From contig JALHOL010000008.1 in NCBI GenBank assembly GCA_022843025.1, positions 124,001 through 188,000 of the forward strand: DNA of 64,000 nucleotides. The letters run 5' to 3'. The notes below the pieces were generated by a model. It saw only the letters and a list, made by a program, of their open reading frames with translations, did not search any database and had not been told where the DNA came from. The position numbers were made by a program, and so were the translations under genes. Below are positions 1 through 64,000 of the stretch, piece after piece (positions within the stretch are counted from its first letter, which is position 1; each line of letters starts with the position of its first letter). The stretch comes from Paracoccaceae bacterium (GTDB lineage: Bacteria > Pseudomonadota > Alphaproteobacteria > Rhodobacterales > Rhodobacteraceae).

Positions 1-661
1 TGGCCAGACCTTCGACCTGATGGAACATCGGGGTGTGGGTCTGGTCCATGTCCATCCGGTAGACGCGGCCGGGGGCGATCACCCGGATCGGCGCGCCCTG
101 TTCCGTCATGGCGCGGATTTGGACCGGGCTGGTATGGGTGCGCAGCACATGGGGCGGGCGGTTGTCGCCGGGGGCGCGGTGCATGAAGAAGGTGTCATGC
201 TCTTGCCGCGCGGGGTGTTCCGGCGGGATGTTCAGCGCGTCGAAGTTGTACCAGTCGGATTCCACCTGCGGGCCTTCGGCCACGGCAAAGCCCATATCGG
301 CGAAGATGGCAGTCAGTTCTTCCATCACCTGGGACACGGGATGGATGGTGCCGCGCGGGCGCGGGCGACCGGGCAGGGTGACATCAAGCCATTCCGTGCG
401 CAGACGTTCGTCCAGTGCGGCATCGGCAAGGCCTGCCTTGCGGGCGCGCAGGGCGGCGTCAATCTCATCCTTCAGCACGTTCAGCATGGCCCCGGCGGCC
501 TTGCGGGCATCAGGTTCCATCTTGCCGAGGGTGGCCATCATGGCGCTGATTTCGCCCTTTTTGCCAAGGGCCGCGACGCGCACCTCTTCCAGCGCGGATT
601 CGTCCGCGGCCGTGGCGACGGCGGTCAGATACTTGGCCTTGAGCGTGTCGAGCCCGTCCAT
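1..661 (-). CDS. pheS: Phenylalanine--tRNA ligase alpha subunit (3' end beyond window)
   Basis: This is the first 220 residues of the catalytic alpha subunit of the heterotetrameric enzyme that charges tRNA-Phe in the cytoplasm. The start is the ATG at 659-661, preceded on the minus strand by a strong AGGAGG. The N-terminal coiled region is followed by the class II synthetase core, with the motif 2 stretch [13 protein letters not shown] near residue 190 and VYRMD near residue 210. The stop lies beyond the left edge, so the gene is cut by the window and not broken. It follows rpmI-rplT, the usual infC-rpmI-rplT-pheST order, but an SGNH lipoprotein gene and a terminator stand in between. Confidence 0.97.
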
Positions 662-766
662 GAAAGCCTCCTGAGGGTGCGGAGGGGTGGTAGCGGGAAG
701 GAACCCGCGATGCAAGGGGAAGGCCGGGGAATGGAGGGGAGGGCTGGCCTTCCCCGCGCCTGCGGG

Positions 767-1447
767 TCAGCCGCGCATAGCGGCTGCAATACGTGCGCCG
801 ATGGCGGCGCTGCCCTTGGGCGATGGGTGGATCATGTCCAGTTGATGCAGCGACGGGTCGCCATAGGGGACAAGGTCCGACATGGGCAGGAACGTCACCC
901 CGGCATCACGGGCGGCCATACGGGCGAGGCGACGGTCAAGCTCATCGCCATAAGGGCGGCAGGCGCGAACGGGGGTATAGAGCCCCGGATTGCGCAGATA
1001 GCCCGCATAGACAACCTTTGCCCCGCTTTGACGGATGCGCGACACAAGTTCCGGGATTGCACCGGCGGTGCCGTCCTTGTTGACCAGCCGGTCCACCATG
1101 CCGTTGCACATCCCGCAGCCGCAACCAAAGAGCAGGTCATTGCCGCCGCCGTTGATGACCACCCAATCCCAGTTTCCGGCCTTGAACTGCGCCGGAAGCC
1201 GCAGCCCCGCCGCACCCGAGATGGGCAGGTAATAGAAATAGCGCGACGCAACCACCGACCGATCAATCACCTCTTCGCCCAGCCGTGCTTCGATGGCATT
1301 GGCGACGGCCCGGCCCGATGTCCGGTTGGCCGCCATCATGGAATCACCCATCAGAAGGATGCGGGCATCCTTGCTGCTGGCGGTGACGGTTTCGCCGCAG
1401 CCAAGCAGCAGGAAAAGGGACAGAAGGGCGATAAAAGGGCGCAGCAT
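767..1447 (-). CDS. SGNH/GDSL-type hydrolase, putative lipoprotein (226 aa)
   Basis: The protein looks like an SGNH-fold esterase or lipase-like hydrolase exported to the cell envelope. Its first 17 residues form a lipoprotein signal peptide ending in LLLGC, with Cys17 as the likely lipidation site. The catalytic GDS is at residues 34-36, a GGGND block III follows, and a DMIHPS block near the C terminus supplies the Asp/His. The ATG at 1447 was chosen over an in-frame ATG 41 codons upstream because it places the lipobox correctly; the Shine-Dalgarno is weak. It sits between rplT and pheS, an unusual place for such a gene. The substrate cannot be predicted. Confidence 0.85.
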   Translation of the reverse strand: MLRPFIALLSLFLLLGCGETVTASSKDARILLMGDSMMAANRTSGRAVANAIEARLGEEVIDRSVVASRYFYYLPISGAAGLRLPAQFKAGNWDWVVINGGGNDLLFGCGCGMCNGMVDRLVNKDGTAGAIPELVSRIRQSGAKVVYAGYLRNPGLYTPVRACRPYGDELDRRLARMAARDAGVTFLPMSDLVPYGDPSLHQLDMIHPSPKGSAAIGARIAAAMRG

Positions 1448-1702
1448 GATGCGGGGTCTTTCGGTCAAATGTTCGCGCGCAGGTTGCGGGCGAAGTGCGG
1501 AGGGATAAAGGCAAAGCTGGGGAAACAAGGTGCCATCCGGAATGAAAACGGAATTGGGTCCTGCAATCAAGGGATGCGGTCAATGCAATTTTGGGGTCCC
1601 TTCCCGTGGCGCGATACAGGGAAGAACGGACGCTGTGCCGGAAGGTTTACGCGGCACTGGCCAACTGTTTGTTGCCCGGAACGATGCTGACAATGGCGCA
1701 GC

Positions 1703-1730
1703 AAAAAGGCCGCCCGAGGGGCGGCCTTTT
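1703..1730. terminator. Intrinsic terminator downstream of rpmI-rplT
   Basis: The arms AAGGCCGCCC and GGGCGGCCTT are separated by GAG and flanked by A and T tracts on the two sides. The hairpin can therefore end transcription of rpmI-rplT on the minus strand. It lies about 25 bases after the rplT stop, so the SGNH gene and pheS probably have their own promoter or depend on readthrough. Confidence 0.8.
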
Positions 1731-1755
1731 CATAAGACGATCTGATCCGGATGGA

Positions 1756-2118
1756 TCAGGCCAGCGCGGCCTTGGCCTGCGCGGCGATGGCGTTGAACGC
1801 TTCGGGTTCGTGCACGGCCAGATCGGCCAGAACCTTGCGGTCGACTTCGATCCCGGCTTTCGCCAGACCGTTGATGAACTTCGAATAGGTCATCTCAAGA
1901 TCGAACAGCCGCACGGCCGCGTTGATCCGCTGGATCCACAGCGCGCGGAAGTTGCGCTTGCGGGTCTTGCGGTCGCGGGTGGCGTATTGGTTGGCCTTGT
2001 CGACTGCCTGGGTGGCGGTACGGAAGTTGCGCGAACGCGAACCGTAATAGCCGGCAGCGGCCTTGATGACTTTGCGGTGACGGGCGTGGGTCACGACACC
2101 GGATTTGACGCGGGACAT
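1756..2118 (-). CDS. rplT: 50S ribosomal protein L20
   Basis: L20 is a primary 23S rRNA binding protein needed early in large-subunit assembly. The 120-residue length is normal for the family. The N terminus carries the basic RVKSGV..ARH segment and the following [11 protein letters not shown] region, both characteristic of L20. It starts 12 bases after the rpmI stop and is co-transcribed with it. The ATG at 2118 has an upstream AAGGAGAAC ribosome binding site. Confidence 0.98.
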
Positions 2119-2130
2119 CTGGTGTTCTCC

Positions 2131-2331
2131 TTACCGGTCGTAGGGCATGTACTTCTTGACGATCTTGCTGTCCGAGGGGGACAGCAGCATCGTGCCGGAA
2201 GCATCGCGAATGAACTTTGTCGTGCGCTTGATCATGCCGTGGCGTTTGCCGGCGACGCCGGCTTTGGCCCGACCGGAAGCCGTGAAGCTGAAACGCTTCT
2301 TGGCCGCCGACTTGGTCTTCATCTTGGGCAT
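2131..2331 (-). CDS. rpmI: 50S ribosomal protein L35
   Basis: This is a small basic protein of the large ribosomal subunit. The protein is 66 residues from the ATG at 2331 ([14 protein letters not shown]), the canonical L35 N terminus, and a GGAG sits just upstream. The open frame extends 13 codons further upstream, but that stretch has no family similarity. It pairs with rplT in the conserved rpmI-rplT order; no infC is found immediately upstream. Confidence 0.97.
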
Positions 2332-2460
2332 TTCCATCTCCGTGGTTGCAGGCGCGACTCGGCATGCCACTTTGGCCGGACGCGCGGGTATCGCAAGGTG
2401 GGCCGTATAGGCGGGGGTCGGTCGCGGCGCAAGGGGAAAAGCGAAGGAAAGGCGGCGCTG

Positions 2461-2685
2461 TCAGGGAAGATAGCGGCCCAGCACCTCGAAGAACAGATGC
2501 GGCAGGGCGGCGGGGTTCAGGCCCTGATTGCCGCCGATCACGCCCCAGGCCGCCATGCCGATGCCCAGCAGAATGCCAAGCCCCGCCACCAAAGGCGGGC
2601 GGTCGTCGATCAGGGCAGACATCAGCGACGGGATGGACAGGAACAGCAACACCAGCCCGAGGATGAGAAGAAGGTCGTAATCCAT
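2461..2685 (-). CDS. Small two-helix membrane protein (74 aa), paralogue of the next gene upstream
   Basis: This unrecognised protein begins MDYDLLLILGLVLLFLSIPS at the ATG at 2685, which has an AGGTGG ribosome binding site. It has two predicted membrane helices (about residues 3-22 and 32-52) joined by a short polar turn with DDRPP. It shares the LSIPSL(M/L)xA signature, the turn and the helix spacing with the protein encoded at 2795-3025, so the two look like a tandem duplication. No enzymatic motif is visible; a structural or regulatory membrane role is only a guess. Confidence 0.75.
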   Translation of the reverse strand: MDYDLLLILGLVLLFLSIPSLMSALIDDRPPLVAGLGILLGIGMAAWGVIGGNQGLNPAALPHLFFEVLGRYLP

Positions 2686-2794
2686 GCTGCCACCTGCACC
2701 CTGCCCGAACGGGCCACCACCACAGGCCAAGCCTTGCAGGAAGCGGCGCGGCGATCAAGCCACCGCTTTGGGGCAGGCGCGCTGCAAGACGGTG

Positions 2795-3025
2795 TTAGAA
2801 CAGCAGGGCGCGGAAGACACGGCCAAAGGCGGGGGGGATATCGTTCAGGGCATAGCCCGACGGGTTCCGCGCCATGGCAAGGCCGATCAGCACCACGCCC
2901 GTCAGGCCGATGATCGCGCCAAAGCGCGGCGCGCGATCTTCGGTCCAGGCGTTCAGAAGGGAAGGGATGGACAGCACGGCGAGAATGACGCCGATCACAA
3001 GCGAAAGATCATTGGTGTTTATCAC
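2795..3025 (-). CDS. Small two-helix membrane protein (76 aa), tandem paralogue
   Basis: The proposed start is a GTG at 3025 (VINTNDLSLVIG) preceded by GCGGGG. An in-frame TTG at 3040 is possible but lies inside an inverted repeat. Helix 1 contains LAVLSIPSLLNAW, then a DRAPR turn and a second helix around GAIIGLTGVVLIGLAM. The shared LSIPSL and DRxP features link it to the gene at 2461-2685. The family is unknown to me. It is transcribed in the same direction as pyk, 54 bases downstream, across a hairpin. Confidence 0.7.
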   Translation of the reverse strand: MINTNDLSLVIGVILAVLSIPSLLNAWTEDRAPRFGAIIGLTGVVLIGLAMARNPSGYALNDIPPAFGRVFRALLF

Positions 3026-3043
3026 AACAGCACCCCGCAACGA

Positions 3044-3074
3044 ACACGGCCCGCATCTGTGATGCGGGCCGTGT
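3044..3074. terminator. Long perfect hairpin after pyk
   Basis: Arms of 14 bases (ACACGGCCCGCATC and its complement) surround a TGT loop, ending five bases before the pyk stop codon. On the minus strand the hairpin is followed by a poor T run (TTCGTT), so it is either a weak terminator of pyk or an RNA-stabilising stem. It also lies immediately upstream of the small membrane-protein gene. Confidence 0.6.
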
Positions 3075-3078
3075 CAGA

Positions 3079-4527
<1,449 letters not shown>

Positions 4528-4666
4528 ATGCCTCGTTCCTTATGTAATTCATCATTTTGTCGTGGGCCGCGCGTGTTATGGCGCAATCGGTGGTTTGCCG
4601 CAACTGGCGCTTTTCCTTTCGTCAGAATAAATGACGAATTGATGAAAGCTCCAAAGGAAACCGGGT

Positions 4667-5407
4667 GTGAGTGCCTATCGGATCATCGGAGAGGATCGGC
4701 CGGGGCGGTGGCTGGTCACCTGTGACCACGCATCGAACCGGGTGCCGGACTGGGTGGCGGGTGGCGATCTGGGGATCGGGCCTGCGGATATGGGCCGCCA
4801 TATCGCCTATGACGTGGGCGCGGCCGGGCTGGCCGAGGCTTTGGGCGCAGGGCTGGACAGCCCGGTGATCCTGTCGGATTTCAGCCGTCTGGTGATAGAC
4901 CCGAACCGGGGCGAGGATGACCCGACGCTGGTGATGAAGCTGTATGACGGCACAATCATCCCGGCGAACCGGCATATTGATGCGGCGGGGGTGGCAGAGC
5001 GGCTGGACCGGCTGCACCGCCCCTATCACGGCGCCTTGGCACGGCTGGCGGGGCGGCGGCCGGATATGGTGATTCTGGCCATCCATTCCTTTACCCCCTG
5101 CCTGAAGGGGCGCGCGCCGCGCCCGTGGCATGTGGGGGTGCTTCATTCGCATCTGGACGAACGCCTGTCGCGCGCCCTGATTGACAGGCTGCGGGCCGAG
5201 CCGGACCTGTGCATCGGGGATAATGAGCCCTATTCCGGCCACCTGCCCGGCGACGCCATCGACCGCCATGCCTTGCAGCAGGGGCGGCTGAACACGCTGG
5301 TGGAACTGCGTAACGATCTGATCGCCAATCCGGCGGATCAGGCGGCATGGGCGGCGCGGCTGGTGCCTATGTTGCAGGAAGCGCTTGCCCGCGTGACGCG
5401 GGACTAA
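4667..5407 (+). CDS. N-formylglutamate amidohydrolase family protein (246 aa)
   Basis: This family hydrolyses N-formylglutamate or related N-acyl amino acids, as in histidine breakdown. The N-terminal VTCDHASNRVP, the SRLVIDPNR segment near residue 75 and IHSFTP near residue 130 are the conserved blocks. The start is a GTG at 4667 with AAAGGAAA upstream. No hut genes lie nearby, so a role in histidine degradation is not supported by context. It is divergent from pyk and has no downstream partner in the same direction before the RTX gene. Confidence 0.85.
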   Translation: MSAYRIIGEDRPGRWLVTCDHASNRVPDWVAGGDLGIGPADMGRHIAYDVGAAGLAEALGAGLDSPVILSDFSRLVIDPNRGEDDPTLVMKLYDGTIIPANRHIDAAGVAERLDRLHRPYHGALARLAGRRPDMVILAIHSFTPCLKGRAPRPWHVGVLHSHLDERLSRALIDRLRAEPDLCIGDNEPYSGHLPGDAIDRHALQQGRLNTLVELRNDLIANPADQAAWAARLVPMLQEALARVTRD

Positions 5408-5540
5408 TCCGACATACAGAAACGGTTGGCCGCCGGGGGGACGTTTGTATCCACAGTTAGACACAAATCGTCCCTAAGTTTGACTCAACTTCGTGATTCC
5501 ATATTACCTAAGTTGGATTGTGTTTTGTGCGAGTAAGATC

Positions 5541-6485
5541 ATGGGTTTCCTTTTGCTGCTGTCCCTTGTGCCCCTGGCGCTGCTTGGCGTTCTTGGTGGC
5601 GGGGATGATGATCCTGCGGCCGTGACGGATGATGGTGATGGCACCTCTGACGTCCGGACAGGCGGTTCTGGCGACAACAACTTTGAAGGCGATGGCGACG
5701 ACGACCTGCTGGCAGGTTTTGGGGGGGATGACACCCTGACTGGCCGCGGGGGCGAAGACCTGCTTGTCGGGGATACCGGCGATGATGTCCTTGTTGGCGG
5801 GGATGGTCAGGACCTGCTGTTGGGTGGCCGGGGTGAGGACCTTTTGCAAGGTGGGGCCGGAAACGACCTGATGATCGGCGGTCAGGGCGAAGACCGGCTG
5901 GAGGGCGAGGGCGGAGATGACCTTCTGATCGATACGTCTGGCAGCGCCGAAATGGATGGCGGCGCGGGCAATGACACGCTGGTCGGGCTAGGCCTGGGCA
6001 ATGACCGGCAGCTCTATGAGGCTGTGACAGAGCTGAACACCAATGGCTTTATCGCCGGGGTGACGTCGCAGTTCGGGCCGCAGTCGGAATCGTTCAACCG
6101 GATGCTGTTGCGCAACGTCCTGCCGTTGGAGAACGCGCCCAGCTTTGACACGATGCGCGGCGGCGCCGGGGATGACCTGCTGATCGGGGATGCCGGCGAT
6201 GTCATGACGGGCGGGGCCGGGTCGGATGTGTTTTCGGCGCTGACCCCACAAACGCCGGTTGCTCCGTCCGATCCGACCTTTGGGCAGGTGGTGCGGGTGA
6301 CGGATTGCAACCCGGTAGAAGACAAGCTTGAGGTGCAGACGCGGGCGCAAGGCGATGTGACCATCGCGGTTGAGCAACGCGATCAGGGCGTGATGGTCAG
6401 GGTGAACGGTGTCGATAGCATCTTCCTGCCGGGGCTGCGCGCCGATCAGGTGAACGTCAACGACATCACGCTGACGCGGCTCTAG
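5541..6485 (+). CDS. RTX calcium-binding repeat protein with hydrophobic N terminus (314 aa)
   Basis: The ATG at 5541 gives a hydrophobic leader (MGFLLLLSLVPLALLGVLGG), followed directly by an acidic D/G-rich segment and about ten RTX nonapeptides of the form GGxGxDxLx (about residues 40-135). A second short block with GGAGDDLLIG lies near residue 210. Between them is a non-repeat stretch of about 60 residues. The last 70 residues resemble the C-terminal domain of the RTX protein at 7099-8589 (NPxEDKxEx, LTRL end). RTX repeats fold on binding Ca2+ outside the cell. The N-terminal leader is unlike classical type I substrates, which lack one. An upstream GTG at 5493 would put 16 residues before the leader. 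Confidence 0.85.
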   Translation: MGFLLLLSLVPLALLGVLGGGDDDPAAVTDDGDGTSDVRTGGSGDNNFEGDGDDDLLAGFGGDDTLTGRGGEDLLVGDTGDDVLVGGDGQDLLLGGRGEDLLQGGAGNDLMIGGQGEDRLEGEGGDDLLIDTSGSAEMDGGAGNDTLVGLGLGNDRQLYEAVTELNTNGFIAGVTSQFGPQSESFNRMLLRNVLPLENAPSFDTMRGGAGDDLLIGDAGDVMTGGAGSDVFSALTPQTPVAPSDPTFGQVVRVTDCNPVEDKLEVQTRAQGDVTIAVEQRDQGVMVRVNGVDSIFLPGLRADQVNVNDITLTRL

Positions 6486-6607
6486 GACGCAGGCGGGGGC
6501 TGGCTGGGGTGTCTGGCCAGTGCGGGGTCCATTGCGGGGGCTGGTGCGGGGGCTGGTTCTTTCGGCCAAGGCGCGGCACTCTGGCAGCGAATGCAAGGAG
6601 TGCCGCC

Positions 6608-6922
6608 ATGACCGACCCGCAGATTGATGACGCAACGATGCAGGCGCTGGAAGCGGCGGCCTATCGCCGCCTGCGCGACCATCTGCGCAACCGGACCGAT
6701 GTGCAGAACATCGATCTGATGAACCTTGCCGGGTTCTGCCGCAACTGCCTGAGCCGCTGGATGGCCGAAGCGGCCGCCGAGGCGGGCGTGCCGCTGGGCA
6801 AGGAAGAGGCCAAGACGCTGGTCTATGGGATGCCCTATGACGACTGGAAGGCGCTGCATCAGGCCGAGGCGTCCGACAGCCAGAAAGCCGCCTTTACCGA
6901 GTCGTTCAAGACGCACGGCTGA
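6608..6922 (+). CDS. DUF1244 domain protein (104 aa)
   Basis: This is a small soluble helical protein of the DUF1244 family, widespread in proteobacteria and of unknown function. The AYRRLRDHL...NIDLMNLAGFCRNCLSRW core and the MPYDDWKALHQ segment identify it, and 104 residues is the usual length. The ATG at 6608 has an AAGGAG seven bases upstream. It stands alone between two RTX genes in the same orientation, with 122 and 176 bases of non-coding sequence on its sides, so it is probably an independent transcription unit. Confidence 0.9.
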   Translation: MTDPQIDDATMQALEAAAYRRLRDHLRNRTDVQNIDLMNLAGFCRNCLSRWMAEAAAEAGVPLGKEEAKTLVYGMPYDDWKALHQAEASDSQKAAFTESFKTHG

Positions 6923-7098
6923 CTGCGGTTCGGGAGGCGAACCGAATCGAACCGTGGTGAAGGCGAGGACGGTGGCAGGCGATTCCGTGGATTGTTAACA
7001 CGGGGTGAACAGTGCCGTGGTTTTGCCAAAATTCCTTTGTCGCTGCGTGATTCTTCGGCAATGTAGGGAAGTGAATTACCAGTCCGGAGTTTTGAGTC

Positions 7099-8589
7099 AT
7101 GAGTGCCCTGTTGTTGTTGCTGGCCCTGCCCTTGGCGGCACTGGCGAGTTCCTTTGACGGTCCGTCGTCCGACGATGATGATCCGGATCAGGAGGACGGG
7201 CTCGATAACTCCCGTATGGCCCCGCAGAGCGATGCACCAGACGCAGCGCCGGAGGCCGCGCCAGAGGCTGCGCCGCAGGCCAACAACAAAGGCAGCGTGC
7301 TGCGCGGGACGAATGGGGCGGACCGCCTGTCCGGGCTGCTGGGCGATGACACCCTGATCGGATCGGGCGGCGCGGACTCGCTGCAAGGCGGCGCGGGCGA
7401 TGACAATCTCTTTGGCGGTGCGGGGAATGATACCGGCCTTGGCGGAGCGGGCAACGATCTGCTCGTCGGGGGGCTGGGCAATGATTCGGTTGACGGGGGC
7501 CTTGGGGCGGATCGCCTGTACGGTGGGGCAGGCAATGACCTTGTGAGCGGTGGGGCCGGGCGTGACAGCCTGTTCGGCACCGACGGGGAAGATACGCTGC
7601 TGGGTGGGGATGATGAAGACATCCTGTCCGGAGGACGGGGTGTCGACTCGGTCTATGGCGGGAATGGGAACGACACCGTCACGATGTTCGACGACAGCGG
7701 GTCCGACCGGGTATTCCTTGGGGATGGGGATGACCTGCTGGCGGGTGCACCTGCGCTGACTGGTTTCCTTGCGCGCGGCGGGGCGGGCAATGACGACATG
7801 ACCGGCGGTCGGGGCGCAGATTCGCTGTTTGGCGAGTTGGGCAATGACACCCTGTCCGGGAATGGCGGGAATGACGAATTGTCAGGCGGCTTTGGCGAGG
7901 ACCGCATCTTTGGCGGGGCCGGAAATGACCTGATCGACGGGGCGAGCGAAGATGACAGCATTGCCGCAGGGTCCGGGAACGACACGGTGCTGGGCGGGTC
8001 GGGGGATGACAACGTCTTTGGCAACCTTGGCGATGATCTGCTGAGCGGTGATGATGGCGCTGACCGCATGTGGGGCGGTGACGGCAATGACCGGATGACC
8101 GGCGGCGAAGGGAATGACGCCGTGCGTGGCGAGGCAGGCAATGACACGCTGCTGGGGGCCGCCGGTGCCGACACGCTGGACGGTGGGGCGGGCAATGACA
8201 GCCTGTCTGGCGGGGATGGCAATGATGTCATCGATGGCGCAAGTCGGGCCCCCGGCGCGCAGGGCGGCCCGTCTGGTACGGATACGCTGGATGGCGGTGC
8301 CGGGAACGACATCATCCGCGCCGATGGCGGAGACCGGGTGACGATGGGCGCCGGGTCGGATGAACTGTTCGTGGCGAATGCGCAGAACATGGTGGTGACG
8401 GATTTCAATCCGGCCGAGGACAAGATCGAGATCGGCTACAACGGCACCAATCCGCCGGCGGTGACCTTGCAGCAGGTGGATGGCGCGGTGATCGTGCAGC
8501 TGGACGGCCAGCCTGCGCTGCGTCTGGAAGGGCAGACCCTGGCGTCAATGCAGGGTGTGAACTTTACCTTCACCCGGCTGGCGGCCTGA
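7099..8589 (+). CDS. RTX calcium-binding repeat protein with hydrophobic N terminus (496 aa)
   Basis: The ATG at 7099 follows CCGGAG and encodes MSALLLLLALPLAALASSF, a signal- or anchor-like leader. An acidic segment and an A/P/E-rich linker (DAAPEAAPEAAPQA) follow. Residues from about 75 to 425 are nearly continuous RTX repeats (GGAGNDxLxG), expected to form a long Ca2+-binding beta roll. The C terminus (DFNPAEDKIEIGY ... FTFTRLAA) is homologous to that of the RTX protein at 5541-6485. No type I secretion genes are in the window. An extracellular or surface structural role is inferred. Confidence 0.9.
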   Translation: MSALLLLLALPLAALASSFDGPSSDDDDPDQEDGLDNSRMAPQSDAPDAAPEAAPEAAPQANNKGSVLRGTNGADRLSGLLGDDTLIGSGGADSLQGGAGDDNLFGGAGNDTGLGGAGNDLLVGGLGNDSVDGGLGADRLYGGAGNDLVSGGAGRDSLFGTDGEDTLLGGDDEDILSGGRGVDSVYGGNGNDTVTMFDDSGSDRVFLGDGDDLLAGAPALTGFLARGGAGNDDMTGGRGADSLFGELGNDTLSGNGGNDELSGGFGEDRIFGGAGNDLIDGASEDDSIAAGSGNDTVLGGSGDDNVFGNLGDDLLSGDDGADRMWGGDGNDRMTGGEGNDAVRGEAGNDTLLGAAGADTLDGGAGNDSLSGGDGNDVIDGASRAPGAQGGPSGTDTLDGGAGNDIIRADGGDRVTMGAGSDELFVANAQNMVVTDFNPAEDKIEIGYNGTNPPAVTLQQVDGAVIVQLDGQPALRLEGQTLASMQGVNFTFTRLAA

Positions 8590-8621
8590 TACAGGGGGTG
8601 GCCTGATACGGGGGGTGGCGG

Positions 8622-9482
8622 TCAGACCGCCACCTTCCGCATTTCTTCGATGTACAACTCGCGCAGGCGGGCCACCACCGGGCCGGGCTTGCCTGCGCCG
8701 ACGGGATGGCCGTCGATTTCCACCACAGGCATCACAAAAATCGTCGCAGCGGTGGCGAAAGCCTCATCCGCCGCCTGTGCTTCGGCCACCGTGAAGGGGC
8801 GTTCTTCCACCTCGAATTGCGCCTCGGCGGCGAAGCGCAGCACGGCGGTGCGGGTGATGCCGTGCAGGATGTCATTGGTCAGCTGCCGCGTGATGATGCG
8901 GTTGCCCTTGATGATATAGGCGTTGTTCGAGGTGCCTTCGGTCACCATGCCGTCTTCGACCATCCAGCTGTCATCCACGCCGGCCTTTTTGGCCATCATC
9001 TTGGCCATGGAGGGATAGAGCAGCTGCACCGTCTTGATGTCGCGGCGGCCCCAGCGGATATCGGGGATCGAGATGACCTTGAACCCGGTCTTTGCGGCGG
9101 GCGCATCGGCAAGGTTCGGGATGTTCTGGGTAAAGGCTACGATGGTGGGCTTTACGCTGTCATCGGGAAAGAGGAAGGACCGGTCGCCGGGATTGCCGCG
9201 CGTGACCTGAAGGTAGATCATCCCCTGATCAATGCCGTTCAGGCGGATCAGTTCGCGGTGCATGTCCAGCAGGTCTGCATCCGAGCAAGGGGCCTGCATG
9301 TCCAGCTCATCCAGGCTGCGGTGCAGGCGGCGGGTATGGCCGTCAAAATCGATCAGCTTGCCATCCAGAACCGATGTCACCTCATACACCCCGTCCGCCA
9401 TCAGGAAGCCCCGGTCAAAGACGGATACCGTGGCCTGATCTTCGGGAAGATAGGTGCCGTTGACAAAGACGGTGCGGGTCAT
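8622..9482 (-). CDS. D-amino-acid transaminase (class IV PLP enzyme)
   Basis: This 286-residue fold-type IV aminotransferase interconverts D-alanine or another D-amino acid with its 2-oxo acid, supplying D-Glu or D-Ala for cell wall precursors. Visible features are FVNGTYLP and VFDRGFLMADGVYEV at the N terminus, the PLP lysine in RRDIKTVQLLYP near residue 145, and the EGTSNNAYI phosphate-binding segment. The ATG at 9482 follows GGGAG. Branched-chain transaminases share the fold, but this length and the DIKTVQLL motif favour the D-amino-acid type. Confidence 0.88.
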   Translation of the reverse strand: MTRTVFVNGTYLPEDQATVSVFDRGFLMADGVYEVTSVLDGKLIDFDGHTRRLHRSLDELDMQAPCSDADLLDMHRELIRLNGIDQGMIYLQVTRGNPGDRSFLFPDDSVKPTIVAFTQNIPNLADAPAAKTGFKVISIPDIRWGRRDIKTVQLLYPSMAKMMAKKAGVDDSWMVEDGMVTEGTSNNAYIIKGNRIITRQLTNDILHGITRTAVLRFAAEAQFEVEERPFTVAEAQAADEAFATAATIFVMPVVEIDGHPVGAGKPGPVVARLRELYIEEMRKVAV

Positions 9483-9594
9483 GGGGGGCTCCCTGCATTG
9501 CGGTTTGCAAGGGTTTGGGGGCAGGGGCGCGCAGGGTCAAGTGGGGAATTGCGAGGTGGGTTTGCGGGGGCGGCGATGTTGCGATGGAAGCAGG

Positions 9595-9624
9595 AATGAT
9601 ATACATTGTAAGAAGTATATCATT
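9595..9624. promoter_or_regulatory. Perfect 10-bp inverted repeat, likely VapBC operator
   Basis: AATGATATAC and its exact complement GTATATCATT are separated by ten bases, 16 bases before the antitoxin start codon. The site is strikingly AT-rich in a GC-rich genome. AbrB-type antitoxins bind such repeats as dimers to autorepress, so this is the probable operator. It would overlap the promoter -10 region. Confidence 0.8.
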
Positions 9625-9640
9625 TCGATGCGAGGGGCCG

Positions 9641-9868
9641 ATGCAGGTTGCAAAATGGGGAAATTCGCTGGCGGTGCGATTGCCTGCGGAACTGGTGCGC
9701 GAGTTGGATTTGCAGGAAGGCGATGACGTAACATTGCGTGCCGAGGCAGGGGGGTTCATCGTCGCCCGCGATGCCCGACCGGAGGAGATTTTGGCCGACC
9801 TGCGCCGCTTTCGCGGGCGGCTATCCGCCACGGATCGCCTCAGCCGCGACGCAGCCCATGAGCGGTGA
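9641..9868 (+). CDS. vapB: AbrB/MazE-type antitoxin of a VapBC-like pair (75 aa)
   Basis: The N-terminal half (MQVAKWGNSLAVRLPAELVR) is a SpoVT-AbrB swapped-hairpin DNA-binding domain, and the C-terminal tail is the expected toxin-neutralising segment. The ATG at 9641 has GAGGGG upstream and lies 16 bases past a perfect inverted repeat. Its last codons overlap the toxin gene by 11 bases, giving translational coupling. The gene should repress its own operon and neutralise the PIN-domain RNase. Confidence 0.9.
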   Translation: MQVAKWGNSLAVRLPAELVRELDLQEGDDVTLRAEAGGFIVARDARPEEILADLRRFRGRLSATDRLSRDAAHER

Positions 9869-10256
9869 CTTCATCGACAGCAACGTGATCCTTTACCTGC
9901 TTGATAACGGACCAAAGGCAGACAGGGCCGAAGCGGTGTTGGCGAAGGGTGGTGTGATCAGTGTGCAGGTCTTGAATGAGGTTCTGGTGAACTGCCTGCG
10001 AAAGGCGGGAATGACACTGGACGAAGCAGTGTCTTTCTTGGCCGGAGTCCGGCGGCTATGCCGGGTGGTCGACCTTACCGCAGGGATGCACGACGTCGGG
10101 CGGGCGCTTGTGGCGCGCTATGGGCTGTCGGTTTATGATTCCATGATCGTTGCGGCAGCTTTGGTGGCCGGGTGCGACCGGGTGTTGTCCGAAGACATGC
10201 AGAATGGTCTGGTCGTAGAGGGCGTGTTGCGGATCGAAAACCCTTTCAACCAGTGA
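9858..10256 (+). CDS. vapC: VapC-type PIN-domain ribonuclease toxin (132 aa)
   Basis: PIN-domain toxins cleave tRNA or rRNA when released from their antitoxin. The acidic metal-binding residues are present: Asp in FIDSNVILYLLD (residues 5-16), Glu in LNEVL, Asp in YDSMI and Asp in SEDMQNG. All are intact, so the toxin should be active. The ATG at 9858 overlaps the antitoxin end. The cognate RNA target cannot be read from the sequence. Confidence 0.92.
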   Translation: MSGDFIDSNVILYLLDNGPKADRAEAVLAKGGVISVQVLNEVLVNCLRKAGMTLDEAVSFLAGVRRLCRVVDLTAGMHDVGRALVARYGLSVYDSMIVAAALVAGCDRVLSEDMQNGLVVEGVLRIENPFNQ

Positions 10257-10271
10257 ACATTCGGTCAACGT

Positions 10272-11234
10272 CTACCCCCACAGCGCCGCATCTGGGGGAT
10301 GGACGCCATCTTCATCGTACTGCAGCGGGTGCGCCCGGTCCTGCGCCAGCAGAAGCGGGCCGTCCAGATCTGTGAAGACTGCGCCTTGGGCGGGCAGGAT
10401 CGCGGGGGCCATGGCGAGCGAGGTGCCGACCATGCAGCCCACCATCAGGCCGAACCCCTGCGCGCGGGCGGCGTCGGCCATCAGCAGCGCCTCGGTCAAG
10501 CCACCGGTCTTGTCCAGCTTCAGGTTGACCATGTCATACTTGCCCCGCAGCGCGGCAAGGCTGGCGCGGTCATGTGCGGATTCATCGGCGCAGATGGGCA
10601 GGGGGTGAGGGATTTCCGCCAGCAGGTCATCCGCCCCGGCAGGCAGAGGCTGTTCCACCAGCGCCACGCCAAGACGGATCAGATGGGGGGCGAGGTGGGT
10701 ATAGGTTTCGGGGGTCCAGCCTTCGTTGGCGTCGATGATGATGGTGCAATGTGGCGCGCCTGCGCGCACGGCCTCGAGCCGCGGCATGTCATCGGGGGTG
10801 CCGAGCTTGATCTTCAGGATTGGGCGGTGGGCGTGTTCCGCCGCCTGCGCGCGCATGGCATCGGGCGTGTCGAGCGACAGGGTGAAGGCCGTCACGCGTG
10901 GCCCCGGTGCGGGCAGGTTTGCCAGCTGCCAGACGCGGCGACCCGCTGCTTTCGCCTCCCAATCCCAGAGCGCGCAATCCACGGCGTTGCGGGCCGCGCC
11001 GGGGGGGAGCGCGCCTTGCAACGCGGTACGGGTGATGCCTTCGGGCAGGCTGGCGATCTGTTCCAGCACGCTTTCGGGGGTTTCGCCGTAGCGGGCATAG
11101 GGCACCGCCTCCCCCCGCCCGGTGACGCCGCCGCGCGTTATGGTGGCGGTGATCACCCGCGCCTCTGTCTTTGACCCGCGCGAGATGGTGAAGGCGCGGG
11201 CGAGGGGGAAGGTTTCAAGGGTGGCGGTGATCAT
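10272..11234 (-). CDS. L-Ala-D/L-Glu (dipeptide) epimerase, enolase superfamily
   Basis: This 320-residue enolase-superfamily protein probably epimerises dipeptides from murein recycling. The KxK catalytic motif (LKIKLG, near residue 150), the metal ligands in IIDANEGW, EQPLP and CADES, and the second lysine in KLDKTGG match the dipeptide epimerase subgroup. The ATG at 11234 was preferred to one four codons upstream because GGAGCG lies seven bases before it. The neighbouring D-amino-acid transaminase also fits peptidoglycan metabolism. Exact substrate specificity is unproven. Confidence 0.88.
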   Translation of the reverse strand: MITATLETFPLARAFTISRGSKTEARVITATITRGGVTGRGEAVPYARYGETPESVLEQIASLPEGITRTALQGALPPGAARNAVDCALWDWEAKAAGRRVWQLANLPAPGPRVTAFTLSLDTPDAMRAQAAEHAHRPILKIKLGTPDDMPRLEAVRAGAPHCTIIIDANEGWTPETYTHLAPHLIRLGVALVEQPLPAGADDLLAEIPHPLPICADESAHDRASLAALRGKYDMVNLKLDKTGGLTEALLMADAARAQGFGLMVGCMVGTSLAMAPAILPAQGAVFTDLDGPLLLAQDRAHPLQYDEDGVHPPDAALWG

Positions 11235-11322
11235 CGGACGCTCCATCTGTCAGGGCCGAAGGGGCGGCAGGGCGGTTGCCGTGTCAAGCCATCGGGTCGA
11301 ATGCTGCACCTGCGAAAAGGAG

Positions 11323-11350
11323 CTTGCGCGGTGCAGCGCAAGAATATATC
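11323..11350 (+). promoter_or_regulatory. Inverted repeat and -10-like box upstream of mcl1
   Basis: CTTGCGC and its complement GCGCAAG are spaced by six bases (11323-11342), followed by TATATC (11345-11350) in an otherwise GC-rich stretch. The arrangement fits a promoter with an overlapping operator for mcl1. The regulator is unknown; the acyl-CoA regulator at 19533 is one candidate by pathway logic only. Confidence 0.4.
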
Positions 11351-11391
11351 GCTGACGCAGCATCAGCCGTAATTTCATTGCGAGACCGACC

Positions 11392-12348
11392 ATGAGCTTC
11401 CGCCTGCAACCCCCCGCCCCCGCCCGCCCGAACCGGTGCCAGTTGTTCGGCCCCGGATCGCGCCCGGCGATCTTTGCCAAGATGGCGGCAAGCGCGGCGG
11501 ATGTGATCAACCTTGATCTGGAAGACTCGGTCGCCCCGTCGGACAAGGACATCGCGCGGGCCAATGTGATCGAGGCGATTTCCAGCGTCGATTGGGGCCA
11601 CAAGACGCTGTCGGTGCGGATCAACGGGCTGGATACGCCATGGTGGTATCGGGATGTGGTGGACCTGCTGGAAAAGGGCGGCGAGCGGCTGGATCTGATC
11701 ATGATCCCCAAAGTGGGCTGCGCCGAGGACCTATATGCCGTGGATGCGCTGGTGACGGCGGTGGAGCGCGCGATGGGGCGGACCAAACCCATCGGGTTCG
11801 AGGTCATCATCGAATCGGCGGCGGGGATTTCCCATGTCGAGGAGATCGCCAAGGGTTCCCCCCGCTTGCAGGCCATGAGCCTGGGCGCGGCAGATTTCGC
11901 GGCCAGCATGGGGATGCAGACCACCGGGATCGGCGGCACGCAGGAGAATTATTATATGCTGCGCGAAGGTATGAGGCATTGGTCAGACCCGTGGCATTGG
12001 GCGCAGGCGGCCATTGTCGCGGCTTGCCGGACGCATGGAATCCTGCCCGTGGACGGCCCCTTTGGCGATTTCAGCGATGATGAAGGGTTCCGCGCGCAGG
12101 CGCTGCGGTCGGCCACGCTGGGGATGGTGGGCAAATGGGCGATCCACCCAAAGCAGGTGACGCTGGCGAATGAGGTGTTCACCCCATCGGATGCCGCCGT
12201 GGCCGAGGCACGGGAAATCCTTGCCGCGATGGATGCCGCCAAGGCGCGGGGTGAGGGGGCGACGGTCTATAAGGGCCGTCTGGTCGATATCGCCAGCATC
12301 AAGCAGGCCGAGGTGATCGTGCGGCAGGCGGAATTGATCGCCGGTTGA
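11392..12348 (+). CDS. mcl1: L-malyl-CoA/beta-methylmalyl-CoA lyase
   Basis: The enzyme cleaves beta-methylmalyl-CoA to glyoxylate and propionyl-CoA and L-malyl-CoA to acetyl-CoA and glyoxylate in the ethylmalonyl-CoA pathway. The 318-residue CitE/HpcH-fold protein has NLDLEDSVAP, a conserved VRINGLDT, the metal-binding EVIIESAAG region and DGPFGDFSD. It matches my recollection of Rhodobacter sphaeroides Mcl1 almost throughout, including ARPNRCQLFGPGSRP. It is single in its transcription unit and distinct from the second lyase at 17210-18148. phaA and phaB, used by the same pathway, are also in the window. Confidence 0.95.
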   Translation: MSFRLQPPAPARPNRCQLFGPGSRPAIFAKMAASAADVINLDLEDSVAPSDKDIARANVIEAISSVDWGHKTLSVRINGLDTPWWYRDVVDLLEKGGERLDLIMIPKVGCAEDLYAVDALVTAVERAMGRTKPIGFEVIIESAAGISHVEEIAKGSPRLQAMSLGAADFAASMGMQTTGIGGTQENYYMLREGMRHWSDPWHWAQAAIVAACRTHGILPVDGPFGDFSDDEGFRAQALRSATLGMVGKWAIHPKQVTLANEVFTPSDAAVAEAREILAAMDAAKARGEGATVYKGRLVDIASIKQAEVIVRQAELIAG

Positions 12349-12710
12349 CCTTGCGTCAGTTATGAATCGTTGACAGCCCGCCTGCAATGCGGGCAGGCTC
12401 TGCCGACCAAAGCGCGAAAATGCGCCGCTTTGAAAAGAACACCCGCGCTGCGACCAAGGGGAGAGGAGGCCCCTCGCAGCAAATGGGGAGGATGCACGCC
12501 CCGTGGCCCGGCCACGGGGCGCTGCTGTTTCTGGCCCCGAGACGGCGGGGGCAAGACCACCGTATCCGCGCCCTTGCCAACCGGACATTCCGGGCGGAGC
12601 GTGGTGCAGATTTCAATCATCCCCACGATAACGCGTGGAAAAATCCGGGATACTTCGGCAACCCCTGCAGTTCTGCTAGCACCGGGAGAGGTGGCTTTCC
12701 GGAGGGTTCG
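12349..12710. other. 362-bp non-coding region with two hairpins
   Basis: No supportable gene was found. Shortly after mcl1 there is GCCCGC/GCGGGC with a seven-base loop (12376-12394), a possible terminator without a T run. A much stronger inverted repeat (GCCCCGTGGCC and its complement, 12498-12520) lies in the middle. An 88-codon minus-strand frame crosses the region but has no ribosome binding site, low-complexity composition and no family resemblance. Confidence 0.5.
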
Positions 12711-13193
12711 ATGCGGTTTCTGGTTTGGATGTGTGCGGTCCTGTTCTTGCTGGCGGGGCTGGTGTTTCTGCTTGGCTGGCTTTTGCCCGCCACTCGCGAA
12801 GGGCGGGCCGGGGTGGTGATCGCGGCGACGCCCGCGCGCATCGTGGCGGTGATCGCCGATGTGGAGGCACAGACAGAGTGGCGTCAGGGGATTTCCGCTA
12901 TTGAGCGGACCGCTGATGGCTGGGTCGAGGTGACGGCGCGGGGCGAGCGCATCCGCTTTGTGACCGAGGAGATGGGAGAGGCGCGCATCCGGCTGCGCTT
13001 TGTCTCAGACGCGGGATATTTGGGCAGTTGGGAGGCGGTTCTGACGCCGGAAGGCGAAGGCACGCGGATCGCCGTGGTCGAACGGGCGGAAATCCCTGCG
13101 CCGCTGGGCCGGATTCTGGCGCGGCTGTTCTTTGATCCGCAGGCCTTTGCCACCACATATCTTGCGGCTCTGAAAGCGCGTGTAGAGGGGTAA
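12711..13193 (+). CDS. SRPBCC-fold protein with N-terminal membrane anchor (160 aa)
   Basis: The ATG at 12711 follows GGAGGG and encodes a transmembrane helix (about residues 3-25, FLVWMCAVLFLLAGLVFLLG). The rest resembles a polyketide-cyclase/START-like ligand-binding domain: VIAATPARIVAVIADVEAQTEW is the typical first strand and helix, and a C-terminal helix ends the domain. It overlaps no gene but its end adjoins the next ORF by two bases, suggesting co-translation. The ligand is unknown. Confidence 0.75.
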   Translation: MRFLVWMCAVLFLLAGLVFLLGWLLPATREGRAGVVIAATPARIVAVIADVEAQTEWRQGISAIERTADGWVEVTARGERIRFVTEEMGEARIRLRFVSDAGYLGSWEAVLTPEGEGTRIAVVERAEIPAPLGRILARLFFDPQAFATTYLAALKARVEG

Positions 13194-13195
13194 GG

Positions 13196-13630
13196 ATGAC
13201 GGAGAAGAAAAAGAAACCGACCGATTGGCGCAAGCGCTTTGGCGCGGCGAAGGACCCGCATGTGGTGATGCTGCACGCCGATTTCGCGGGGGTGAAGGCG
13301 GGGAATATGATGCTGATTTCCTCGCCCGGTGAGATTGCGAATTACGTGGCGCGCATCCCGCAGGGCGAGACGCGGACGATGGACCGGCTGCGGAATGAAT
13401 TGGCGCGCAAGGCCGGGGCCAATGCCATGTGCCCGGTGACCACGGCCATCTATCTGCGGGTGGTGGCCGAGGTGGCGCTGACCGATCTGGCCGAGGGCAA
13501 GGCGCTGGATCAGGTGGTGCCGTTCTGGCGCGTGGTGCTTCCCGGCAGCAAGGTGGCCGCCAAATTGTCTTGCGGGCCGGATCACGTGGCGCATCTGATC
13601 GCGCTGGATCAGGGATCGGCCACCGGCTGA
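13196..13630 (+). CDS. Conserved hypothetical protein (144 aa)
   Basis: The ATG at 13196 lies two bases after the preceding stop, with GAGGGG inside the upstream gene, so the two are probably co-translated. The protein starts with a lysine-rich segment (MTEKKKKPTDWRKRFG). A basic helical stretch, RLRNELARKAGANAMC, lies near residues 64-79. No signal peptide or membrane helix is seen. I do not recognise the family; a nucleic-acid-binding role is only suggested by the basic composition. Confidence 0.65.
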   Translation: MTEKKKKPTDWRKRFGAAKDPHVVMLHADFAGVKAGNMMLISSPGEIANYVARIPQGETRTMDRLRNELARKAGANAMCPVTTAIYLRVVAEVALTDLAEGKALDQVVPFWRVVLPGSKVAAKLSCGPDHVAHLIALDQGSATG

Positions 13631-13710
13631 ACACGGCTGTGTCACCCAAGGGCGAGTTGCATCTTGCGCCGCCTCTGGCCATATAGGGGCGTCCGTAAGG
13701 AGTGTGCCGC

Positions 13711-14670
13711 ATGAACTATCTGGAATTTGAAAAGCCGCTGGCCGAAATCGAAGGCAAAGCGGAAGAGCTGCGCGCGATGGCGCGCACCAATTCCGGCATG
13801 GACGTATCGAAAGAGGCGGATGCGCTGGACCGCAAGGCCGAGGTGCTGCTGAAGGATCTGTATAAGGACCTGACGCCCTGGCGGAAATGCCAGGTGGCCC
13901 GCCACCCGGACCGCCCGCATTGCAAGGATTACATCGACGCGCTGTTCACCGAATACACCGCGCTGGCGGGGGATCGGAACTTTGCCGATGACCATGCGGT
14001 GATGGGGGGGCTGGCCCGGTTCAACGATCAGCCGGTCGTCATCATCGGCCATGAAAAGGGCAATGACACCAAGACCCGGATCGAGCGGAATTTCGGAATG
14101 GCGCGGCCCGAAGGATACCGCAAGGCGATCCGCCTGATGGATATGGCGGATCGGTTCCGCCTGCCGGTGATCACGCTGGTGGATACGCCCGGCGCCTATC
14201 CCGGCAAAGGCGCCGAGGAACGCGGTCAGGCCGAGGCGATTGCCCGGTCGACCGAGAAATGCCTGCAGATCGGCGTGCCGCTGATTTCCGTGATCATCGG
14301 TGAGGGTGGGTCGGGCGGCGCGGTGGCCTTTGCCACGGCCAACCGCGTGGCGATGCTGGAACATTCCGTCTATTCGGTCATCAGCCCCGAAGGCTGTGCA
14401 TCGATCCTGTGGAAGGATGCCGAAAAGATGCGCGAGGCGGCCGAGGCGCTGCGCCTGACGGCGCAGGATCTGCAAAAGCTGGGCGTGATCGACCGGATCA
14501 TCAAGGAACCTCTGGGCGGCGCGCAGCGCGGCCGCAAGGAAACGATCGAAGCGGTGGGCAAGGGCATCGAGGCGATGCTGAAGGATCTGTCAGGCAAGAA
14601 ACCCGATGCGCTGATCAAGGATCGACGGACCAAGTTCATCGACATGGGGTCGAAAGGGCTGGCTGCGTGA
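13711..14670 (+). CDS. accA: Acetyl-CoA carboxylase carboxyltransferase subunit alpha
   Basis: AccA pairs with AccD to transfer CO2 from biotinyl-BCCP to acetyl-CoA, the first step of fatty acid synthesis. The 319-residue length is typical. Landmarks are the N-terminal [23 protein letters not shown] near residue 115, [15 protein letters not shown] near 162 and IGEGGSGGA near 196. The ATG at 13711 has TAAGGAG upstream. The stop overlaps the start of the SMR transporter gene by four bases (GTGA). Confidence 0.97.
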
Positions 14671-14981
14671 ACGCCTGGCTGATCGTTCTGATCGCGGGGC
14701 TTTTGGAAACCGGCTGGGCGCTGGGCCTGAAATACTCGGACGGGTTTTCCAAACCCATCCCGTCGGTGCTGACGATCCTTGGCGCGATTGCGTCTTTCTG
14801 GCTGCTTTCCATCGCGATGAAGGAATTGCCGGTGGGCACCGCCTATGCCGTCTGGGTAGGGATCGGCGCCGTGGGTACGGCGGTGCTGGCGGTGTTCCTG
14901 TTCGGCGATCCGGTCAGCCTGTGGCGGGTGATCGGCATTTTGCTGATTTTGGCCGGGATCATCGCGCTCAAATTTGCCTGA
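14667..14981 (+). CDS. sugE: SMR-family transporter, Gdx/SugE guanidinium-exporter subtype
   Basis: This 104-residue protein has four transmembrane helices. Glu14 in [18 protein letters not shown] is the essential coupling glutamate, and the GLKYxxGF and [17 protein letters not shown] motifs place it in the Gdx (SugE) branch and not the EmrE branch. Gdx proteins exchange guanidinium for protons across the inner membrane. The GTG start overlaps the accA stop, so the gene relies on accA translation, and no guanidine riboswitch is possible in that position. Confidence 0.9.
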
Positions 14982-15008
14982 CGGTGCGGGTGGAGAGCGT
15001 GAATTTTT

Positions 15009-15030
15009 GGGTATTTGGGCCAAGATGAAG
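15009..15030. repeat. Dispersed intergenic repeat, copy 1
   Basis: GGGTATTT, three or four variable bases, then CCAAGATGAAG. A second copy lies at 32900-32922. Both are in intergenic sequence at gene 3' ends. I recall similar sequences between genes in other Rhodobacteraceae, but no function is known to me. Confidence 0.6.
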
Positions 15031-15042
15031 CTGTAAGGCCAA

Positions 15043-15069
15043 GAAAAAGGGGCGGCCCGGAAGCCGCCC
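15043..15069 (-). terminator. Intrinsic terminator of the serine-cycle operon
   Basis: On the minus strand GGGCGGC and GCCGCCC are separated by six bases and followed by CTTTTTCTT. It lies about 22 bases after the mtkB stop and closes the sgaA-mclA-mtkA-mtkB transcript. Confidence 0.85.
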
Positions 15070-15091
15070 GATGAGGTTACGATGAAAGGGG

Positions 15092-15991
15092 TTATGCCGC
15101 TGCGCGCTGGCCGGACAGGACGCGGGCCATGGTTTCGCCCATCGAGGACGGGTTCGGCGCGATGGTGATGCCGGCGGCGGACAGGATTTCCACCTTTTCC
15201 TGCGCGCTTTCGCCAAAGGCGGAAATGATCGCACCCGCATGGCCCATCTTGCGGCCCTTGGGGGCGGAGAGCCCTGCGATATAGGCAACGACGGGTTTCT
15301 TCATGTGGTCGCGGGCATAGATCGCGGCCTCGGCCTCTTGCGGGCCGCCAATTTCGCCGATCATCATCACGGCATCGGTTTCCGGGTCTGCCTCGAACAA
15401 TTCCAGAATGTCGCGGAAGCTGCTGCCGTTGATCGGATCGCCGCCGATGCCGACAGAGGTGGACACGCCGATCCCAAGCGCCTTCATCTGCGAAGCCGCT
15501 TCATAGCCCAGTGTGCCAGAGCGGCCCACGATGCCCACGCGGCCTGGCATGTAGATATGGGGCGGCATGATGCCCATGAACCCCTTGCCGGGCGAGATGA
15601 TGCCCGCGCAGTTTGGCCCGATCAGGCGCATCTTGCGATCCGCCGGGTAGCGTTTCAGGAAGCGCTTAACCTTCATCATGTCCTGGCTGGGGATGCCGTC
15701 GGTCACGCAGACGGCGGTTTTGATGCCGGCATCCGCCGCCTCCATGATAGCGTCCGCGGCGAAGGGCGGGGGGACGAAGACGAGCGAGGCTTCGGCCCCA
15801 GTCGCCTCGACCGCCTCACGCACGGTGTTGAACAGCGGCCGGCCAAGGAGCGACTCGCCCCCCCGGCCCGGCGTCACGCCGCCCACGACATTCGTGCCGT
15901 GCTTGATCATGTCTTCGGCATGGAACTGGCCGATGCGGCCCGACATGCCCTGCACGATGACGGGGGTCTTTTCGGTGATGAGAATAGCCAT
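15092..15991 (-). CDS. mtkB: Malate--CoA ligase (malate thiokinase) subunit alpha, MtkB
   Basis: With MtkA it converts malate, CoA and ATP to malyl-CoA in the serine cycle. The 299-residue protein is a succinyl-CoA synthetase alpha homologue: the CoA-binding [17 protein letters not shown] is at the N terminus, [12 protein letters not shown] near residue 125 and the phosphorylated histidine in MGHAGAIIS near residue 250. The assignment to malate and not succinate rests on context: it follows mtkA by 12 bases, directly after a malyl-CoA lyase and a serine-glyoxylate aminotransferase, with no 2-oxoglutarate dehydrogenase genes. Confidence 0.93.
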
Positions 15992-16003
15992 GGCGGTTCC
16001 CCC

Positions 16004-17176
16004 TTACGCGGCGAGTTTGTGGCGGGTGGCGACGGCCTTTTCGGCGGCATCGGCCAGCGTGTTGGCGGTGATCAGGGGCAGGCCGCTGTCTTGAATGATC
16101 CGGTTGCCCTCTTCGACATTGGTGCCTGCCAGACGCACCACGACCGGCACGGTCAGACCCAGTTCGCGATAGGCCTGCACCACGCCTTGTGCCACCCAGT
16201 CACAGCGGTTGATGCCCGCAAAGATGTTCACAAGGATCACGCTGACATTGCGGTCGGCCAGCACGGTGCGGAAGGCGCGGACGACGCGTTCGGGCGATGC
16301 GCCCCCGCCGATATCGAGGAAGTTCGCAGGCTCGCCCCCGGCGAGTTTGATCATGTCCATGGTCGCCATGGCCAGACCCGCGCCGTTGATGATGCAGCCG
16401 ATATCGCCATCAAGGCCGACATAGGCGAGGCCGTGATCCCCCGCCGTGCTTTCGCGCGGGTCTTCCTGAGACCGGTCGCGCAGCTCGGCGATTTCGGGGC
16501 GGCGGAACAGGGCGTTGGTGTCAAAGGACATCTTGGCATCCAGCGCCACCAGATCGCCCGCATGGGTGATGACCAGCGGGTTAATCTCCACCATCATCGC
16601 ATCCAGATCGCGATAGGCGCGGTAGCAGGCCTTGAGGATGTTCACCATCTGCGCGATCTGCCCGCCCTTCAGGCCAAGCTGAAAGGCCAGTTCGCGCGCC
16701 TGAAATTCGGACAGGCCGACTGCGGGATCAACGGTCATGCGGCGCAGCGAGTTGGGGTCGGATTCGGCCAGATCCTCGATCTCCATCCCGCCATGGGCGG
16801 AAGCGACGATCATGATGCGTTCGGATTTCCGGTCCAGCACAAAGCCCAGATACATTTCCTGCGCGATGTCGGACGCGCCTTCGACCCAGAGGCGGTAAAC
16901 GCCCTTGCCATTGGCATCGGTCTGCTTGGTGACAAGCTGCTTGCCAAACAGGGTAGAGGCGAAATCCTGCACCTCGGCCTCGGACCGGCAGAGCTTTACG
17001 CCGCCTGCCGCGCCGCGACCGCCGGAATGGATCTGTGCCTTGACCACCCAGGCGCTGCCACCCAGTTCACGGGCGCGATAGCCTGCCTGTTCGGGGCTGT
17101 AGGCCAGCCCGCCGCGCGGCACCGGCACGCCGAAACGCGCCAGAATTTCCTTGGCCTGATATTCGTGAATGTCCAT
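16004..17176 (-). CDS. mtkA: Malate--CoA ligase (malate thiokinase) subunit beta, MtkA
   Basis: This is the ATP-grasp and CoA-ligase beta subunit, 390 residues. The N-terminal [20 protein letters not shown] is shared with Suc[17 protein letters not shown] near residue 320 matches what I recall of Methylobacterium MtkA and differs from the GGIVRCD form usual in SucC. The nucleotide-binding [12 protein letters not shown] and the EINPL Mg-binding segment are intact. It lies third in the sgaA-mclA-mtkA-mtkB operon, 33 bases after mclA, with AGGGAGGAA before its ATG. Confidence 0.93.
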
Positions 17177-17209
17177 TCGGTATTCCTCCCTGAATCCCGT
17201 TGGGGCGGT

Positions 17210-18148
17210 TTACTTGTTGGCAATCGCCTCGGCGATCACCAGCACGTTGTTCGCCATCTTCTCGGACGCGGCGTCGATCATCTTGCCATCAAGGCTGGCC
17301 GCGCCTTTGCCTTGGCTTTCCGCGATGCGCAGCTCTTCGATGATGCGGCGGGCTTTGGTCACCTCGGCCTCGGTCGGGCTGAAGACCTCATTCGCCATAT
17401 CGACCTGAGAGGGGTGGATGGCCCATTTCCCTTCACAGCCCAAGGCGGCGGCGCGGCGGGCGCCGTCTTTGTAGCCTTCGGGATCGGAGAAATCGCCGAA
17501 CGGGCCGTCAATCGCGCGCAGGCCATAGGCGCGGCAGGCGATGACCATGCGGGAAATCGCGGCATGCCACTGATCGCCCGGGTAATGCGGGTTCAGGCCG
17601 CCGATATTGGTGGTGCGGGCGCGCATGGAGGCGGCATAATCGGCCACGCCGAAATGCAGGGCTTCAAGACGACCGCCGAACTGCGCGATGCTTTCGACAT
17701 TCGCCATGCCGAGCGCGGTTTCAATGAGCGCCTCAAGGCCGACGCGGGTGGTCAGGCCCTTGCCCTGCTCGATCTGGTTGACCATGGCTTCGACCATATA
17801 CAGGTCATCGCGGACGCCGACCTTGGGCACCAGAAGCGTATGAACGCGGCTGCCTGCCTGTTCCATCACATCGACCACGTCGCGGTACATGTAATGCGTG
17901 TCCAGCCCGTTGATGCGGACGGATACGGTTTTGCCCTTTGCGGCCCAGTCGATATCATTCAGCGCCTGAATGGCGTTCTTGCGGGCCTGTTCCTTTTCCG
18001 GGGGCGCGACGGCATCTTCCAGATCAAGAAAGACGTAATCGGCGGGGCCTGCGGCGGCCTTGTCGATCATCGTGGGGTTTGACGCCGGAACAGCAAGCTC
18101 CGATCGCTGCAGGCGTTGACGCCGCAGCGGGTACAGGGTGTGGGACAT
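17210..18148 (-). CDS. mclA: Malyl-CoA lyase of the serine-cycle operon (CitE/HpcH family)
   Basis: This 312-residue protein cleaves L-malyl-CoA to acetyl-CoA and glyoxylate, regenerating the glyoxylate aminated by SgaA. It has FLDLEDAVAPPEKEQAR near residue 38, VRINGLDTHYMYRDVVDV, and DGPFGDFSDPEG. It is clearly a different paralogue from mcl1 at 11392-12348, with different flanking residues throughout. The ATG at 18148 follows GAGGAAA. It sits 16 bases after sgaA and 33 bases before mtkA, which fixes its role in the serine cycle. Confidence 0.93.
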   Translation of the reverse strand: MSHTLYPLRRQRLQRSELAVPASNPTMIDKAAAGPADYVFLDLEDAVAPPEKEQARKNAIQALNDIDWAAKGKTVSVRINGLDTHYMYRDVVDVMEQAGSRVHTLLVPKVGVRDDLYMVEAMVNQIEQGKGLTTRVGLEALIETALGMANVESIAQFGGRLEALHFGVADYAASMRARTTNIGGLNPHYPGDQWHAAISRMVIACRAYGLRAIDGPFGDFSDPEGYKDGARRAAALGCEGKWAIHPSQVDMANEVFSPTEAEVTKARRIIEELRIAESQGKGAASLDGKMIDAASEKMANNVLVIAEAIANK

Positions 18149-18164
18149 GATTTCCTCTAGGTGC

Positions 18165-19385
18165 TTATTCGGCAGCGATGCGGGTTGCGGCGCGGGTGGT
18201 GCGCTGCACGGCGCGGGCCATGGGTTCGGCATAGACATCCTGCGCCGCGGCAACGCCCGACCCAAAGCGGATCTGCGCGCCGGCGTTGGCGAGGCAAAGC
18301 TCTGCGATGGACAGCGCCGTCAGGCACATGCCTTCATTCAGGTCGCCCAGGTGGCCGATGCGGAATACCTTGCCGTTCAGCGGGCCAAGCCCAGCGCCGA
18401 AGGAACAGTTGTAGCGGTCATAGGCCACGCGGATCACGTCGCGCGCATCCACGCCCTGCGGCACGCGGATCGCGCTGACAGTGTCGGAATAGAGCGACGG
18501 GTGTTCGGCGGCCAGGTCCATGCCCCAAGCGGCCACGGCGTTGCGCACACCCGTGGCAAGGCGGCGGTGGCGGGCAAAGATGTTTTCCATGCCTTCGTCC
18601 AGCATCCGGTCCAGCGCGCGGCGCAGACCGTGGAACAGTTGGACCGGCGGGGTATAGGGGAAGTAGCCGGTGGTGTTTGCGCGGGCCATGTCGGCGAAAT
18701 CGAAATAGGCGCGGCGCATCTTTGCGGTTTCCGCCGCCGCCATCGCCTTGGCCGAAACGCCCAGCATCCCCAGACCTGCGGGCAGCATGAAGCCCTTTTG
18801 GCTGCCGGTCACGGCAAGGTCGACACCCCATTCATCCATGCGGAAATCGATGGAGCCGATGGAGGACACGCCATCCACGAACAGCATCGCATCATGGAAG
18901 GATTCGTCCAGCGCGCGGCGGACAAGGGCGATGTCAGACGTGACACCCGTGGCGGTTTCGTTGTGCGTGACGAACACGGCCTTGATCTTGCCGTGCCGGT
19001 CATTGCCCAGGATGCGGGCGAATTCGTTGGCAGGAACGCCAGCGCCCCATGCCAGATCGACAACCTCGACATCCAGGCCCAGCTTTTGCGCCATGTCGAT
19101 CCAGAGGTGGCTGAACTGCCCATGGCGGGCCATCAGAACCTTGTCACCCGGGTTCAGCGTGTTGGTGATCGCCGCTTCCCAGCAGCCAGTGCCGGAACCG
19201 GGGAACATCATGACGCTTCCGGTTTCCGTTTTGAAAACCTTTTTCAGATCTGCGAACAAGCCCAGCGTCAGATCACCGAAATCCGGCGCGCGGTGATCCT
19301 GCATCGGCACGATCATGGCTTGCCGCACCGCCTCGGGCACGTTGGTAGGGCCGGGGATGTAAAGGTGTTGCGTTCCGGTTTTCAT
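18165..19385 (-). CDS. sgaA: Serine--glyoxylate aminotransferase
   Basis: This PLP enzyme transaminates glyoxylate with serine to give glycine and hydroxypyruvate, an essential step of the serine cycle. The 406-residue class V aminotransferase begins MKTGTQHLYIPGPTNVPEAV and has the PLP lysine in VTGSQKGFMLPAGL near residue 200. The ATG at 19385 has a perfect GGAGGT nearby; the open frame extends about 160 codons upstream with no similarity. It is the first gene of the operon and divergent from the regulator at 19533. No hydroxypyruvate reductase gene is in the window. Confidence 0.96.
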   Translation of the reverse strand: MKTGTQHLYIPGPTNVPEAVRQAMIVPMQDHRAPDFGDLTLGLFADLKKVFKTETGSVMMFPGSGTGCWEAAITNTLNPGDKVLMARHGQFSHLWIDMAQKLGLDVEVVDLAWGAGVPANEFARILGNDRHGKIKAVFVTHNETATGVTSDIALVRRALDESFHDAMLFVDGVSSIGSIDFRMDEWGVDLAVTGSQKGFMLPAGLGMLGVSAKAMAAAETAKMRRAYFDFADMARANTTGYFPYTPPVQLFHGLRRALDRMLDEGMENIFARHRRLATGVRNAVAAWGMDLAAEHPSLYSDTVSAIRVPQGVDARDVIRVAYDRYNCSFGAGLGPLNGKVFRIGHLGDLNEGMCLTALSIAELCLANAGAQIRFGSGVAAAQDVYAEPMARAVQRTTRAATRIAAE

Positions 19386-19470
19386 GGTGACCTCCCGATC
19401 TGTTGGGTTCTCCATGCCACCGCCGGGGCATTGTGCAAAACGAAAGCGGGTCCTGCTGTGAATGCGAGAA

Positions 19471-19502
19471 TTTACAAAACCTTTAATCTGTAATATTGTA
19501 AA
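19471..19502. promoter_or_regulatory. AT-rich inverted repeat between sgaA and the acyl-CoA regulator
   Basis: TTTACAA (19471-19477) and TTGTAAA (19496-19502) form a spaced inverted repeat in the 147-base divergent region. Both half-sites differ by one base from the TTTGCAAA motif that I recall for RamB/PccR-type regulators. The region also holds TAATAT, a plausible -10 element for the regulator gene. Operator function is inferred. Confidence 0.5.
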
Positions 19503-19532
19503 CATGACGAAACCACAGATGTGTGCGACGGT

Positions 19533-20930
19533 ATGCAGAAAACCTTTATCGGCCCGCATCTGCGGCGTCTGCGGCTGGAACGGGGCGAAACGCAGGGATC
19601 CATGGCCAAGGCGCTGGGGATCAGCGCGTCTTATGTCAACCTTTTGGAAAACAACGAAAGATCGGTTTCCGTCTCGGTCCTGTTGCGGATGTTCGAGGTC
19701 TATGGCGTCGATTGGCGTGAGATTGCGGATGAGGATGGCACCAGCCAGCTGGCCGACCTGCGCGCGGTGATGCAGGACCCGCTCTTTACAGAAATGAAGC
19801 CCGATCTGACGCAACTGCGCGCCTCGATGGTGCATGCGCCTGCGCTGGTGCAGGCCTTTCTGCGGCTGCACAGCGCCTATCAGGCGGCCACGGATCAGCT
19901 TTTGTCACTGACCGAGGGGGAAGCGCCGCAGATCATCTCTACCCCCGAGGCGGCGGTTCACAACGAATTCCGCCGCCACCGCAACCACTTTCGCGATCTG
20001 GAAGAGGCGGCGGCGGGGTTCTGGGCGGGCGCTGCGGTAGAACCGGATGAGATTTACGTCGCGCTGAAACGGCGGTTGCGGGATGGCGTGGGGGTGACCG
20101 TGCGGCTGGTGCAGGTGGATGACCTGCCGGGCACCCTGCGGCAATATGATGAGGCGCGGCGCGAGATCCTGCTGTCCGAGGCGCTGGATCACACCAACCG
20201 CATCTTTCAGCTGACGCATATGTGCGGGCTGCTGGAACAGCGCGCGCTCTTGGACAATCTGGCAGCGCGGTCAGGCATCACCGATCCACGCGGTGTGGCG
20301 CGGCTGCGGGTGGAATTGGCCAACTATTTCGCGGCGGCCGTACTGATGCCCTATGATGCCTTTCTGGCCGAGGCGCGGGCGACGAAATATGACCTTGATC
20401 ACATCGCCACCCGCTTTGGCGTGAGCTTTGAGCAGGCCTGCCACCGCGCCACCACCCTGCAACGCGAAGGCGCGCTTGGGGTGCCGTTCTTCTTCATGCG
20501 GATCGACAAGGGCGGCAACGTGACGAAGCGGTTCAATGCCACCGGGTTCCATCTGGCCGAACATGGCGGGGCCTGCCCGCGGCTGGATGTGCATACCAGT
20601 TTCCGCACGCCGGGGCGGATCGTGCCGCAGTTTGTGGAAATGCCGGACCGGTCGCAGTTCTTTGTGTTTTCGCGCACGGTGGACCGCCCCACCTGGATGC
20701 GCCACGCGCAGGACAACCGCCTTGCTGTGGCGATGGGCTGCGCCATCGAACACGCGCCCGAGATTGGCTATGCCGAGGCGTTTTCCGTGACCGGCGCGCG
20801 GATGACGCCGGTTGGCATCAACTGTCGCATCTGCCCAAGGTCGGGCTGCGATCAGCGCGCGCATCAGGCGGTGGTGTTGTCGCAGCCTGTCGATGAAAAG
20901 CGGCGGGGCGCGACGCGGTTCGAGGTGTGA
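19533..20930 (+). CDS. Short-chain fatty acyl-CoA regulator family transcription factor (XRE + DUF2083)
   Basis: This 465-residue ScfR/RamB/PccR-type regulator has an N-terminal XRE helix-turn-helix (LRRLRLERGETQGSMAKALG ... YVNLLENNERS, residues 8-50). The middle is an ImmA/IrrE-like domain that lacks HExxH (FQLTHMCGLLEQ at the equivalent place), and the C-terminal DUF2083 carries GINCRICPRSGCDQRAHQ. Relatives control glyoxylate-shunt, propionyl-CoA or ethylmalonyl-CoA genes in response to acyl-CoAs. It is divergent from the serine-cycle operon and probably regulates it. The ATG at 19533 is preferred to a GTG four codons upstream; neither has a clear ribosome binding site. Confidence 0.88.
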   Translation: MQKTFIGPHLRRLRLERGETQGSMAKALGISASYVNLLENNERSVSVSVLLRMFEVYGVDWREIADEDGTSQLADLRAVMQDPLFTEMKPDLTQLRASMVHAPALVQAFLRLHSAYQAATDQLLSLTEGEAPQIISTPEAAVHNEFRRHRNHFRDLEEAAAGFWAGAAVEPDEIYVALKRRLRDGVGVTVRLVQVDDLPGTLRQYDEARREILLSEALDHTNRIFQLTHMCGLLEQRALLDNLAARSGITDPRGVARLRVELANYFAAAVLMPYDAFLAEARATKYDLDHIATRFGVSFEQACHRATTLQREGALGVPFFFMRIDKGGNVTKRFNATGFHLAEHGGACPRLDVHTSFRTPGRIVPQFVEMPDRSQFFVFSRTVDRPTWMRHAQDNRLAVAMGCAIEHAPEIGYAEAFSVTGARMTPVGINCRICPRSGCDQRAHQAVVLSQPVDEKRRGATRFEV

Positions 20931-20934
20931 ACCG

Positions 20935-21540
20935 CTACCACATCGTTCCTGCGGCCCGACTGGCCCAGCCCGCATCATAGGTGGCCCCATCGATCTCGCC
21001 TTCCGTCGCCTCGGCCAGCATTTGGCCGACGCTGGGCAGACCCTCGGATTGATCGCCCGCCGTCCATAGCCCCGCGCGCACCACGGCGCGGGCGCATTGG
21101 GAATAAACCTCGGCCACGTCGATCACGATCACCGTGCGTGGCTGCACCCCGCCTCGGTCAAACCGCGCGCGAAGGGCTTCATCGGCGGTCAGCCGGGCGG
21201 TGCCGTTCACGCGCATCAGGTTTTTCCAACCGGGGATCAGGAAGCACAGGCTGACCCGCCCGTCGCGGACGATGTTGCGCAGGCTGTCGATGCGTTCATT
21301 CCCCTTCCAGTCGGGCAGGGCGAGCGTCCGGTCATCCAGCACGGCCACCACCGGGCCGTCATCGCCGCGCGGGCTGCCATCAGTGCCTTCCGGCCCCACG
21401 GTCGTAAGGATGCAGAACCGGCTGCGTTTGATCACCGTTCGGTAGCTGGGCGTTAGGTGCGGCATGACCTTGCGGATCGCCGGATCGGCCGGTGTGCCAT
21501 ACTGCGCGTGCAGCGCGTCAAGCGTGGTGATGAAATCCAT
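20935..21540 (-). CDS. PPOX-type FMN-dependent flavoprotein (201 aa)
   Basis: This protein belongs to the pyridoxamine-5'-phosphate oxidase-like split-barrel family. The strand pattern FCILTTVGPEGTDGSPRGD, followed by LALPDWKGNERIDSLRNI and VSLCFLIPG, is the FMN-binding core. It resembles the MSMEG_1061-type subgroup, whose substrates are mostly unknown. It converges with the regulator at 19533-20930 with only four bases between the stop codons. The ATG at 21540 starts the conserved MDFITTLDAL. Confidence 0.85.
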   Translation of the reverse strand: MDFITTLDALHAQYGTPADPAIRKVMPHLTPSYRTVIKRSRFCILTTVGPEGTDGSPRGDDGPVVAVLDDRTLALPDWKGNERIDSLRNIVRDGRVSLCFLIPGWKNLMRVNGTARLTADEALRARFDRGGVQPRTVIVIDVAEVYSQCARAVVRAGLWTAGDQSEGLPSVGQMLAEATEGEIDGATYDAGWASRAAGTMW

Positions 21541-21588
21541 GGTTGCGGCCTTTGAAAGCGGGCTTTGGCAAATGCAGGCGGGCCGCCA

Positions 21589-22329
21589 TCAGGCGGCTTT
21601 GGAATAGGTGAAACCTGCCTCGGCCATCAGCTTGTCGGACCGGCCTTCGATCACGCGTTCCAGTTCGGCCATGAAATCGGCGGTGCTGCGGCCCGGCTGG
21701 ATGGCGGGCATGAATTCCACCACCGCCAGACCGGGTTTGCGATAGATGCCATGGCGCGGCCAGAACACGCCCACATTGGTAGCCGTCGGGATGCAGGGCT
21801 GGCCCAGCTGGTTGTAAAGCAGCCCGGTCCCCACCTTGTAGGGTAGCGCAACACCGGGGGCGACGCGGGTTCCCTGCGGGTAGATGATCAGCTGACCCGG
21901 AATGGCGGCCCCTGCGGCGACCGCCTTTTTCATTTCGGCAACCGCGCGGCCTTTCTTGCCGCGATCCACCGGGATGCAGCCGATCCGCCAGGCATAAAAG
22001 CCCAAAAGCGGCGTCCAGCGCAGTTCCTTTTTCATGATGAACTTCGGTCGGCGGACGACCGAACAGATCAGGATGATGTCAAAGAAGCTTTGGTGTTTTG
22101 ACGCGATGATCACTTCGCCACTGGGAACCGTGCCCCGGATTTCCGACCGCAGGCCCACCATCCAGCGCGCGGTAAAGCGGACATATCGGCAATAGAGATT
22201 TATGCCCGCCCAAGCCCCATTTCGGCTGATCGCGGCATAGGGGATATAGGCGAGGCCGATGATGGCCATCATCACATACATCTGGATGATGAACAAAAGC
22301 GACATCAGCCAGCGCAGCGCATAGATCAT
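21589..22329 (-). CDS. plsC: 1-acyl-sn-glycerol-3-phosphate acyltransferase
   Basis: The enzyme adds the second acyl chain to lysophosphatidic acid at the inner membrane. The 246-residue protein has an N-terminal membrane helix, the catalytic HX4D box in ASKHQSFFD near residue 80, and YPQGTRVAPG (motif III) near residue 150. Its ATG overlaps the ftsX stop (ATGA), so it is translationally coupled to ftsEX. Confidence 0.95.
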   Translation of the reverse strand: MIYALRWLMSLLFIIQMYVMMAIIGLAYIPYAAISRNGAWAGINLYCRYVRFTARWMVGLRSEIRGTVPSGEVIIASKHQSFFDIILICSVVRRPKFIMKKELRWTPLLGFYAWRIGCIPVDRGKKGRAVAEMKKAVAAGAAIPGQLIIYPQGTRVAPGVALPYKVGTGLLYNQLGQPCIPTATNVGVFWPRHGIYRKPGLAVVEFMPAIQPGRSTADFMAELERVIEGRSDKLMAEAGFTYSKAA

Positions 22330-23222
22330 GGCAATTCCCGAAGTTTTCTGAACGCGGCGGCGCGTGTGGCAATCAGCGCCACCACTGCTGCGACCGGGGG
22401 TAGCAGAAGCGGCAGCAGCCAACCAGCCCCCTGAAAGCCAAGCCCCGTCAGGAAGCCGCCCGCCTCATCCACCGGGGGCAGCAGCGCCACGCCGATCAGC
22501 CCGGCCACAGCGCCTATGGCCGACCCCACCAGCGCGCGCACTGTGAAGCGGCGCACAAAGGCGGCGGCGATGTAATCGTCCTGCGCGCCCACGATGCGCA
22601 GCACGCGGATCACCTGCGCATTGGCGGCCAGCGCGGCATTGGCGGCCAGCGTGATCATCGCGGCCATGGTCGCCCCGATCAGCAGGATCGACAGCCCGCC
22701 CAGCAGATTGAGCCGCGCCGCCGCCGTTGCCAGCGGCCTGCGCCAGCGGGTGTGATCGTCCAGCACCGCGCCCGGCGCCTCGGCCGCCAGACGTTGGCGC
22801 AGACCTTCGCTGTCATAGCCTGCCTCGGACTCTGTCACCTCGATCAGGCGGGGCAGGGGCAGCGCGTCAAGCGGCAGGTCGGGGCCGAACCACGGGGCCA
22901 GCAGGGCCTTTTGTTCCTCATCCGTCAATGCGCGTGAGGCGGCGATGCCGGGGGTGGTTTTCAACACCTCCAGCACGGCGAAGGTTTGTGCTTCCATCTG
23001 GTCGGGAGGGGCGGAAATGCGCACCGTGGCCGTGCGCGCCAGAGCGTCGGCCCAGCGATCCGCCAGCCGCCCCGATGCCAGCGACAAGGCAAGGGCAAAG
23101 ACGGCGAGAAAGGTCATCGCCCCGGCGGTGAAGCTGGTCAGCCACGCGGAATGGCCCGAAGGCGGAACCACACGATCGGCCTGCCGGTCAGGGGTTACAA
23201 GAAGGCGCAGGCGGCGGATCAC
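22326..23222 (-). CDS. ftsX: Cell division protein FtsX (ABC permease)
   Basis: FtsX and FtsE form a complex at the septum that activates murein hydrolases. The 298-residue protein has one N-terminal helix (AGAMTFLAVFALALSLA), a periplasmic domain of about 120 residues and three C-terminal helices, the FtsX topology. It starts with GTG overlapping the ftsE stop by four bases. The sequence is divergent from enterobacterial FtsX but position and topology are clear. Confidence 0.9.
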   Translation of the reverse strand: MIRRLRLLVTPDRQADRVVPPSGHSAWLTSFTAGAMTFLAVFALALSLASGRLADRWADALARTATVRISAPPDQMEAQTFAVLEVLKTTPGIAASRALTDEEQKALLAPWFGPDLPLDALPLPRLIEVTESEAGYDSEGLRQRLAAEAPGAVLDDHTRWRRPLATAAARLNLLGGLSILLIGATMAAMITLAANAALAANAQVIRVLRIVGAQDDYIAAAFVRRFTVRALVGSAIGAVAGLIGVALLPPVDEAGGFLTGLGFQGAGWLLPLLLPPVAAVVALIATRAAAFRKLRELP

Positions 23223-23890
23223 AGGTCTGCCCCCGCAAGCTGAATGCGGCGGTTGCGGATGCGCAGCACGCGGGCGGCGACCTGGTTCTTGGCGGTGCGG
23301 ATCAGGTTCATGTCGTGGGTGGCGACAAGGATGGTCTTGCCCATCTTGTTCAACTCGACCAGCAGCGTCAGCAGGCGCAGCGACATTTCCCAATCGAGGT
23401 TCCCTGTCGGCTCATCCGCCAAGATCACATCCGGCCCCATGATGACCGCCCGCGCCAGTGCTGCGCGCTGCCGTTCACCCCCCGACAATTGCGGTGGCAG
23501 CGCATCGGCCAGTTGCCCCAGACCGACCCAGCCCAAAAGATCGGTCAGATCGCGGGGATCGCCTGCACGGCCCGATACCATCAGCGGCATGGACACATTC
23601 GCCGCCAAAGGCAGGTGATCCAGAAACTGCACATCCTGATGCACCACCCCGATGCGGCGGCGCGTCAGGGCCACGTCATCGCGGGTCAGCCCCCGTACCT
23701 CACGATCAAAGATCGTGACCCTGCCCGCCGTGGGCAGCAACTCGGCATAGGCCAGTTTCAGGAAGGTGGATTTCCCCGCCCCGGAGGGCCCCGTCAGAAA
23801 GTGGAAAGAGCCCGGCGCAAGGCGCAGGCTGACTTCTGACAAAAGCTCACCTCCGCCATAATTGTAGGCGACGTTGTCGAACGCGATCAC
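23219..23890 (-). CDS. ftsE: Cell division ATP-binding protein FtsE
   Basis: This 223-residue ABC ATPase has a Walker A (TGPSGAGKST, about residue 35), signature LSGGERQRAALARA near residue 140, Walker B VILADEPTGNLD and the H-loop THD. The proposed start is GTG at 23890 (VIAFDNVAYNYGG); no good Shine-Dalgarno is visible and an in-frame ORF continues far upstream without similarity. It drives FtsX conformational changes in septation. Confidence 0.93.
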   Translation of the reverse strand: MIAFDNVAYNYGGGELLSEVSLRLAPGSFHFLTGPSGAGKSTFLKLAYAELLPTAGRVTIFDREVRGLTRDDVALTRRRIGVVHQDVQFLDHLPLAANVSMPLMVSGRAGDPRDLTDLLGWVGLGQLADALPPQLSGGERQRAALARAVIMGPDVILADEPTGNLDWEMSLRLLTLLVELNKMGKTILVATHDMNLIRTAKNQVAARVLRIRNRRIQLAGADL

Positions 23891-24054
23891 TTGTGTTTCA
23901 CAGCCTCTTGCTTGCGAACGCAGCATTGCCCAAGGTGGGCGCGGTTGCAATGCGGGTGGGTGCCGGTTGTGGACCTTGCTGGATGGTGTAATCGTGCGGT
24001 GACGGTCGGACGAGGGAAACCGCGTTCGCACGTGGGGAAACGGGGAAGTGTTGA

Positions 24055-24927
24055 ATGCGGCTGATCTGTCCAAATTGCGAGGCCGAATACGAGGTGGACG
24101 ACGCGGCGATCCCGGATATGGGCCGGGATGTGCAATGTTCAAACTGCGGACATGCGTGGTTCCAGCTTCCGCCCGAGATTGAACTGGCGCTGGAGCAGGA
24201 AGACGAACTTTTTGGTGCCTCTGGCGCGGCGGACCCGCTGCCCGATCTGGATGAGGATGACGCCCCGCCGCCACCCGCCATGGCCGATGCGCCCAAGCGC
24301 AGCATCGACGAAAACCTGATGGCCGTGCTGCGCGAAGAGGCCGAGCGTGAGGCTGCCGCCCGCAAGGCCGACGCCGCCCCGATCGAGACGCAAACCGAAA
24401 TGGGCCTGTCGGCCCCGGCCGCCGCTGCGGCCGCTGCCGCTGCTGCCGCCGTTGTCGCCTCGGCCGAACAATCCCGCGCGGCGGGGGCGGTTCCGACGCC
24501 CGCCCATGCCGGCGGTCTGGCGGCCGCCGCGCGGCGCATCGCGCAGATGAAGGGGCTGGATCCCGACGCCCCGCCCCCGGCCCCGCCGAAACCCGCCACC
24601 CGGCGCGATCTGCTGCCCGATATCGAAGAGATCAACTCTTCGCTCAAGGGGGGTGCCGAACCCCCCGCGCTGAGCGAAGCGGCGCAGGAAGAGATTGGCC
24701 AATCCAACGCGCGCGGTTTCCGCAGCGGGTTTGCCGTGGCGATGCTTGTCGCGGTGCTGGGCCTTGCGGCCTATGTGGCCGCGCCGCGCATCGTGGCGAT
24801 GGTTCCGGCGGCAGAAGGTGCGGTCAACGCCTATGTCGCCGCGATAGATGGCGCGCGGCTGTGGCTGGATGGCCTGATGCGGCAGGCGACCGATGCGGTG
24901 CGGCAGGCGTCAGATCAGGGCAACTGA
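24055..24927 (+). CDS. MJ0042-type zinc-ribbon membrane protein (290 aa)
   Basis: The N-terminal 38 residues form a zinc ribbon with two CxxC pairs (LICPNCEAEYEV and VQCSNCGHAW). An acidic and alanine-rich linker of about 170 residues follows, including a run of twelve alanines interrupted once by nothing but alanine near residue 123-134. One transmembrane helix lies near residues 228-247, leaving a short C-terminal segment outside. Similar proteins are common in alphaproteobacteria next to ftsE, but their function is unknown to me. It is divergent from ftsE. Confidence 0.85.
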   Translation: MRLICPNCEAEYEVDDAAIPDMGRDVQCSNCGHAWFQLPPEIELALEQEDELFGASGAADPLPDLDEDDAPPPPAMADAPKRSIDENLMAVLREEAEREAAARKADAAPIETQTEMGLSAPAAAAAAAAAAAVVASAEQSRAAGAVPTPAHAGGLAAAARRIAQMKGLDPDAPPPAPPKPATRRDLLPDIEEINSSLKGGAEPPALSEAAQEEIGQSNARGFRSGFAVAMLVAVLGLAAYVAAPRIVAMVPAAEGAVNAYVAAIDGARLWLDGLMRQATDAVRQASDQGN

Positions 24928-24951
24928 TCCGGGCTCCAGCTTCGTTGTAGT

Positions 24952-27486
24952 TCAGAACATGTCCAGCAGGCGGCGCAGGTAATCGCGTTCGCCTTCGGGG
25001 CGGGCCTGATCGCCCGACCGGCGGCGGATTTCGTCCAGCAGGTCCTGCGCGCGGCGATAGACATCTTCGCCTTGCAGCATGTTGCGATCCGATCCGATGC
25101 GGGCAGAGTTGCCGGGTTCGCGGCCCAGCGGATCGCGCTGGCCATTGGGATCGGCCTGCCCGAATTCCTGCCCTTGTTCGGCGTTGCCGTCCTGCTGCTG
25201 CTGGTTTTCGGCCAGAGCCTCGCCGAATTGCTGCATCCCGTCGCGCAGGGCTTCCATCGCCTCGGCCTGGCGGTCCAGCGCGCCGGGCAGATCGCCTTCG
25301 CGCAGGGCATCTTCGGCCTCTTCCATTGCGCGTCCGGCACGGTCAAGCTGGCGGCGGCCTTCTTCGCCGTTTTCCGACCCGTCGCCGGGCAGAGGGTTGC
25401 CCTGCAACTGACCCAGACGGTCACGCAATTCCTGCTGGCGCTGGGCAAGGCTTTGCCCTTGCCCCTGCCCTTCGCCCTCGCCCTGACCTTCGTTTTCGCC
25501 CTGCTGCTGGCCTTCGCCCTGTTGGCCGGGTTGGCCGGGGCGGTTGCCTTCGTTGCCCTCTTGCCCGTCTTGCAGATCGCGGAAGGCATCGTCGGACAGG
25601 CCCTGCTGGCCACGCAGCGTATCCTGCAATTCGCGCATCGCCTGCTGGCCGGGGCCGCCCTGACCCTGACCCTGGCCTTCGCCCTGCGCCACCTGCATGT
25701 TTTCCATCAGCTGGCGCAGCATTTCCATCAGTTCCTGTGCTTCGGCGGTGCGGCCCTCTTCCATCAGGCGCTGCAATTCATCCAGCATTTCCTGCAACTG
25801 ATCGCCCGACATCTGCATCCCCGGCATGTTCTGGGACAGCTGGCTGTCGGGGTTACGCTCGGCCTCTTCGGCGAGTTCGCGCATGTAATCGTTCAGCGCC
25901 TCGCGCAGTTCCTGCATCAATTCGTCGATTTCGCCCTGTTCGGCACCGTTGCGGATCGCCTCATCCAGACGGTCCTGCGCGCGGCGCAGGCGTTCCATGG
26001 CCGAGGCCAGATCGCCCTCTTCCACCATGAGGGCGATTTCCCACAGCTCAGACGCAAAGGTATCGCGCGCCTCGGGCGACAGGCTGGCCTTCTGCACCTC
26101 AAGATCGCGCATCAGGACGCGCAGGCGCAGATAGGCGCGTTCGTTGCGGATCAATTCTTCGGGGCGGTTGGTGATGGCCTTCAGGATCTGGGTCGACCGC
26201 CCGGCATTGGCGCGATTCCACAGCAGATCACGCCGCATCTCGATCAGCGCCGCCGCCAGCGGATCAAAGAACCGCCGCCCCGGCAGGACCAGCTTGACCG
26301 GTTCCGCCACGCCCTGCTGCCCCGCCGCATCGGTGACGGTGAAGGTCATGGCGACGGGCAGGTTTGCAAAGGGATGTTCCGACAGGTCATCGACCAGTTG
26401 TTCGGTGAATTCGGCCCGGTTCCCGGTGATCGGAAGCGGCAGGTCCAGCACCACCGCCTCGCGCGGTTCGGGTTCCATCGTTAGGCCGAAGGTGCGTTCG
26501 ACCCCCGGCAGGTCAAGCGCGATGCTGACCTGTCCCTCTGCCACGCCGTAATCATCGCGCGCGGCGAAATCCATCGTGAAGCGGCCATCGCCTTCGCGTT
26601 CGGCGCTGTCGCCCGGGGTGACGGTGGGGGCAAGGTCGGGCGTGGCGGACAGGGTCCATGTCCGGCCACCGGGGCCGCCGATGACCACCTCACCGGGGCG
26701 GTTCAGGGTGAAGTCATGCACGGTTTCCGATGCCGCAGGCACATCCGTGCTCCCGGATACGGTTTCCGACAGGGTTAGTTCGCCCACCTCGCCATAGAGG
26801 CGGAATTGCAGGCGCGTGCCGATCGGCAGTTCCAGCCGCCCCTCGGCGATGTCGTTCATGTAAAGCGACGGCTTGCCGGTATAGGCGGGCGGTTGCGCCC
26901 AGCCTTCCCAAGCGGGGCCGGCGGCCAGTTCATTGCCCGCACCAGGGGCCAAGGCCTGCACCGATGCCACCCGCCAGAGCGAGCCGAAGATCATCGCCAT
27001 GACAAAGGCCGTCAGCGCCACATAGCGCAGGGCAAAGGGATCGCGCCGTGCGAGTTTCAGATCCGGCTCCACCGCGCGGGCCTGCGCGGCGCGCGCGGCC
27101 ATCCGCGCCCGATGCGCCTGCCACACGATCAGCGAGGCCGGGTCATCCGTGCCGATCACCTGCGTATCGGTCAGCGCGGCGATGGGTTGGCCGGGCAGCC
27201 GCGAATCAAGCCGGATCAGCGCCTCGGCCCGCGTGGGCGCGCGGAAGGCCCGCAGGCCGCGCCACAGGGTGTAGAGCGTGGCCAGAACCGCGCCCACCAG
27301 CGCCGCCCATGCCGCCTCCAGCGGAAGATGGTCCTGCACCCCAAAGGCCAAGGCGGACAGAGCCAGCAGCAGCACTGACCATAGCGGCCAGAACGCCCGC
27401 GTCAGCCGCTCTGCCCACATCCCCAGCAGGGTAAGCCGCAGGGGGCGGGCAATGGCCGACAGCGTGCTGTTTTCCTGATCCTGCAT
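24952..27486 (-). CDS. TIGR02302/DUF4175 family large membrane protein (844 aa)
   Basis: The protein has two N-terminal membrane helices (about residues 33-70) and a third near 155-175 (YVALTAFVMAMIFGSLW), then a large periplasmic part. Residues 560-800 are very rich in Q, E, G and R, with runs such as GQGQGQGGPGQQ and long predicted coiled coils. This organisation matches the TIGR02302 family, which alphaproteobacteria carry beside lysA. Its role is unknown; an envelope function is inferred. The gene follows lysA by 42 bases on the same strand and is probably co-transcribed. Confidence 0.88.
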   Translation of the reverse strand: MQDQENSTLSAIARPLRLTLLGMWAERLTRAFWPLWSVLLLALSALAFGVQDHLPLEAAWAALVGAVLATLYTLWRGLRAFRAPTRAEALIRLDSRLPGQPIAALTDTQVIGTDDPASLIVWQAHRARMAARAAQARAVEPDLKLARRDPFALRYVALTAFVMAMIFGSLWRVASVQALAPGAGNELAAGPAWEGWAQPPAYTGKPSLYMNDIAEGRLELPIGTRLQFRLYGEVGELTLSETVSGSTDVPAASETVHDFTLNRPGEVVIGGPGGRTWTLSATPDLAPTVTPGDSAEREGDGRFTMDFAARDDYGVAEGQVSIALDLPGVERTFGLTMEPEPREAVVLDLPLPITGNRAEFTEQLVDDLSEHPFANLPVAMTFTVTDAAGQQGVAEPVKLVLPGRRFFDPLAAALIEMRRDLLWNRANAGRSTQILKAITNRPEELIRNERAYLRLRVLMRDLEVQKASLSPEARDTFASELWEIALMVEEGDLASAMERLRRAQDRLDEAIRNGAEQGEIDELMQELREALNDYMRELAEEAERNPDSQLSQNMPGMQMSGDQLQEMLDELQRLMEEGRTAEAQELMEMLRQLMENMQVAQGEGQGQGQGGPGQQAMRELQDTLRGQQGLSDDAFRDLQDGQEGNEGNRPGQPGQQGEGQQQGENEGQGEGEGQGQGQSLAQRQQELRDRLGQLQGNPLPGDGSENGEEGRRQLDRAGRAMEEAEDALREGDLPGALDRQAEAMEALRDGMQQFGEALAENQQQQDGNAEQGQEFGQADPNGQRDPLGREPGNSARIGSDRNMLQGEDVYRRAQDLLDEIRRRSGDQARPEGERDYLRRLLDMF

Positions 27487-27528
27487 CCGGGGGGCGTGGC
27501 CTTTTCCGCTGATCGCGGACGAGCCGCC

Positions 27529-28794
27529 TTACAACCATTCCGGAATGGTATCGCGGTTCAGGATTTCGTCAAAGGATGGTCTTTGGCGGATGACGGCGAA
27601 GTGATCCCCCTTCACAAGCACCTCGGGCACCAGCGGGCGGGAATTGTATTCCGACGCCATCACCGCGCCATAGGCCCCGGCGGACCGGAAGGCCACCAGA
27701 TCGCCCTCGGCCAGAAGGGGCAATTCCCGCGCCTTGGCAAAGGTATCGCCCGTTTCGCAGACCGGACCCACCACATCGAAGGGCTGGCTTGGGCTTGCGG
27801 CGGGCGGCTCCATCACCGGGACGATGTCATGGTGCGCGCCATACATGGACGGGCGGGCCAGATCGTTCATCGCGGCGTCGAGGATCAGGAAATCCCGCCC
27901 CTCGCCGTTCTTCACATAGATCACGGAGGATACCAGCAGTCCCGCATTGCCGGAAATCAGGCGGCCGGGTTCAATTTCGATCTCGCAGCCCAGATCGCCC
28001 ACTGTCCGTTTGATCAGCGCGCCGTAATCCATGGGCAGGGGCGGGGCTTCGTTCGACCGTGTGTAGGGAATCCCCAAGCCGCCGCCCAGATCAAGGCGGC
28101 GGATATTGTGCCCCGCCGCGCGCAGCTGGCGCGTCAGATCGGCCACTTTAAGGTAAGCCTGTTCGAACGGTTCCAGATCGGTCAACTGGCTGCCGATATG
28201 GACGTCGATCCCCACCACATCGATCCCCGGCAGGCGGGCGGCTTCGGCGTAAACCTCGGGCGCGCGGTCGATGGGGATGCCGAACTTGTTTTCCTTTTTC
28301 CCGGTCGCGATCTTTTCATGGGTGCGCGCGTCCACATCCGGGTTCACCCGGATGGTGATGGGGGCCACCACACCCAAAGACACCGCCACCTCGGACAATG
28401 CGCGCAATTCCGGCTCGCTTTCCACGTTGAACTGGCGGATGCCGCCGGTCAGGGCCAGATGCATTTCTTCGCGCGTCTTGCCGACGCCGGAGAACACGAT
28501 CCGGTCGCCCGGGACGCCTGCGGCGCGGGCGCGGCGGTATTCACCGCCCGACACCACATCCATCCCCGCGCCCAGATCACCGATCAGCTTCAGCACGGCG
28601 ATGTTGGACAGGGACTTGATGGCGAAACATACCATGTGCGGCAGGGGCGACAGCGCCTCGGTGAACAGGTGGTAATGGCGCGTCAGCGTGGCCGCGGAAT
28701 AAACATAGAAGGGCGTGCCGACCGTGGCGGCAATATCGGTGATCGCCACATCTTCGGCGTGCAGCGTGCCGTCTCTGTACAGGAAATGATCCAT
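27529..28794 (-). CDS. lysA: Diaminopimelate decarboxylase
   Basis: This PLP enzyme makes lysine from meso-diaminopimelate, the last step of the pathway. The 421-residue fold-III protein has the PLP lysine in CFAIKSLSNIAVL near residue 57, the glycine-rich LGGGLGIPY near residue 230 and the catalytic cysteine region VCETGDTF near residue 340. In many relatives lysA directly follows argH; here a quinone oxidoreductase and an argH-linked lipoprotein cluster lie between them. Confidence 0.97.
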   Translation of the reverse strand: MDHFLYRDGTLHAEDVAITDIAATVGTPFYVYSAATLTRHYHLFTEALSPLPHMVCFAIKSLSNIAVLKLIGDLGAGMDVVSGGEYRRARAAGVPGDRIVFSGVGKTREEMHLALTGGIRQFNVESEPELRALSEVAVSLGVVAPITIRVNPDVDARTHEKIATGKKENKFGIPIDRAPEVYAEAARLPGIDVVGIDVHIGSQLTDLEPFEQAYLKVADLTRQLRAAGHNIRRLDLGGGLGIPYTRSNEAPPLPMDYGALIKRTVGDLGCEIEIEPGRLISGNAGLLVSSVIYVKNGEGRDFLILDAAMNDLARPSMYGAHHDIVPVMEPPAASPSQPFDVVGPVCETGDTFAKARELPLLAEGDLVAFRSAGAYGAVMASEYNSRPLVPEVLVKGDHFAVIRQRPSFDEILNRDTIPEWL

Positions 28795-28939
28795 CGTTCC
28801 TCACCCGCCCCTGGCACGCATTGACCGCTGCATCTAGCCGCAACCACAGGCGATTTCCACCCCGTTTCCCGCCCGCCGCACTGGACCCTGCCGCTGGGTT
28901 GGTTAGCATCCCGAACAGCAAGCAAGCGGGAGAACGGCC

Positions 28940-29914
28940 ATGGCGCGGACAGTCATCATCGAGGCGGCGGGGGGACCCGAGGTTCTGAAGCTGGTGGATC
29001 GCCCGGTGGGCGACCCCGGCCCGGGCGAAGTGCGGATCACCCACCGCGCGTGCGGGTTGAATTTCATCGACGTGTATCAGCGGTCAGGGATGTATCCGAT
29101 GGCGCTTCCTGCCGCTTTGGGCATGGAAGCCAGCGGCGTGATTGATGCGGTGGGCGCGGGTGTGACGCATGTGAAACCGGGGGACCGCGTGGCCTATGCC
29201 GCCAACCCGCCCGGCGCCTATGCCGAGGCGCGGGTGATGCCCGCCGCGCAGGTCTGCCCGCTGCCCGACACGATCAGCTTTGACGAAGGCGCTGCCATGA
29301 TGCTCAAGGGCATGACGGTGCAGTATCTGTTCCGCCGCACCACCCCCATCAAACGCGGCGATACGGTGCTGTTCCATGCGGCAGCCGGGGGCGTGGGCCT
29401 GATCGCCTGCCAATGGGCGCGGGCGGAGGGCATCACCCTGATCGCCACTGCCGGATCGGATGAGAAATGCCAACTCGCGCTGGATCATGGGGCGACCCAT
29501 GCGATCAACTACCGGACCGAGGATTTCGCCGCCCGCGTGCGTGACTTGACCGGAGGCAAGGGCGTGGATGTGGTGATGGATGCCGTGGGCAAGGACACGT
29601 TCGACGGCAGCCTGAACTGCCTGAAACCCTTTGGCATGATGATTTCCTTCGGCAATGCCAGCGGCAAGGTGCCGCCCTTTGACATCGGCATTCTGGCGGC
29701 CAAGGGATCGCTGAAGATCACGCGGCAGACGCTGTTCACCCATATCGCCGATCACGCCACCTGTCAGGCTATGGCGCAGGAGTTGTTCGCGATGGTCACC
29801 TCGGGCGCGGTGAAAATCCGCATCGACCAGCGGTTCCCGCTGGAACAGGTGGCCGATGCCCACCGCGCGCTGGAGGCACGGGCGACGACGGGGCAGACGA
29901 TCCTGACCCTGTAA
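28940..29914 (+). CDS. qor: NADPH:quinone oxidoreductase (zinc-independent MDR family)
   Basis: This 324-residue medium-chain reductase reduces quinones with NADPH. It has the N-terminal GroES-like part (LNFIDVYQRSGMYP, GMEASGVIDAVG) and the NADPH-binding AAAGGVGLIACQWA near residue 150. It lacks the catalytic zinc cysteines, as expected for the Qor group. The ATG at 28940 follows GCGGGAG. It lies on the opposite strand to lysA and argH, interrupting the usual argH-lysA neighbourhood. Confidence 0.9.
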   Translation: MARTVIIEAAGGPEVLKLVDRPVGDPGPGEVRITHRACGLNFIDVYQRSGMYPMALPAALGMEASGVIDAVGAGVTHVKPGDRVAYAANPPGAYAEARVMPAAQVCPLPDTISFDEGAAMMLKGMTVQYLFRRTTPIKRGDTVLFHAAAGGVGLIACQWARAEGITLIATAGSDEKCQLALDHGATHAINYRTEDFAARVRDLTGGKGVDVVMDAVGKDTFDGSLNCLKPFGMMISFGNASGKVPPFDIGILAAKGSLKITRQTLFTHIADHATCQAMAQELFAMVTSGAVKIRIDQRFPLEQVADAHRALEARATTGQTILTL

Positions 29915-29944
29915 GCCCCCGACTGCCGGAAGTCCGCGGCCGCC

Positions 29945-30262
29945 TTAACCCTGCGGCCGCGAGCGCAGGAACAGATAGAGCGGCAAGCCGCAACTGACGC
30001 CGATGCAGAAGGTGGCTGGAATGGCGATCAGCCCCAGCCAAGCCTTGCGCGGGATCGTCTCTGCCAGCACCCAAACGGTCAGCGTCACCGCTGCGATGGT
30101 CAGATCCCAGGTCAGCCCGGTGGTGGAGGCATTGACATACCAGGCGTCGATCAGCCCTGACAGGCCGGTCCCGGTTTCGTTCATATAGGTGACGAACCAG
30201 TACATCGGGTGGATCGCCCCCCAGACGGCCAGCGCCAGCCACACAATCCGGATCGGGGCCAT
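29945..30262 (-). CDS. DUF2834 membrane protein (105 aa)
   Basis: This is a three-helix inner membrane protein of the DUF2834 family. The polar signature WFVTYMNETG after helix 1, and DLTIAAVTLTVWVLAE in helix 2, match that family. The ATG at 30262 overlaps the stop of the upstream lipoprotein gene by one base (TGATG), so the two are coupled. It ends the argH operon. The function is unknown. Confidence 0.85.
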   Translation of the reverse strand: MAPIRIVWLALAVWGAIHPMYWFVTYMNETGTGLSGLIDAWYVNASTTGLTWDLTIAAVTLTVWVLAETIPRKAWLGLIAIPATFCIGVSCGLPLYLFLRSRPQG

Positions 30263-30402
30263 CACAGGCCACCCTGAATGCCGACCCGCGCCTCGCCCGT
30301 GATCGCCACGGCAGGGGCGGCTTTTGATGGCGCGACGGGCGGCCCATCGGCGCCACAGGCGGCAAGCAGGGCAAGGGCAGTCAGGGCAAGAAGGGATTTC
30401 AT
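30262..30402 (-). CDS. Mini-lipoprotein 3 of the argH operon (46 aa)
   Basis: The ATG at 30402 encodes MKSLLALTALALLAACGADG, a textbook lipoprotein signal with Cys16 after LLAA. Only 30 residues follow the lipidated cysteine, and they are mostly small and apolar residues. It is the kind of tiny lipoprotein (LptM-like) found between argH and lysA in many proteobacteria. It is 25 bases after the previous lipoprotein gene and overlaps the next start by one base. It is too short for usual gene-calling cut-offs. Confidence 0.72.
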   Translation of the reverse strand: MKSLLALTALALLAACGADGPPVAPSKAAPAVAITGEARVGIQGGL

Positions 30403-30427
30403 GGCAAGCAAACCTTTGTTGGAAACA

Positions 30428-30592
30428 TCACGGGGAATAGCTGATCCGCCCGCCGCCCAGCCCCGCCGATACCGACGGGCTGACGGTCAGCCCATCCGCG
30501 CCAAGGCTTAGCCCGGCATTCAGCCGGGGCGAGGTGCAGGCGGCAAGGCACAGGGCAAGGGCGATCAGGGCGGGTTTCAAAGCGGGTTTCAT
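30428..30592 (-). CDS. Mini-lipoprotein 2 of the argH operon (54 aa)
   Basis: The protein starts MKPALKPALIALALCLAACT, giving Cys19 as lipidation site. The mature part is 36 residues, glycine and serine rich (GLSLGADGLTVSPSVSAGLG), and looks like a short beta-strand-forming segment. Its ATG overlaps the stop of lipoprotein 1 by four bases (ATGA). Translational coupling to its neighbour and a clean lipobox support a real gene. Confidence 0.7.
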   Translation of the reverse strand: MKPALKPALIALALCLAACTSPRLNAGLSLGADGLTVSPSVSAGLGGGRISYSP

Positions 30593-30762
30593 CTGTTCAT
30601 CCGGTGCAGCGGATCGGTGACGGTGATGCCCAGCACAGGCTTGGGTGCGTTCAGATCGGTGCCAAAGGTTGTATTGTCCGACAGCGGAATTGCCAGCACG
30701 GGAAGGCTGCTGTCACCGCAGGCCGCAAGCAGAACGAAGATTGGCAGCATCGCAAGGCGCAT
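30589..30762 (-). CDS. Mini-lipoprotein 1 of the argH operon (57 aa)
   Basis: The ATG at 30762 encodes MRLAMLPIFVLLAACGDSSL, with Cys15 in a LLAAC lipobox, followed by a 42-residue mature part containing FGTDLNAPKPVLGITVTDPL. It begins 45 bases after the argH stop on the same strand. It is the first of three consecutive short lipoprotein genes. No homology beyond the signal is evident between the three mature parts. Confidence 0.7.
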   Translation of the reverse strand: MRLAMLPIFVLLAACGDSSLPVLAIPLSDNTTFGTDLNAPKPVLGITVTDPLHRMNR

Positions 30763-30807
30763 CCGGGTTCCCGTCGCAACGCAGCCTAGCGCCCAGAGGC
30801 GCCCCTG

Positions 30808-32211
30808 TCACGCCAGCCTTTCGCGCCACGCGGCGATCTGCCCACGCACCTGATCAGGGGCGGTGCCGCCATAGGACCGGCGCGAGCGGACGGAATTTTC
30901 CACCCCCAGCACATCGAACACATCTGCGCGGATGCCTGCGTGCACGCTCTGCATGTCTGCCAGGGTGAGATCGGGCAGATCGCAGCCCTTACCCTCGGCC
31001 ATTGCCACCAGCGTGCCGGTCACGTGATGCGCGTCACGGAAGGGCAGGCCCAGTTCCCGCACCAGCCAATCGGCCAGATCGGTGGCCGTGGAAAAGCCGC
31101 TGGCGGCGGCGGTTTTCAGAACGTCACGGTTGGCGGTCATGTCGGTGACCATGCCGGTCATCGCGGCCAAGGCCAGCATCAGTGTATCGGCGGCGTCGAA
31201 GACCTGTTCCTTGTCTTCCTGCATGTCCTTGGAATAGGTCAGCGCCAATCCCTTCATCACGGTGAACAGGGCCACCGTCGCGCCGAGGATGCGGCCCAGC
31301 TTGGCGCGCAGCAATTCGGCCGCATCGGGGTTCTTCTTCTGCGGCATGATCGAGGAACCGGTGGTCCAGCGATCCGACAGGCGAACGAACCGGAATTGGG
31401 CCGAGGACCAGATCACCAATTCCTCGGCAAAGCGGGACAGGTGCATGGCGCAGATGCTGCTGGCGGCCAGAAACTCCAGCGCGAAATCGCGGTCAGACAC
31501 GGAATCAAGGCTGTTGGCTGTGGGCCGGTCAAACCCCAGCGCAGTGGCGGTCATCTGCCGGTCGATGGGGAAGGAGGTGCCCGCCAAAGCCGCAGCGCCA
31601 AGCGGGCATTCGTTCATCCGCGCCCGCGCGTCGATGAACCGGCCCCGGTCGCGCGACAGCATTTCGACATAAGCCATCATGTGATGGCCCCATGTCACCG
31701 GCTGCGCGGTTTGCAGATGGGTAAAGCCCGGCATCACCCAATCGGCCCCTGCTTCGGCTTGCGCCAGGAAGGCGCGCATCAGCGCCTCAAGCCCCGAAAT
31801 GGCGGCATCGCATTGATCGCGCACCCAAAGCCGGAAATCGACGGCCACCTGATCATTGCGCGACCGCGCGGTGTGCAGCCGCCCCGCCGGTTCGCCGATC
31901 ACCTCTTTCAGCCGGGCCTCCACATTCATGTGGATATCTTCAAGCTCTACCCGAAACGGGAAGTTCCCCGTTTCAATCTCTGACAACACCGTGAGAAGAC
32001 CTTCCCCGATCGCCTCGGCGTCCTTATTGGTCAAGATGCCTGTGGCGGCGAGCATCGCCGCATGGGCGCGTGACCCTGCGATGTCTTGGGCATAGAGCCG
32101 TTTGTCGAACCCGATGGAGGCGTTGATCGCCGTCATGATGGCGTCCGGCCCTTCGGCAAAGCGCCCGCCCCACATCTGGTTGGCGGATTTGGCATCGGGG
32201 GAAGCGGTCAT
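30808..32211 (-). CDS. argH: Argininosuccinate lyase
   Basis: ArgH splits argininosuccinate to arginine and fumarate, the last step of arginine synthesis. The 467-residue protein has MWGGRF at the N terminus, [10 protein letters not shown] near residue 113, TNLQ-equivalent [14 protein letters not shown] near 165 and the fumarase-superfamily signature [11 protein letters not shown] near residue 288. It heads a transcript that continues into three mini-lipoproteins and a DUF2834 gene. Its start is divergent from tlpA with only 22 bases between the start codons. Confidence 0.97.
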
Positions 32212-32233
32212 GGCGATGGCCTTCGGAGGGAAG

Positions 32234-32779
32234 ATGCTGCGGAAAATTCTGGCCGTCCTTTATACGGCCTTGGCCATCGGTGCAAATGCCGCCCTTGCGG
32301 GCGATATCGAGGCGCTGCGCGAAGGCGACATGCGCAAGCTGGCGATTCATGCCGCCCCGGTGGACTTGCCCGCCGCCGTGTTTCTGGATGCCGATGATGC
32401 CGCGGTGCCGCTGGCACAGTGGCAGGGCAAATGGGTGGTGCTGAACTTCTGGGCCACATGGTGCGCGCCCTGCCGCAAGGAGATGCCCTCGCTTCTGCGC
32501 CTGCAACAGGCGATGCCCGATCTGGCGGTGCTGCCCGTGGCCACGGGGCGCAACGCGGTGGAAGGGATTGAGCGGTTCTATGAAGAGGCTGGCGTGCAGG
32601 CCCTGCCCATCCTGCGCGACCCAAAAAGCGAACTGGCCCGGCCCATGGGCGTGATGGGCCTGCCGGTGACGGTGATCCTGAACCCGCAGGGGCAGGAAGT
32701 GGCCCGCCTGATCGGCGATGCCGAATGGGACAGCGCCCATGCGCAAACCGTTCTGGCTGCGATGATGGCCGGGAACTGA
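32234..32779 (+). CDS. tlpA: TlpA-like periplasmic thiol-disulfide oxidoreductase (181 aa)
   Basis: The ATG at 32234 follows GGAGGG and encodes a Sec signal ([22 protein letters not shown]). The mature domain is thioredoxin-like with the CxxC active site in [16 protein letters not shown] near residue 75 and the cis-proline in GLPVTVI near residue 145. TlpA relatives reduce periplasmic thiols, for example for cytochrome c oxidase or cytochrome c maturation. Two upstream ATGs overlap argH and would lengthen the signal. The argH-tlpA divergence is common in Rhodobacteraceae as I recall. Confidence 0.9.
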
Positions 32780-32899
32780 ATCGCGCGCGCCGGGCGTGCC
32801 GCCCGCCGCGCATTTCTTTTTTCCGTCCCGCCGCCTTGCGGCGGCGTGCCGGCAGGATGGGGGGCCAGCCCCCCAGGCGCGTGCCGCGCCTCCCCCCCG

Positions 32900-32922
32900 G
32901 GGTATTTGCCGCCAAGATGAAG
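32900..32922. repeat. Dispersed intergenic repeat, copy 2
   Basis: GGGTATTT, four bases, then CCAAGATGAAG, as at 15009-15030. It ends one base before the stop codon of the convergent tag gene. The preceding 120 bases (32780-32899) are non-coding and hold CGCCGC/GCGGCG and GGGGGG/CCCCCC hairpins, probably shared terminators of tlpA and tag. Confidence 0.6.
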
Positions 32923-32923
32923 A

Positions 32924-33523
32924 TCAGGCTTCCTTGGCCAAGGCCGCCACCCGGGGCTGCGCGGGGCAAGTGATCAGGTGGTCATTCACCAGACCGGTGG
33001 CTTGCAGGAAGGCGTAGGTGATGGTGGGGCCGCAGAAGGTGAAGCCGTCCTTTTTCAGCTGCTTTGAGATGGCCTGCGACAGGGGCGTTTCCGTCGGGAT
33101 ATCGCGCGGGCCTGCGGGGCGGTTCTGCAAGGGCCGCCCGTCGAGATATTTCCACAGATATGGCGAGAAGCCTTCGCGTTCTTCGATCGCCAGATAGGCG
33201 CGGGCAGAGCGGATGGTGCCTTCGATCTTGCCCCGGTGGCGGATGATGCCGGGATCGGCCAGCAGGCGCGCGACATCCGATTCGCCCCAGCTTGCGATGG
33301 TTTCAGGCCGGAACCCTGCGAAAGCGGCGCGGAAATTGTCGCGCTTTTTCAGGATCGTGATCCAGCTGAGCCCGGCCTGAAAGCCATCCAGGATCAGTTT
33401 TTCCCACAAGGCGCGCGGATCGTATTCCGGAACACCCCATTCTTCATCGTGATAGGCCACGTAAAGCGGATCTGTCCCGCACCAGGGGCAGCGGCCATTG
33501 TCGGTGTGGTGCTGATCGGGCAT
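32924..33523 (-). CDS. tag: DNA-3-methyladenine glycosylase I
   Basis: Tag excises 3-methyladenine from alkylated DNA. The 199-residue protein begins with RCPWCGTDPLYVAYHDEEWG, which provides the first zinc-binding cysteine and the conserved HDEEWG, and continues with DGFQAGLSWITIL and the catalytic-pocket region TFCGPTITYAFLQATGLVNDH. The ATG at 33523 follows GGGGGAA. The longer open frame upstream is a shadow of the EAL gene. Confidence 0.96.
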   Translation of the reverse strand: MPDQHHTDNGRCPWCGTDPLYVAYHDEEWGVPEYDPRALWEKLILDGFQAGLSWITILKKRDNFRAAFAGFRPETIASWGESDVARLLADPGIIRHRGKIEGTIRSARAYLAIEEREGFSPYLWKYLDGRPLQNRPAGPRDIPTETPLSQAISKQLKKDGFTFCGPTITYAFLQATGLVNDHLITCPAQPRVAALAKEA

Positions 33524-33601
33524 GGCCGTTCCCCCAAATGCCTTTACCCGATGTTTACGGGCGCAGGGGCAGGATTGTCGACGGGTCTTGCGGGGGTTGC
33601 G

Positions 33602-34450
33602 ATGAGGATGGACAGCGGTGCAGGTCTGGCAGACGGGGCAAGCCCCCTGTCCTTTGCCATGGCGGAAAGCGCGGCCGATGCGGTGGCGCTGGTGGCCGAG
33701 GCGGTGCGCCTGCGGCGGTTGCGGCTGGCCTATCACCCGGTGGTTCTGGCAGGCATGCCGGGCAGGATCGGCTTTCACGAAGGGCTGATGCGGGTGCTGG
33801 ATCCGGGCGGACGCGTGATCCCGGCGCGCGATTTCATGCCCGCGATCGAGGCGCATGAGTTGGGCCGCGAGATTGATTGCGCCGCGTTGGCCATGGGGCT
33901 GGATGCGCTGGTGCGGCATCCGCAACTGCGCCTGTCGGTGAACATGTCGGCGCGGTCGGTGGGCTGGCCCCGCTGGATGAAGCTGCTGCGCGCGGGGCTG
34001 GCGCGGCACCCGGGCATCGGCGACCGGCTGATCCTTGAAGTCGCCGAGGCCAGCGTGATGACCGTGCCGGAACTGCTGGCCGGGATGATCGCCGAATTGC
34101 GGCCCAGTGGCGTGTCCTTTGCGCTGGACGGGTTCGGTGCCGGGGCCTTTGCCCTGCGCCATTTCCGCGAGCTGACCTTTGATCTGCTGAAGGTCGATGC
34201 CCAATACAGCCGGGGCATTCACACCCATGCCGACAATCAGGTGCTGATGGCCGCCTATCTGGCCATCGCGCGGCAATTCGACATGCTTCTGGTGGCGCAG
34301 GGCGTGGAACAGGCGGCCGAGGCGGACTGGCTGGGCCAACTGGGCGTTGATTGTTTGCAGGGCTATCACTTTGCCGCGCCGAAGCTCATCCCCGAAGGGT
34401 TGGAGGCAGAAACCAGCCCTTCTGATGCGCCGCCGAAGGCGGAACGTTGA
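33602..34450 (+). CDS. EAL-domain protein with altered catalytic motifs (282 aa)
   Basis: This is a cyclic-di-GMP phosphodiesterase-fold protein without an attached GGDEF or sensor domain. The EAL strand reads HEGLMR near residue 60 in place of E-A-L-x-R. NMSARS and EVAE are intact. The DDFGxG loop is LDGFGAG, losing one metal-binding aspartate; the KVDAQY lysine remains; the EGVE motif is QGVE. With two acidic positions changed the protein is probably catalytically weak and may act as a c-di-GMP sensor or adaptor. The ATG at 33602 follows GCGGGGG; an ATG at 33551 lacks a ribosome binding site. Confidence 0.85.
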
Positions 34451-34566
34451 CCCTGCGGCAATCTGCGGGCGCAAGAATGTTGCTTTTGTTTCCCCCCCGT
34501 CTAGGCCATGCTGCAAGGCGGCGCGGTCACGCGGACCCCGCCCCGATGGGAGAGAGAGGATCAACC

Positions 34567-35742
34567 ATGACCAATGTCGTCATCGTTTCAGCAGGCCGGA
34601 CAGCCGTAGGCAGTTTCAACGGTTCCTTTGCCAACACCCCGGCGCATGACCTTGGCGCTGCGGTGATCGAGGCGGTCGTCGCCCGCGCTGGCATCGACAA
34701 GGCCGAGGTGGAGGAAACGATCCTCGGTCAGGTTCTGACCGCAGGTCAGGGCCAGAACCCCGCCCGTCAGGCGCATATCAAGGCCGGTCTGCCGAAAGAG
34801 GCCAGCGCATGGTCGCTCAATCAGGTGTGCGGGTCGGGCCTGCGCGCGGTGGCGCTGGGCGCGCAGCATGTGCAACTGGGCGATGCGCGGATCGTGGTCG
34901 CGGGCGGGCAAGAGAACATGTCGCTGTCGCCCCATGTCGCGCATCTGCGCGCCGGCACCAAGATGGGCGACATGAAGTTCATCGATTCGATGATCAAGGA
35001 CGGGTTGTGGGATGCCTTCAACGGCTATCACATGGGCCAGACCGCGGAAAACGTTGCCAATCAGTGGCAGATTTCGCGCGACATGCAGGATGAATTCGCG
35101 CTGGGCAGCCAGAACAAGGCCGAAGCCGCGCAGAAGGCCGGCAAGTTCAAGGATGAGATCATCCCCTTCCTGATTTCCACCCGCAAGGGCGACATCACGG
35201 TGGATGCTGATGAATATATCCGCGCGGGGGCCACGCTCGAATCAATGCAGAAGCTGAAGCCCGCCTTCACCAAGGAAGGGTCGGTTACTGCGGGTAATGC
35301 CTCGGGTCTGAACGATGGCGCGGCGGCGGTGGTGCTGATGTCGGCGGATGAGGCGGCGCGGCGCGGGCTGACGCCGCTCGCCCGGATCGCATCTTACGCG
35401 ACGGCGGGGCTGGACCCGTCGATCATGGGCGTGGGGCCGATCCATGCCAGCCGCAAGGCGCTGGAAAAAGCCGGCTGGAAGGTGGGCGATCTGGATCTGG
35501 TCGAGGCGAATGAGGCCTTTGCCGCCCAGGCCTGCGCGGTGAACAAGGATATGGGCTGGGATCCGTCCATCGTGAACGTGAACGGCGGGGCTATCGCCAT
35601 CGGCCACCCGATCGGCGCTTCGGGCGCGCGCATCCTGAACACGCTGCTGTTCGAGATGGCCCGCCGCGATGCCAAGCGCGGGCTGGCCACGCTGTGCATC
35701 GGCGGCGGTATGGGTGTTGCCATGTGTCTGGAACGCGCCTGA
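34567..35742 (+). CDS. phaA: Acetyl-CoA C-acetyltransferase (beta-ketothiolase)
   Basis: PhaA condenses two acetyl-CoA to acetoacetyl-CoA, for polyhydroxybutyrate and for the ethylmalonyl-CoA pathway. The 391-residue thiolase has the acyl-binding cysteine in [10 protein letters not shown] near residue 89, [17 protein letters not shown] with the catalytic histidine near 348 and the second cysteine in LCIGGGMG near 378. The ATG at 34567 follows GAGAGGA. phaB follows after 120 bases containing two inverted repeats. Confidence 0.97.
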
Positions 35743-35753
35743 CGCCAGTTTTG

Positions 35754-35809
35754 CTGCGGCAACAATGCCGCAGGTGCGAAAGGGACGCGCAACATTGTTG
35801 CGCGTCCCT
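35754..35809. promoter_or_regulatory. Two inverted repeats between phaA and phaB
   Basis: The first is CTGCGGC/GCCGCAG with a six-base spacer (35754-35773). The second is a 14-base perfect repeat with a one-base centre (35781-35809, arm AGGGACGCGCAACA). CTGC...GCAG spaced repeats resemble PhaR operators as I remember them from Paracoccus. The second could instead be an attenuator-like terminator, but its T run is poor. A related CGCAAYATTGTTGCG palindrome lies upstream of the ETF-quinone oxidoreductase gene. Confidence 0.5.
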
Positions 35810-35862
35810 GTTCATTTCGGTAACACCATTTCAAGAACGTCTGAATTCAGGAGGAGGGACGA

Positions 35863-36588
35863 ATGGCACGAGTGGCTTTGGTAACAGGGGGTTCGCGGGG
35901 AATCGGCGCCGCGATTTCGGTGGCGCTGCAGGCGGCGGGCTACAAGGTGGCCGCGAACTATGCCGGCAACGATGAGGCGGCCGCCGCCTTCACCAAGGAG
36001 ACGGGCATTCCCACCTTCAAATGGTCGGTCGCGGATTACGACGCCTGCGTGGCGGGTATCGCACAGGTCGAGGCCGAGGTCGGCCCCGTGGACGTGCTGG
36101 TGAACAACGCGGGCATCACCCGTGACGCGATGTTCCACAAGATGACCCCGCAGCAGTGGAAAGAAGTCATCGACACCAACCTGACGGGTCTGTTCAACAT
36201 GACCCATCCGCTGTGGTCGGGGATGCGGGATCGGAAATTCGGCCGCGTGATCAACATCTCGTCGATCAACGGGCAAAAGGGGCAGGCAGGGCAGGCGAAC
36301 TATTCCGCCGCCAAGTCGGGCGATCTGGGTTTCACCAAGGCGCTGGCGCAAGAGGGCGCGCGGGCGGGCATCACCGTCAACGCGATCTGCCCCGGCTATA
36401 TCGCGACCGAAATGGTGAAGGCGATTGATGAAAAGGTGCTGAACGAACGCATCATCCCGCAGATTCCGGTGGGCCGCCTGGGTGAGCCGTCCGAGATTGC
36501 GCGGACGGTTGTTTTCCTTGCATCGGATGATGCCGGGTTCATCACCGGGTCGACGATTTCTGCCAATGGCGGGCAGTTCGTCGTCTGA
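35863..36588 (+). CDS. phaB: Acetoacetyl-CoA reductase (SDR family)
   Basis: PhaB reduces acetoacetyl-CoA with NADPH to (R)-3-hydroxybutyryl-CoA, the PHB monomer and an ethylmalonyl-CoA pathway intermediate. The 241-residue short-chain dehydrogenase has the TGGSRGIG cofactor loop at residues 8-15, NNAGITRD near 82, and the catalytic Ser-Tyr-Lys in ISSINGQKGQAGQANYSAAK near 138-157. The ATG at 35863 follows AGGAGGAGGG, the strongest ribosome binding site in the window. Confidence 0.97.
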   Translation: MARVALVTGGSRGIGAAISVALQAAGYKVAANYAGNDEAAAAFTKETGIPTFKWSVADYDACVAGIAQVEAEVGPVDVLVNNAGITRDAMFHKMTPQQWKEVIDTNLTGLFNMTHPLWSGMRDRKFGRVINISSINGQKGQAGQANYSAAKSGDLGFTKALAQEGARAGITVNAICPGYIATEMVKAIDEKVLNERIIPQIPVGRLGEPSEIARTVVFLASDDAGFITGSTISANGGQFVV

Positions 36589-36610
36589 TTGCGCGACCCC
36601 GCATTTGAAG

Positions 36611-36640
36611 GGCCCGCGCAGGACGCGGGCCTTTTTCTTT
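36611..36640 (+). terminator. Intrinsic terminator of phaB
   Basis: GGCCCGCG and CGCGGGCC are separated by five bases and followed by TTTTTCTTT. It lies 22 bases after the phaB stop and is one of the clearest intrinsic terminators in the window. Confidence 0.93.
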
Positions 36641-36664
36641 GCCGTTGCAAGGTTTAGAACCACC

Positions 36665-36707
36665 AAAAATCTGTGAAGATTTTTGCAAATTTCTTCGAAG
36701 AAATTTG
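36665..36707. repeat. Two adjacent AT-rich perfect palindromes
   Basis: AAAAATCT/AGATTTTT with a GTGA spacer (36665-36684) is followed after one base by a 22-base perfect palindrome with arm CAAATTTCTTC (36686-36707). They lie between the phaB terminator and the ATG of the EamA gene. The arms resemble those of the hairpin arrays at 46906 and 57819, but the ACG/CGT loop is missing. Confidence 0.7.
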
Positions 36708-36724
36708 ATGGAGCAGGGGCAAGA

Positions 36725-37594
36725 ATGACAGGGGCACGCGCAACCGCCATAGGCTTTACCGCCGTTCTGATGTGGGCGCTGCTGGCGTTGTTCACGATCG
36801 GATCGGCCCCGGTGCCGCCCTTTCTGCTCAATGCGCTGACCTTTGGCATTGGCGGCACGCTGGGCCTGATCTGGACATTGCGCAACGGGATCGGGCGGCT
36901 GCGCGGCATCTCGTGGCGGGTCTATGCCTTTGGGATTATTGGCCTGTTCGGCTATCACGCGCTGTATTTCACCGCCTTTCGCATCGCGCCTTCGGCGGAG
37001 ACGGGGCTGATGGCCTATCTCTGGCCGCTTTTCATCGTGCTGTTTGCCAGTTTCCTGCCGGGTGAGCGGCTGCGGCCCATGGTCATCCTCGGCGCGCTGA
37101 TTGCTTTTGCCGGGGCCGCGCTGATCGTGCTGGGCCGGGATGCCGGGGGGGCGGCCACGCCGCTGGGCCTGTTTCTGGGCTTTCTTTGTGCCATTACATG
37201 GGCGGGCTATTCCACCCTGTCGCGGCGGCTGGGCGATGTGCCCACGGAAAGCGTCACGATCTATTGTCTGGGCACCGCACTGTTGTCTGCGCTGGTGCAT
37301 CCGCTGGTTGAGGAAACGGTCTGGCCGCAGGACATGCTGGGCTGGCTGGCCGTGCTGGCGCTTGGCATCGGCCCGGTGGGTGCGGCCTTTTTCACTTGGG
37401 ATATCGGGATGAAGAAGGGCGACATCCAGTTGCTGGGCGTCGCGTCCTATGCGGCACCGCTTTTGTCCACACTTGCGCTGATCGTGGCGGGCATTGCCAC
37501 GGCGTCCTGGACAATCCTTGCCGCGGCAGTGCTGATCACCGCAGGCGCGGCGCTGGCCGCCCGTGCGGGCACGGGCACCAGCGCCAAAGGGTAA
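36725..37594 (+). CDS. EamA/DMT-family transporter (289 aa)
   Basis: This is a ten-helix drug/metabolite-type exporter with two EamA repeats. Helix-rich segments run from FTAVLMWALLALF at the N terminus to LAAAVLITAGAALAA at the end. SAETGLMAYLWPLFIVLFAS and WAGYSTLSRRLG mark the ends of the first and start of the second repeat. Substrates of this family include amino acids and aromatic compounds, but nothing here identifies one. The ATG at 36725 follows GGGGCAAG. Confidence 0.88.
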   Translation: MTGARATAIGFTAVLMWALLALFTIGSAPVPPFLLNALTFGIGGTLGLIWTLRNGIGRLRGISWRVYAFGIIGLFGYHALYFTAFRIAPSAETGLMAYLWPLFIVLFASFLPGERLRPMVILGALIAFAGAALIVLGRDAGGAATPLGLFLGFLCAITWAGYSTLSRRLGDVPTESVTIYCLGTALLSALVHPLVEETVWPQDMLGWLAVLALGIGPVGAAFFTWDIGMKKGDIQLLGVASYAAPLLSTLALIVAGIATASWTILAAAVLITAGAALAARAGTGTSAKG

Positions 37595-37598
37595 TTCT

Positions 37599-37766
37599 TC
37601 AGGCCTGCGAGAGGCGGTTCATTTCTTCCTTCAGCTTAAGCTTCTGCTTCTTCAACTCGGCAATCCGCAGGGCGTCCGAGCCGGGGCTCCGCTGTTCACG
37701 CTCGACCGTTTCAGAGAGGTGCTCATGCTTGCGGCGCAGTTCCTGCAGATGCGAAGCGATGGTCAT
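37599..37766 (-). CDS. DUF465/YdcH-family coiled-coil protein (55 aa)
   Basis: This small alpha-helical hairpin protein begins MTIASHLQELRRKHEHLSE at the ATG at 37766, with AGGAGG upstream. The charged heptad pattern ending KQKLKLKEEMNRL is typical of DUF465. It converges with the EamA gene with four bases between. Its function is unknown. Confidence 0.9.
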   Translation of the reverse strand: MTIASHLQELRRKHEHLSETVEREQRSPGSDALRIAELKKQKLKLKEEMNRLSQA

Positions 37767-37858
37767 ATTCGTCCTCCTCATGACTGGTTCCAATCCATGA
37801 AGTGCAACACAACCGCTGAGTCGTGTCACGGACATTCGGGCCAGACTTACGGACAGGT

Positions 37859-38632
37859 TTACCCAACCCGGCCAAAGGCTGCCGACAAATCGGCAGCTTC
37901 CCGTAAAACCGCATTGGCAAAGGGGGTATAGTTTTCGCGGTCCCCGTCATGCGCCGCCCCTTGGTGCAGGGTGAAGGGCGGCAGCAGACGGAACGGCGCG
38001 CGGCCCCCCTTGCGTGCCCGCAGGATCACGCGGGGTGCTTCGCGGCCCTGCCGCGGCTCCAGTGGCAGCACCAAGCCGCTGCCCAGCTTGGGTGCCAGCG
38101 CGGCCAATGCCTCGGGCAGGCAGGGGGTGGCGAAGATCATGGTCAGCCAGCCGCCTGGCCGCAGCCGCGCCCCCGCGGCGGCGACCCAGGCGGCAATCGG
38201 CACCTCGACCCGCAGCGCCCGGTCCCGCTCGGCAATGGGCGACGGCGTGCCGCCCGGCGGGTAGTAGGGCGGGTTGGCAATGACGTGGTCGAAATCCCGG
38301 CGCAACACGCGGGGCATGTCGGTCAGATCGCCTGTCACCACCTCCATCGCGACCCCGTTCCGCTCTGCATTGCGCCGCGCCAGATCGGCGTAGGGGGGCT
38401 GCACCTCCAGCCCGGCCAGCACCACGCCCGGCACCCGCACCCCAAGGCACAGCGCCGCCGCCCCCACCCCGCAGCCCAGATCCAGCACGCTTTCCCCCGC
38501 CACCGCAGGGCAGGCGGCGGCCAGCAGCACCGGATCGGTGGCCGCACGATAGCCCCGGATCGGTTGCAACAGCCGCAACCGGCCCATCAGGAACTTGTCA
38601 TCCGTCAGCGCGTCATCGGCAAAGGCCGTCAT
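37859..38632 (-). CDS. tRNA1(Val) A37 N6-methyltransferase-like (257 aa)
   Basis: This SAM-dependent methyltransferase has motif I VLDLGCGVGAAALCLG near residue 50 and the adenine-N6 catalytic motif NPPYYPPGG near residue 120. It resembles TrmN6 (YfiC), which methylates A37 of tRNA-Val, although a broader small-domain methyltransferase role cannot be excluded. The ATG at 38632 is 11 bases after the DUF2007 stop, so the two form an operon. Confidence 0.85.
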   Translation of the reverse strand: MTAFADDALTDDKFLMGRLRLLQPIRGYRAATDPVLLAAACPAVAGESVLDLGCGVGAAALCLGVRVPGVVLAGLEVQPPYADLARRNAERNGVAMEVVTGDLTDMPRVLRRDFDHVIANPPYYPPGGTPSPIAERDRALRVEVPIAAWVAAAGARLRPGGWLTMIFATPCLPEALAALAPKLGSGLVLPLEPRQGREAPRVILRARKGGRAPFRLLPPFTLHQGAAHDGDRENYTPFANAVLREAADLSAAFGRVG

Positions 38633-38642
38633 TCCAGCCCCA

Positions 38643-38861
38643 TCATTCCAATCCTGTCGGAATGCCATTGTCGCGCAACACGCTGCGGGCCATGAACAGA
38701 TCGGCATCGCGCACCATCAAGCGGCGCGGCAATATGCCAAGGCTTCCGTCAAGGATGCTCATGTGGACGTCCAGATCAAACACGTCTATACCCTCGCCGT
38801 CGAGCAGGGCAGTGGCAAAGGCGATGATCGTCGGGTCGGTGCTGCGCAAAAGCTCTCTCAT
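38643..38861 (-). CDS. DUF2007 family protein (72 aa)
   Basis: The small cytoplasmic protein begins MRELLRSTDPTIIAFATALL, with the ferredoxin-like DUF2007 pattern, an IDVFDLDVHMS strand and LMVRDADLFMARSVL helix. DUF2007 proteins are proposed signal transducers without a known partner. The ATG at 38861 is chosen because upstream in-frame sequence is a shadow of the divergent prenyl synthase gene. It is co-transcribed with the methyltransferase gene. Confidence 0.88.
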   Translation of the reverse strand: MRELLRSTDPTIIAFATALLDGEGIDVFDLDVHMSILDGSLGILPRRLMVRDADLFMARSVLRDNGIPTGLE

Positions 38862-38915
38862 GTGATGAGTAAAGGGGCACAGCCCCGAATTGTCGAGAGG
38901 CGGGGGATCGGGGGC

Positions 38916-39917
38916 ATGGGTTTGGACGAGGCAGCGCAGAAACCGCATGACCGGCTTGCCGCATGGCTGGCGGCTGACATGGCGGCGGTGAACGCCCTGA
39001 TCCGCACTCGCATGGCCAGCGAACACGCACCCCGCATCCCCGAGGTGACGGCCCATCTGGTCGAGGCCGGGGGAAAACGTCTGCGCCCGATGCTGACGCT
39101 CGCCGCCGCGCGGATGTGCGGCTATCAGGGCGACCACCATGTCAAGCTGGCGGCCACCGTGGAATTCATCCACACCGCCACGCTGTTGCATGATGATGTG
39201 GTCGACGAAAGCGAACGCCGCCGGGGGCGGCCGACCGCCAACCTGTTGTGGGACAACAAATCATCGGTCCTCGTGGGCGACTACCTTTTCGCGCGCAGCT
39301 TCCAGCTGATGGTGGAAACGGAATCGCTGCGGGTGATGGATATCCTTGCCAATGCCTCTGCCGTGATTGCCGAGGGCGAGGTGCTGCAACTCACCGCCGC
39401 GCAGGATCTGGCCACGACCGAGGCGATTTATCTGCAGGTCGTGCGCGGCAAGACCGCCGCGCTGTTTGCCGCCGCGATGGAAGTGGGCGGCGTGATCGCC
39501 GCCGCGTCCGAGCCGCAGGTGCAGGCCCTGCGCGCCTATGGCGATGCGCTGGGGATCGCGTTCCAGATTGTCGATGACCTGCTGGATTACGGCGGCACCG
39601 ATGCCGCCATCGGCAAGAACACGGGCGATGATTTCCGCGAACGCAAGCTGACCCTGCCGCTGATCAAGGCCGTGGCGCAGGCCGATGCCGAGGAACGCGC
39701 CTTCTGGCAGCGCGTCATCGAAAAGGGCGATCAGCGCGACGGCGACCTTGCCCATGCGATGGCCCTGATGGCCCGCCATGGCGCTATGGCCGCCGCGCGG
39801 GATCAGGCGCTGATGTGGGCCGAAACGGCGCGCCGGTCGCTGGACATCCTGCCGGAACATCCGCTGCGCGACATGCTGTCGGACCTTGCCGATTACGTTG
39901 TGGCGCGGATCAACTGA
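38916..39917 (+). CDS. ispB: Polyprenyl (octa/decaprenyl) diphosphate synthase
   Basis: The enzyme elongates farnesyl diphosphate with isopentenyl units to make the ubiquinone side chain. The 333-residue trans-prenyltransferase has GGKRLRPML near residue 50, the first aspartate-rich motif LLHDDVVDESERRRG near 90 and the second FQIVDDLLDYGG near 215. The ATG at 38916 has a G-rich leader; an earlier in-frame ATG has no similarity upstream. The exact chain length (C40-C50) is not readable. Confidence 0.93.
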   Translation: MGLDEAAQKPHDRLAAWLAADMAAVNALIRTRMASEHAPRIPEVTAHLVEAGGKRLRPMLTLAAARMCGYQGDHHVKLAATVEFIHTATLLHDDVVDESERRRGRPTANLLWDNKSSVLVGDYLFARSFQLMVETESLRVMDILANASAVIAEGEVLQLTAAQDLATTEAIYLQVVRGKTAALFAAAMEVGGVIAAASEPQVQALRAYGDALGIAFQIVDDLLDYGGTDAAIGKNTGDDFRERKLTLPLIKAVAQADAEERAFWQRVIEKGDQRDGDLAHAMALMARHGAMAAARDQALMWAETARRSLDILPEHPLRDMLSDLADYVVARIN

Positions 39918-40014
39918 CGTCGGGATAACGCCCCATAACCTTTGCGTCAGCCGGATTGTGCAGCCGTGACCCCCTTCCGATCTGTGTGCCACATGCACTG
40001 AACAGGAGGGTTTG

Positions 40015-40359
40015 ATGCGACGTCTTCTTTGGGCTGCCGGCCTTGCCATCATCGCCGGGCCCGCCTTGGCCGAAACAACCTTGGCCGAAACAACTCTGAT
40101 CTCGGACCTGCGCTATGGCAGCACAGCCACGATCAGCGGCACCGTCGAACGCATTACGGATGAGGATGAATTCCGCATCAGCGATGCAAGCGGGTCTGTC
40201 ACCGTCTATATCGGCCCCGGCATCGTGCCCTTTGACCTTGGCGAACAGATCACCGTGAACGGGATCGTGGATCGCGAATTCGGACGGATGGAGGTCTATG
40301 CCCGCGATGCGGTGCGCGCGGATGGCAGCAAAGTGACCTTCAGTCATCAATATGAATGA
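40015..40359 (+). CDS. Periplasmic OB-fold (BOF/YgiW-like) protein, paralogue 1 (114 aa)
   Basis: A signal peptide (MRRLLWAAGLAIIAGPALA) precedes an OB-fold domain. The pattern GTVERITDEDEFRISDASGSVTVYIGP is typical of the BOF family, whose E. coli member YgiW binds cationic stress ligands. A 15-bp tandem duplication (40066-40095) repeats AETTL at the signal-peptide junction. The ATG at 40015 follows AGGAGGG. The next gene is a clear paralogue. The role is unproven. Confidence 0.85.
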   Translation: MRRLLWAAGLAIIAGPALAETTLAETTLISDLRYGSTATISGTVERITDEDEFRISDASGSVTVYIGPGIVPFDLGEQITVNGIVDREFGRMEVYARDAVRADGSKVTFSHQYE

Positions 40360-40365
40360 TCCAAG

Positions 40366-40396
40366 GCCGCCGCGCCCCTTGCAGGGGTGCGGCGGC
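40366..40396 (+). terminator. GC-rich hairpin between the two OB-fold genes
   Basis: GCCGCCGC and GCGGCGGC, with an inner CCCCT/AGGGG, form a 31-base stem followed by only TTTC. It may attenuate transcription between the paralogues or stabilise the upstream message. Confidence 0.6.
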
Positions 40397-40440
40397 TTTC
40401 CCACCTTTCCCTGAAACAAGACCGCAACAGGGAGATGACG

Positions 40441-40767
40441 ATGATCCGTTCTGCCGCGATGGCCGCCGTTCTTCTGTCGGCCTCTGCCGCCTTTGCCGCG
40501 CCTGTTCCCATCACCAAGGCCCCGCGCGGCCAGCCCGTCACCCTGACGGGCAAGGTGATGCGCATCACCGATGCCGATGCCTTTCGCATGAAGGATGAAA
40601 CCGGCGCTGTCACCGTCTATGTCGGCCCCAATGACCTGCCGGTTCAGGTGGGGGAAGAGGTCACCGTTCTGGGCGCGCTGGAGGAAGGCTTTCCCCCCGA
40701 ATTCGTCGCCCGTGCGCTGCGCCGGTCAGACGGGACCGAGGTTCGCTTTCGTCACGATTGGGGCTGA
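40441..40767 (+). CDS. Periplasmic OB-fold (BOF/YgiW-like) protein, paralogue 2 (108 aa)
   Basis: The signal peptide [19 protein letters not shown] is followed by [19 protein letters not shown] and [11 protein letters not shown], aligning with the preceding gene along the whole OB fold. The ATG at 40441 has AGGGAG six bases before it; an ATG two codons earlier is too close to that site. The end overlaps the convergent ispE gene by 16 bases. The two proteins probably arose by tandem duplication. Confidence 0.85.
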
Positions 40768-41594
40768 TACAGGGCGGCATCCGCCACCCACCAGCCCGGC
40801 TCTGCCGCCCGCACCGCTCGCGCCGCCGCGTTTGCCGAAAGCGGATCGGCAAACAGCCCGAAACAGGTGGCCCCCGATCCCGACATCCGGGCAAACAGGC
40901 AGCCGGGCTGTGACGTCAGCGCCTGCCGGACCTGCCCGATCACCGGTTGCAGCGCCATCGCCGGCGCCTCCAGATCATTGCGCTGCATGGCGGCAAAGGC
41001 CGCCAGTTCAGCGGCGGAGGTCAGGCGCGGCAGATCGCGCGGCATGGGCGGATTGTCGGCCCGGGACAGCGTGCGAAAGATCGCTGGTGTCGACACCGCT
41101 ACCCCGGGATTGGCCAGCACCAGCCAGACTGGGGGCAAGGCGGGCAGGGGGGCCAGCACCTCGCCGATTCCGCCCATCCGCTGTGTGCGGCTGGACAGGC
41201 AGACCGGCACATCGGCGCCAAGGGCCAGCACCTCTGCCGCCGCAGGCAGGGGTCGCCCCGCCAACCGCGCCAAGAGGCGCAGGGTGGCAGCGGCATCCGC
41301 CGATCCGCCGCCGATGCCCGATGACACCGGCAGATGCTTTTCCAGCACGATCTGCGCCGATACCCCCATCGCGCGGGCCGCGCGCAGCACCAGATTGTCA
41401 CCCTCGCCCGAAAGCCCTGCCGCCATCGGCCCGGTCACCGTAAGCGACGGGGGATCAGCCAGCGTTCCGCTGACCTGATCCCCCACGCCGGCAAAGACCA
41501 CCAGTGAATCCAGCAGATGATAGCCATCCGCCCGCCGCCCGGTGACGTGCAGCGTCAGGTTGATCTTCGCCGGGGCAAATTCAGTTGCCGCCAT
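40752..41594 (-). CDS. ispE: 4-diphosphocytidyl-2-C-methyl-D-erythritol kinase
   Basis: IspE phosphorylates CDP-methylerythritol in the MEP isoprenoid pathway. The 280-residue GHMP kinase has the N-terminal [21 protein letters not shown], the ATP-binding [18 protein letters not shown] near residue 95 and the C-terminal [15 protein letters not shown]. Its start overlaps the TPR gene by 14 bases, suggesting coupling. It shares isoprenoid metabolism with ispB nearby but is on the opposite strand. Confidence 0.96.
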
Positions 41595-43290
41595 TCGCCA
41601 CTTCGGTCAGGGGCTTTGCGCCTTCTTCCGCCAATACGGCATCCAGCCCCACCTCCAGCTTGCGCCGGATGCGGATGGCCTCATCCTCTTCGGGTTCGAA
41701 GGACAGCGCGCGGTGCCATTGGAACCGCGCCTCCAGCTTGCGCCCGACCGCCCAATAGACATCGCCCAGATGATCCGTCACCACCGGATCGACGGGTTCC
41801 AGCAGGGCCGCGCGTTCCATTGGCTCTACTGCCTCGGTATAGCGGCCAAGCCGGAACAGCGCCCAGGCGAGAGAGTCTATGATATACCCGGCCTCGGGCT
41901 GTGCTGCGACGGCGCGCTCGATCATCCCCAGCGCCTCATCCAGGTTTTCGCCCCGATCCACAAAGCTGTAGCCAAGGTAGTTCAACACCTGCGGCTGATC
42001 TGGGTTCAATTCCAGCGCGCGGCGGAAGTCGGCCTCGGCCTCGGGCCAATTGCCCGCGCGTTCATTGCTGATGCCGCGCGAATAGAACAGCGTCCAATGC
42101 CGTTGTACTGGTTCCGGGACCAAGTCGATGGCTTGCGTATAGACCGGGATCGCATCGGCAAAGCGTTCCTGCCGACGCAGCGCATCGGCCAGCGCGGCCT
42201 GCACCTCGATGAACTGGCCGTGGCTGCGGGTCAGGGCCTGCAACACCTCAAGCGCGGCATCGGTCTTGTCTTCGGCAATCAGCGTGTTGGCGCGGCCGAT
42301 TTCGGCCACGTGATAGGTGGGATCGTCCGGCGCAATCTTGCCATAGGTTTCCCCTGCAAGCGAATGCTGCCCCAGGCTTTCCAAAAGCCCTGCCGCCAGC
42401 AGCGTTGCTTCCGAATGGTCGGGGCGCAGATAGGCCGCCGCGCGGGCATAGATCAGCGTATAGCCATCCTCGGCCTCGCCGCGCAGGGCGGTGGAAAGGG
42501 TAAAGAACACCTCGGCGATCCCATCCACCGGATTGGTGACCATGTCATAGGGCACGGGTTCCCCCGCCGTCAGCCGCGCGCGCAGCGCGTCGATCTCGGG
42601 GTCTGCCTCGGTGCCAAAGGCCTGTTCAAGCAGCGCCAGCGCGTCCGGGTTGCGTTCCAGTTGGCTGAGGATCTGCGCATGGGCAATCGCCCCGCGCCGC
42701 ATCAGGGCGATCTGCCCCGCCTCGCGCCCCGACAGGATGTTGTCCGCGCTTTCGAAATCTCCGACCGAGGCCAGCGCCAGCGCCTTGTGATACAGACCGA
42801 ACGCCTCCAACCCCGGTGAGGTGGCCAGCTTGTCAAACCCGGCCACGGCATCGGACATCCGCCCGTCGCCCAACGCGGCCCAGGCCATGACCAGATCATC
42901 CAGCAGCCGCCCGATGGAGCGCCCCGCCAGCGTATCGGCGATCAATGCGGCGAAATCCCCGCGCTTGGCCTGATCCGTCAGCAGCGCGATATAGGCGGTC
43001 TGGCTGCGTCCGCCCTGCTGCACCAATTGGCGCGACAGGTCTGCCGCCCTTTCGAAATCACCAAGGCTGAGATGCGCGATAACCGCGCCTTCCAGCGTGG
43101 CCGCGTCATTGACGCCGATCTGGATCAGCCGATCATACCAGCGCGCGGCCTCGCGAAAGTCATTCTCGGATGCGGCCACCTGCGCGGCCAGATAGGCCCC
43201 TGCCGCCCCTTCCGTTTCCTGCGCGGCAGCCGGAAAGGCCAGCGCAAGGGCAAGGGCAAAGGCAACAAGGGGGCTATGGCGTGGCGGCAT
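41581..43290 (-). CDS. Exported TPR-repeat protein (569 aa)
   Basis: The ATG at 43290 starts a signal peptide ([23 protein letters not shown]). The rest is composed of TPR helices, with clear units such as [31 protein letters not shown] near residue 425 and [22 protein letters not shown] near 490. Periplasmic TPR proteins commonly scaffold envelope complexes; nothing identifies the partner here. It overlaps ispE by 14 bases, and this order is common in Rhodobacteraceae as I recall. Confidence 0.88.
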
Positions 43291-43350
43291 CGGCAAGCTA
43301 CTCCAACAGGGGTAATTGCAAGCTAGCCTCGGCCTGCCACATAGGCAATC

Positions 43351-43379
43351 GGGCCGGGATGGTTTCCTCACCCCGGCCC
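43351..43379. terminator. Hairpin downstream of ETF-quinone oxidoreductase
   Basis: GGGCCGGG and CCCGGCCC are separated by 13 bases, 40 bases after the etfD stop on the minus strand. The T run is poor, so intrinsic termination is uncertain. Confidence 0.45.
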
Positions 43380-43420
43380 GCCGTTTCCTGCTGATTCACA
43401 CGCAAATGTCAGGCGTTGCG

Positions 43421-45070
43421 TCACATGTTCGGGTAATTCGGCCCGCCACCACCCTGCGGCGTGGTCCAGTTGATGTTCTGCGACGGGTCCTTGATATCGC
43501 AGGTCTTGCAGTGGACGCAGTTCTGGAAGTTGATCACGAAGCGCGGGTCCTTGCCTGCCTCGGATACCACTTCATACACCCCAGCCGGGCAATAGCGCTG
43601 CGCCGGTTCCGCGTATTTGGGCAGGTTCACCGAAATCGGGATGCTGGGATCCTTCAGCTTCAGATGCGCAGGCTGCGCTTCGTCATGGTTGGTGAAACTA
43701 TAGGCCACGTTGGTCAGCCGGTCGAAGGACAGCACGCCATCGGGTTTGGGATAGTCGATCTGCTTGAAATTCTTGGCAAAGCCCGTCGCCGCCGCATCCG
43801 ATTTGCCATGCTTCAGCGTGCCGAACACCGTCAGCCCGATGGTATTGGCCCACATGTCCAGCCCGCCGCCCATCAGCGATGCCACCAGCCCGTATTTCGA
43901 CCAAAGCGGTTTCACGTTCCGCACGCGTTTCAGGTCTTTGCCAATCGGCCCAGACCGCACGGCGGATTCATAGGCGGTCAACTCATCGCCCGCCCGGCCT
44001 GCCGTGATCGCGGCATGGGCGGCCTCGGCCGCGGCCTTGCCCGACAACATGGCATTGTGGTTGCCCTTGATGCGCGGCACGTTCACCAGCCCCGCCGAAC
44101 AACCCAGCAGCGCCACGCCCGGCGCCACCATCTTGGGGATCGACTGCCAGCCGCCCTCGGAAATCGCCCGCGCGCCATAGGCCACACGTTTGCCGCCCTT
44201 CAGCAGCTCGGCCACCATCGGGTGATGCTTGAACCGCTGGAATTCCATGTACGGGTACAAATGCGGGTTTTCGTAGTTCAGGTGAACCACAAAGCCCACG
44301 TAAACCTGATTGTTCTCAAGGTGATAGATGAACGATCCGCCGCCCGCATTGCTGCCCAGCGGCCAGCCCATCGTATGCGTCACGGTGCCCAGCTTGTGCT
44401 TGGCCGGATCAATCTCCCAGATCTCTTTCATGCCAAGGCCGAATTTCTGCGGGCAATGACCTTTGGACAGATCGTTTTTTGCGATCACCTCTTTCGACAG
44501 CGACCCGCGCACGCCTTCGGACAGGAAGACGTATTTGCCGTGCAGTTCCATGCCCGGCTCATAATTCGGCCCCGGCGCGCCGGTTTCCGGGTCCAGCCCG
44601 AATTCGCCCGCCACCACGCCCTTTACCCGGTCGCCGTCATAGACCAGGGCGCTGGCCGACATGCCCGGAAAAATCTCGACGCCCAGTTCCTCGGCCTGCC
44701 CCGCCATCCAGCGGCAGACATTGGCCATCGAGACGATGTAATTTCCATGGTTGTTCATAAGTGGAGGCATCGGGAAGTTCGGAATCCGCACCTGCCCTGC
44801 GGGGCCGAGGATAAAGAAATTGTCCTCTACCACCTCGGTCTTGATCGGTGCGCCCCGGTCACGCCAATCCGGGATCAGTGCATCCAGACCCGACGGATCC
44901 AGCACGGCGCCTGAAAGGATATGCGCCCCGACCTCGGATCCTTTTTCCAGCACGACGACCGACAGGTTGGCATCCAACTGTTTCAGCCGGATCGCCGCCG
45001 ACAGGCCCGCCGGGCCCGCGCCCACGATCACAACGTCATATTCCATCGACTCACGGACGATGTCAGCCAT
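43421..45070 (-). CDS. etfD: Electron-transfer flavoprotein:ubiquinone oxidoreductase
   Basis: This membrane-associated flavoprotein passes electrons from ETF to ubiquinone in acyl-CoA and amino-acid oxidation. The 549-residue protein has the FAD-binding DVVIVGAGPAGLSAAIRL near residue 12 and GSFIYHLENNQVYVGFVVHLNYENP near 250. The C-terminal 4Fe-4S cysteines lie in YCPAGVYEV and NCVHCKTCDIKDPSQNI. The ATG at 45070 follows GGGAG. Confidence 0.97.
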   Translation of the reverse strand: MADIVRESMEYDVVIVGAGPAGLSAAIRLKQLDANLSVVVLEKGSEVGAHILSGAVLDPSGLDALIPDWRDRGAPIKTEVVEDNFFILGPAGQVRIPNFPMPPLMNNHGNYIVSMANVCRWMAGQAEELGVEIFPGMSASALVYDGDRVKGVVAGEFGLDPETGAPGPNYEPGMELHGKYVFLSEGVRGSLSKEVIAKNDLSKGHCPQKFGLGMKEIWEIDPAKHKLGTVTHTMGWPLGSNAGGGSFIYHLENNQVYVGFVVHLNYENPHLYPYMEFQRFKHHPMVAELLKGGKRVAYGARAISEGGWQSIPKMVAPGVALLGCSAGLVNVPRIKGNHNAMLSGKAAAEAAHAAITAGRAGDELTAYESAVRSGPIGKDLKRVRNVKPLWSKYGLVASLMGGGLDMWANTIGLTVFGTLKHGKSDAAATGFAKNFKQIDYPKPDGVLSFDRLTNVAYSFTNHDEAQPAHLKLKDPSIPISVNLPKYAEPAQRYCPAGVYEVVSEAGKDPRFVINFQNCVHCKTCDIKDPSQNINWTTPQGGGGPNYPNM

Positions 45071-45378
45071 GCTGCCTGCTCCCTCACCGCATTTCCCACT
45101 GGCCCCGCGCAATATTGTTGCGGGACGCGCGGCCCATCCCCTAGCCCATGCAAAGCGCGGGGGTCAATCGTAACGCGGCATCACGATGTCGCAATGCGGC
45201 ATCTGGGCGGCATCGAGGCAGGGTTTGCGGCCATATCCCCCGGCTTTTGGTGCTTTCGCGGGCAAGGCCTTGCATTTGCCGCCTTGGTCGGTTCAGTTGG
45301 GACAAGATATCGCAGGACGTGTCGCGCCACAGTCCCCGTAAGGGGGGCCGTGGCCTTCCTTTTGTTATGTAGGGACCG
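45071..45378. promoter_or_regulatory. 308-bp divergent region between etfD and greA
   Basis: There is no gene. It should hold both promoters. A near-palindrome CGCAATATTGTTGCG (45109-45123) lies 38 bases before the etfD start and resembles the palindrome upstream of phaB. GCGGCATC occurs twice about 45170-45215. Otherwise I see no RNA gene or conserved element. Confidence 0.5.
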
Positions 45379-45849
45379 ATGGAAAAGATTCCGATGACGC
45401 GCGCAGGTTTCACCGCGCTGGACGAAGAGTTGAAGGTGCTGAAATCCATCGAGCGCCCCGCCGTGATCCGCGCGATTGCCGAGGCCCGCGAACATGGCGA
45501 CCTGTCGGAAAACGCCGAATACCACGCCGCCCGTGAAAAGCAGTCCTTCATCGAAGGCCGCATCAAGGAGCTTGAGGCGATGCTGTCGCTGGCCGAGGTC
45601 ATCGATCCGTCGAAACTGTCCGGCTCGGTCAAGTTCGGCGCAACGATCACCGTCGTCGACGAAGACACCGACGAGGAAAAGACCTATCAGATCGTGGGCG
45701 AGGCCGAGGCCGATATCGAACGCGGCCTGCTGAACATCCGTTCCCCCCTTGCCCGCGCCATGATCGGCAAGGATGAAGGCGACAGCGTCGAGGTGAAAAC
45801 CCCCGGCGGCCAGAAAAGCTATGAGATCCTCAGCATCCGCTACGTCTGA
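45379..45849 (+). CDS. greA: Transcription elongation factor GreA
   Basis: GreA rescues backtracked RNA polymerase by stimulating transcript cleavage. The 156-residue protein has the N-terminal coiled coil with the conserved acidic tip in [19 protein letters not shown] near residue 40 and the C-terminal FKBP-like domain ([23 protein letters not shown]). The ATG at 45379 follows AGGGA. Confidence 0.97.
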
Positions 45850-45878
45850 ACACCACGGACAGGCAATTCGGGGACAGA

Positions 45879-46901
45879 ATGCCGGAAGACCACGATAAAC
45901 CGGAACCCTTGGGCCTATTCCTGCGCGCCGAAGAGGCCCCGCCCTTCGGCCCGACCGAACTGGTCGCGGGTCTGCTGGCGCTGGTCTGGGTGGTGGCGGT
46001 CATCGCCTATGCACTGATGGCGCCCGATGGAACATCGGGTGGCCTGCTGGGCCTGGTGATGACGTTGCTTGCCGTGTTCCTGCCGCTGGCGCTGATCTGG
46101 GCCGCCGTGACCACGCTGCGCTCCGTCCGCGTGCTGCGGGCCGAGGCCGCGCGCCTTCAGGCCACGGTGGATGCCATGCGCAACGCCTATCTCCTCAGCC
46201 AGCAGACGCAGGCCGCGATCAAGCCGGGCGTGGAACAGCGGCTGGAAGAGGTGGCGCAGGTTGCCCGCGAAACGGCGGGCGTTCTCGCCTCATTCCAGAC
46301 GCGGCGCGATCCCGGCCTGACCGTGCCGTCGGCGGATCGCAAGGCGGCGCTGGTGCCGCCGCCCCGCCCCGCGCCGCAGGATGAACAGCCCGCCCTCGCG
46401 CTTGGCACCCCGGCCGAGGATCTGCGCGCGCCCCTGTCAATCGGCGATTTCATCCGCGCGCTGAACTTTCCCGAAAACCCTGATGACCGCGAAGGGTTTC
46501 GCGCCCTTCGCCTTGCGCTGGAGGATCGCACCACCGCCAAACTGATCCGCGCCGCGCAGGATGTGCTGACACTGCTCAGCCAGGAAGGCATCTATATGGA
46601 TGACCTGACCCCGGAACGCGCCCGGCCGGAGTTGTGGCGCAAATTCGCCCAAGGCGAACGCGGCCGCGCCATCGCCGCGCTGGGCGGCATCCGGGATCGG
46701 TCCAGCCTTGCGCTGACCGGGGCAAGGATGCGCGAAGACCCGGTCTTTCGGGATGCGGGCCACCATTTCCTGCGCACCTTCGACAAGACGTTTCAGGAGT
46801 TCGAGAAGAACGCCTCTGACACCGACCTTGCCGAACTGGCCGACACGCGCACGGCGCGGGCCTTCATGCTGTTCGGTCGCGTGACAGGGACCTTCGACTA
46901 G
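45879..46901 (+). CDS. Membrane protein with coiled coil, unknown function (340 aa)
   Basis: I do not recognise this family. Two transmembrane helices (about residues 28-46 and 56-77) are followed by a coiled coil (VLRAEAARLQATVDAMRNAYLL) and a proline-rich linker. A helical cytoplasmic domain of about 160 residues starts near LSIGDFIRALNFPENPDD. It begins 29 bases after greA and is probably in the same transcript. The stop is followed after four bases by the first hairpin of a symmetric hairpin array. Confidence 0.75.
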   Translation: MPEDHDKPEPLGLFLRAEEAPPFGPTELVAGLLALVWVVAVIAYALMAPDGTSGGLLGLVMTLLAVFLPLALIWAAVTTLRSVRVLRAEAARLQATVDAMRNAYLLSQQTQAAIKPGVEQRLEEVAQVARETAGVLASFQTRRDPGLTVPSADRKAALVPPPRPAPQDEQPALALGTPAEDLRAPLSIGDFIRALNFPENPDDREGFRALRLALEDRTTAKLIRAAQDVLTLLSQEGIYMDDLTPERARPELWRKFAQGERGRAIAALGGIRDRSSLALTGARMREDPVFRDAGHHFLRTFDKTFQEFEKNASDTDLAELADTRTARAFMLFGRVTGTFD

Positions 46902-46905
46902 GAAA

Positions 46906-47019
46906 GCGAAATTTGACGCAAATTTCGCGCGCATTCCTGACGCAGGAATGCTGGCGCGCAGAATGCGCGCCTACGGAATTTGCGTCAAATTCCGTCGCGA
47001 AGTCTGCGTCAGACTTCGC
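46906..47019. repeat. Symmetric tandem hairpin array A (114 bp)
   Basis: Five hairpins stand two or three bases apart. A1 46906-46928 has arm GCGAAATTTG and loop ACG. A2 46931-46951 has arm GCATTCCTG and loop ACG. A3 46954-46970 has arm GCGCGCA and loop GAA. A4 46974-46994 has arm CGGAATTTG and loop CGT. A5 46997-47019 has arm GCGAAGTCTG and loop CGT. All arms are perfectly complementary to their partners. The array fills the space between the stop of the membrane-protein gene and the stop of convergent sua5. No T run follows, so it is not a standard terminator. Confidence 0.92.
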
Positions 47020-47984
47020 TAACCCCCAAACGAACCTCGCGGGGCCGCCGCCCGGCGCAGGCGATCATTGATCGCCCGCCCCAGCCCAACTTCCGGCACC
47101 GGGGCAAAGGCGATGCGCCCGCCTGCCCCTGCCAGCACATCCGCCGCGCGCAGCACGTGGAATAGCGTGGCCGCCGCCTCCACCAGATCGCCGCGTTCCG
47201 ATAGGGTCAGCGCAGCAGCAGGGCAGGGGCCGAACCCCACCCAGACCTCGCCCGGCTCCGGCACCGTCACGCCTAACCGCACCAGCGCACCGGGGGCATA
47301 GTGGCTAGCCAATTGTCCCGGCGCATTTGGCCGCGCGGCATCCCCCCCCGCCAGCAGGGCCACCCCCAGCGCCGCCTCCAGCGCCTCAACCGGCACCCCG
47401 CCGGGGCGCAGCAGGCTGGGCGGGCCGTCCAGCCCAAGGATGGTGGATTCCAACCCCACTGCACAGGCCCCGCCGTCCAGAATCCCCTCGATCCGCCCCG
47501 CCAGCCCCGCCCGCACGTGATCCGCCCGCGTGGGCGACACCTTCCCCGACGGGTTGGCCGAAGGCGCGGCCATCGGCCCGCCGAACGCCCGCAGCAGCGC
47601 CTGCGCCACCGGATGCGCGGGCACCCGGATCGCCACCGTCTTCAGCCCCGCCGTCACCAGCGGTGACAACCCCGCATCTGCGACCACCGGCAGCACCAAT
47701 GTCAACGGGCCCGGCCAGAACGCCGCTGCCACCGCCTCGGACCGGGCATCAAAGCGCGCAAACTGCCGTGCGGTTGCCACATCCGGCACATGCACGATCA
47801 GCGGGTTGAACCTTGGCCGCCCCTTGGCATCGAAAATCCGCGCCACCGCACGATCCGACCGCGCATCCCCGCCCAGCCCATAGACCGTCTCGGTCGGAAA
47901 GGCGACAAGCCCCCCGGTGCGCAGGATTTCTGCTGCGCGTGCAATCCCTTGGGGGCTATCGGTCAGGTCTTTGGTGGCAATCAT
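47019..47984 (-). CDS. sua5: L-threonylcarbamoyladenylate synthase (Sua5/TsaC type)
   Basis: The enzyme makes threonylcarbamoyl-AMP for t6A modification of ANN-decoding tRNAs. The 321-residue protein is the long Sua5 form. The YrdC domain comprises FPTETVYGLGGDA near residue 30, KGRPRFNPLIVHV and the TVAIRVPAHP/SANPSGK segments, followed by a C-terminal Sua5 domain (SHYAPGALVRLG). The ATG at 47984 fits the family start; an upstream extension has no similarity. Its stop codon adjoins hairpin array A. Confidence 0.94.
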   Translation of the reverse strand: MIATKDLTDSPQGIARAAEILRTGGLVAFPTETVYGLGGDARSDRAVARIFDAKGRPRFNPLIVHVPDVATARQFARFDARSEAVAAAFWPGPLTLVLPVVADAGLSPLVTAGLKTVAIRVPAHPVAQALLRAFGGPMAAPSANPSGKVSPTRADHVRAGLAGRIEGILDGGACAVGLESTILGLDGPPSLLRPGGVPVEALEAALGVALLAGGDAARPNAPGQLASHYAPGALVRLGVTVPEPGEVWVGFGPCPAAALTLSERGDLVEAAATLFHVLRAADVLAGAGGRIAFAPVPEVGLGRAINDRLRRAAAPRGSFGG

Positions 47985-48141
47985 GGCCCATGACCTCGCG
48001 CGTGACGCTGCGTAGGGGTTGAGAAGGGGCAAACGGTCTGTAAACCTTTGCGGGTCAGGAGCCATTACCCGTCACGGCCCGCTTTGCCAAGCGTCCCGCC
48101 TGTGCCGCAGCCCGGCCCCCGGCATGTCAGAGGATCGACCC

Positions 48142-49845
48142 ATGCCCTACCGCGCCCCCCTTGCCGATTACGACCTGTTGCTCACCCATGTGCTGGGGTA
48201 TGGGCGCGTCGCCGCCACCCCGCGTTTTGCGGATGCCGGCGTGGACACCGCCACCGCCGTGCTGGCCGAGGCCGGGCGTCTGGCGGAAAGCGTGCTGGCA
48301 CCGCTGAACCGCACGGGCGACAAGCAGGGCGCAAGGCTGGAAAACGGCGTCGTCCGCACCCCGCCCGGCTTCGCAGAAGGCTACCGCGCGATTGCACAGG
48401 GCGGCTGGGTCGGCATGGCCGCCGCGCCCGACAATGGCGGCATGGGCCTGCCCATGACGCTGGCCACGGCGGTGAATGAGATGATGTCGGGGGCCTGCCT
48501 TGCCCTTCAGATCAATCCCCTGCTGACCCAGGGCCAGATCGAGGCGCTGGAACATCACGGATCAGACGCGATCCGCGCGGTGTATCTGCCCAAGCTCACC
48601 TCGGGCGAATGGGGCGGCACGATGAACCTGACGGAACCGCAGGCCGGGTCTGATGTCGGCGCGCTGCGCACCCGTGCCGAACCGCGTGGCGATGGCAGCT
48701 ATGCCATCACCGGGCAAAAGATTTACATCAGCTGGGGGGATGCGGATTTCATGCCGAATATCTGCCATCTGGTGCTGGCCCGCCTGCCCGATGGTGCGCC
48801 GGGTTCGGCAGGGATCAGCCTGTTTCTGGTGCCGAAGTTCCTGCCCGATGCGGATGGCAATCCGGGGCCACGCAACAGCCTTTCGGTCGTCGGCCTTGAA
48901 CACAAGCTGGGCCTGCACGGCAGCCCGACCTGTGTGATGCAATATGATGGCGCGCAGGGCTGGCTTGTGGGGGAACCGCATAAGGGCCTGGCCGCAATGT
49001 TCACCATGATGAACAACGCCCGGCTTGGTGTGGCGGTGCAGGGCGTTGGCATCGCTGAGGCTGCCTTCCAGCACGCGCTGGCCTATGCCGAAGGCCGCGT
49101 TCAGGGACGCACCCCCACGGGCCGCGCTCCGATCACCGATCATGCCGATGTGCGCCGGATGCTTGCGCGGATGCGGGCACAGGTCTTCTCGGCCCGGGCC
49201 ATCGCGCTGTCTTGCGCCGTGGCCATCGACATGGCCCGCGCCACCGATGCCCCCGAATGGCACGCCCGCGCCGCCCTGCTGACCCCTATCGCCAAGGCCT
49301 ATGGCACCGATACCGGCAATGAGGTGGCGCATCTGGGCATCCAGATTCATGGCGGTATGGGCGTGATCGAAGACACAGGCGCCGCGCAATTCGCCCGCGA
49401 TGTGCGCGTGACCACGATTTACGAAGGCACCAACGGCATTCAGGCGATGGATCTTGTCGCCCGCAAGATGGCCGATGGCGGCAGTGCCGCGATGGCCCTG
49501 ATCGATGAGGTGCAGGCCGGATCCGAAGCCGCCCGCGCCACGCATCCCGATCTGGCCGGCGAAGTCTGGCAGGCGGCCGAAGCCTTGCGCGACGCCACCG
49601 ATGCCCTGCTGCGCCAGGACATGACCGACCGCTTCGCTGGGGCCGCGCCCTATCTGCGGGCCTTTGCCCTGCTGCTGGGCGCAGACGCGCATCTGCGCGC
49701 TGCCCATGCCACCGGTGGCGCACGCTCTGCGCTGGCCCGCGTGGCGATCCGCCGCCTGTTGCCCGAACACACGGCCCTGCTGGCCGAGGCGCGCGAAGGC
49801 GCGGCGCAGCTTTACGCCCTGTCGCCCGAGGATCTGGCGGCGTGA
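48142..49845 (+). CDS. Acyl-CoA dehydrogenase (DmdC/AcdA-like long type, 567 aa)
   Basis: This FAD enzyme introduces a double bond into an acyl-CoA and passes electrons to ETF. The long form with an extra C-terminal helical domain resembles 3-methylmercaptopropionyl-CoA dehydrogenase DmdC, but other acyl-CoAs are possible. The FAD-binding GTMNLTEPQAGSDVGAL near residue 160 and the catalytic-glutamate region TTIYEGTNGIQAMD near residue 430 are intact. The ATG at 48142 follows AGAGGA. The stop overlaps the next gene by four bases. Confidence 0.9.
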   Translation: MPYRAPLADYDLLLTHVLGYGRVAATPRFADAGVDTATAVLAEAGRLAESVLAPLNRTGDKQGARLENGVVRTPPGFAEGYRAIAQGGWVGMAAAPDNGGMGLPMTLATAVNEMMSGACLALQINPLLTQGQIEALEHHGSDAIRAVYLPKLTSGEWGGTMNLTEPQAGSDVGALRTRAEPRGDGSYAITGQKIYISWGDADFMPNICHLVLARLPDGAPGSAGISLFLVPKFLPDADGNPGPRNSLSVVGLEHKLGLHGSPTCVMQYDGAQGWLVGEPHKGLAAMFTMMNNARLGVAVQGVGIAEAAFQHALAYAEGRVQGRTPTGRAPITDHADVRRMLARMRAQVFSARAIALSCAVAIDMARATDAPEWHARAALLTPIAKAYGTDTGNEVAHLGIQIHGGMGVIEDTGAAQFARDVRVTTIYEGTNGIQAMDLVARKMADGGSAAMALIDEVQAGSEAARATHPDLAGEVWQAAEALRDATDALLRQDMTDRFAGAAPYLRAFALLLGADAHLRAAHATGGARSALARVAIRRLLPEHTALLAEAREGAAQLYALSPEDLAA

Positions 49846-50894
49846 AAGACGCCCCCGAAAGCGAGTCTGGCATCCGCCACCCCTTTGCCACCCCCCCGGC
49901 CGAGGGTGAGGCAACAGAGGTCGCCCCCGGGATCCTTTGGCTGCGGCTGCCGCTGCCCATGGCGCTGGATCATGTGAATGTCTATGCGCTGGACGATGGT
50001 GATGGCTGGACCATCGTTGATACCGGCTTTGCCTCGAACCGCGCCCGCGCGATCTGGCAGCGCCTGCTGGAGGGCCCGCTTGCCGGGCGGCCCGTGAAAC
50101 GGGTGATCGTCACCCATTACCACCCCGATCACATCGGCCTTGCCGGGTGGTTTCAGGCGCAGGGCGCGGAACTGGTCACAACGCGAACAAGCTGGCTTTA
50201 TGCCCGGATGCTGGTGCTGGATGAACACGCGCTGCCCTTGCCGCAAGCGGTGGAGTTTCAGCGCCGCGCCGGGGTATCCGAGGCGCGGCTGCACAGCTAT
50301 GCCACCACCCGGCCCTTTAATTTTGCCGATGTCGTGGCCCCGCTTCCCCCCGGTTTCACCCGGATCAAGGACGGCGACACGATCACCGCCGCAGGTCGCC
50401 GCTGGCGCGTGCGCTGCGGCGATGGCCACGCGCCGGAACACGCCACGCTCTGGTCGATGGACGATGCGCTGATCCTTGGCGGGGATCAGCTTCTGCCGGG
50501 CATCTCTGCCAATATCGGTGTCTATCCGACCGAACCCGATGCAGACCCGCTTTCCGAATGGCTGGACAGCTGCACCCGCCTTTCTGCCTTTACAACGGAC
50601 GATCAACTTGTCCTGCCCGGCCACAAACTGCCCTTTACCGGGCTGCCCCTGCGCCTGCGCCAGATGGCCGAAAACCACGAATCCGCGCTGGCCCGCCTGA
50701 TGGATCACCTTGCCACCCCGCAGGTCGCCGCCGATTGCTTTCTGCCGCTGTTCAAACGCCAGATCGATGGGCCGGAATTCGGCATGGCGCTGGTCGAATC
50801 GGTGGCGCATCTGAACTGCCTGTTGCAGCGCGGGCGCGTCTTTCGCAGGCTGAACGCACAGGGCGCGTGGCTTTGGCAGCGCCTTCCGGGCTGA
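49842..50894 (+). CDS. MBL-fold metallo-hydrolase (350 aa)
   Basis: The beta-lactamase-fold hydrolase has the metal motif THYHPDHIGLAG near residue 90 (HxHxDH form) with further ligands in GDGHAPEHATLW near 190 and LPGHKLPF near 265. It is a long form with a C-terminal winged-helix-like domain. The GTG start overlaps the acyl-CoA dehydrogenase stop (GTGA), so the two are co-translated. The coupling suggests a thioesterase- or lactonase-like role in the same degradation pathway, which is an inference. Confidence 0.88.
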   Translation: MKDAPESESGIRHPFATPPAEGEATEVAPGILWLRLPLPMALDHVNVYALDDGDGWTIVDTGFASNRARAIWQRLLEGPLAGRPVKRVIVTHYHPDHIGLAGWFQAQGAELVTTRTSWLYARMLVLDEHALPLPQAVEFQRRAGVSEARLHSYATTRPFNFADVVAPLPPGFTRIKDGDTITAAGRRWRVRCGDGHAPEHATLWSMDDALILGGDQLLPGISANIGVYPTEPDADPLSEWLDSCTRLSAFTTDDQLVLPGHKLPFTGLPLRLRQMAENHESALARLMDHLATPQVAADCFLPLFKRQIDGPEFGMALVESVAHLNCLLQRGRVFRRLNAQGAWLWQRLPG

Positions 50895-51000
50895 ACACCC
50901 CCGCTTGTGCGGCAATCCGGCACCCCTTGCTGCGCCGTAAGGCGTGACATGGATACATGAATCGGCTATCTCGCCGGAAAGACGAAGAAAGGGAACCGAA

Positions 51001-51147
51001 ATGGCCGATCACAAGAGCGACTTCAAACCCGGCAGCATGGATATCCGCGCGCAGGAAAAGACCTTCGCCGGTTTCCTCAAGTTCACGCAATGGGGCGTGG
51101 TGATCATCATCGCGATCCTGATCTTCATGGCGCTTGCCAACGCCTGA
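51001..51147 (+). CDS. aa3-type cytochrome c oxidase subunit IV (48 aa)
   Basis: The protein is MADHKSDFKPGSMDIRAQEK followed by one membrane helix (WGVVIIIAILIFMALA). It matches the small fourth subunit of bacterial aa3 oxidases of Rhodobacter and Paracoccus. The ATG at 51001 follows AGGGAACCGAA. The main oxidase genes are elsewhere. Deletion of this subunit in relatives has little effect on oxidase activity as I recall. Confidence 0.93.
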   Translation: MADHKSDFKPGSMDIRAQEKTFAGFLKFTQWGVVIIIAILIFMALANA

Positions 51148-51189
51148 CCGGACCTGGCGGATTTTCAGCCCAACTTATTGGATCATCCC

Positions 51190-51798
51190 ATGCTGCGCGC
51201 TTTTCTTTCCCTTCTCGCGCTTCTGACCCTTGCGGCCTGCGGGGCAGAGCCTGTCTGGGCACCGGAAGAGCGGGTTCAGGCCGCGCGCTATGTGCATGAT
51301 GGCCCGCCGTCAATCTCCCTGTTCACGGTGATCAACAACCGCTCCAATGCCGGGGCGCATAGCGGGCTGATGATCAACGGGACAGAGCGGATCATGTTCG
51401 ATCCGGCCGGGACGTGGCAGCATCCGCGCATCCCGGAACGCAATGATGTGCATTACGGTATCACGCCCCGCATCGTGAATTTCTACATCGACTATCACGC
51501 CCGCGAAACCTTCCGCGTGGTGGAACAGACGGTCATCGTATCGCCCGGCGTGGCTGCGCTCGTGGCCCAGCGGGCCAAGGCCTATGGCGCGGTGCCAAAG
51601 GCGCAATGCGCCAAGTCGGTGACGGAAATCCTGCGCGGCGTGCCGGGGTTCGAAAACGTGCGGTCCAGCTGGTACCCCAACAAGATCATGGATGATTTCG
51701 CCAAGATCCCCGGCGTCACCACCCGCGTGATCCGTGATGAGGATGCCGACAAGAACCACGGCGTGTTGCTGGTGCAGGCAGGCGAAGCGCCGATCTGA
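51190..51798 (+). CDS. Putative lipoprotein, conserved in Rhodobacteraceae (202 aa)
   Basis: The ATG at 51190 encodes MLRAFLSLLALLTLAACGAE with Cys17 as lipidation site. The mature part contains NNRSNAGAHSGLMING and HPRIPERNDVHYGITPR, which look like a NlpC/P60-like or DUF4105-type permuted papain pattern (Cys near 147, His near 61 and 82), though I cannot confirm a catalytic triad. It follows the oxidase subunit gene by 42 bases. Confidence 0.75.
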   Translation: MLRAFLSLLALLTLAACGAEPVWAPEERVQAARYVHDGPPSISLFTVINNRSNAGAHSGLMINGTERIMFDPAGTWQHPRIPERNDVHYGITPRIVNFYIDYHARETFRVVEQTVIVSPGVAALVAQRAKAYGAVPKAQCAKSVTEILRGVPGFENVRSSWYPNKIMDDFAKIPGVTTRVIRDEDADKNHGVLLVQAGEAPI

Positions 51799-51820
51799 CC
51801 CGGCGATCTAACCCGCCCAT

Positions 51821-52147
51821 CTAACCCACCGTCGCCAGCAGCGCATAGAGCGTGGCACCCCCCGCCAGGATGGCGGCCATGGTGCTGCGCGTGGCCATCC
51901 CCACTGCCAGCGTCACCAGCGCCGCCGCCAGCCGCGCGGGATCTGTCTCACCCCCTGTCGCGGGCGGCCACAGCACACCGGGTGCCACCAGCGCGGGCAG
52001 CACTGCCACCGCCGTATAGCGCAGCGCCCGCGTCAGCCAGACGGGCAGGGGCCTTGTCCCCAGCGTCCCCAGAAATGAGAACCGAATGGCATAGGTTCCC
52101 AACGCCAGCGCGGGCATGACGATCCAGAAGGTGGATTTGTCGATCAT
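51821..52147 (-). CDS. azlD: AzlD-type branched-chain amino acid export subunit
   Basis: This 108-residue four-helix inner-membrane protein is the small partner of AzlC. The helices start MIDKSTFWIVMPALALGTYA and include RYTAVAVLPALVAPGVL. AzlCD pairs export branched-chain amino acids or related compounds. The ATG at 52147 overlaps the azlC stop by four bases. Confidence 0.9.
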   Translation of the reverse strand: MIDKSTFWIVMPALALGTYAIRFSFLGTLGTRPLPVWLTRALRYTAVAVLPALVAPGVLWPPATGGETDPARLAAALVTLAVGMATRSTMAAILAGGATLYALLATVG

Positions 52148-52845
52148 CCCCGCCGCTCCAGCCGCTGTTCCAGCATGGCACCTGCGGCCATCGCCACCCC
52201 TGCCGCGATCAGCAGCCCAGTGCCCCAGGGCAAACCCGCCAGCAGGAGCGACAACAGGATCGACACCCCCGCCGCCGCCAGATGCGGCAGACTGCGCAGC
52301 ATCGGCGCGACCATCGCCAGAAAGGTGATCGGCAGCGCGAAATCCAGCGCATATTGGGGCGGTATCGCCTGCCCGATCATCCCGCCCGCCAGCGATGCCA
52401 GAAACCACAGCGGCGCCACCGCCACCACCGCGCCAAAGAACACCGCGTGCTTTTCTGCAGCCGTCATGGTGGGGTTGCGGTCAATCTCGGCCACTGTGGT
52501 GGCAAAGCTCTGATCCACCAGAAAATAGGCCATCAGCGCCCGCGACCGCAGCGGCAGCGTGCCGAAATGCGGGGCCAGCGTGACCGAATACATCACCATC
52601 CGCAGGTTCACCGCCAAAGCCGTGGCCAGCACCACCAGCACCGGCGCATTCTCCTGCATGGTCTGCAAGGCGGCGAATTGCGATGCGCCCGCAAAGACCG
52701 ACACGGAAAACAGCATGGTTTCAAACACGTTCAGCCCGGCCTCTGTCGCCACCACCCCGAACAGCAGCGCAAAGGGGCCGACGACAATCGTCATCGGCAG
52801 AGCGGCAAACAGGCCACGAAGAAAAGCCTTGCGGGTGGGTGACAT
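52144..52845 (-). CDS. azlC: AzlC-type branched-chain amino acid export permease
   Basis: The 233-residue permease has the AzlC signature GPFALLFGVVATEAGL near residue 25, GASQFAALQ near 52 and NLRMVMYS near 80. The ATG at 52845 is the usual family start; an ATG eight codons upstream is possible and neither has a strong ribosome binding site. It is divergent from mobA, with about 70 bases between the starts. Confidence 0.92.
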   Translation of the reverse strand: MSPTRKAFLRGLFAALPMTIVVGPFALLFGVVATEAGLNVFETMLFSVSVFAGASQFAALQTMQENAPVLVVLATALAVNLRMVMYSVTLAPHFGTLPLRSRALMAYFLVDQSFATTVAEIDRNPTMTAAEKHAVFFGAVVAVAPLWFLASLAGGMIGQAIPPQYALDFALPITFLAMVAPMLRSLPHLAAAGVSILLSLLLAGLPWGTGLLIAAGVAMAAGAMLEQRLERRG

Positions 52846-52914
52846 GCGCGCCTGCGCTTTACCTTGCATGAGCTTCGGCTTAGGCCATTGGTCAGCAAAG
52901 CGGAAGGGCGCATC

Positions 52915-53505
52915 GTGCGGATATTCGGGGTGATCCTTGCAGGCGGGCAGGGCCGGCGGATGGGCGGGGCCGACAAGGCCATGCTTGCCCTTGCCGGGCG
53001 GCCGCTGATCGCCCATGTCACCGACCGGCTGGAACCGCAGGTGGAACGTCTGGCCATCAGCGCGAATGGCGATGCGGCCCGTTTCGCTGCCCTGCGCCTG
53101 CCCGTGCTGGCCGATCTGCGATCTGAGGGGCCGCTGTCGGGCATCCTGTCGGCTCTGGACTGGGCCGCGCCACTCGGCGCGACCGCCGTGGTGTCGGCCC
53201 CCGTCGATGCACCTTTCCTGCCGCCTGATCTGGTGCCGCGCCTGATCCTTGCCGGGGAAACCGCCCACGGCTGCGCGCTTGCCCGCTCGGGCGGGAATGA
53301 CCACCCGACCTTCGGCCTGTGGCCTGTTGCCCTGCGCGACCCCCTGCGCGCTTTCCTTGCCAGTGGCGAAAAACCCCGCGTCCGCAGCTTTGCCGATGCC
53401 CAGAACGCCGCCCGTGCCGATTTCCCCGATGACGGGGCCTTTGCCAACCTTAACACGCCAGAAGACCTTGCCGCCGCCGCCACCCGCATCGGGGGCATGG
53501 GATGA
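52915..53505 (+). CDS. mobA: Molybdenum cofactor guanylyltransferase
   Basis: MobA transfers GMP to molybdopterin to form the MGD cofactor. The 196-residue protein has the nucleotide-binding LAGGQGRRMGGADKAMLALAG at residues 7-27, PVLADLRSEGPLSGILSAL near 62 and VSAPVDAPFLPPDL near 95. The start is GTG at 52915 with GGAAGGG upstream. The stop overlaps the mobB start by four bases. Confidence 0.95.
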   Translation: MRIFGVILAGGQGRRMGGADKAMLALAGRPLIAHVTDRLEPQVERLAISANGDAARFAALRLPVLADLRSEGPLSGILSALDWAAPLGATAVVSAPVDAPFLPPDLVPRLILAGETAHGCALARSGGNDHPTFGLWPVALRDPLRAFLASGEKPRVRSFADAQNAARADFPDDGAFANLNTPEDLAAAATRIGGMG

Positions 53506-54857
53506 AGGTTTACGGCGTCATCGGGTGGAAGAATTCGGGCAAGACCAGCCTGATGGAACGGCTGGTCACGGATATCACCGGGCGCGGCTTTTCCGTCTCG
53601 ACTGTCAAGCATGTCCATCACGCGGTGGACCTTGATCAACCCGGCAAAGACACCTTTCGCCACCGTCAGGCCGGCGCGCGCGAGGTGGTGCTGGCCTCAA
53701 AAGACCGCTTCGCCCTGATGGTGGAACATCGCGGCCCGGAACCGGACCTTGCCGCCGTGCTGGCCCGCTTGGCCCCCGTCGATCTGGTGCTGGTCGAAGG
53801 ATACAAGCGCGACAGCCACCAGAAAATCGAGGTCTGGCGCAGCGAGACCGGGCAAAACATGATTCAGCCCGGCGATCCCCTGATCCGCGCCGTGGCCACA
53901 GATGCAACCGGCCTTGCCCTCACGGTGCCGGTGCTGGACCTGAACGACACCGCCGCCGTTGCCGATTTCATCCTTGCTGAAACGGGCCTTGCCTCCCCCC
54001 GTTTCGACACCGTCGCCATTGTCGACTGGTCCGCTACCAACGGGCCCTCACCCGCCAAACCTTCGGCCGATGCCATCTGGATCGGCACCGCCACCGCGCA
54101 GGGCGAAACCGCGCAGTATTTCCGGACACGGGCCGAGGCAGAGGCGCATCTGGCCACCCTTATCGCCACGGAACAGGCCGCCAACCGCCGCCTGCTGGTG
54201 GGTTTTGATTTCCCGATGGGCTATCCCACCGGATTTGCCGCCCGCCTGACCGGGCAGGCAGACCCCCGCGCCATCTGGCGCTGGCTGGCCGATCACATCA
54301 CCGATGATGCCAACCGCAACAACCGCTTTGCCGTTGCCGATGCGATCAACGCAGGCATCGGCAACGGCCCCTTCTGGGGCCGTCCCGCCGGACTGAACCT
54401 GCCGCATCTGCCGGAACGCAAGGCCGTGGACTACCCCGCCCTCGGCCTGCCCGAACGCCGGGCGGCGGAAACCCATGTCCCCCGCGCGCAGCCCGTGTGG
54501 AAACTCTTCACCACCGGCTCTGTCGGGTCACAGGCGCTGATGGGGCTGCCCATGATCCACCGGCTGTCGCAAACCCCCGGCACCGCCGTCTGGCCTTTTG
54601 ATCCTGTCCTCACTGCCCGCGTCGTGCTGGCCGAGGTTTATCCTTCGCTCCTTGCCCCGCTGGTGGCGCAGACCCCCGGCATCAAGGATGCCGCGCAGGT
54701 CACGCTTCTTGCCCGCGCGCTGTTTCGGCTTTCGGCGCAAGGCGGCCTTGCGCCCCTTCTCACCCCGCCAAACCTGCCCGAAATCGCCGAGGAAGGCTGG
54801 ATCCTTGGCGCGGGCCACGCGGCGGCCTTGCTTGCTGCTGCGGGGCAAATGCCATGA
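53502..54857 (+). CDS. mobB: MobB fused to a C-terminal domain of unknown function (451 aa)
   Basis: Residues 1-165 form MobB, a GTP-binding helper of MobA: the P-loop GWKNSGKTSLMERL is at residues 8-21, KHVHHAVDLDQPGKDT near 36 and LVEGYKRDSHQKIEV near 100. Residues 166-451 are an additional domain beginning FDTVAIVDWSATNGPSPAKP, absent from ordinary MobB, which is about 170 residues. Its opening strand with an aspartate and the VGFDFPMGYP segment look like an RNase-H-like nuclease or DUF429-type fold, but I cannot confirm it. The frame is continuous with uniform codon use. Confidence 0.88.
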   Translation: MKVYGVIGWKNSGKTSLMERLVTDITGRGFSVSTVKHVHHAVDLDQPGKDTFRHRQAGAREVVLASKDRFALMVEHRGPEPDLAAVLARLAPVDLVLVEGYKRDSHQKIEVWRSETGQNMIQPGDPLIRAVATDATGLALTVPVLDLNDTAAVADFILAETGLASPRFDTVAIVDWSATNGPSPAKPSADAIWIGTATAQGETAQYFRTRAEAEAHLATLIATEQAANRRLLVGFDFPMGYPTGFAARLTGQADPRAIWRWLADHITDDANRNNRFAVADAINAGIGNGPFWGRPAGLNLPHLPERKAVDYPALGLPERRAAETHVPRAQPVWKLFTTGSVGSQALMGLPMIHRLSQTPGTAVWPFDPVLTARVVLAEVYPSLLAPLVAQTPGIKDAAQVTLLARALFRLSAQGGLAPLLTPPNLPEIAEEGWILGAGHAAALLAAAGQMP

Positions 54858-55435
54858 TCCGCATCGAACTGGGCCTTCCCGAATATCTGCGCCCGCAGGC
54901 CGCCGTCCTGTATTGGCAGGCCTTCGGCGGCAAGCTTGGCCGCGTGCTGGGGCCGGATGAACGGGCGCTGGCCTTCCTTGAACGCGTCATGCGCGCTGAC
55001 CATTGCCTGACGGCCTTTGACAGCAAAGGCAACCTTGTCGGGTTGGCGGGGTTCAAATCCGAACAGGGCAGCTTTGCCGGCGGGTCGGAGACCGACCTCC
55101 GCGCCATCTATGGCCCCGTCGGCGGGCGCTGGCGCGCGCAACTCCTGCGCCTTTTGGGGAATGAGGCGGACAACAGCCGATTTCTTCTGGATGGCCTGTG
55201 CGTCAGCGATGCGGTGCGCGGGCAGGGCGTCGGCACCCTGCTGCTTGAGGCCATCGTCGCGGAAGGCCGCGCCCGCGGATACAGCGCCGTGCGGCTGGAT
55301 GTGGTCGATACCAACGCCCGTGCGCGGGCCCTGTACGAACGCCGCGGTTTCGTTGTCGACCGGACAGAACCCATCGGTCCCCTGCGCCTGATCTTCGGTT
55401 TTCGCGCGGCACATTCCATGGTGCGCCCGATCTGA
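54854..55435 (+). CDS. GNAT-family N-acetyltransferase (193 aa)
   Basis: The acetyl-CoA-binding segment VRGQGVGTLLLEAIVAEGRARG near residue 118 and the terminal VRLDVVDTNARARALYERRGF identify the GNAT fold. The ATG at 54854 overlaps the mobB stop (ATGA), extending the mobA-mobB operon to a third gene. The substrate is unknown, and no link to molybdenum metabolism is established. Confidence 0.9.
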   Translation: MIRIELGLPEYLRPQAAVLYWQAFGGKLGRVLGPDERALAFLERVMRADHCLTAFDSKGNLVGLAGFKSEQGSFAGGSETDLRAIYGPVGGRWRAQLLRLLGNEADNSRFLLDGLCVSDAVRGQGVGTLLLEAIVAEGRARGYSAVRLDVVDTNARARALYERRGFVVDRTEPIGPLRLIFGFRAAHSMVRPI

Positions 55436-55613
55436 CCCCCGCCTTTTGGCGACGATCCTGCAACAGCGCGCCCGCCCATGGGGCCACCGTTTCAGTTTCC
55501 GGGTGAAATCCATCAAATTTTCTGCATATTTGCCGAGCCATTGAAAAACAGTGGCTATCGGCCCCCAGGGACGGGGTTTGTGACACACAACAAAAATTAG
55601 TGGGAACCGTGGA

Positions 55614-56024
55614 ATGCTGAATGAGTTCAAGACCTTTCTGCTGAGAGGCAACGTGATGGACCTCGCCGTAGGTATCATCATCGGTGCGGCCTTCACCGCC
55701 ATCGTGAACAGCCTTGTCGGGGATCTGATCAACCCGATCATCGGCCTGATCCTGGGCGGCATCAACTTTTCGGATATGTTCATCGATCTGTCCGGCACCA
55801 GCCCGGCATCGCTGGCAGCAGCAAAGGAATCCGGCGCAGCGGTCTTTGCCTATGGTGCTTTCGTCACCGCGCTGATCAACTTCGTCATCATCGGCTGGGT
55901 GGTGTTCGTGCTGGTCAAGGCGATGAACAAGCTGATGCCGAAAAAGGCAGAAGCCCCCGCCGCGCCTGCCGGCCCGAGCGAGCTGGATATCCTGATGGAA
56001 ATCCGCGACTCCCTGAAAAAGTAA
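55614..56024 (+). CDS. mscL: Large-conductance mechanosensitive channel
   Basis: MscL opens under membrane tension to release solutes during hypo-osmotic shock. The 136-residue protein has the N-terminal amphipathic helix [20 protein letters not shown], pore helix [17 protein letters not shown] and second helix [20 protein letters not shown], then a cytoplasmic helix. It has its own 178-base upstream region and ends at a strong terminator. Confidence 0.97.
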
Positions 56025-56042
56025 GTCAGGCGACAGACAGAC

Positions 56043-56073
56043 AAAGGCCGCGGGGAATACCCCCGCGGCCTTT
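56043..56073. terminator. Bidirectional intrinsic terminator between mscL and ald
   Basis: AAAGGCCGCGGGG and CCCCGCGGCCTTT are separated by a five-base loop, with A and T runs on the flanks. It ends both convergent transcripts. Confidence 0.92.
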
Positions 56074-56078
56074 TCCGT

Positions 56079-57197
56079 TCAGAGTGCCAGCGCCTCGGTC
56101 GGCGTGATCGTGGGCAGGCCTAGCGCCGCCCCCACCGCCGCATAGGTCAGCTTGCCCGCATGGGTGTTCAGCCCCGCCAGCAGATGCTTGTCCTCGGCGC
56201 AGGCGCGTTTCCATCCCTTGTCGGCCAGCGCCAGCAGGAAGGGCATCGTCGCATTGCCCAAGGCCAGCGTAGATGTCCGCGCCACTGCGCCGGGCATGTT
56301 GGCCACGCAGTAATGCATGATCCCGTCCACCTCATAGATCGGGTCCTGGTGGGTGGTGGCGCGGCTCGTCTCGAAACAGCCGCCCTGATCAATCGCCACA
56401 TCCACCAGCGCCGCGCCGGGTTTCAGCTCGGCCAGCTGCGCGCGCGAAATCAGCTTGGGCGCCGCCGCACCTGGGATCAGCACCGCGCCGATGATCATGT
56501 CGGCCTGCCGTGCCAGCTCGATCGTCGTGGCCGCATCGGCATAGCCGCATTTGAACTGCCCGCCGAACACATCATCCAGATAGCGCAACCGGTTCACCGA
56601 CCGGTCCAGAACGGTGACATCCGCCCCCATCCCCGCGCTGATCTTGGCGGCATGGGTACCCACCACCCCGCCCCCGATCACCAGCACCTTGGCAGGCAGC
56701 ACACCCGGCACCCCACCCATCAGCACGCCACGCCCGCCATTGGCCTTTTGCAGCGTCCAGGCGCCCACCTGCGGCGCAAGCCGCCCCGCCACCTCGGACA
56801 TCGGGGCCAGCAGCGGCAACCCGCCGCGATCATCGGTCACCGTTTCATAGGCAATCGCGGTCACGCCCGATGCAAGCAGGTCATGCGTCTGTGCCGGATC
56901 GGGGGCCAGATGCAGATAGGTGAACAGCACCTGCCCCGCGCGCAGCCGCGCCCGCTCTACCGCCTGCGGCTCTTTGACCTTCACGATCATTTCGGATTGG
57001 GCAAAGACCTCTTCCGCCGTTGCCGCGATCCGCGCCCCGGCGGCGATGTAATCCGCGTCCGTGAACCCTGCGCCCACCCCGGCCTGCGTCTCCACCAGCA
57101 CATCATGCCCATGCGCCACCGCCTCGCGCGCGGCATTGGGCGTCATCCCAACGCGGAATTCCTGCGGCTTGATCTCTTTCGGGCAACCAATCTTCAT
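56079..57197 (-). CDS. ald: Alanine dehydrogenase
   Basis: Ald reversibly deaminates L-alanine to pyruvate and ammonium with NAD. The 372-residue protein has MKIGCPKEIKPQEFRVGMTP at the N terminus, the catalytic lysine in MIVKVKEPQ near residue 73, and the NAD-binding VLVIGGGVVGTHAAKISAGMGADVTVLD near residue 170. A divergent Lrp-type regulator follows 158 bases away, the usual alanine-responsive arrangement. Confidence 0.96.
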   Translation of the reverse strand: MKIGCPKEIKPQEFRVGMTPNAAREAVAHGHDVLVETQAGVGAGFTDADYIAAGARIAATAEEVFAQSEMIVKVKEPQAVERARLRAGQVLFTYLHLAPDPAQTHDLLASGVTAIAYETVTDDRGGLPLLAPMSEVAGRLAPQVGAWTLQKANGGRGVLMGGVPGVLPAKVLVIGGGVVGTHAAKISAGMGADVTVLDRSVNRLRYLDDVFGGQFKCGYADAATTIELARQADMIIGAVLIPGAAAPKLISRAQLAELKPGAALVDVAIDQGGCFETSRATTHQDPIYEVDGIMHYCVANMPGAVARTSTLALGNATMPFLLALADKGWKRACAEDKHLLAGLNTHAGKLTYAAVGAALGLPTITPTEALAL

Positions 57198-57355
57198 CTT
57201 TCATCCTCCCTGTCGGGCCTGCCGCGACGGGCGGCCCGTTGTGAAAGAAGTGTTGATCACATCCGCCGCAAAAACTGTGATTTCTGGATGACCTGCGGCC
57301 AGCCGCGCGGTAGATTTCTGCGATCCATGCAGGTTTCGCGAAAGAATCCGCCACT

Positions 57356-57817
57356 ATGTCAGAACTCGACGCAACCGACCGCCGCATCCTGACCGTGTTG
57401 CAGAAGGAAGGCCGCATCACCAATGCCGAATTGTCGGAACGCGTGAACCTTTCGCCGTCGGCCTGCCATCGCCGCACCCAGCGGTTGGAGGAGGAAGGCT
57501 TCATCGCGGGCTACGTTGCCCTTCTTGATGCCCGCCGCCTGGGAAGGCCCACGACGGTTTTCGTGGAAATCACCCTGCAAGGTCAGGCTGACGAATTGCT
57601 GGACGCGTTCGAGCGTGAGGTGGCAAAGATCCCCGACATCCTCGAATGTCATCTGATGGCGGGGCAGGCGGATTACCTTATCAAGATCATGGCTGAAGAC
57701 ACCGAAGATTTCGCCCGCATCCACCGCCAATACCTGTCGCGCCTGCCGGGCGTGCGACAGATGCACTCGTCCTTCGCGCTGCGCACGGTGGTCAAGACAA
57801 CGGCGCTGGCGGTGTAG
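57356..57817 (+). CDS. Lrp/AsnC-family transcriptional regulator
   Basis: The 153-residue protein has an N-terminal winged HTH (LDATDRRILTVLQKEGRITNAELSERVNLS) and a C-terminal RAM ligand-binding domain (DILECHLMAGQADYLIKI). Its divergent position relative to ald makes it the probable alanine-responsive activator of ald (AldR-like). The ATG at 57356 is the family start. Its stop lies one base before hairpin array B. Confidence 0.93.
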   Translation: MSELDATDRRILTVLQKEGRITNAELSERVNLSPSACHRRTQRLEEEGFIAGYVALLDARRLGRPTTVFVEITLQGQADELLDAFEREVAKIPDILECHLMAGQADYLIKIMAEDTEDFARIHRQYLSRLPGVRQMHSSFALRTVVKTTALAV

Positions 57818-57818
57818 A

Positions 57819-57927
57819 GCGGAATTTGACGCAAATTCCGCGCCGAAATCTGACACAGATTTCGCACCCCAAGCGCGCGCCCCGAAATCTGCGTCAGATT
57901 TCGCTACGATTTCTGCGTCAGAAATCG
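57819..57927. repeat. Symmetric tandem hairpin array B (109 bp)
   Basis: B1 57819-57841 has arm GCGGAATTTG and loop ACG. B2 57844-57864 has arm CGAAATCTG and loop ACA. The centre 57865-57882 contains GCGCGCGC. B4 57883-57903 has arm CGAAATCTG and loop CGT. B5 57907-57927 has arm CGATTTCTG and loop CGT. The order of loop types, spacing and GC-rich centre copy array A. It follows the Lrp gene stop by one base and lies between convergent genes (Lrp gene and rpsU). The following 210 bases to the rpsU terminator are C-rich and empty. Confidence 0.92.
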
Positions 57928-58138
57928 CCCCCCGCCCGCCCGGTTAACCCCGCGCCAACCAATCCCTGCCACCGTCCACCGGCGTCTTCTACCCAGCCAC
58001 CAAATTCCTTAACAAAACCCGCCGCGCCCCCTAACCCACCGTTCGCTGCGTGCATACACTTTGCTGCACTGGCGGCTGCACGGGGTGCTGAACGCGCAAA
58101 ACGCGCCCCAATCCCCGCTAACCCGCTGATCCGACAAT

Positions 58139-58168
58139 GAAAAACCCCCGGCCTTGCGGACGGGGGTT
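58139..58168 (-). terminator. Intrinsic terminator of rpsU
   Basis: On the minus strand AACCCCCG and CGGGGGTT are separated by ten bases and followed by TTTTTCATT. It lies 50 bases after the rpsU stop. Confidence 0.88.
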
Positions 58169-58217
58169 GATCGGGCGGGGCCATCATACAGATGTTCCCC
58201 CAGTGTCGCTGAACGGC

Positions 58218-58424
58218 TTAGAGGCCGCCCTCACGCTGAAGCTTTTTACGGGCGAGTTTCCTCGCACGGCGAACGGCTTCGGCTTGCTCGCGCGCTTTTT
58301 TGACGGAGGGTTTCTCGAAATGCTGCTTGAGCTTCATTTCGCGGAACACGCCTTCGCGCTGGAGCTTTTTCTTGAGGGCCCGGAGGGCCTGTTCGACGTT
58401 ATTGTCGCGGACGCTGACCTGCAT
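58218..58424 (-). CDS. rpsU: 30S ribosomal protein S21
   Basis: S21 is a small basic protein needed for base pairing of mRNA with the 16S 3' end. The 68-residue alphaproteobacterial form begins [21 protein letters not shown] and ends in an arginine and lysine rich tail. The ATG at 58424 has AGGAAGG upstream. Confidence 0.97.
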
Positions 58425-58532
58425 GTGGTTGTCACCACCTTCCTAAGTTAGAGTTGCACTACAGTGTGCAGGCGCGCGCCCTATAACAAAGGAAACCGCC
58501 CCTGTCCACTGAGCGCCCTAAAGGAGACGACC

Positions 58533-59231
58533 ATGGAACCGCAGAACACCCCGGAAAACGCCAGCGATCTGGTGTTGGAGGCCGCTTTGCTGCACGTGCC
58601 CTTTGACGGCTGGTCGGAAACCACCCTGCGCGCGGCCATCGCCGATTCGGGCGTGGCCGAGGGGTTGGCCCGCGCCCTGTTCCCGCGCGGCGGCATTGAT
58701 CTGGCGGTTGCCTTCCACAAACGCGGCGACCAGCGGATGGCCGAAACCCTTGCCGCGACCGATCTGTCCCAGATGCGCTTTCGCGACCGCGTGACCTTTG
58801 CCGTCCGCACCCGGCTGGAAGGGATCGAGGATCGCGAACTTGTCCGCCGTGGCACCACCCTTTTCGCCCTGCCGCAACACGCGGCCGAGGGCGCAAAGCT
58901 GATCTGGGGCACCGCCGATGCAATCTGGAACGCGCTGGGCGACACCTCGCGCGATGTGAACTGGTACACGAAACGCGCCACGCTGTCGGCGGTCTACGGC
59001 TCCACCGTCCTGTATTGGCTGGGCGATGACAGCCTGGGTCACCAGGGCACCTGGGATTTTCTGGATCGCCGCATCGGCGATGTGATGCAGATCGAAACGA
59101 TCAAGGCCAAGGTCCGGGAAAACCCGCTGGGCAAAGCGCTGCTTGCAGGCCCCGCCAAGGTGATGGAGAAATGGCGCGCGCCGACAGTCCCCGATGATCT
59201 GCCCGGCCGGTTCAGGAACCCCTTCCGCTGA
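58533..59231 (+). CDS. COQ9-family protein (232 aa)
   Basis: COQ9 proteins bind lipids and assist the COQ7-type hydroxylase of ubiquinone synthesis. The helical HTH-like N-terminal part (VLEAALLHVPFDGWSETTLRAAIADSGV) and the C-terminal helix-rich TKRATLSAVYGSTVLYWLGDDS are characteristic. The ATG at 58533 follows AAGGAGA. It is followed by a quinone oxidoreductase gene, consistent with quinone metabolism. Confidence 0.92.
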   Translation: MEPQNTPENASDLVLEAALLHVPFDGWSETTLRAAIADSGVAEGLARALFPRGGIDLAVAFHKRGDQRMAETLAATDLSQMRFRDRVTFAVRTRLEGIEDRELVRRGTTLFALPQHAAEGAKLIWGTADAIWNALGDTSRDVNWYTKRATLSAVYGSTVLYWLGDDSLGHQGTWDFLDRRIGDVMQIETIKAKVRENPLGKALLAGPAKVMEKWRAPTVPDDLPGRFRNPFR

Positions 59232-59255
59232 GGCGGCCGACAGGAACAGACGCAT

Positions 59256-60245
59256 ATGGAACTTTCCCACACGATGCGCGCGATCGAGATCACCGAACCC
59301 GGCGGTCCCGATGTCCTGCAACCCTGCACCCGCCCGGTTCCGGTTCCGGGCCATGGCCAGATCATCATTCGCGTGGCCTATGCCGGGGTGAACCGCCCCG
59401 ACGCGCTGCAACGCGCCGGGTCCTATGCGCCCCCCGCCAACGCCTCGCCCCTGCCGGGGTTGGAGGCATCGGGAACCGTAGTGGAAATCGGCCCCGGCGT
59501 CACGCGCTGGTCCATCGGCGACAAGGTCTGCGCCCTGCTGCCGGGCGGCGGCTATGCCGAATACGTCGCCACGCAGGAAACCCATGCGCTGCCCATCCCC
59601 GACGGCCTGTCGATGAAAGAGGCCGCCTGCCTGCCGGAAACCTGCTTCACCGTCTGGTCCAATGTGGTGATGCGCGGCGGTCTGAAGGCGGGCGAGCGCT
59701 TCCTTGTTCATGGCGGATCATCCGGCATCGGCACCACCGCCATCCAGATCGCCAAAGCCTTGGGCGCCCGCGTCTTCACCACTGCCGGATCGGATGACAA
59801 ATGCGCCGCCTGCGAAGGGTTGGGGGCGGAAAAGGCGCTGAACTACCGCAGCGGCGATTTCGTCGCCATGATGCATGATGAGGGCGGCGCGCAGCTGATC
59901 CTTGATATGGTCGGCGGCAGCTACCTGCCCCGCAACGTCAAGGCGCTGGCAACAGAAGGGCGGCTGGTGCAGATCGCCTTTCTGCAAGGCCCCAAGATCG
60001 AGCTGAACTTCGCCGAGGTGATGATGCGCCGCCTGACCATCACCGGATCGACCCTGCGCCCGCAAAGCGACCTTGCCAAATCGCGGATTGCGGCCGAGGT
60101 CGAGGCGCATGTCTGGCCGATGATCGCTGCCGGAAAATTCCGCCCCGTGATGGACAGCGAATACGCGCTGAACGACGCCGCCGCCGCCCATGCCCGGATG
60201 GAAAGCAGCGGCCATGTGGGCAAGATCGTGCTGAAGGTCGAGTGA
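59256..60245 (+). CDS. NAD(P)H quinone oxidoreductase, PIG3 family (329 aa)
   Basis: This zinc-independent medium-chain reductase resembles TP53I3/PIG3 and bacterial QorA-like enzymes. Landmarks are MRAIEITEPGGPDVLQP, VAYAGVNRPDALQRAGSY, and the NADPH-binding VHGGSSGIGTTAIQIAK near residue 152. The ATG at 59256 follows AGGAAC; a start at the internal MRAIEI is also possible. It lies 24 bases after COQ9 in the same direction. Confidence 0.93.
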   Translation: MELSHTMRAIEITEPGGPDVLQPCTRPVPVPGHGQIIIRVAYAGVNRPDALQRAGSYAPPANASPLPGLEASGTVVEIGPGVTRWSIGDKVCALLPGGGYAEYVATQETHALPIPDGLSMKEAACLPETCFTVWSNVVMRGGLKAGERFLVHGGSSGIGTTAIQIAKALGARVFTTAGSDDKCAACEGLGAEKALNYRSGDFVAMMHDEGGAQLILDMVGGSYLPRNVKALATEGRLVQIAFLQGPKIELNFAEVMMRRLTITGSTLRPQSDLAKSRIAAEVEAHVWPMIAAGKFRPVMDSEYALNDAAAAHARMESSGHVGKIVLKVE

Positions 60246-60246
60246 T

Positions 60247-60702
60247 CTAGACCTCGTCCAGCGCGGCTTGCAGGATTGGCGGCAATTTGGCCACCGGCAT
60301 CCCGGTCAAGGTCTTGGCAAAGCTGCCCAGCAGGTGCAGCTTGCCCGGCCCCGACAGCGCATCCTGCCGCGCCAGTTCCGCCCGCACCGCGCCCAGAACC
60401 TGCGGCGGGGCGGCGATAAGGATGGGCCGCGTCCCGGCCACCTGTTTCAGATGCGCCACCAGATTTGCAGCCAATCGCGCGCCTGCGATGCGGTCAAGGT
60501 CGGGCTGTTCCATCGCGGACCGCTGGTCCTTGCCCATATCGTAAACCCGCCCCGGCCTGTCGCTATAGGGGGCCAGCGGTTCCGCTGCGATCCGCTCCAC
60601 CTCGGTCAGATGGGGGCGGTCCACTGTCCCGGTGTTTTCCAGGATGATGACGCGTTCCTCATCCATCACAACCGCCCATGTTCCCTTTGCCAGAAGTGCC
60701 AT
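60247..60702 (-). CDS. Host-attachment family protein (151 aa)
   Basis: The protein has the baeRF-like fold of the Host_attach family: WAVVMDEERVIILEN at the N terminus with a conserved acidic strand, DRPGRVYDMG, and LIAAPPQVLGAVRAEL near residue 100. The family is named from an Agrobacterium protein needed for plant attachment, but the fold is related to eRF1 domains. The ATG at 60702 follows AAAGGA. It converges with the preceding gene with one base between stop codons. Confidence 0.88.
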   Translation of the reverse strand: MALLAKGTWAVVMDEERVIILENTGTVDRPHLTEVERIAAEPLAPYSDRPGRVYDMGKDQRSAMEQPDLDRIAGARLAANLVAHLKQVAGTRPILIAAPPQVLGAVRAELARQDALSGPGKLHLLGSFAKTLTGMPVAKLPPILQAALDEV

Positions 60703-60781
60703 GTCATGTCCTTTCGCGGGTGAGTCCCTGCCTGACATCAGACACCTTCAGCCACGCCGCCGCCCTGATCTGGCGCAAGTT

Positions 60782-61429
60782 TCAGCGCACCGCCTCCATC
60801 GTCACGGTTCCCCTGCACACGCGCCCCACATCTGCATTGCAGCCCCGCAGGTCCAGATCGCGCGTCAGGCAGATGCGCACCTCCTGCACCATCCCGTCGC
60901 GGCAGGTCACCAGCACATCTTCGGACGACAGGCCGGGATTGGCCTCAAGGAACGCCTCTTCCACCACATCGGCGGGCAGGCGAATATCCTGCCGCAGTCG
61001 GGTGAACACCTCCGGCACGGTCACGCTTTGAAACGCCTCGCGCGCCGTGCGGAAATAGGCCGCCGCCGACAGGCCCGCGCACCGCCCGTGCTTCTTCCAT
61101 TGATAGAACGCCGCCCCCGCACCGCCGAACAGATCGGCTTGCTGCGCGGTCAGGCTGCGGGGCGGATCACGCTCCACCGTGCGGCAAAAGCTGGGCCAGC
61201 CCTCCTCATATTGGGGCCACAGCCCGTGCAGCACAAAGGGCGTCCCGCGCCCGGCATCGCATTGCGGATCGTCGCGCGCATCACCCTCCAGCGCGCACCA
61301 GTTGGCCGACCAGGACAGCGCCATCACGTAATAATCGAAATCTCCGGCACGTTCCCCTTCGGCCCGCGCCGGATAGGCCGGAAGAAGGCCGGTAAGCAGG
61401 GCCGTCAGGGCCAGAACAATCAAACGCAT
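60782..61429 (-). CDS. Ribonuclease T2 family protein, secreted (215 aa)
   Basis: A signal peptide (MRLIVLALTALLTGLLPAYPARA) precedes an RNase T2 domain. The two catalytic blocks are present: FVLHGLWPQYEEGWPSFC (CAS1) and QWKKHGRCA (CAS2), both with their histidines, and at least four cysteines for disulfides. It degrades RNA in the periplasm or outside the cell. The ATG at 61429 follows GGAAAG. RNase T2 is not common in this order as far as I know. Confidence 0.93.
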   Translation of the reverse strand: MRLIVLALTALLTGLLPAYPARAEGERAGDFDYYVMALSWSANWCALEGDARDDPQCDAGRGTPFVLHGLWPQYEEGWPSFCRTVERDPPRSLTAQQADLFGGAGAAFYQWKKHGRCAGLSAAAYFRTAREAFQSVTVPEVFTRLRQDIRLPADVVEEAFLEANPGLSSEDVLVTCRDGMVQEVRICLTRDLDLRGCNADVGRVCRGTVTMEAVR

Positions 61430-61553
61430 TTTTGCTTTCCTCTGTCGTCAAAACTCACTATATCCGCCCGTGAACTTCCCCGAAATCGCGGAATGGCGAC
61501 CCCGGTCGCAGCCGATTTCCCGGCCCGAGAGAGATATTGCAAGGAGCGATCCG

Positions 61554-62303
61554 ATGACAAAGCCGCTTATGGCCAAGGCCACCGCCGTCTGGCTTGTCGA
61601 CAACACCACGCTGTCCTTCAAGCAGATCGCAGATTTCTGCGACATGCACGAGTTGGAAGTGCAGGGCATCGCCGATGGCGATGTGGCCACCGGCGTGAAG
61701 GGGTTCGATCCCATCGCCAACAACCAGCTTGACGCGATCGAGATTGAACGCGGTCAGGCCGATCCGATGTATCGGTTGAAGCTGAAGCACAATCAGGCCG
61801 CGCAGGGCGAAGAAAAGCGCCGCGGCCCGCGCTACACCCCGCTGTCCAAACGTCAGGATCGTCCGGCGGCGATTCTGTGGCTGGTGAAATTCCACCCGGA
61901 ACTGTCGGATGGGGCCATCGGCAAACTGGTGGGCACCACGAAGCCCACGATCATGTCGATCCGTGACCGCAGCCATTGGAACATCAACAACATCACCCCG
62001 ATTGATCCGGTCGCGCTTGGCCTGTGCCGCCAGACCGAACTGGACGCCGCCGTTCAGGCCGCAGCCCGCAAGCGCGCCGCCGATGGCGTGGTGATGTCGG
62101 ATGACGAACGCCGCAAGCTCGTGTCGACCGAACAGTCGCTGGGTATGTCGACCGATGCCAAGGTGCCCACCGATATGGACGCCTTCACCCGGACCGAGCG
62201 TGAAGAAAAGCCTGCCGATTTCTCGGATGCGGAAAGCTTCTTCAACCTGCCGCAAACCGATGATGACGAGGATGACGAAGACGACGACGCACCGCGTCGC
62301 TGA
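61554..62303 (+). CDS. trcR: Cell-cycle transcriptional regulator TrcR (DUF1013)
   Basis: TrcR is an alphaproteobacterial DNA-binding regulator linked to the cell-cycle circuit. The 249-residue protein begins MTKPLMAKATAVWLVDNTTL with an HTH (LSFKQIADFCDMHELEVQGI) and a second conserved block GKLVGTTKPTIMSIRDRSHWN. It ends in a long acidic tail (DDDEDDEDDD). The ATG at 61554 follows AAGGAG. Confidence 0.93.
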   Translation: MTKPLMAKATAVWLVDNTTLSFKQIADFCDMHELEVQGIADGDVATGVKGFDPIANNQLDAIEIERGQADPMYRLKLKHNQAAQGEEKRRGPRYTPLSKRQDRPAAILWLVKFHPELSDGAIGKLVGTTKPTIMSIRDRSHWNINNITPIDPVALGLCRQTELDAAVQAAARKRAADGVVMSDDERRKLVSTEQSLGMSTDAKVPTDMDAFTRTEREEKPADFSDAESFFNLPQTDDDEDDEDDDAPRR

Positions 62304-62311
62304 TCCCGTCC

Positions 62312-62369
62312 AAAGCCGGGGCCTGCCGGTCGGGGCGCATCGCGCCCCATCCGGGTCAGGCCCCGCTTT
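62312..62369. terminator. Bidirectional terminator between trcR and recR
   Basis: A large stem has outer arms AAAGC(C)GGGGCCTG and CAGGCCCCGCTTT and an inner GGGGCG/CGCCCC hairpin. It lies between the convergent stop codons and can fold on both strands. Confidence 0.8.
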
Positions 62370-62372
62370 ACC

Positions 62373-62984
62373 CTAGAACGTCTTGCGCGCCCGCAGCGCG
62401 GCACCCAGCGTACCGTCGTCAAGATAATCCAGCTCGCCCCCGATGGGCACACCCTGCGCCAGCGAGGTGACCGCCACGCCCGACGGGGCCAGTGCATCGG
62501 CGATGTAATGCGCCGTCGTCTGCCCATCCACCGTGGCATTCAGCGCAAGGATCACCTCGCGGATGCCTTCGGCCTGGACGCGGGCGATCAGGTCCGGCAG
62601 GCGCAATTCCTCGGGCCCCACGGCATCGAGTGCGGACAGCGTCCCGCCCAGCACGTGATAGCGCCCTTTGAACACGCCAGACCGTTCCAGCGCCCAAAGA
62701 TCGGCCACATCCTCGACCACGCAAATCTCGCCCGTTGCGCGGCGGTCATCGCTGCAAATGCCGCAGACATCCGCCGTGCCGATATTGCCGCAAACCCGGC
62801 AATCACGGGCGGAAATCGCCACCTGCGCCATGGCCTGCGCCAGAGGGGCCATCAGCGCGCCGCGCCGCTTCAGCAGCACCAGCACAGCCCGTCGCGCCGA
62901 TCGGGGGCCAAGCCCCGGCAGCCGCGCCATCAATTCGATCAGCGCCTCGATCTCGCGCGGGCCATCGCCGCCGCCTGATGCCAT
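62373..62984 (-). CDS. recR: Recombination protein RecR
   Basis: RecR works with RecF and RecO to load RecA on gapped DNA. The 203-residue protein has the helix-hairpin-helix ([16 protein letters not shown]), a zinc finger with C-x2-C...C-x2-C ([17 protein letters not shown]) and the Toprim domain with [14 protein letters not shown]. It starts two bases after the ybaB stop and continues the dnaX-ybaB-recR order. Confidence 0.97.
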
Positions 62985-62985
62985 G

Positions 62986-63339
62986 TCAGAACGGCAGTTT
63001 CATATCGGCGGGCAGACCCAGCGCCTCGGTCATGCGGCGCATCTCATCGGCCATCTTTTGCTGACCCTTGGCCTGCGCATCCTTGATGGCGGCGATGATC
63101 AGGTCTTCCACGACCTCTTTCTCCGATGCCACAAGGATCGATGGATCAATGTCCAGCCCCGTCACTTCGCCTTTGGCGGTGGCGCGCGCCTTCACCAGCC
63201 CGGCCCCGGCTTCGCCCATCACGATGGTGCTGGCCATTTCGGCCTGCATCTCGGCCATCTTCGTCTGCATGTCCTGCGCGGCCTTCATCATCTTGGCCAT
63301 ATCGCCAAGTCCACCCAGACCGCCCAATCCCTTTAGCAT
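62986..63339 (-). CDS. ybaB: YbaB/EbfC nucleoid-associated protein
   Basis: This is a small DNA-binding protein of the DnaX-YbaB-RecR neighbourhood. The 117-residue sequence has the helical [22 protein letters not shown] and the core [20 protein letters not shown]. The ATG at 63339 follows GGAGAGATGCG. It precedes recR by one base. Confidence 0.96.
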
Positions 63340-63420
63340 CGCATCTCTCCTGCATCCCGCCTGCGCCGTTCAGTGATAGGGTGCGCCGCAGGCTGGGGCA
63401 AGTCCGCCTCCCCGCCCCGG

Positions 63421-63819
63421 TTACTTGGCCCGCCGCGCCTGAAACCCGCGCACCAGAACCACCGCCGCCGCCAAGACTAGCAGCACCACCGCCGGGATGG
63501 CCGATCCGATGCAGCCTTCCTCCATCGCGAGCGCGGCCATGTCGGACTGGCGGCTAATCACCAACAACCCCGCCAGCGCCAGCGCAGGCAGCGCCGCCAG
63601 CAGCGCCAGCCAGCGCCGGGGAAAGACCAGCGCCAACGCGATCAGCGCCACAAGGCCCAGCCCGACGGGCGAGGCAAGGATATAGAGCGTTTCCGCACCA
63701 CCTGTGACCGGCCCCTGATCAAGGGTCCAGCCGGGCCGGGTTTTATCGCAGACCTCGGCCCATGCCGTCTGCGGCACCAGCAGGGACAGCGCGATCAGCC
63801 GTCTTCGAAGGGATCCCAT
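63421..63819 (-). CDS. Putative exported/membrane protein (132 aa)
   Basis: The N terminus is signal-like (MGSLRRRLIALSLLVPQTAWA), followed by a cysteine and two or three helices (about residues 45-65, 69-88 and 106-126). No motif is recognised. The gene overlaps the dnaX 3' end by 25 bases in a different frame and lies between dnaX and ybaB, a position where those two are normally adjacent. A C-type disulfide between Cys24 and Cys102 is possible. Confidence 0.7.
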   Translation of the reverse strand: MGSLRRRLIALSLLVPQTAWAEVCDKTRPGWTLDQGPVTGGAETLYILASPVGLGLVALIALALVFPRRWLALLAALPALALAGLLVISRQSDMAALAMEEGCIGSAIPAVVLLVLAAAVVLVRGFQARRAK

Positions 63820-64000
63820 TCATCCTCGACTTCCGGCAGGGCCTCTGCCTCGGCTGCGGCGGCCAGTGCGGCGGGGGTTCTGATTTCGGCGATCTTGGCA
63901 CCGGGAAAGGCCGCCATCACCGCCTGCACCAGTGGGTTTGTCATCGCCTCGGCCTCGGCGGCCAGCCGCGCCTGATCGCGCTGTTCGGCAATCGTCGGGG
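63795..64000 (-). CDS. dnaX: DNA polymerase III subunit gamma/tau, C-terminal end (partial)
   Basis: Only the last 67 residues are in the window. They read NPLVQAVMAAFPGAKIAEIR, an alanine/glutamate-rich linker, and the terminal DEWDPFEDG, matching the C-terminal domain of alphaproteobacterial tau (DPFEED-type end). The gene runs off the right edge and is followed on its strand by the small membrane-protein gene, ybaB and recR. Confidence 0.93.
   Translation of the reverse strand, partial: PTIAEQRDQARLAAEAEAMTNPLVQAVMAAFPGAKIAEIRTPAALAAAAEAEALPEVEDEWDPFEDG

Follow-up and report, generated by a model that had tools for sequence, protein, structure and literature searches.

The window, by which we mean the whole 64,000-nucleotide stretch of Paracoccaceae DNA analysed here, includes two convergent genes, one without a Pfam family and the other encoding a threonylcarbamoyl-AMP synthase (Table 1). 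Five hairpins had been predicted at positions 46906-47019, filling the gap between these genes, and this arrangement (array A) was confirmed; the last base of its hairpin H4 is the first base of the stop triplet of the minus strand gene. The folding of array A clearly exceeds that of shuffled sequences (z of -10.2 on the plus strand and -11.0 on the minus strand, equalled by 0 of 200 shuffles). A second array of the same family, absent from the original prediction, is located further downstream and is shared with a genome of the same species (G061). The two arrays alone contain 8 triloop hairpins of at least 9 bp, compared to 0-2 in each first-order shuffle of the entire window (n = 20).

Table 1 Coordinates of the genes and hairpin features in the window.
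Feature	Position	Strand	Stem and loop	Remarks
TTCG-type hairpin pair	36664..36707			22-nt period; second tandem-hairpin family
Upstream gene	45879..46901	+		340 aa, without Pfam family; 3' end toward array A
Array A, hairpin H1	46906..46928		10 bp, loop ACG	starts 4 nt past the stop codon of the + gene
Array A, hairpin H2	46931..46951		9 bp, loop ACG	loop-to-loop distance of 24 nt from H1
Array A, GC-rich central hairpin	46953..46971		8 bp, loop GAA	
Array A, hairpin H3	46973..46995		10 bp, loop CGT	inner arm CGGAATTTG, the commonest of the family
Array A, hairpin H4	46997..47019		10 bp, loop CGT	
Convergent gene, threonylcarbamoyl-AMP synthase	47019..48065	-		Sua5_yciO_yrdC and Sua5_C domains; 3' end toward array A
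Second array, same family	57819..57927			starts 1 nt past the stop codon of a + gene (called end, 57817)
Second array, first hairpin	57819..57841		loop ACG	
Second array, second hairpin	57844..57864		loop ACA	
Second array, third hairpin	57883..57903		loop CGT	
Second array, fourth hairpin	57907..57927		loop CGT	

BLAST comparison of the array A region with its own genome gave 37 matches, and 44 half-elements (two neighbouring hairpins each) were extracted from the window and from 26 stretches around these matches. A covariance model of the half-element recovered 64 halves scoring at least 50 bits at 36 places of the 3.9 Mb genome (hand count) and, at E 0.01 or better, matched 18 of 18 genomes of the genus, the small G004 with just 3 matches. 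The further arrays expected in related genomes were thus found, and the own-genome copies together with the matches across the genus lead us to reject array A as a local accident. In other genera of the family 3 of 19 genomes were matched (best E 2e-6 to 6e-5), and in other families of the class 0 of 24, with the stricter filters of the multi-genome search, which weak matches may escape. The best weak matches from other genera (L053, L054 and L055) are tandem hairpin pairs with different arms and loops, apparently near stop codons, which suggests tandem hairpins at gene ends as a family-wide theme. Judged by these matches, the four-hairpin repeat appears so far to be clear solely in one Paracoccaceae genus, Paragemmobacter/Tabrizicola-like, whose named relatives in an orthologue search were Rhodobacter ruber and Gemmobacter straminiformis (both now Paragemmobacter) and Tabrizicola sp. 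TH137. Around the upstream gene's orthologue, 80 named loci gave no match to the model; the same loci contain 9 tandem perfect-hairpin pairs, mostly at the array A gap, compared to 0 in one shuffle. There were no matches to the repeat at E 1e-5 in plasmids and phages, and no exact match of the one 21-base hairpin searched in viral contigs.

The element is made up of a 10 bp hairpin, a 9 bp hairpin, a variable centre and then the mirror image, with stems of 9-10 bp and loops ACG in H1 and H2 and CGT in H3 and H4, in support of the predicted two-fold symmetry (ACG, ACG, centre, CGT, CGT). The phase of the hairpins is strict: the loop-to-loop distance was 24 nt in 44 of 44 half-elements (20-28 nt allowed), extracted by seeking only 3-nt loops with TG...CA closure. 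With 4-nt loops admitted, the TG...CA demand dropped and 22-26 nt allowed, it was 24.0 in 38 and 24.5 (4-nt loops) in 8 of the 46 pairs of 23 complete own-genome arrays. The invariance of TG...CA in the 44 halves arises by construction, as the detector required it; the claimed closure nevertheless stands, since 124 of 130 hairpins in array regions close with TG once the demand is dropped. Concerning the constant 3-nt loop of the original prediction, most loops are exactly ACG (CGT on the opposite strand; 65 of 88 in the 44 halves), but the size is not strictly constant (3 nt in 84 and 4 nt in 8 of the 92 loops of the complete arrays). The centre varies in sequence and length (H2-H3 loop distance of 39-82 nt in the 23 complete arrays), and in some arrays includes a GC-rich hairpin of its own.

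The arms differ among copies, and the H2 arm of array A, GCATTCCTG, was seen once among the 44 halves. The element also has polarity: the arm CGGAATTTG, or a near variant, is carried by one inner hairpin but never by both in 20 of 29 arrays, and after orienting by CGGAATTTG the commonest arms are, in order, CGATTTCTG, CGGAATTTG, CGATTTCTG and CGAAATCTG. The oriented arrays are 11 forward and 9 reversed; relative to the transcription of the upstream gene in tandem pairs the ratio is 6:5, so that a function, if any, is strand-symmetric. Polar copies in both orientations would suit the non-autonomous element suggested originally, but the mobiliser family searched (Y1) did not pass its cut-off in any of 19 genus genomes. 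The arm tests used the 23 of 38 arrays with detected hairpins that were complete enough. Selection for unlike arms within one element was rejected, the total of identical arms being as expected (15 versus 13.8). Identical adjacent arms number 0 versus 4.2 expected (p 0.009), and H1=H3 or H2=H4 identities are in excess (12 versus 4.2 expected, p 1e-4); given the polarity, this excess would come from descent from one polar ancestor and not from selection.

Pairing is maintained while the arms drift, as had been predicted, and this is borne out by the 44 halves and by the comparison between species. In the 44 halves 98.8% of the pair cells are standard, versus 80.1% when shuffled; changes affect both partners in 13 of 19 pairs, and the covariation score of 0.501 compares to 0.157 in shuffles and at most 0.219 with slid partners. 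The same-species genome G061 carries arrays at the same sites for all solid own loci except array A and L150, and 33 of 36 matched loci (array A, lacking in the sister strain, excluded) served to estimate rates of change between strains: 23 of 2335 stem positions (1.0%), 19 of 377 loop positions (5.0%) and 53 of 833 centre positions (6.4%) changed, compared to 506 of 8115 fourfold sites (6.2%) and 0.75% of codon positions 1+2 in the flanking genes. The stems differ strongly from fourfold sites (p 4e-32), while loop (p 0.38) and centre (p 0.88) are indistinguishable from them. In a GC-rich genome fourfold A/T sites, 24% of which changed, do not make a fair comparison; G/C sites were therefore compared separately, and there the stem deficit is smaller but persists (16 of 1100 versus 284 of 7009; 1.5% versus 4.1%, p 4e-6). 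Because stems change far less than loops, centre and fourfold sites, these substitution patterns indicate that stem pairing is under purifying selection at resident copies. All 23 stem changes between strains are single and none is double; template-switch repair of quasi-palindromes would give double changes about as often as reversions, and selection is favoured over it for this reason.

Across species, where fourfold divergence reaches 36%, the difference is 11.7% in loops and no more than 4.6% in stems, the stem rate being an upper bound because L234 H2 and L238 H1 were aligned in the wrong register. The comparison covers nine sites and 21 of 23 attempted pairs (the other 2 had no complete array in one partner); its members share partners and are non-independent, and the copies come from top-scoring matches, favouring well-paired ones. 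The printed counts are 717 pairs the same, 30 compensated and 9 broken of 756, and after correction of the register by hand about 18 compensated and 11 broken. Arms at orthologous copies do, therefore, covary. The loop, taken originally as the fixed part, is weakened as a constant functional part by its rates of change both between strains, where it evolves close to fourfold sites (5.0% versus 6.2%) and only stems are strongly constrained, and between species, where loops are constrained too, less than stems.

The position of the arrays relative to genes was determined with gene ends from a codon-usage gene caller, which placed 34 of 42 own-genome loci and window stretches: 12 in convergent gaps, 19 in tandem gaps, 2 in divergent gaps and 1 without clear type. 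For comparison, the window gaps of at least 20 nt (n = 50) include 9 convergent and 12 divergent ones. Of the 34 arrays, 25 have one or more stop codons no further than 15 nt away, among them all 12 convergent ones, a count in which L012 and L024 are over-extended by spurious hairpins (L012 otherwise lies at -1 nt from the stop codon). Of the 19 arrays in tandem gaps, 18 are closer to the upstream gene's 3' end (sign test p 8e-5) and 13 lie within 15 nt of it, versus 3.3 expected under uniform placement. The proposed role as a stabiliser of RNA 3' ends fits this place behind stop codons.

A second family of tandem hairpins was found at 25 places in the same genome (hand count). These TTCG-type pairs resemble the four-hairpin repeat in having adjacent hairpins with different, covarying arms, and differ from it in the 22-nt period, the TTCG/TTCC/TTGG centre and the presence of one pair instead of two mirrored ones. 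Of 23 inspected pairs, 17 have a stop codon no more than 15 nt away and 9 are in convergent gaps. The pair in the window follows an ordinary T-run terminator (about 36611-36638) and precedes the next called start codon, and the TTCG family is consequently not strictly a 3'-end family. Both a TTCG pair and a four-hairpin array are found in one convergent gap (L264, G000:C6:300791-300967), each by a different stop codon. Behind a gene end at L280 (G006:C3) there is a set of four hairpins in another arrangement, which may be a third cassette family; in G000 and G061 one hairpin resembling the L280 sequence is also found upstream of the L028 array.

The two families alternate at single sites. The array A gap is occupied by the four-hairpin array in the window's genome only; in G061 and in G001, G005, G008 and G012 it contains a TTCG-type pair, CAAAAATCTTCGAAGATTTTTG followed by CAAATTTCTTCGAAGAAATTTG or a close variant, and in the remaining genus members other hairpins or none. 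The reverse occurs at the L191 site, with the four-hairpin array in 12 genus genomes and a TTCG pair in the window's genome, G005, G010 and G012 (G017 carries another hairpin pair, G001 was not anchorable and G004 had no match); in G005, G010 and G012 the sequence behind the TTCG pair reads as a remnant of H4. At this site the left flank of the window's genome is 81% and the right flank 100% identical to G061, so that recombination of a larger segment may have brought in the other cassette. At one of two further sites the four-hairpin array was found in 4 of 18 genomes, and at the other in 3 of the 13 (out of 16) that were readable, with one half-element besides; 3 of the 16 loci at the L152 site (L294, L296 and L307) end at contig ends, which makes the gap unreadable. 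One half-element, L295 (G017:C8), consists of two hairpins only and seems to have arisen by deletion between hairpins 1 and 3, whose arms are identical. Syntenic gaps without tandem hairpins were observed at the L028 site in G014, G005 and G013, indicating that the element is dispensable. From these comparisons the cassettes appear to replace one another and to be dispensable at single sites, yet constrained where present.

The account that we favour, and hold to be somewhat probable, is that of a dispersed palindromic repeat kept as a strand-symmetric structured mRNA 3' end. The placement and the conserved pairing suggest that the repeat probably works as a structure at mRNA ends: once transcribed, the array would fold into hairpins right behind the stop codon and offer a structured 3' end from whichever side transcription arrives. 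The folded array might then block 3'-to-5' exonucleases and/or help to end transcription, termination being perhaps aided by a short outward pyrimidine tract, and the mRNAs of the flanking genes would gain a defined, stable 3' end. Terminal structures protect mRNA 3' ends in general, according to the part of PMC3997798 considered here. Counting against this account, in global minimum-free-energy folds all four local hairpins are kept in only 3 of 48 strands (24 arrays), the global fold being more stable by 9 kcal/mol on average than the best one restricted to short-range pairs; long-range pairing is also possible because the arms are similar. The arms change hairpin by hairpin across species, which argues for the local hairpins as the selected fold.

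A bidirectional intrinsic terminator of unusual form, consisting of the hairpins plus a very short pyrimidine tract, is an unlikely alternative. It accords with the 12 of 34 arrays in convergent gaps and with the enrichment outside the outer hairpins, where the first three bases are pyrimidines in 90/84/74% of 54 feet and T in 44/43/33%, versus a background of 17%. Many tails are nevertheless CCCC, and the GC-rich hairpin plus T run of an intrinsic terminator was not found, the short pyrimidine tract being all that is present. The absence of a T run at array A had been predicted correctly, and a consensus terminator scan gave 0 sites in 46800-47200. The same genome also has ordinary T-run hairpins, and such terminator-like hairpins occur inside some arrays or beside TTCG pairs, so termination itself is not always needed from the elements.

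We regard as quite unlikely a DNA-level element, in which the palindromes would be bound by protein, as double strand or cruciform, where transcription units converge. For BIMEs, gyrase or IHF have been proposed as binders. The strand symmetry, and the 24-nt phase of all 44 halves with 3-nt loops, would be in line with such an element, as would the lack of a significant G-U bias in the sense RNA (G-U versus A-C mismatches 12:8, a few non-array hairpins of L012/L176 included), which is expected if both strands must pair. Free variation of the arms with pairing kept would, however, be needless for a protein reading double-stranded sequence, and the shared part is restricted to the TG-ACG-CA core, the loop of which changes between strains at about the rate of silent sites.

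A purely selfish non-autonomous repeat (REP/MITE-like), its perfect stems due to recent copying or template-switch repair, is improbable: it would explain the dispersed copies with polarity in both orientations, the presence that differs among species with some syntenic gaps empty, and the half-element in G017, but copies at the nine sites common across species still pair at about 36% silent divergence, stems lack about five sixths of the changes expected from fourfold sites (about two thirds for G/C sites), stem changes are all single and none double, and no Y1/RAYT transposase (PF01797) exceeded the family cut-off in 19 genus genomes.

Returning to the structured mRNA 3' end, a broader version, which we put forward tentatively and consider somewhat unlikely, is that many genes in the genus (and in the family, in other sequence forms) end in interchangeable cassettes of tandem hairpins, selected for pairing, with at least two unrelated cassette families taking each other's place at the same sites beside stop codons; the strict phase would mark a ligand reading two adjacent hairpins at once, as part of a dedicated two-strand 3'-end system. 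It has long been asked whether REP-like repeats are parasites or working parts, and here the question becomes measurable: the stem constraint at resident copies is close to that of codon positions 1+2, while the centres drift like silent sites. The alternation of cassettes at single loci of near-identical strains provides a ready-made comparison of mRNA 3' ends and stability.

The search of Rfam gave 0 matches in the window at gathering score, and the 6 matches at a relaxed threshold were far below gathering scores. No description of the four-hairpin repeat was found in the literature searched, which included the portions considered of PMC3733652, PMC12306157, PMC2229807, PMC2573895, PMC2267715, PMC3997798 and PMC2817692. 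Among the closest known systems are the REP/BIMEs of the RAYT-linked GTAG superfamily, which share short dispersed palindromes, opposite-orientation dimers and a location between convergent or same-direction genes. The general features of REP/BIMEs (dispersed extragenic palindromes, alternating orientation, near gene 3' ends) are present here, and the prediction of a BIME-like array is upheld in the sense of a dispersed BIME-like element. The passages of PMC3733652 on which we draw describe the same gene-end placement for GTAG and CGTC REPs of other bacteria, convergent GTAG REPs lying mostly within 20 bp of both 3' ends. The four-hairpin repeat differs in that its feet generally lack the GTAG tag, no RAYT passes the cut-off, and each element has four hairpins in a 24-nt phase with covarying arms. 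An unpaired GTAG was counted 4 times near the outer feet of 34 arrays (both feet and both strands), and at least one of these 4 is a stop codon (L015). PF01797 was found in 0 of 19 genus genomes over the family cut-off (the control was positive in 5 of 14 genomes), with one match below it in G008; in some hosts the RAYT transposase may be lost, according to the same passages (PMC3733652).

The CGTC REPs of alpha-Proteobacteria are described there as having no dedicated transposase, sequence-variable stems of 8-9 bp and loops of 4-5 nt, and as forming opposite-orientation dimers near 3' ends with an unpaired CGTC end tag and mostly a CCA tail (PMC3733652, in the parts considered). The repeat shares with them the alpha-proteobacterial host, the variable stems and the opposite-orientation dimers by 3' ends; it is unlike them in that CGTC spans the loop and closing pair, the feet generally lack such a tag and most loops have 3 nt. 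Terminal CGTC was counted 4 times near the feet of 34 arrays and CCA at 4 of 68 outer feet, and the stems of 9-10 bp and loops of 3 nt (84 of 92) do not correspond to the 8-9 bp and 4-5 nt of CGTC REPs. Membership of the tagged REP superfamilies is rejected on the defining tags, loop size or transposase. A further comparable system is that of the Rhizobium-specific intergenic mosaic elements (RIME), known from Rhizobiales. RIME are about 100 bp long with a two-palindrome layout. The portion of PMC2573895 considered presents them as intergenic palindromic repeats of alpha-Proteobacteria. On the best reading, the four-hairpin repeat, for which no mobiliser of the Y1 family was found over the cut-off, is a REP/BIME-like element at gene ends that forms a separate family with an architecture of its own.
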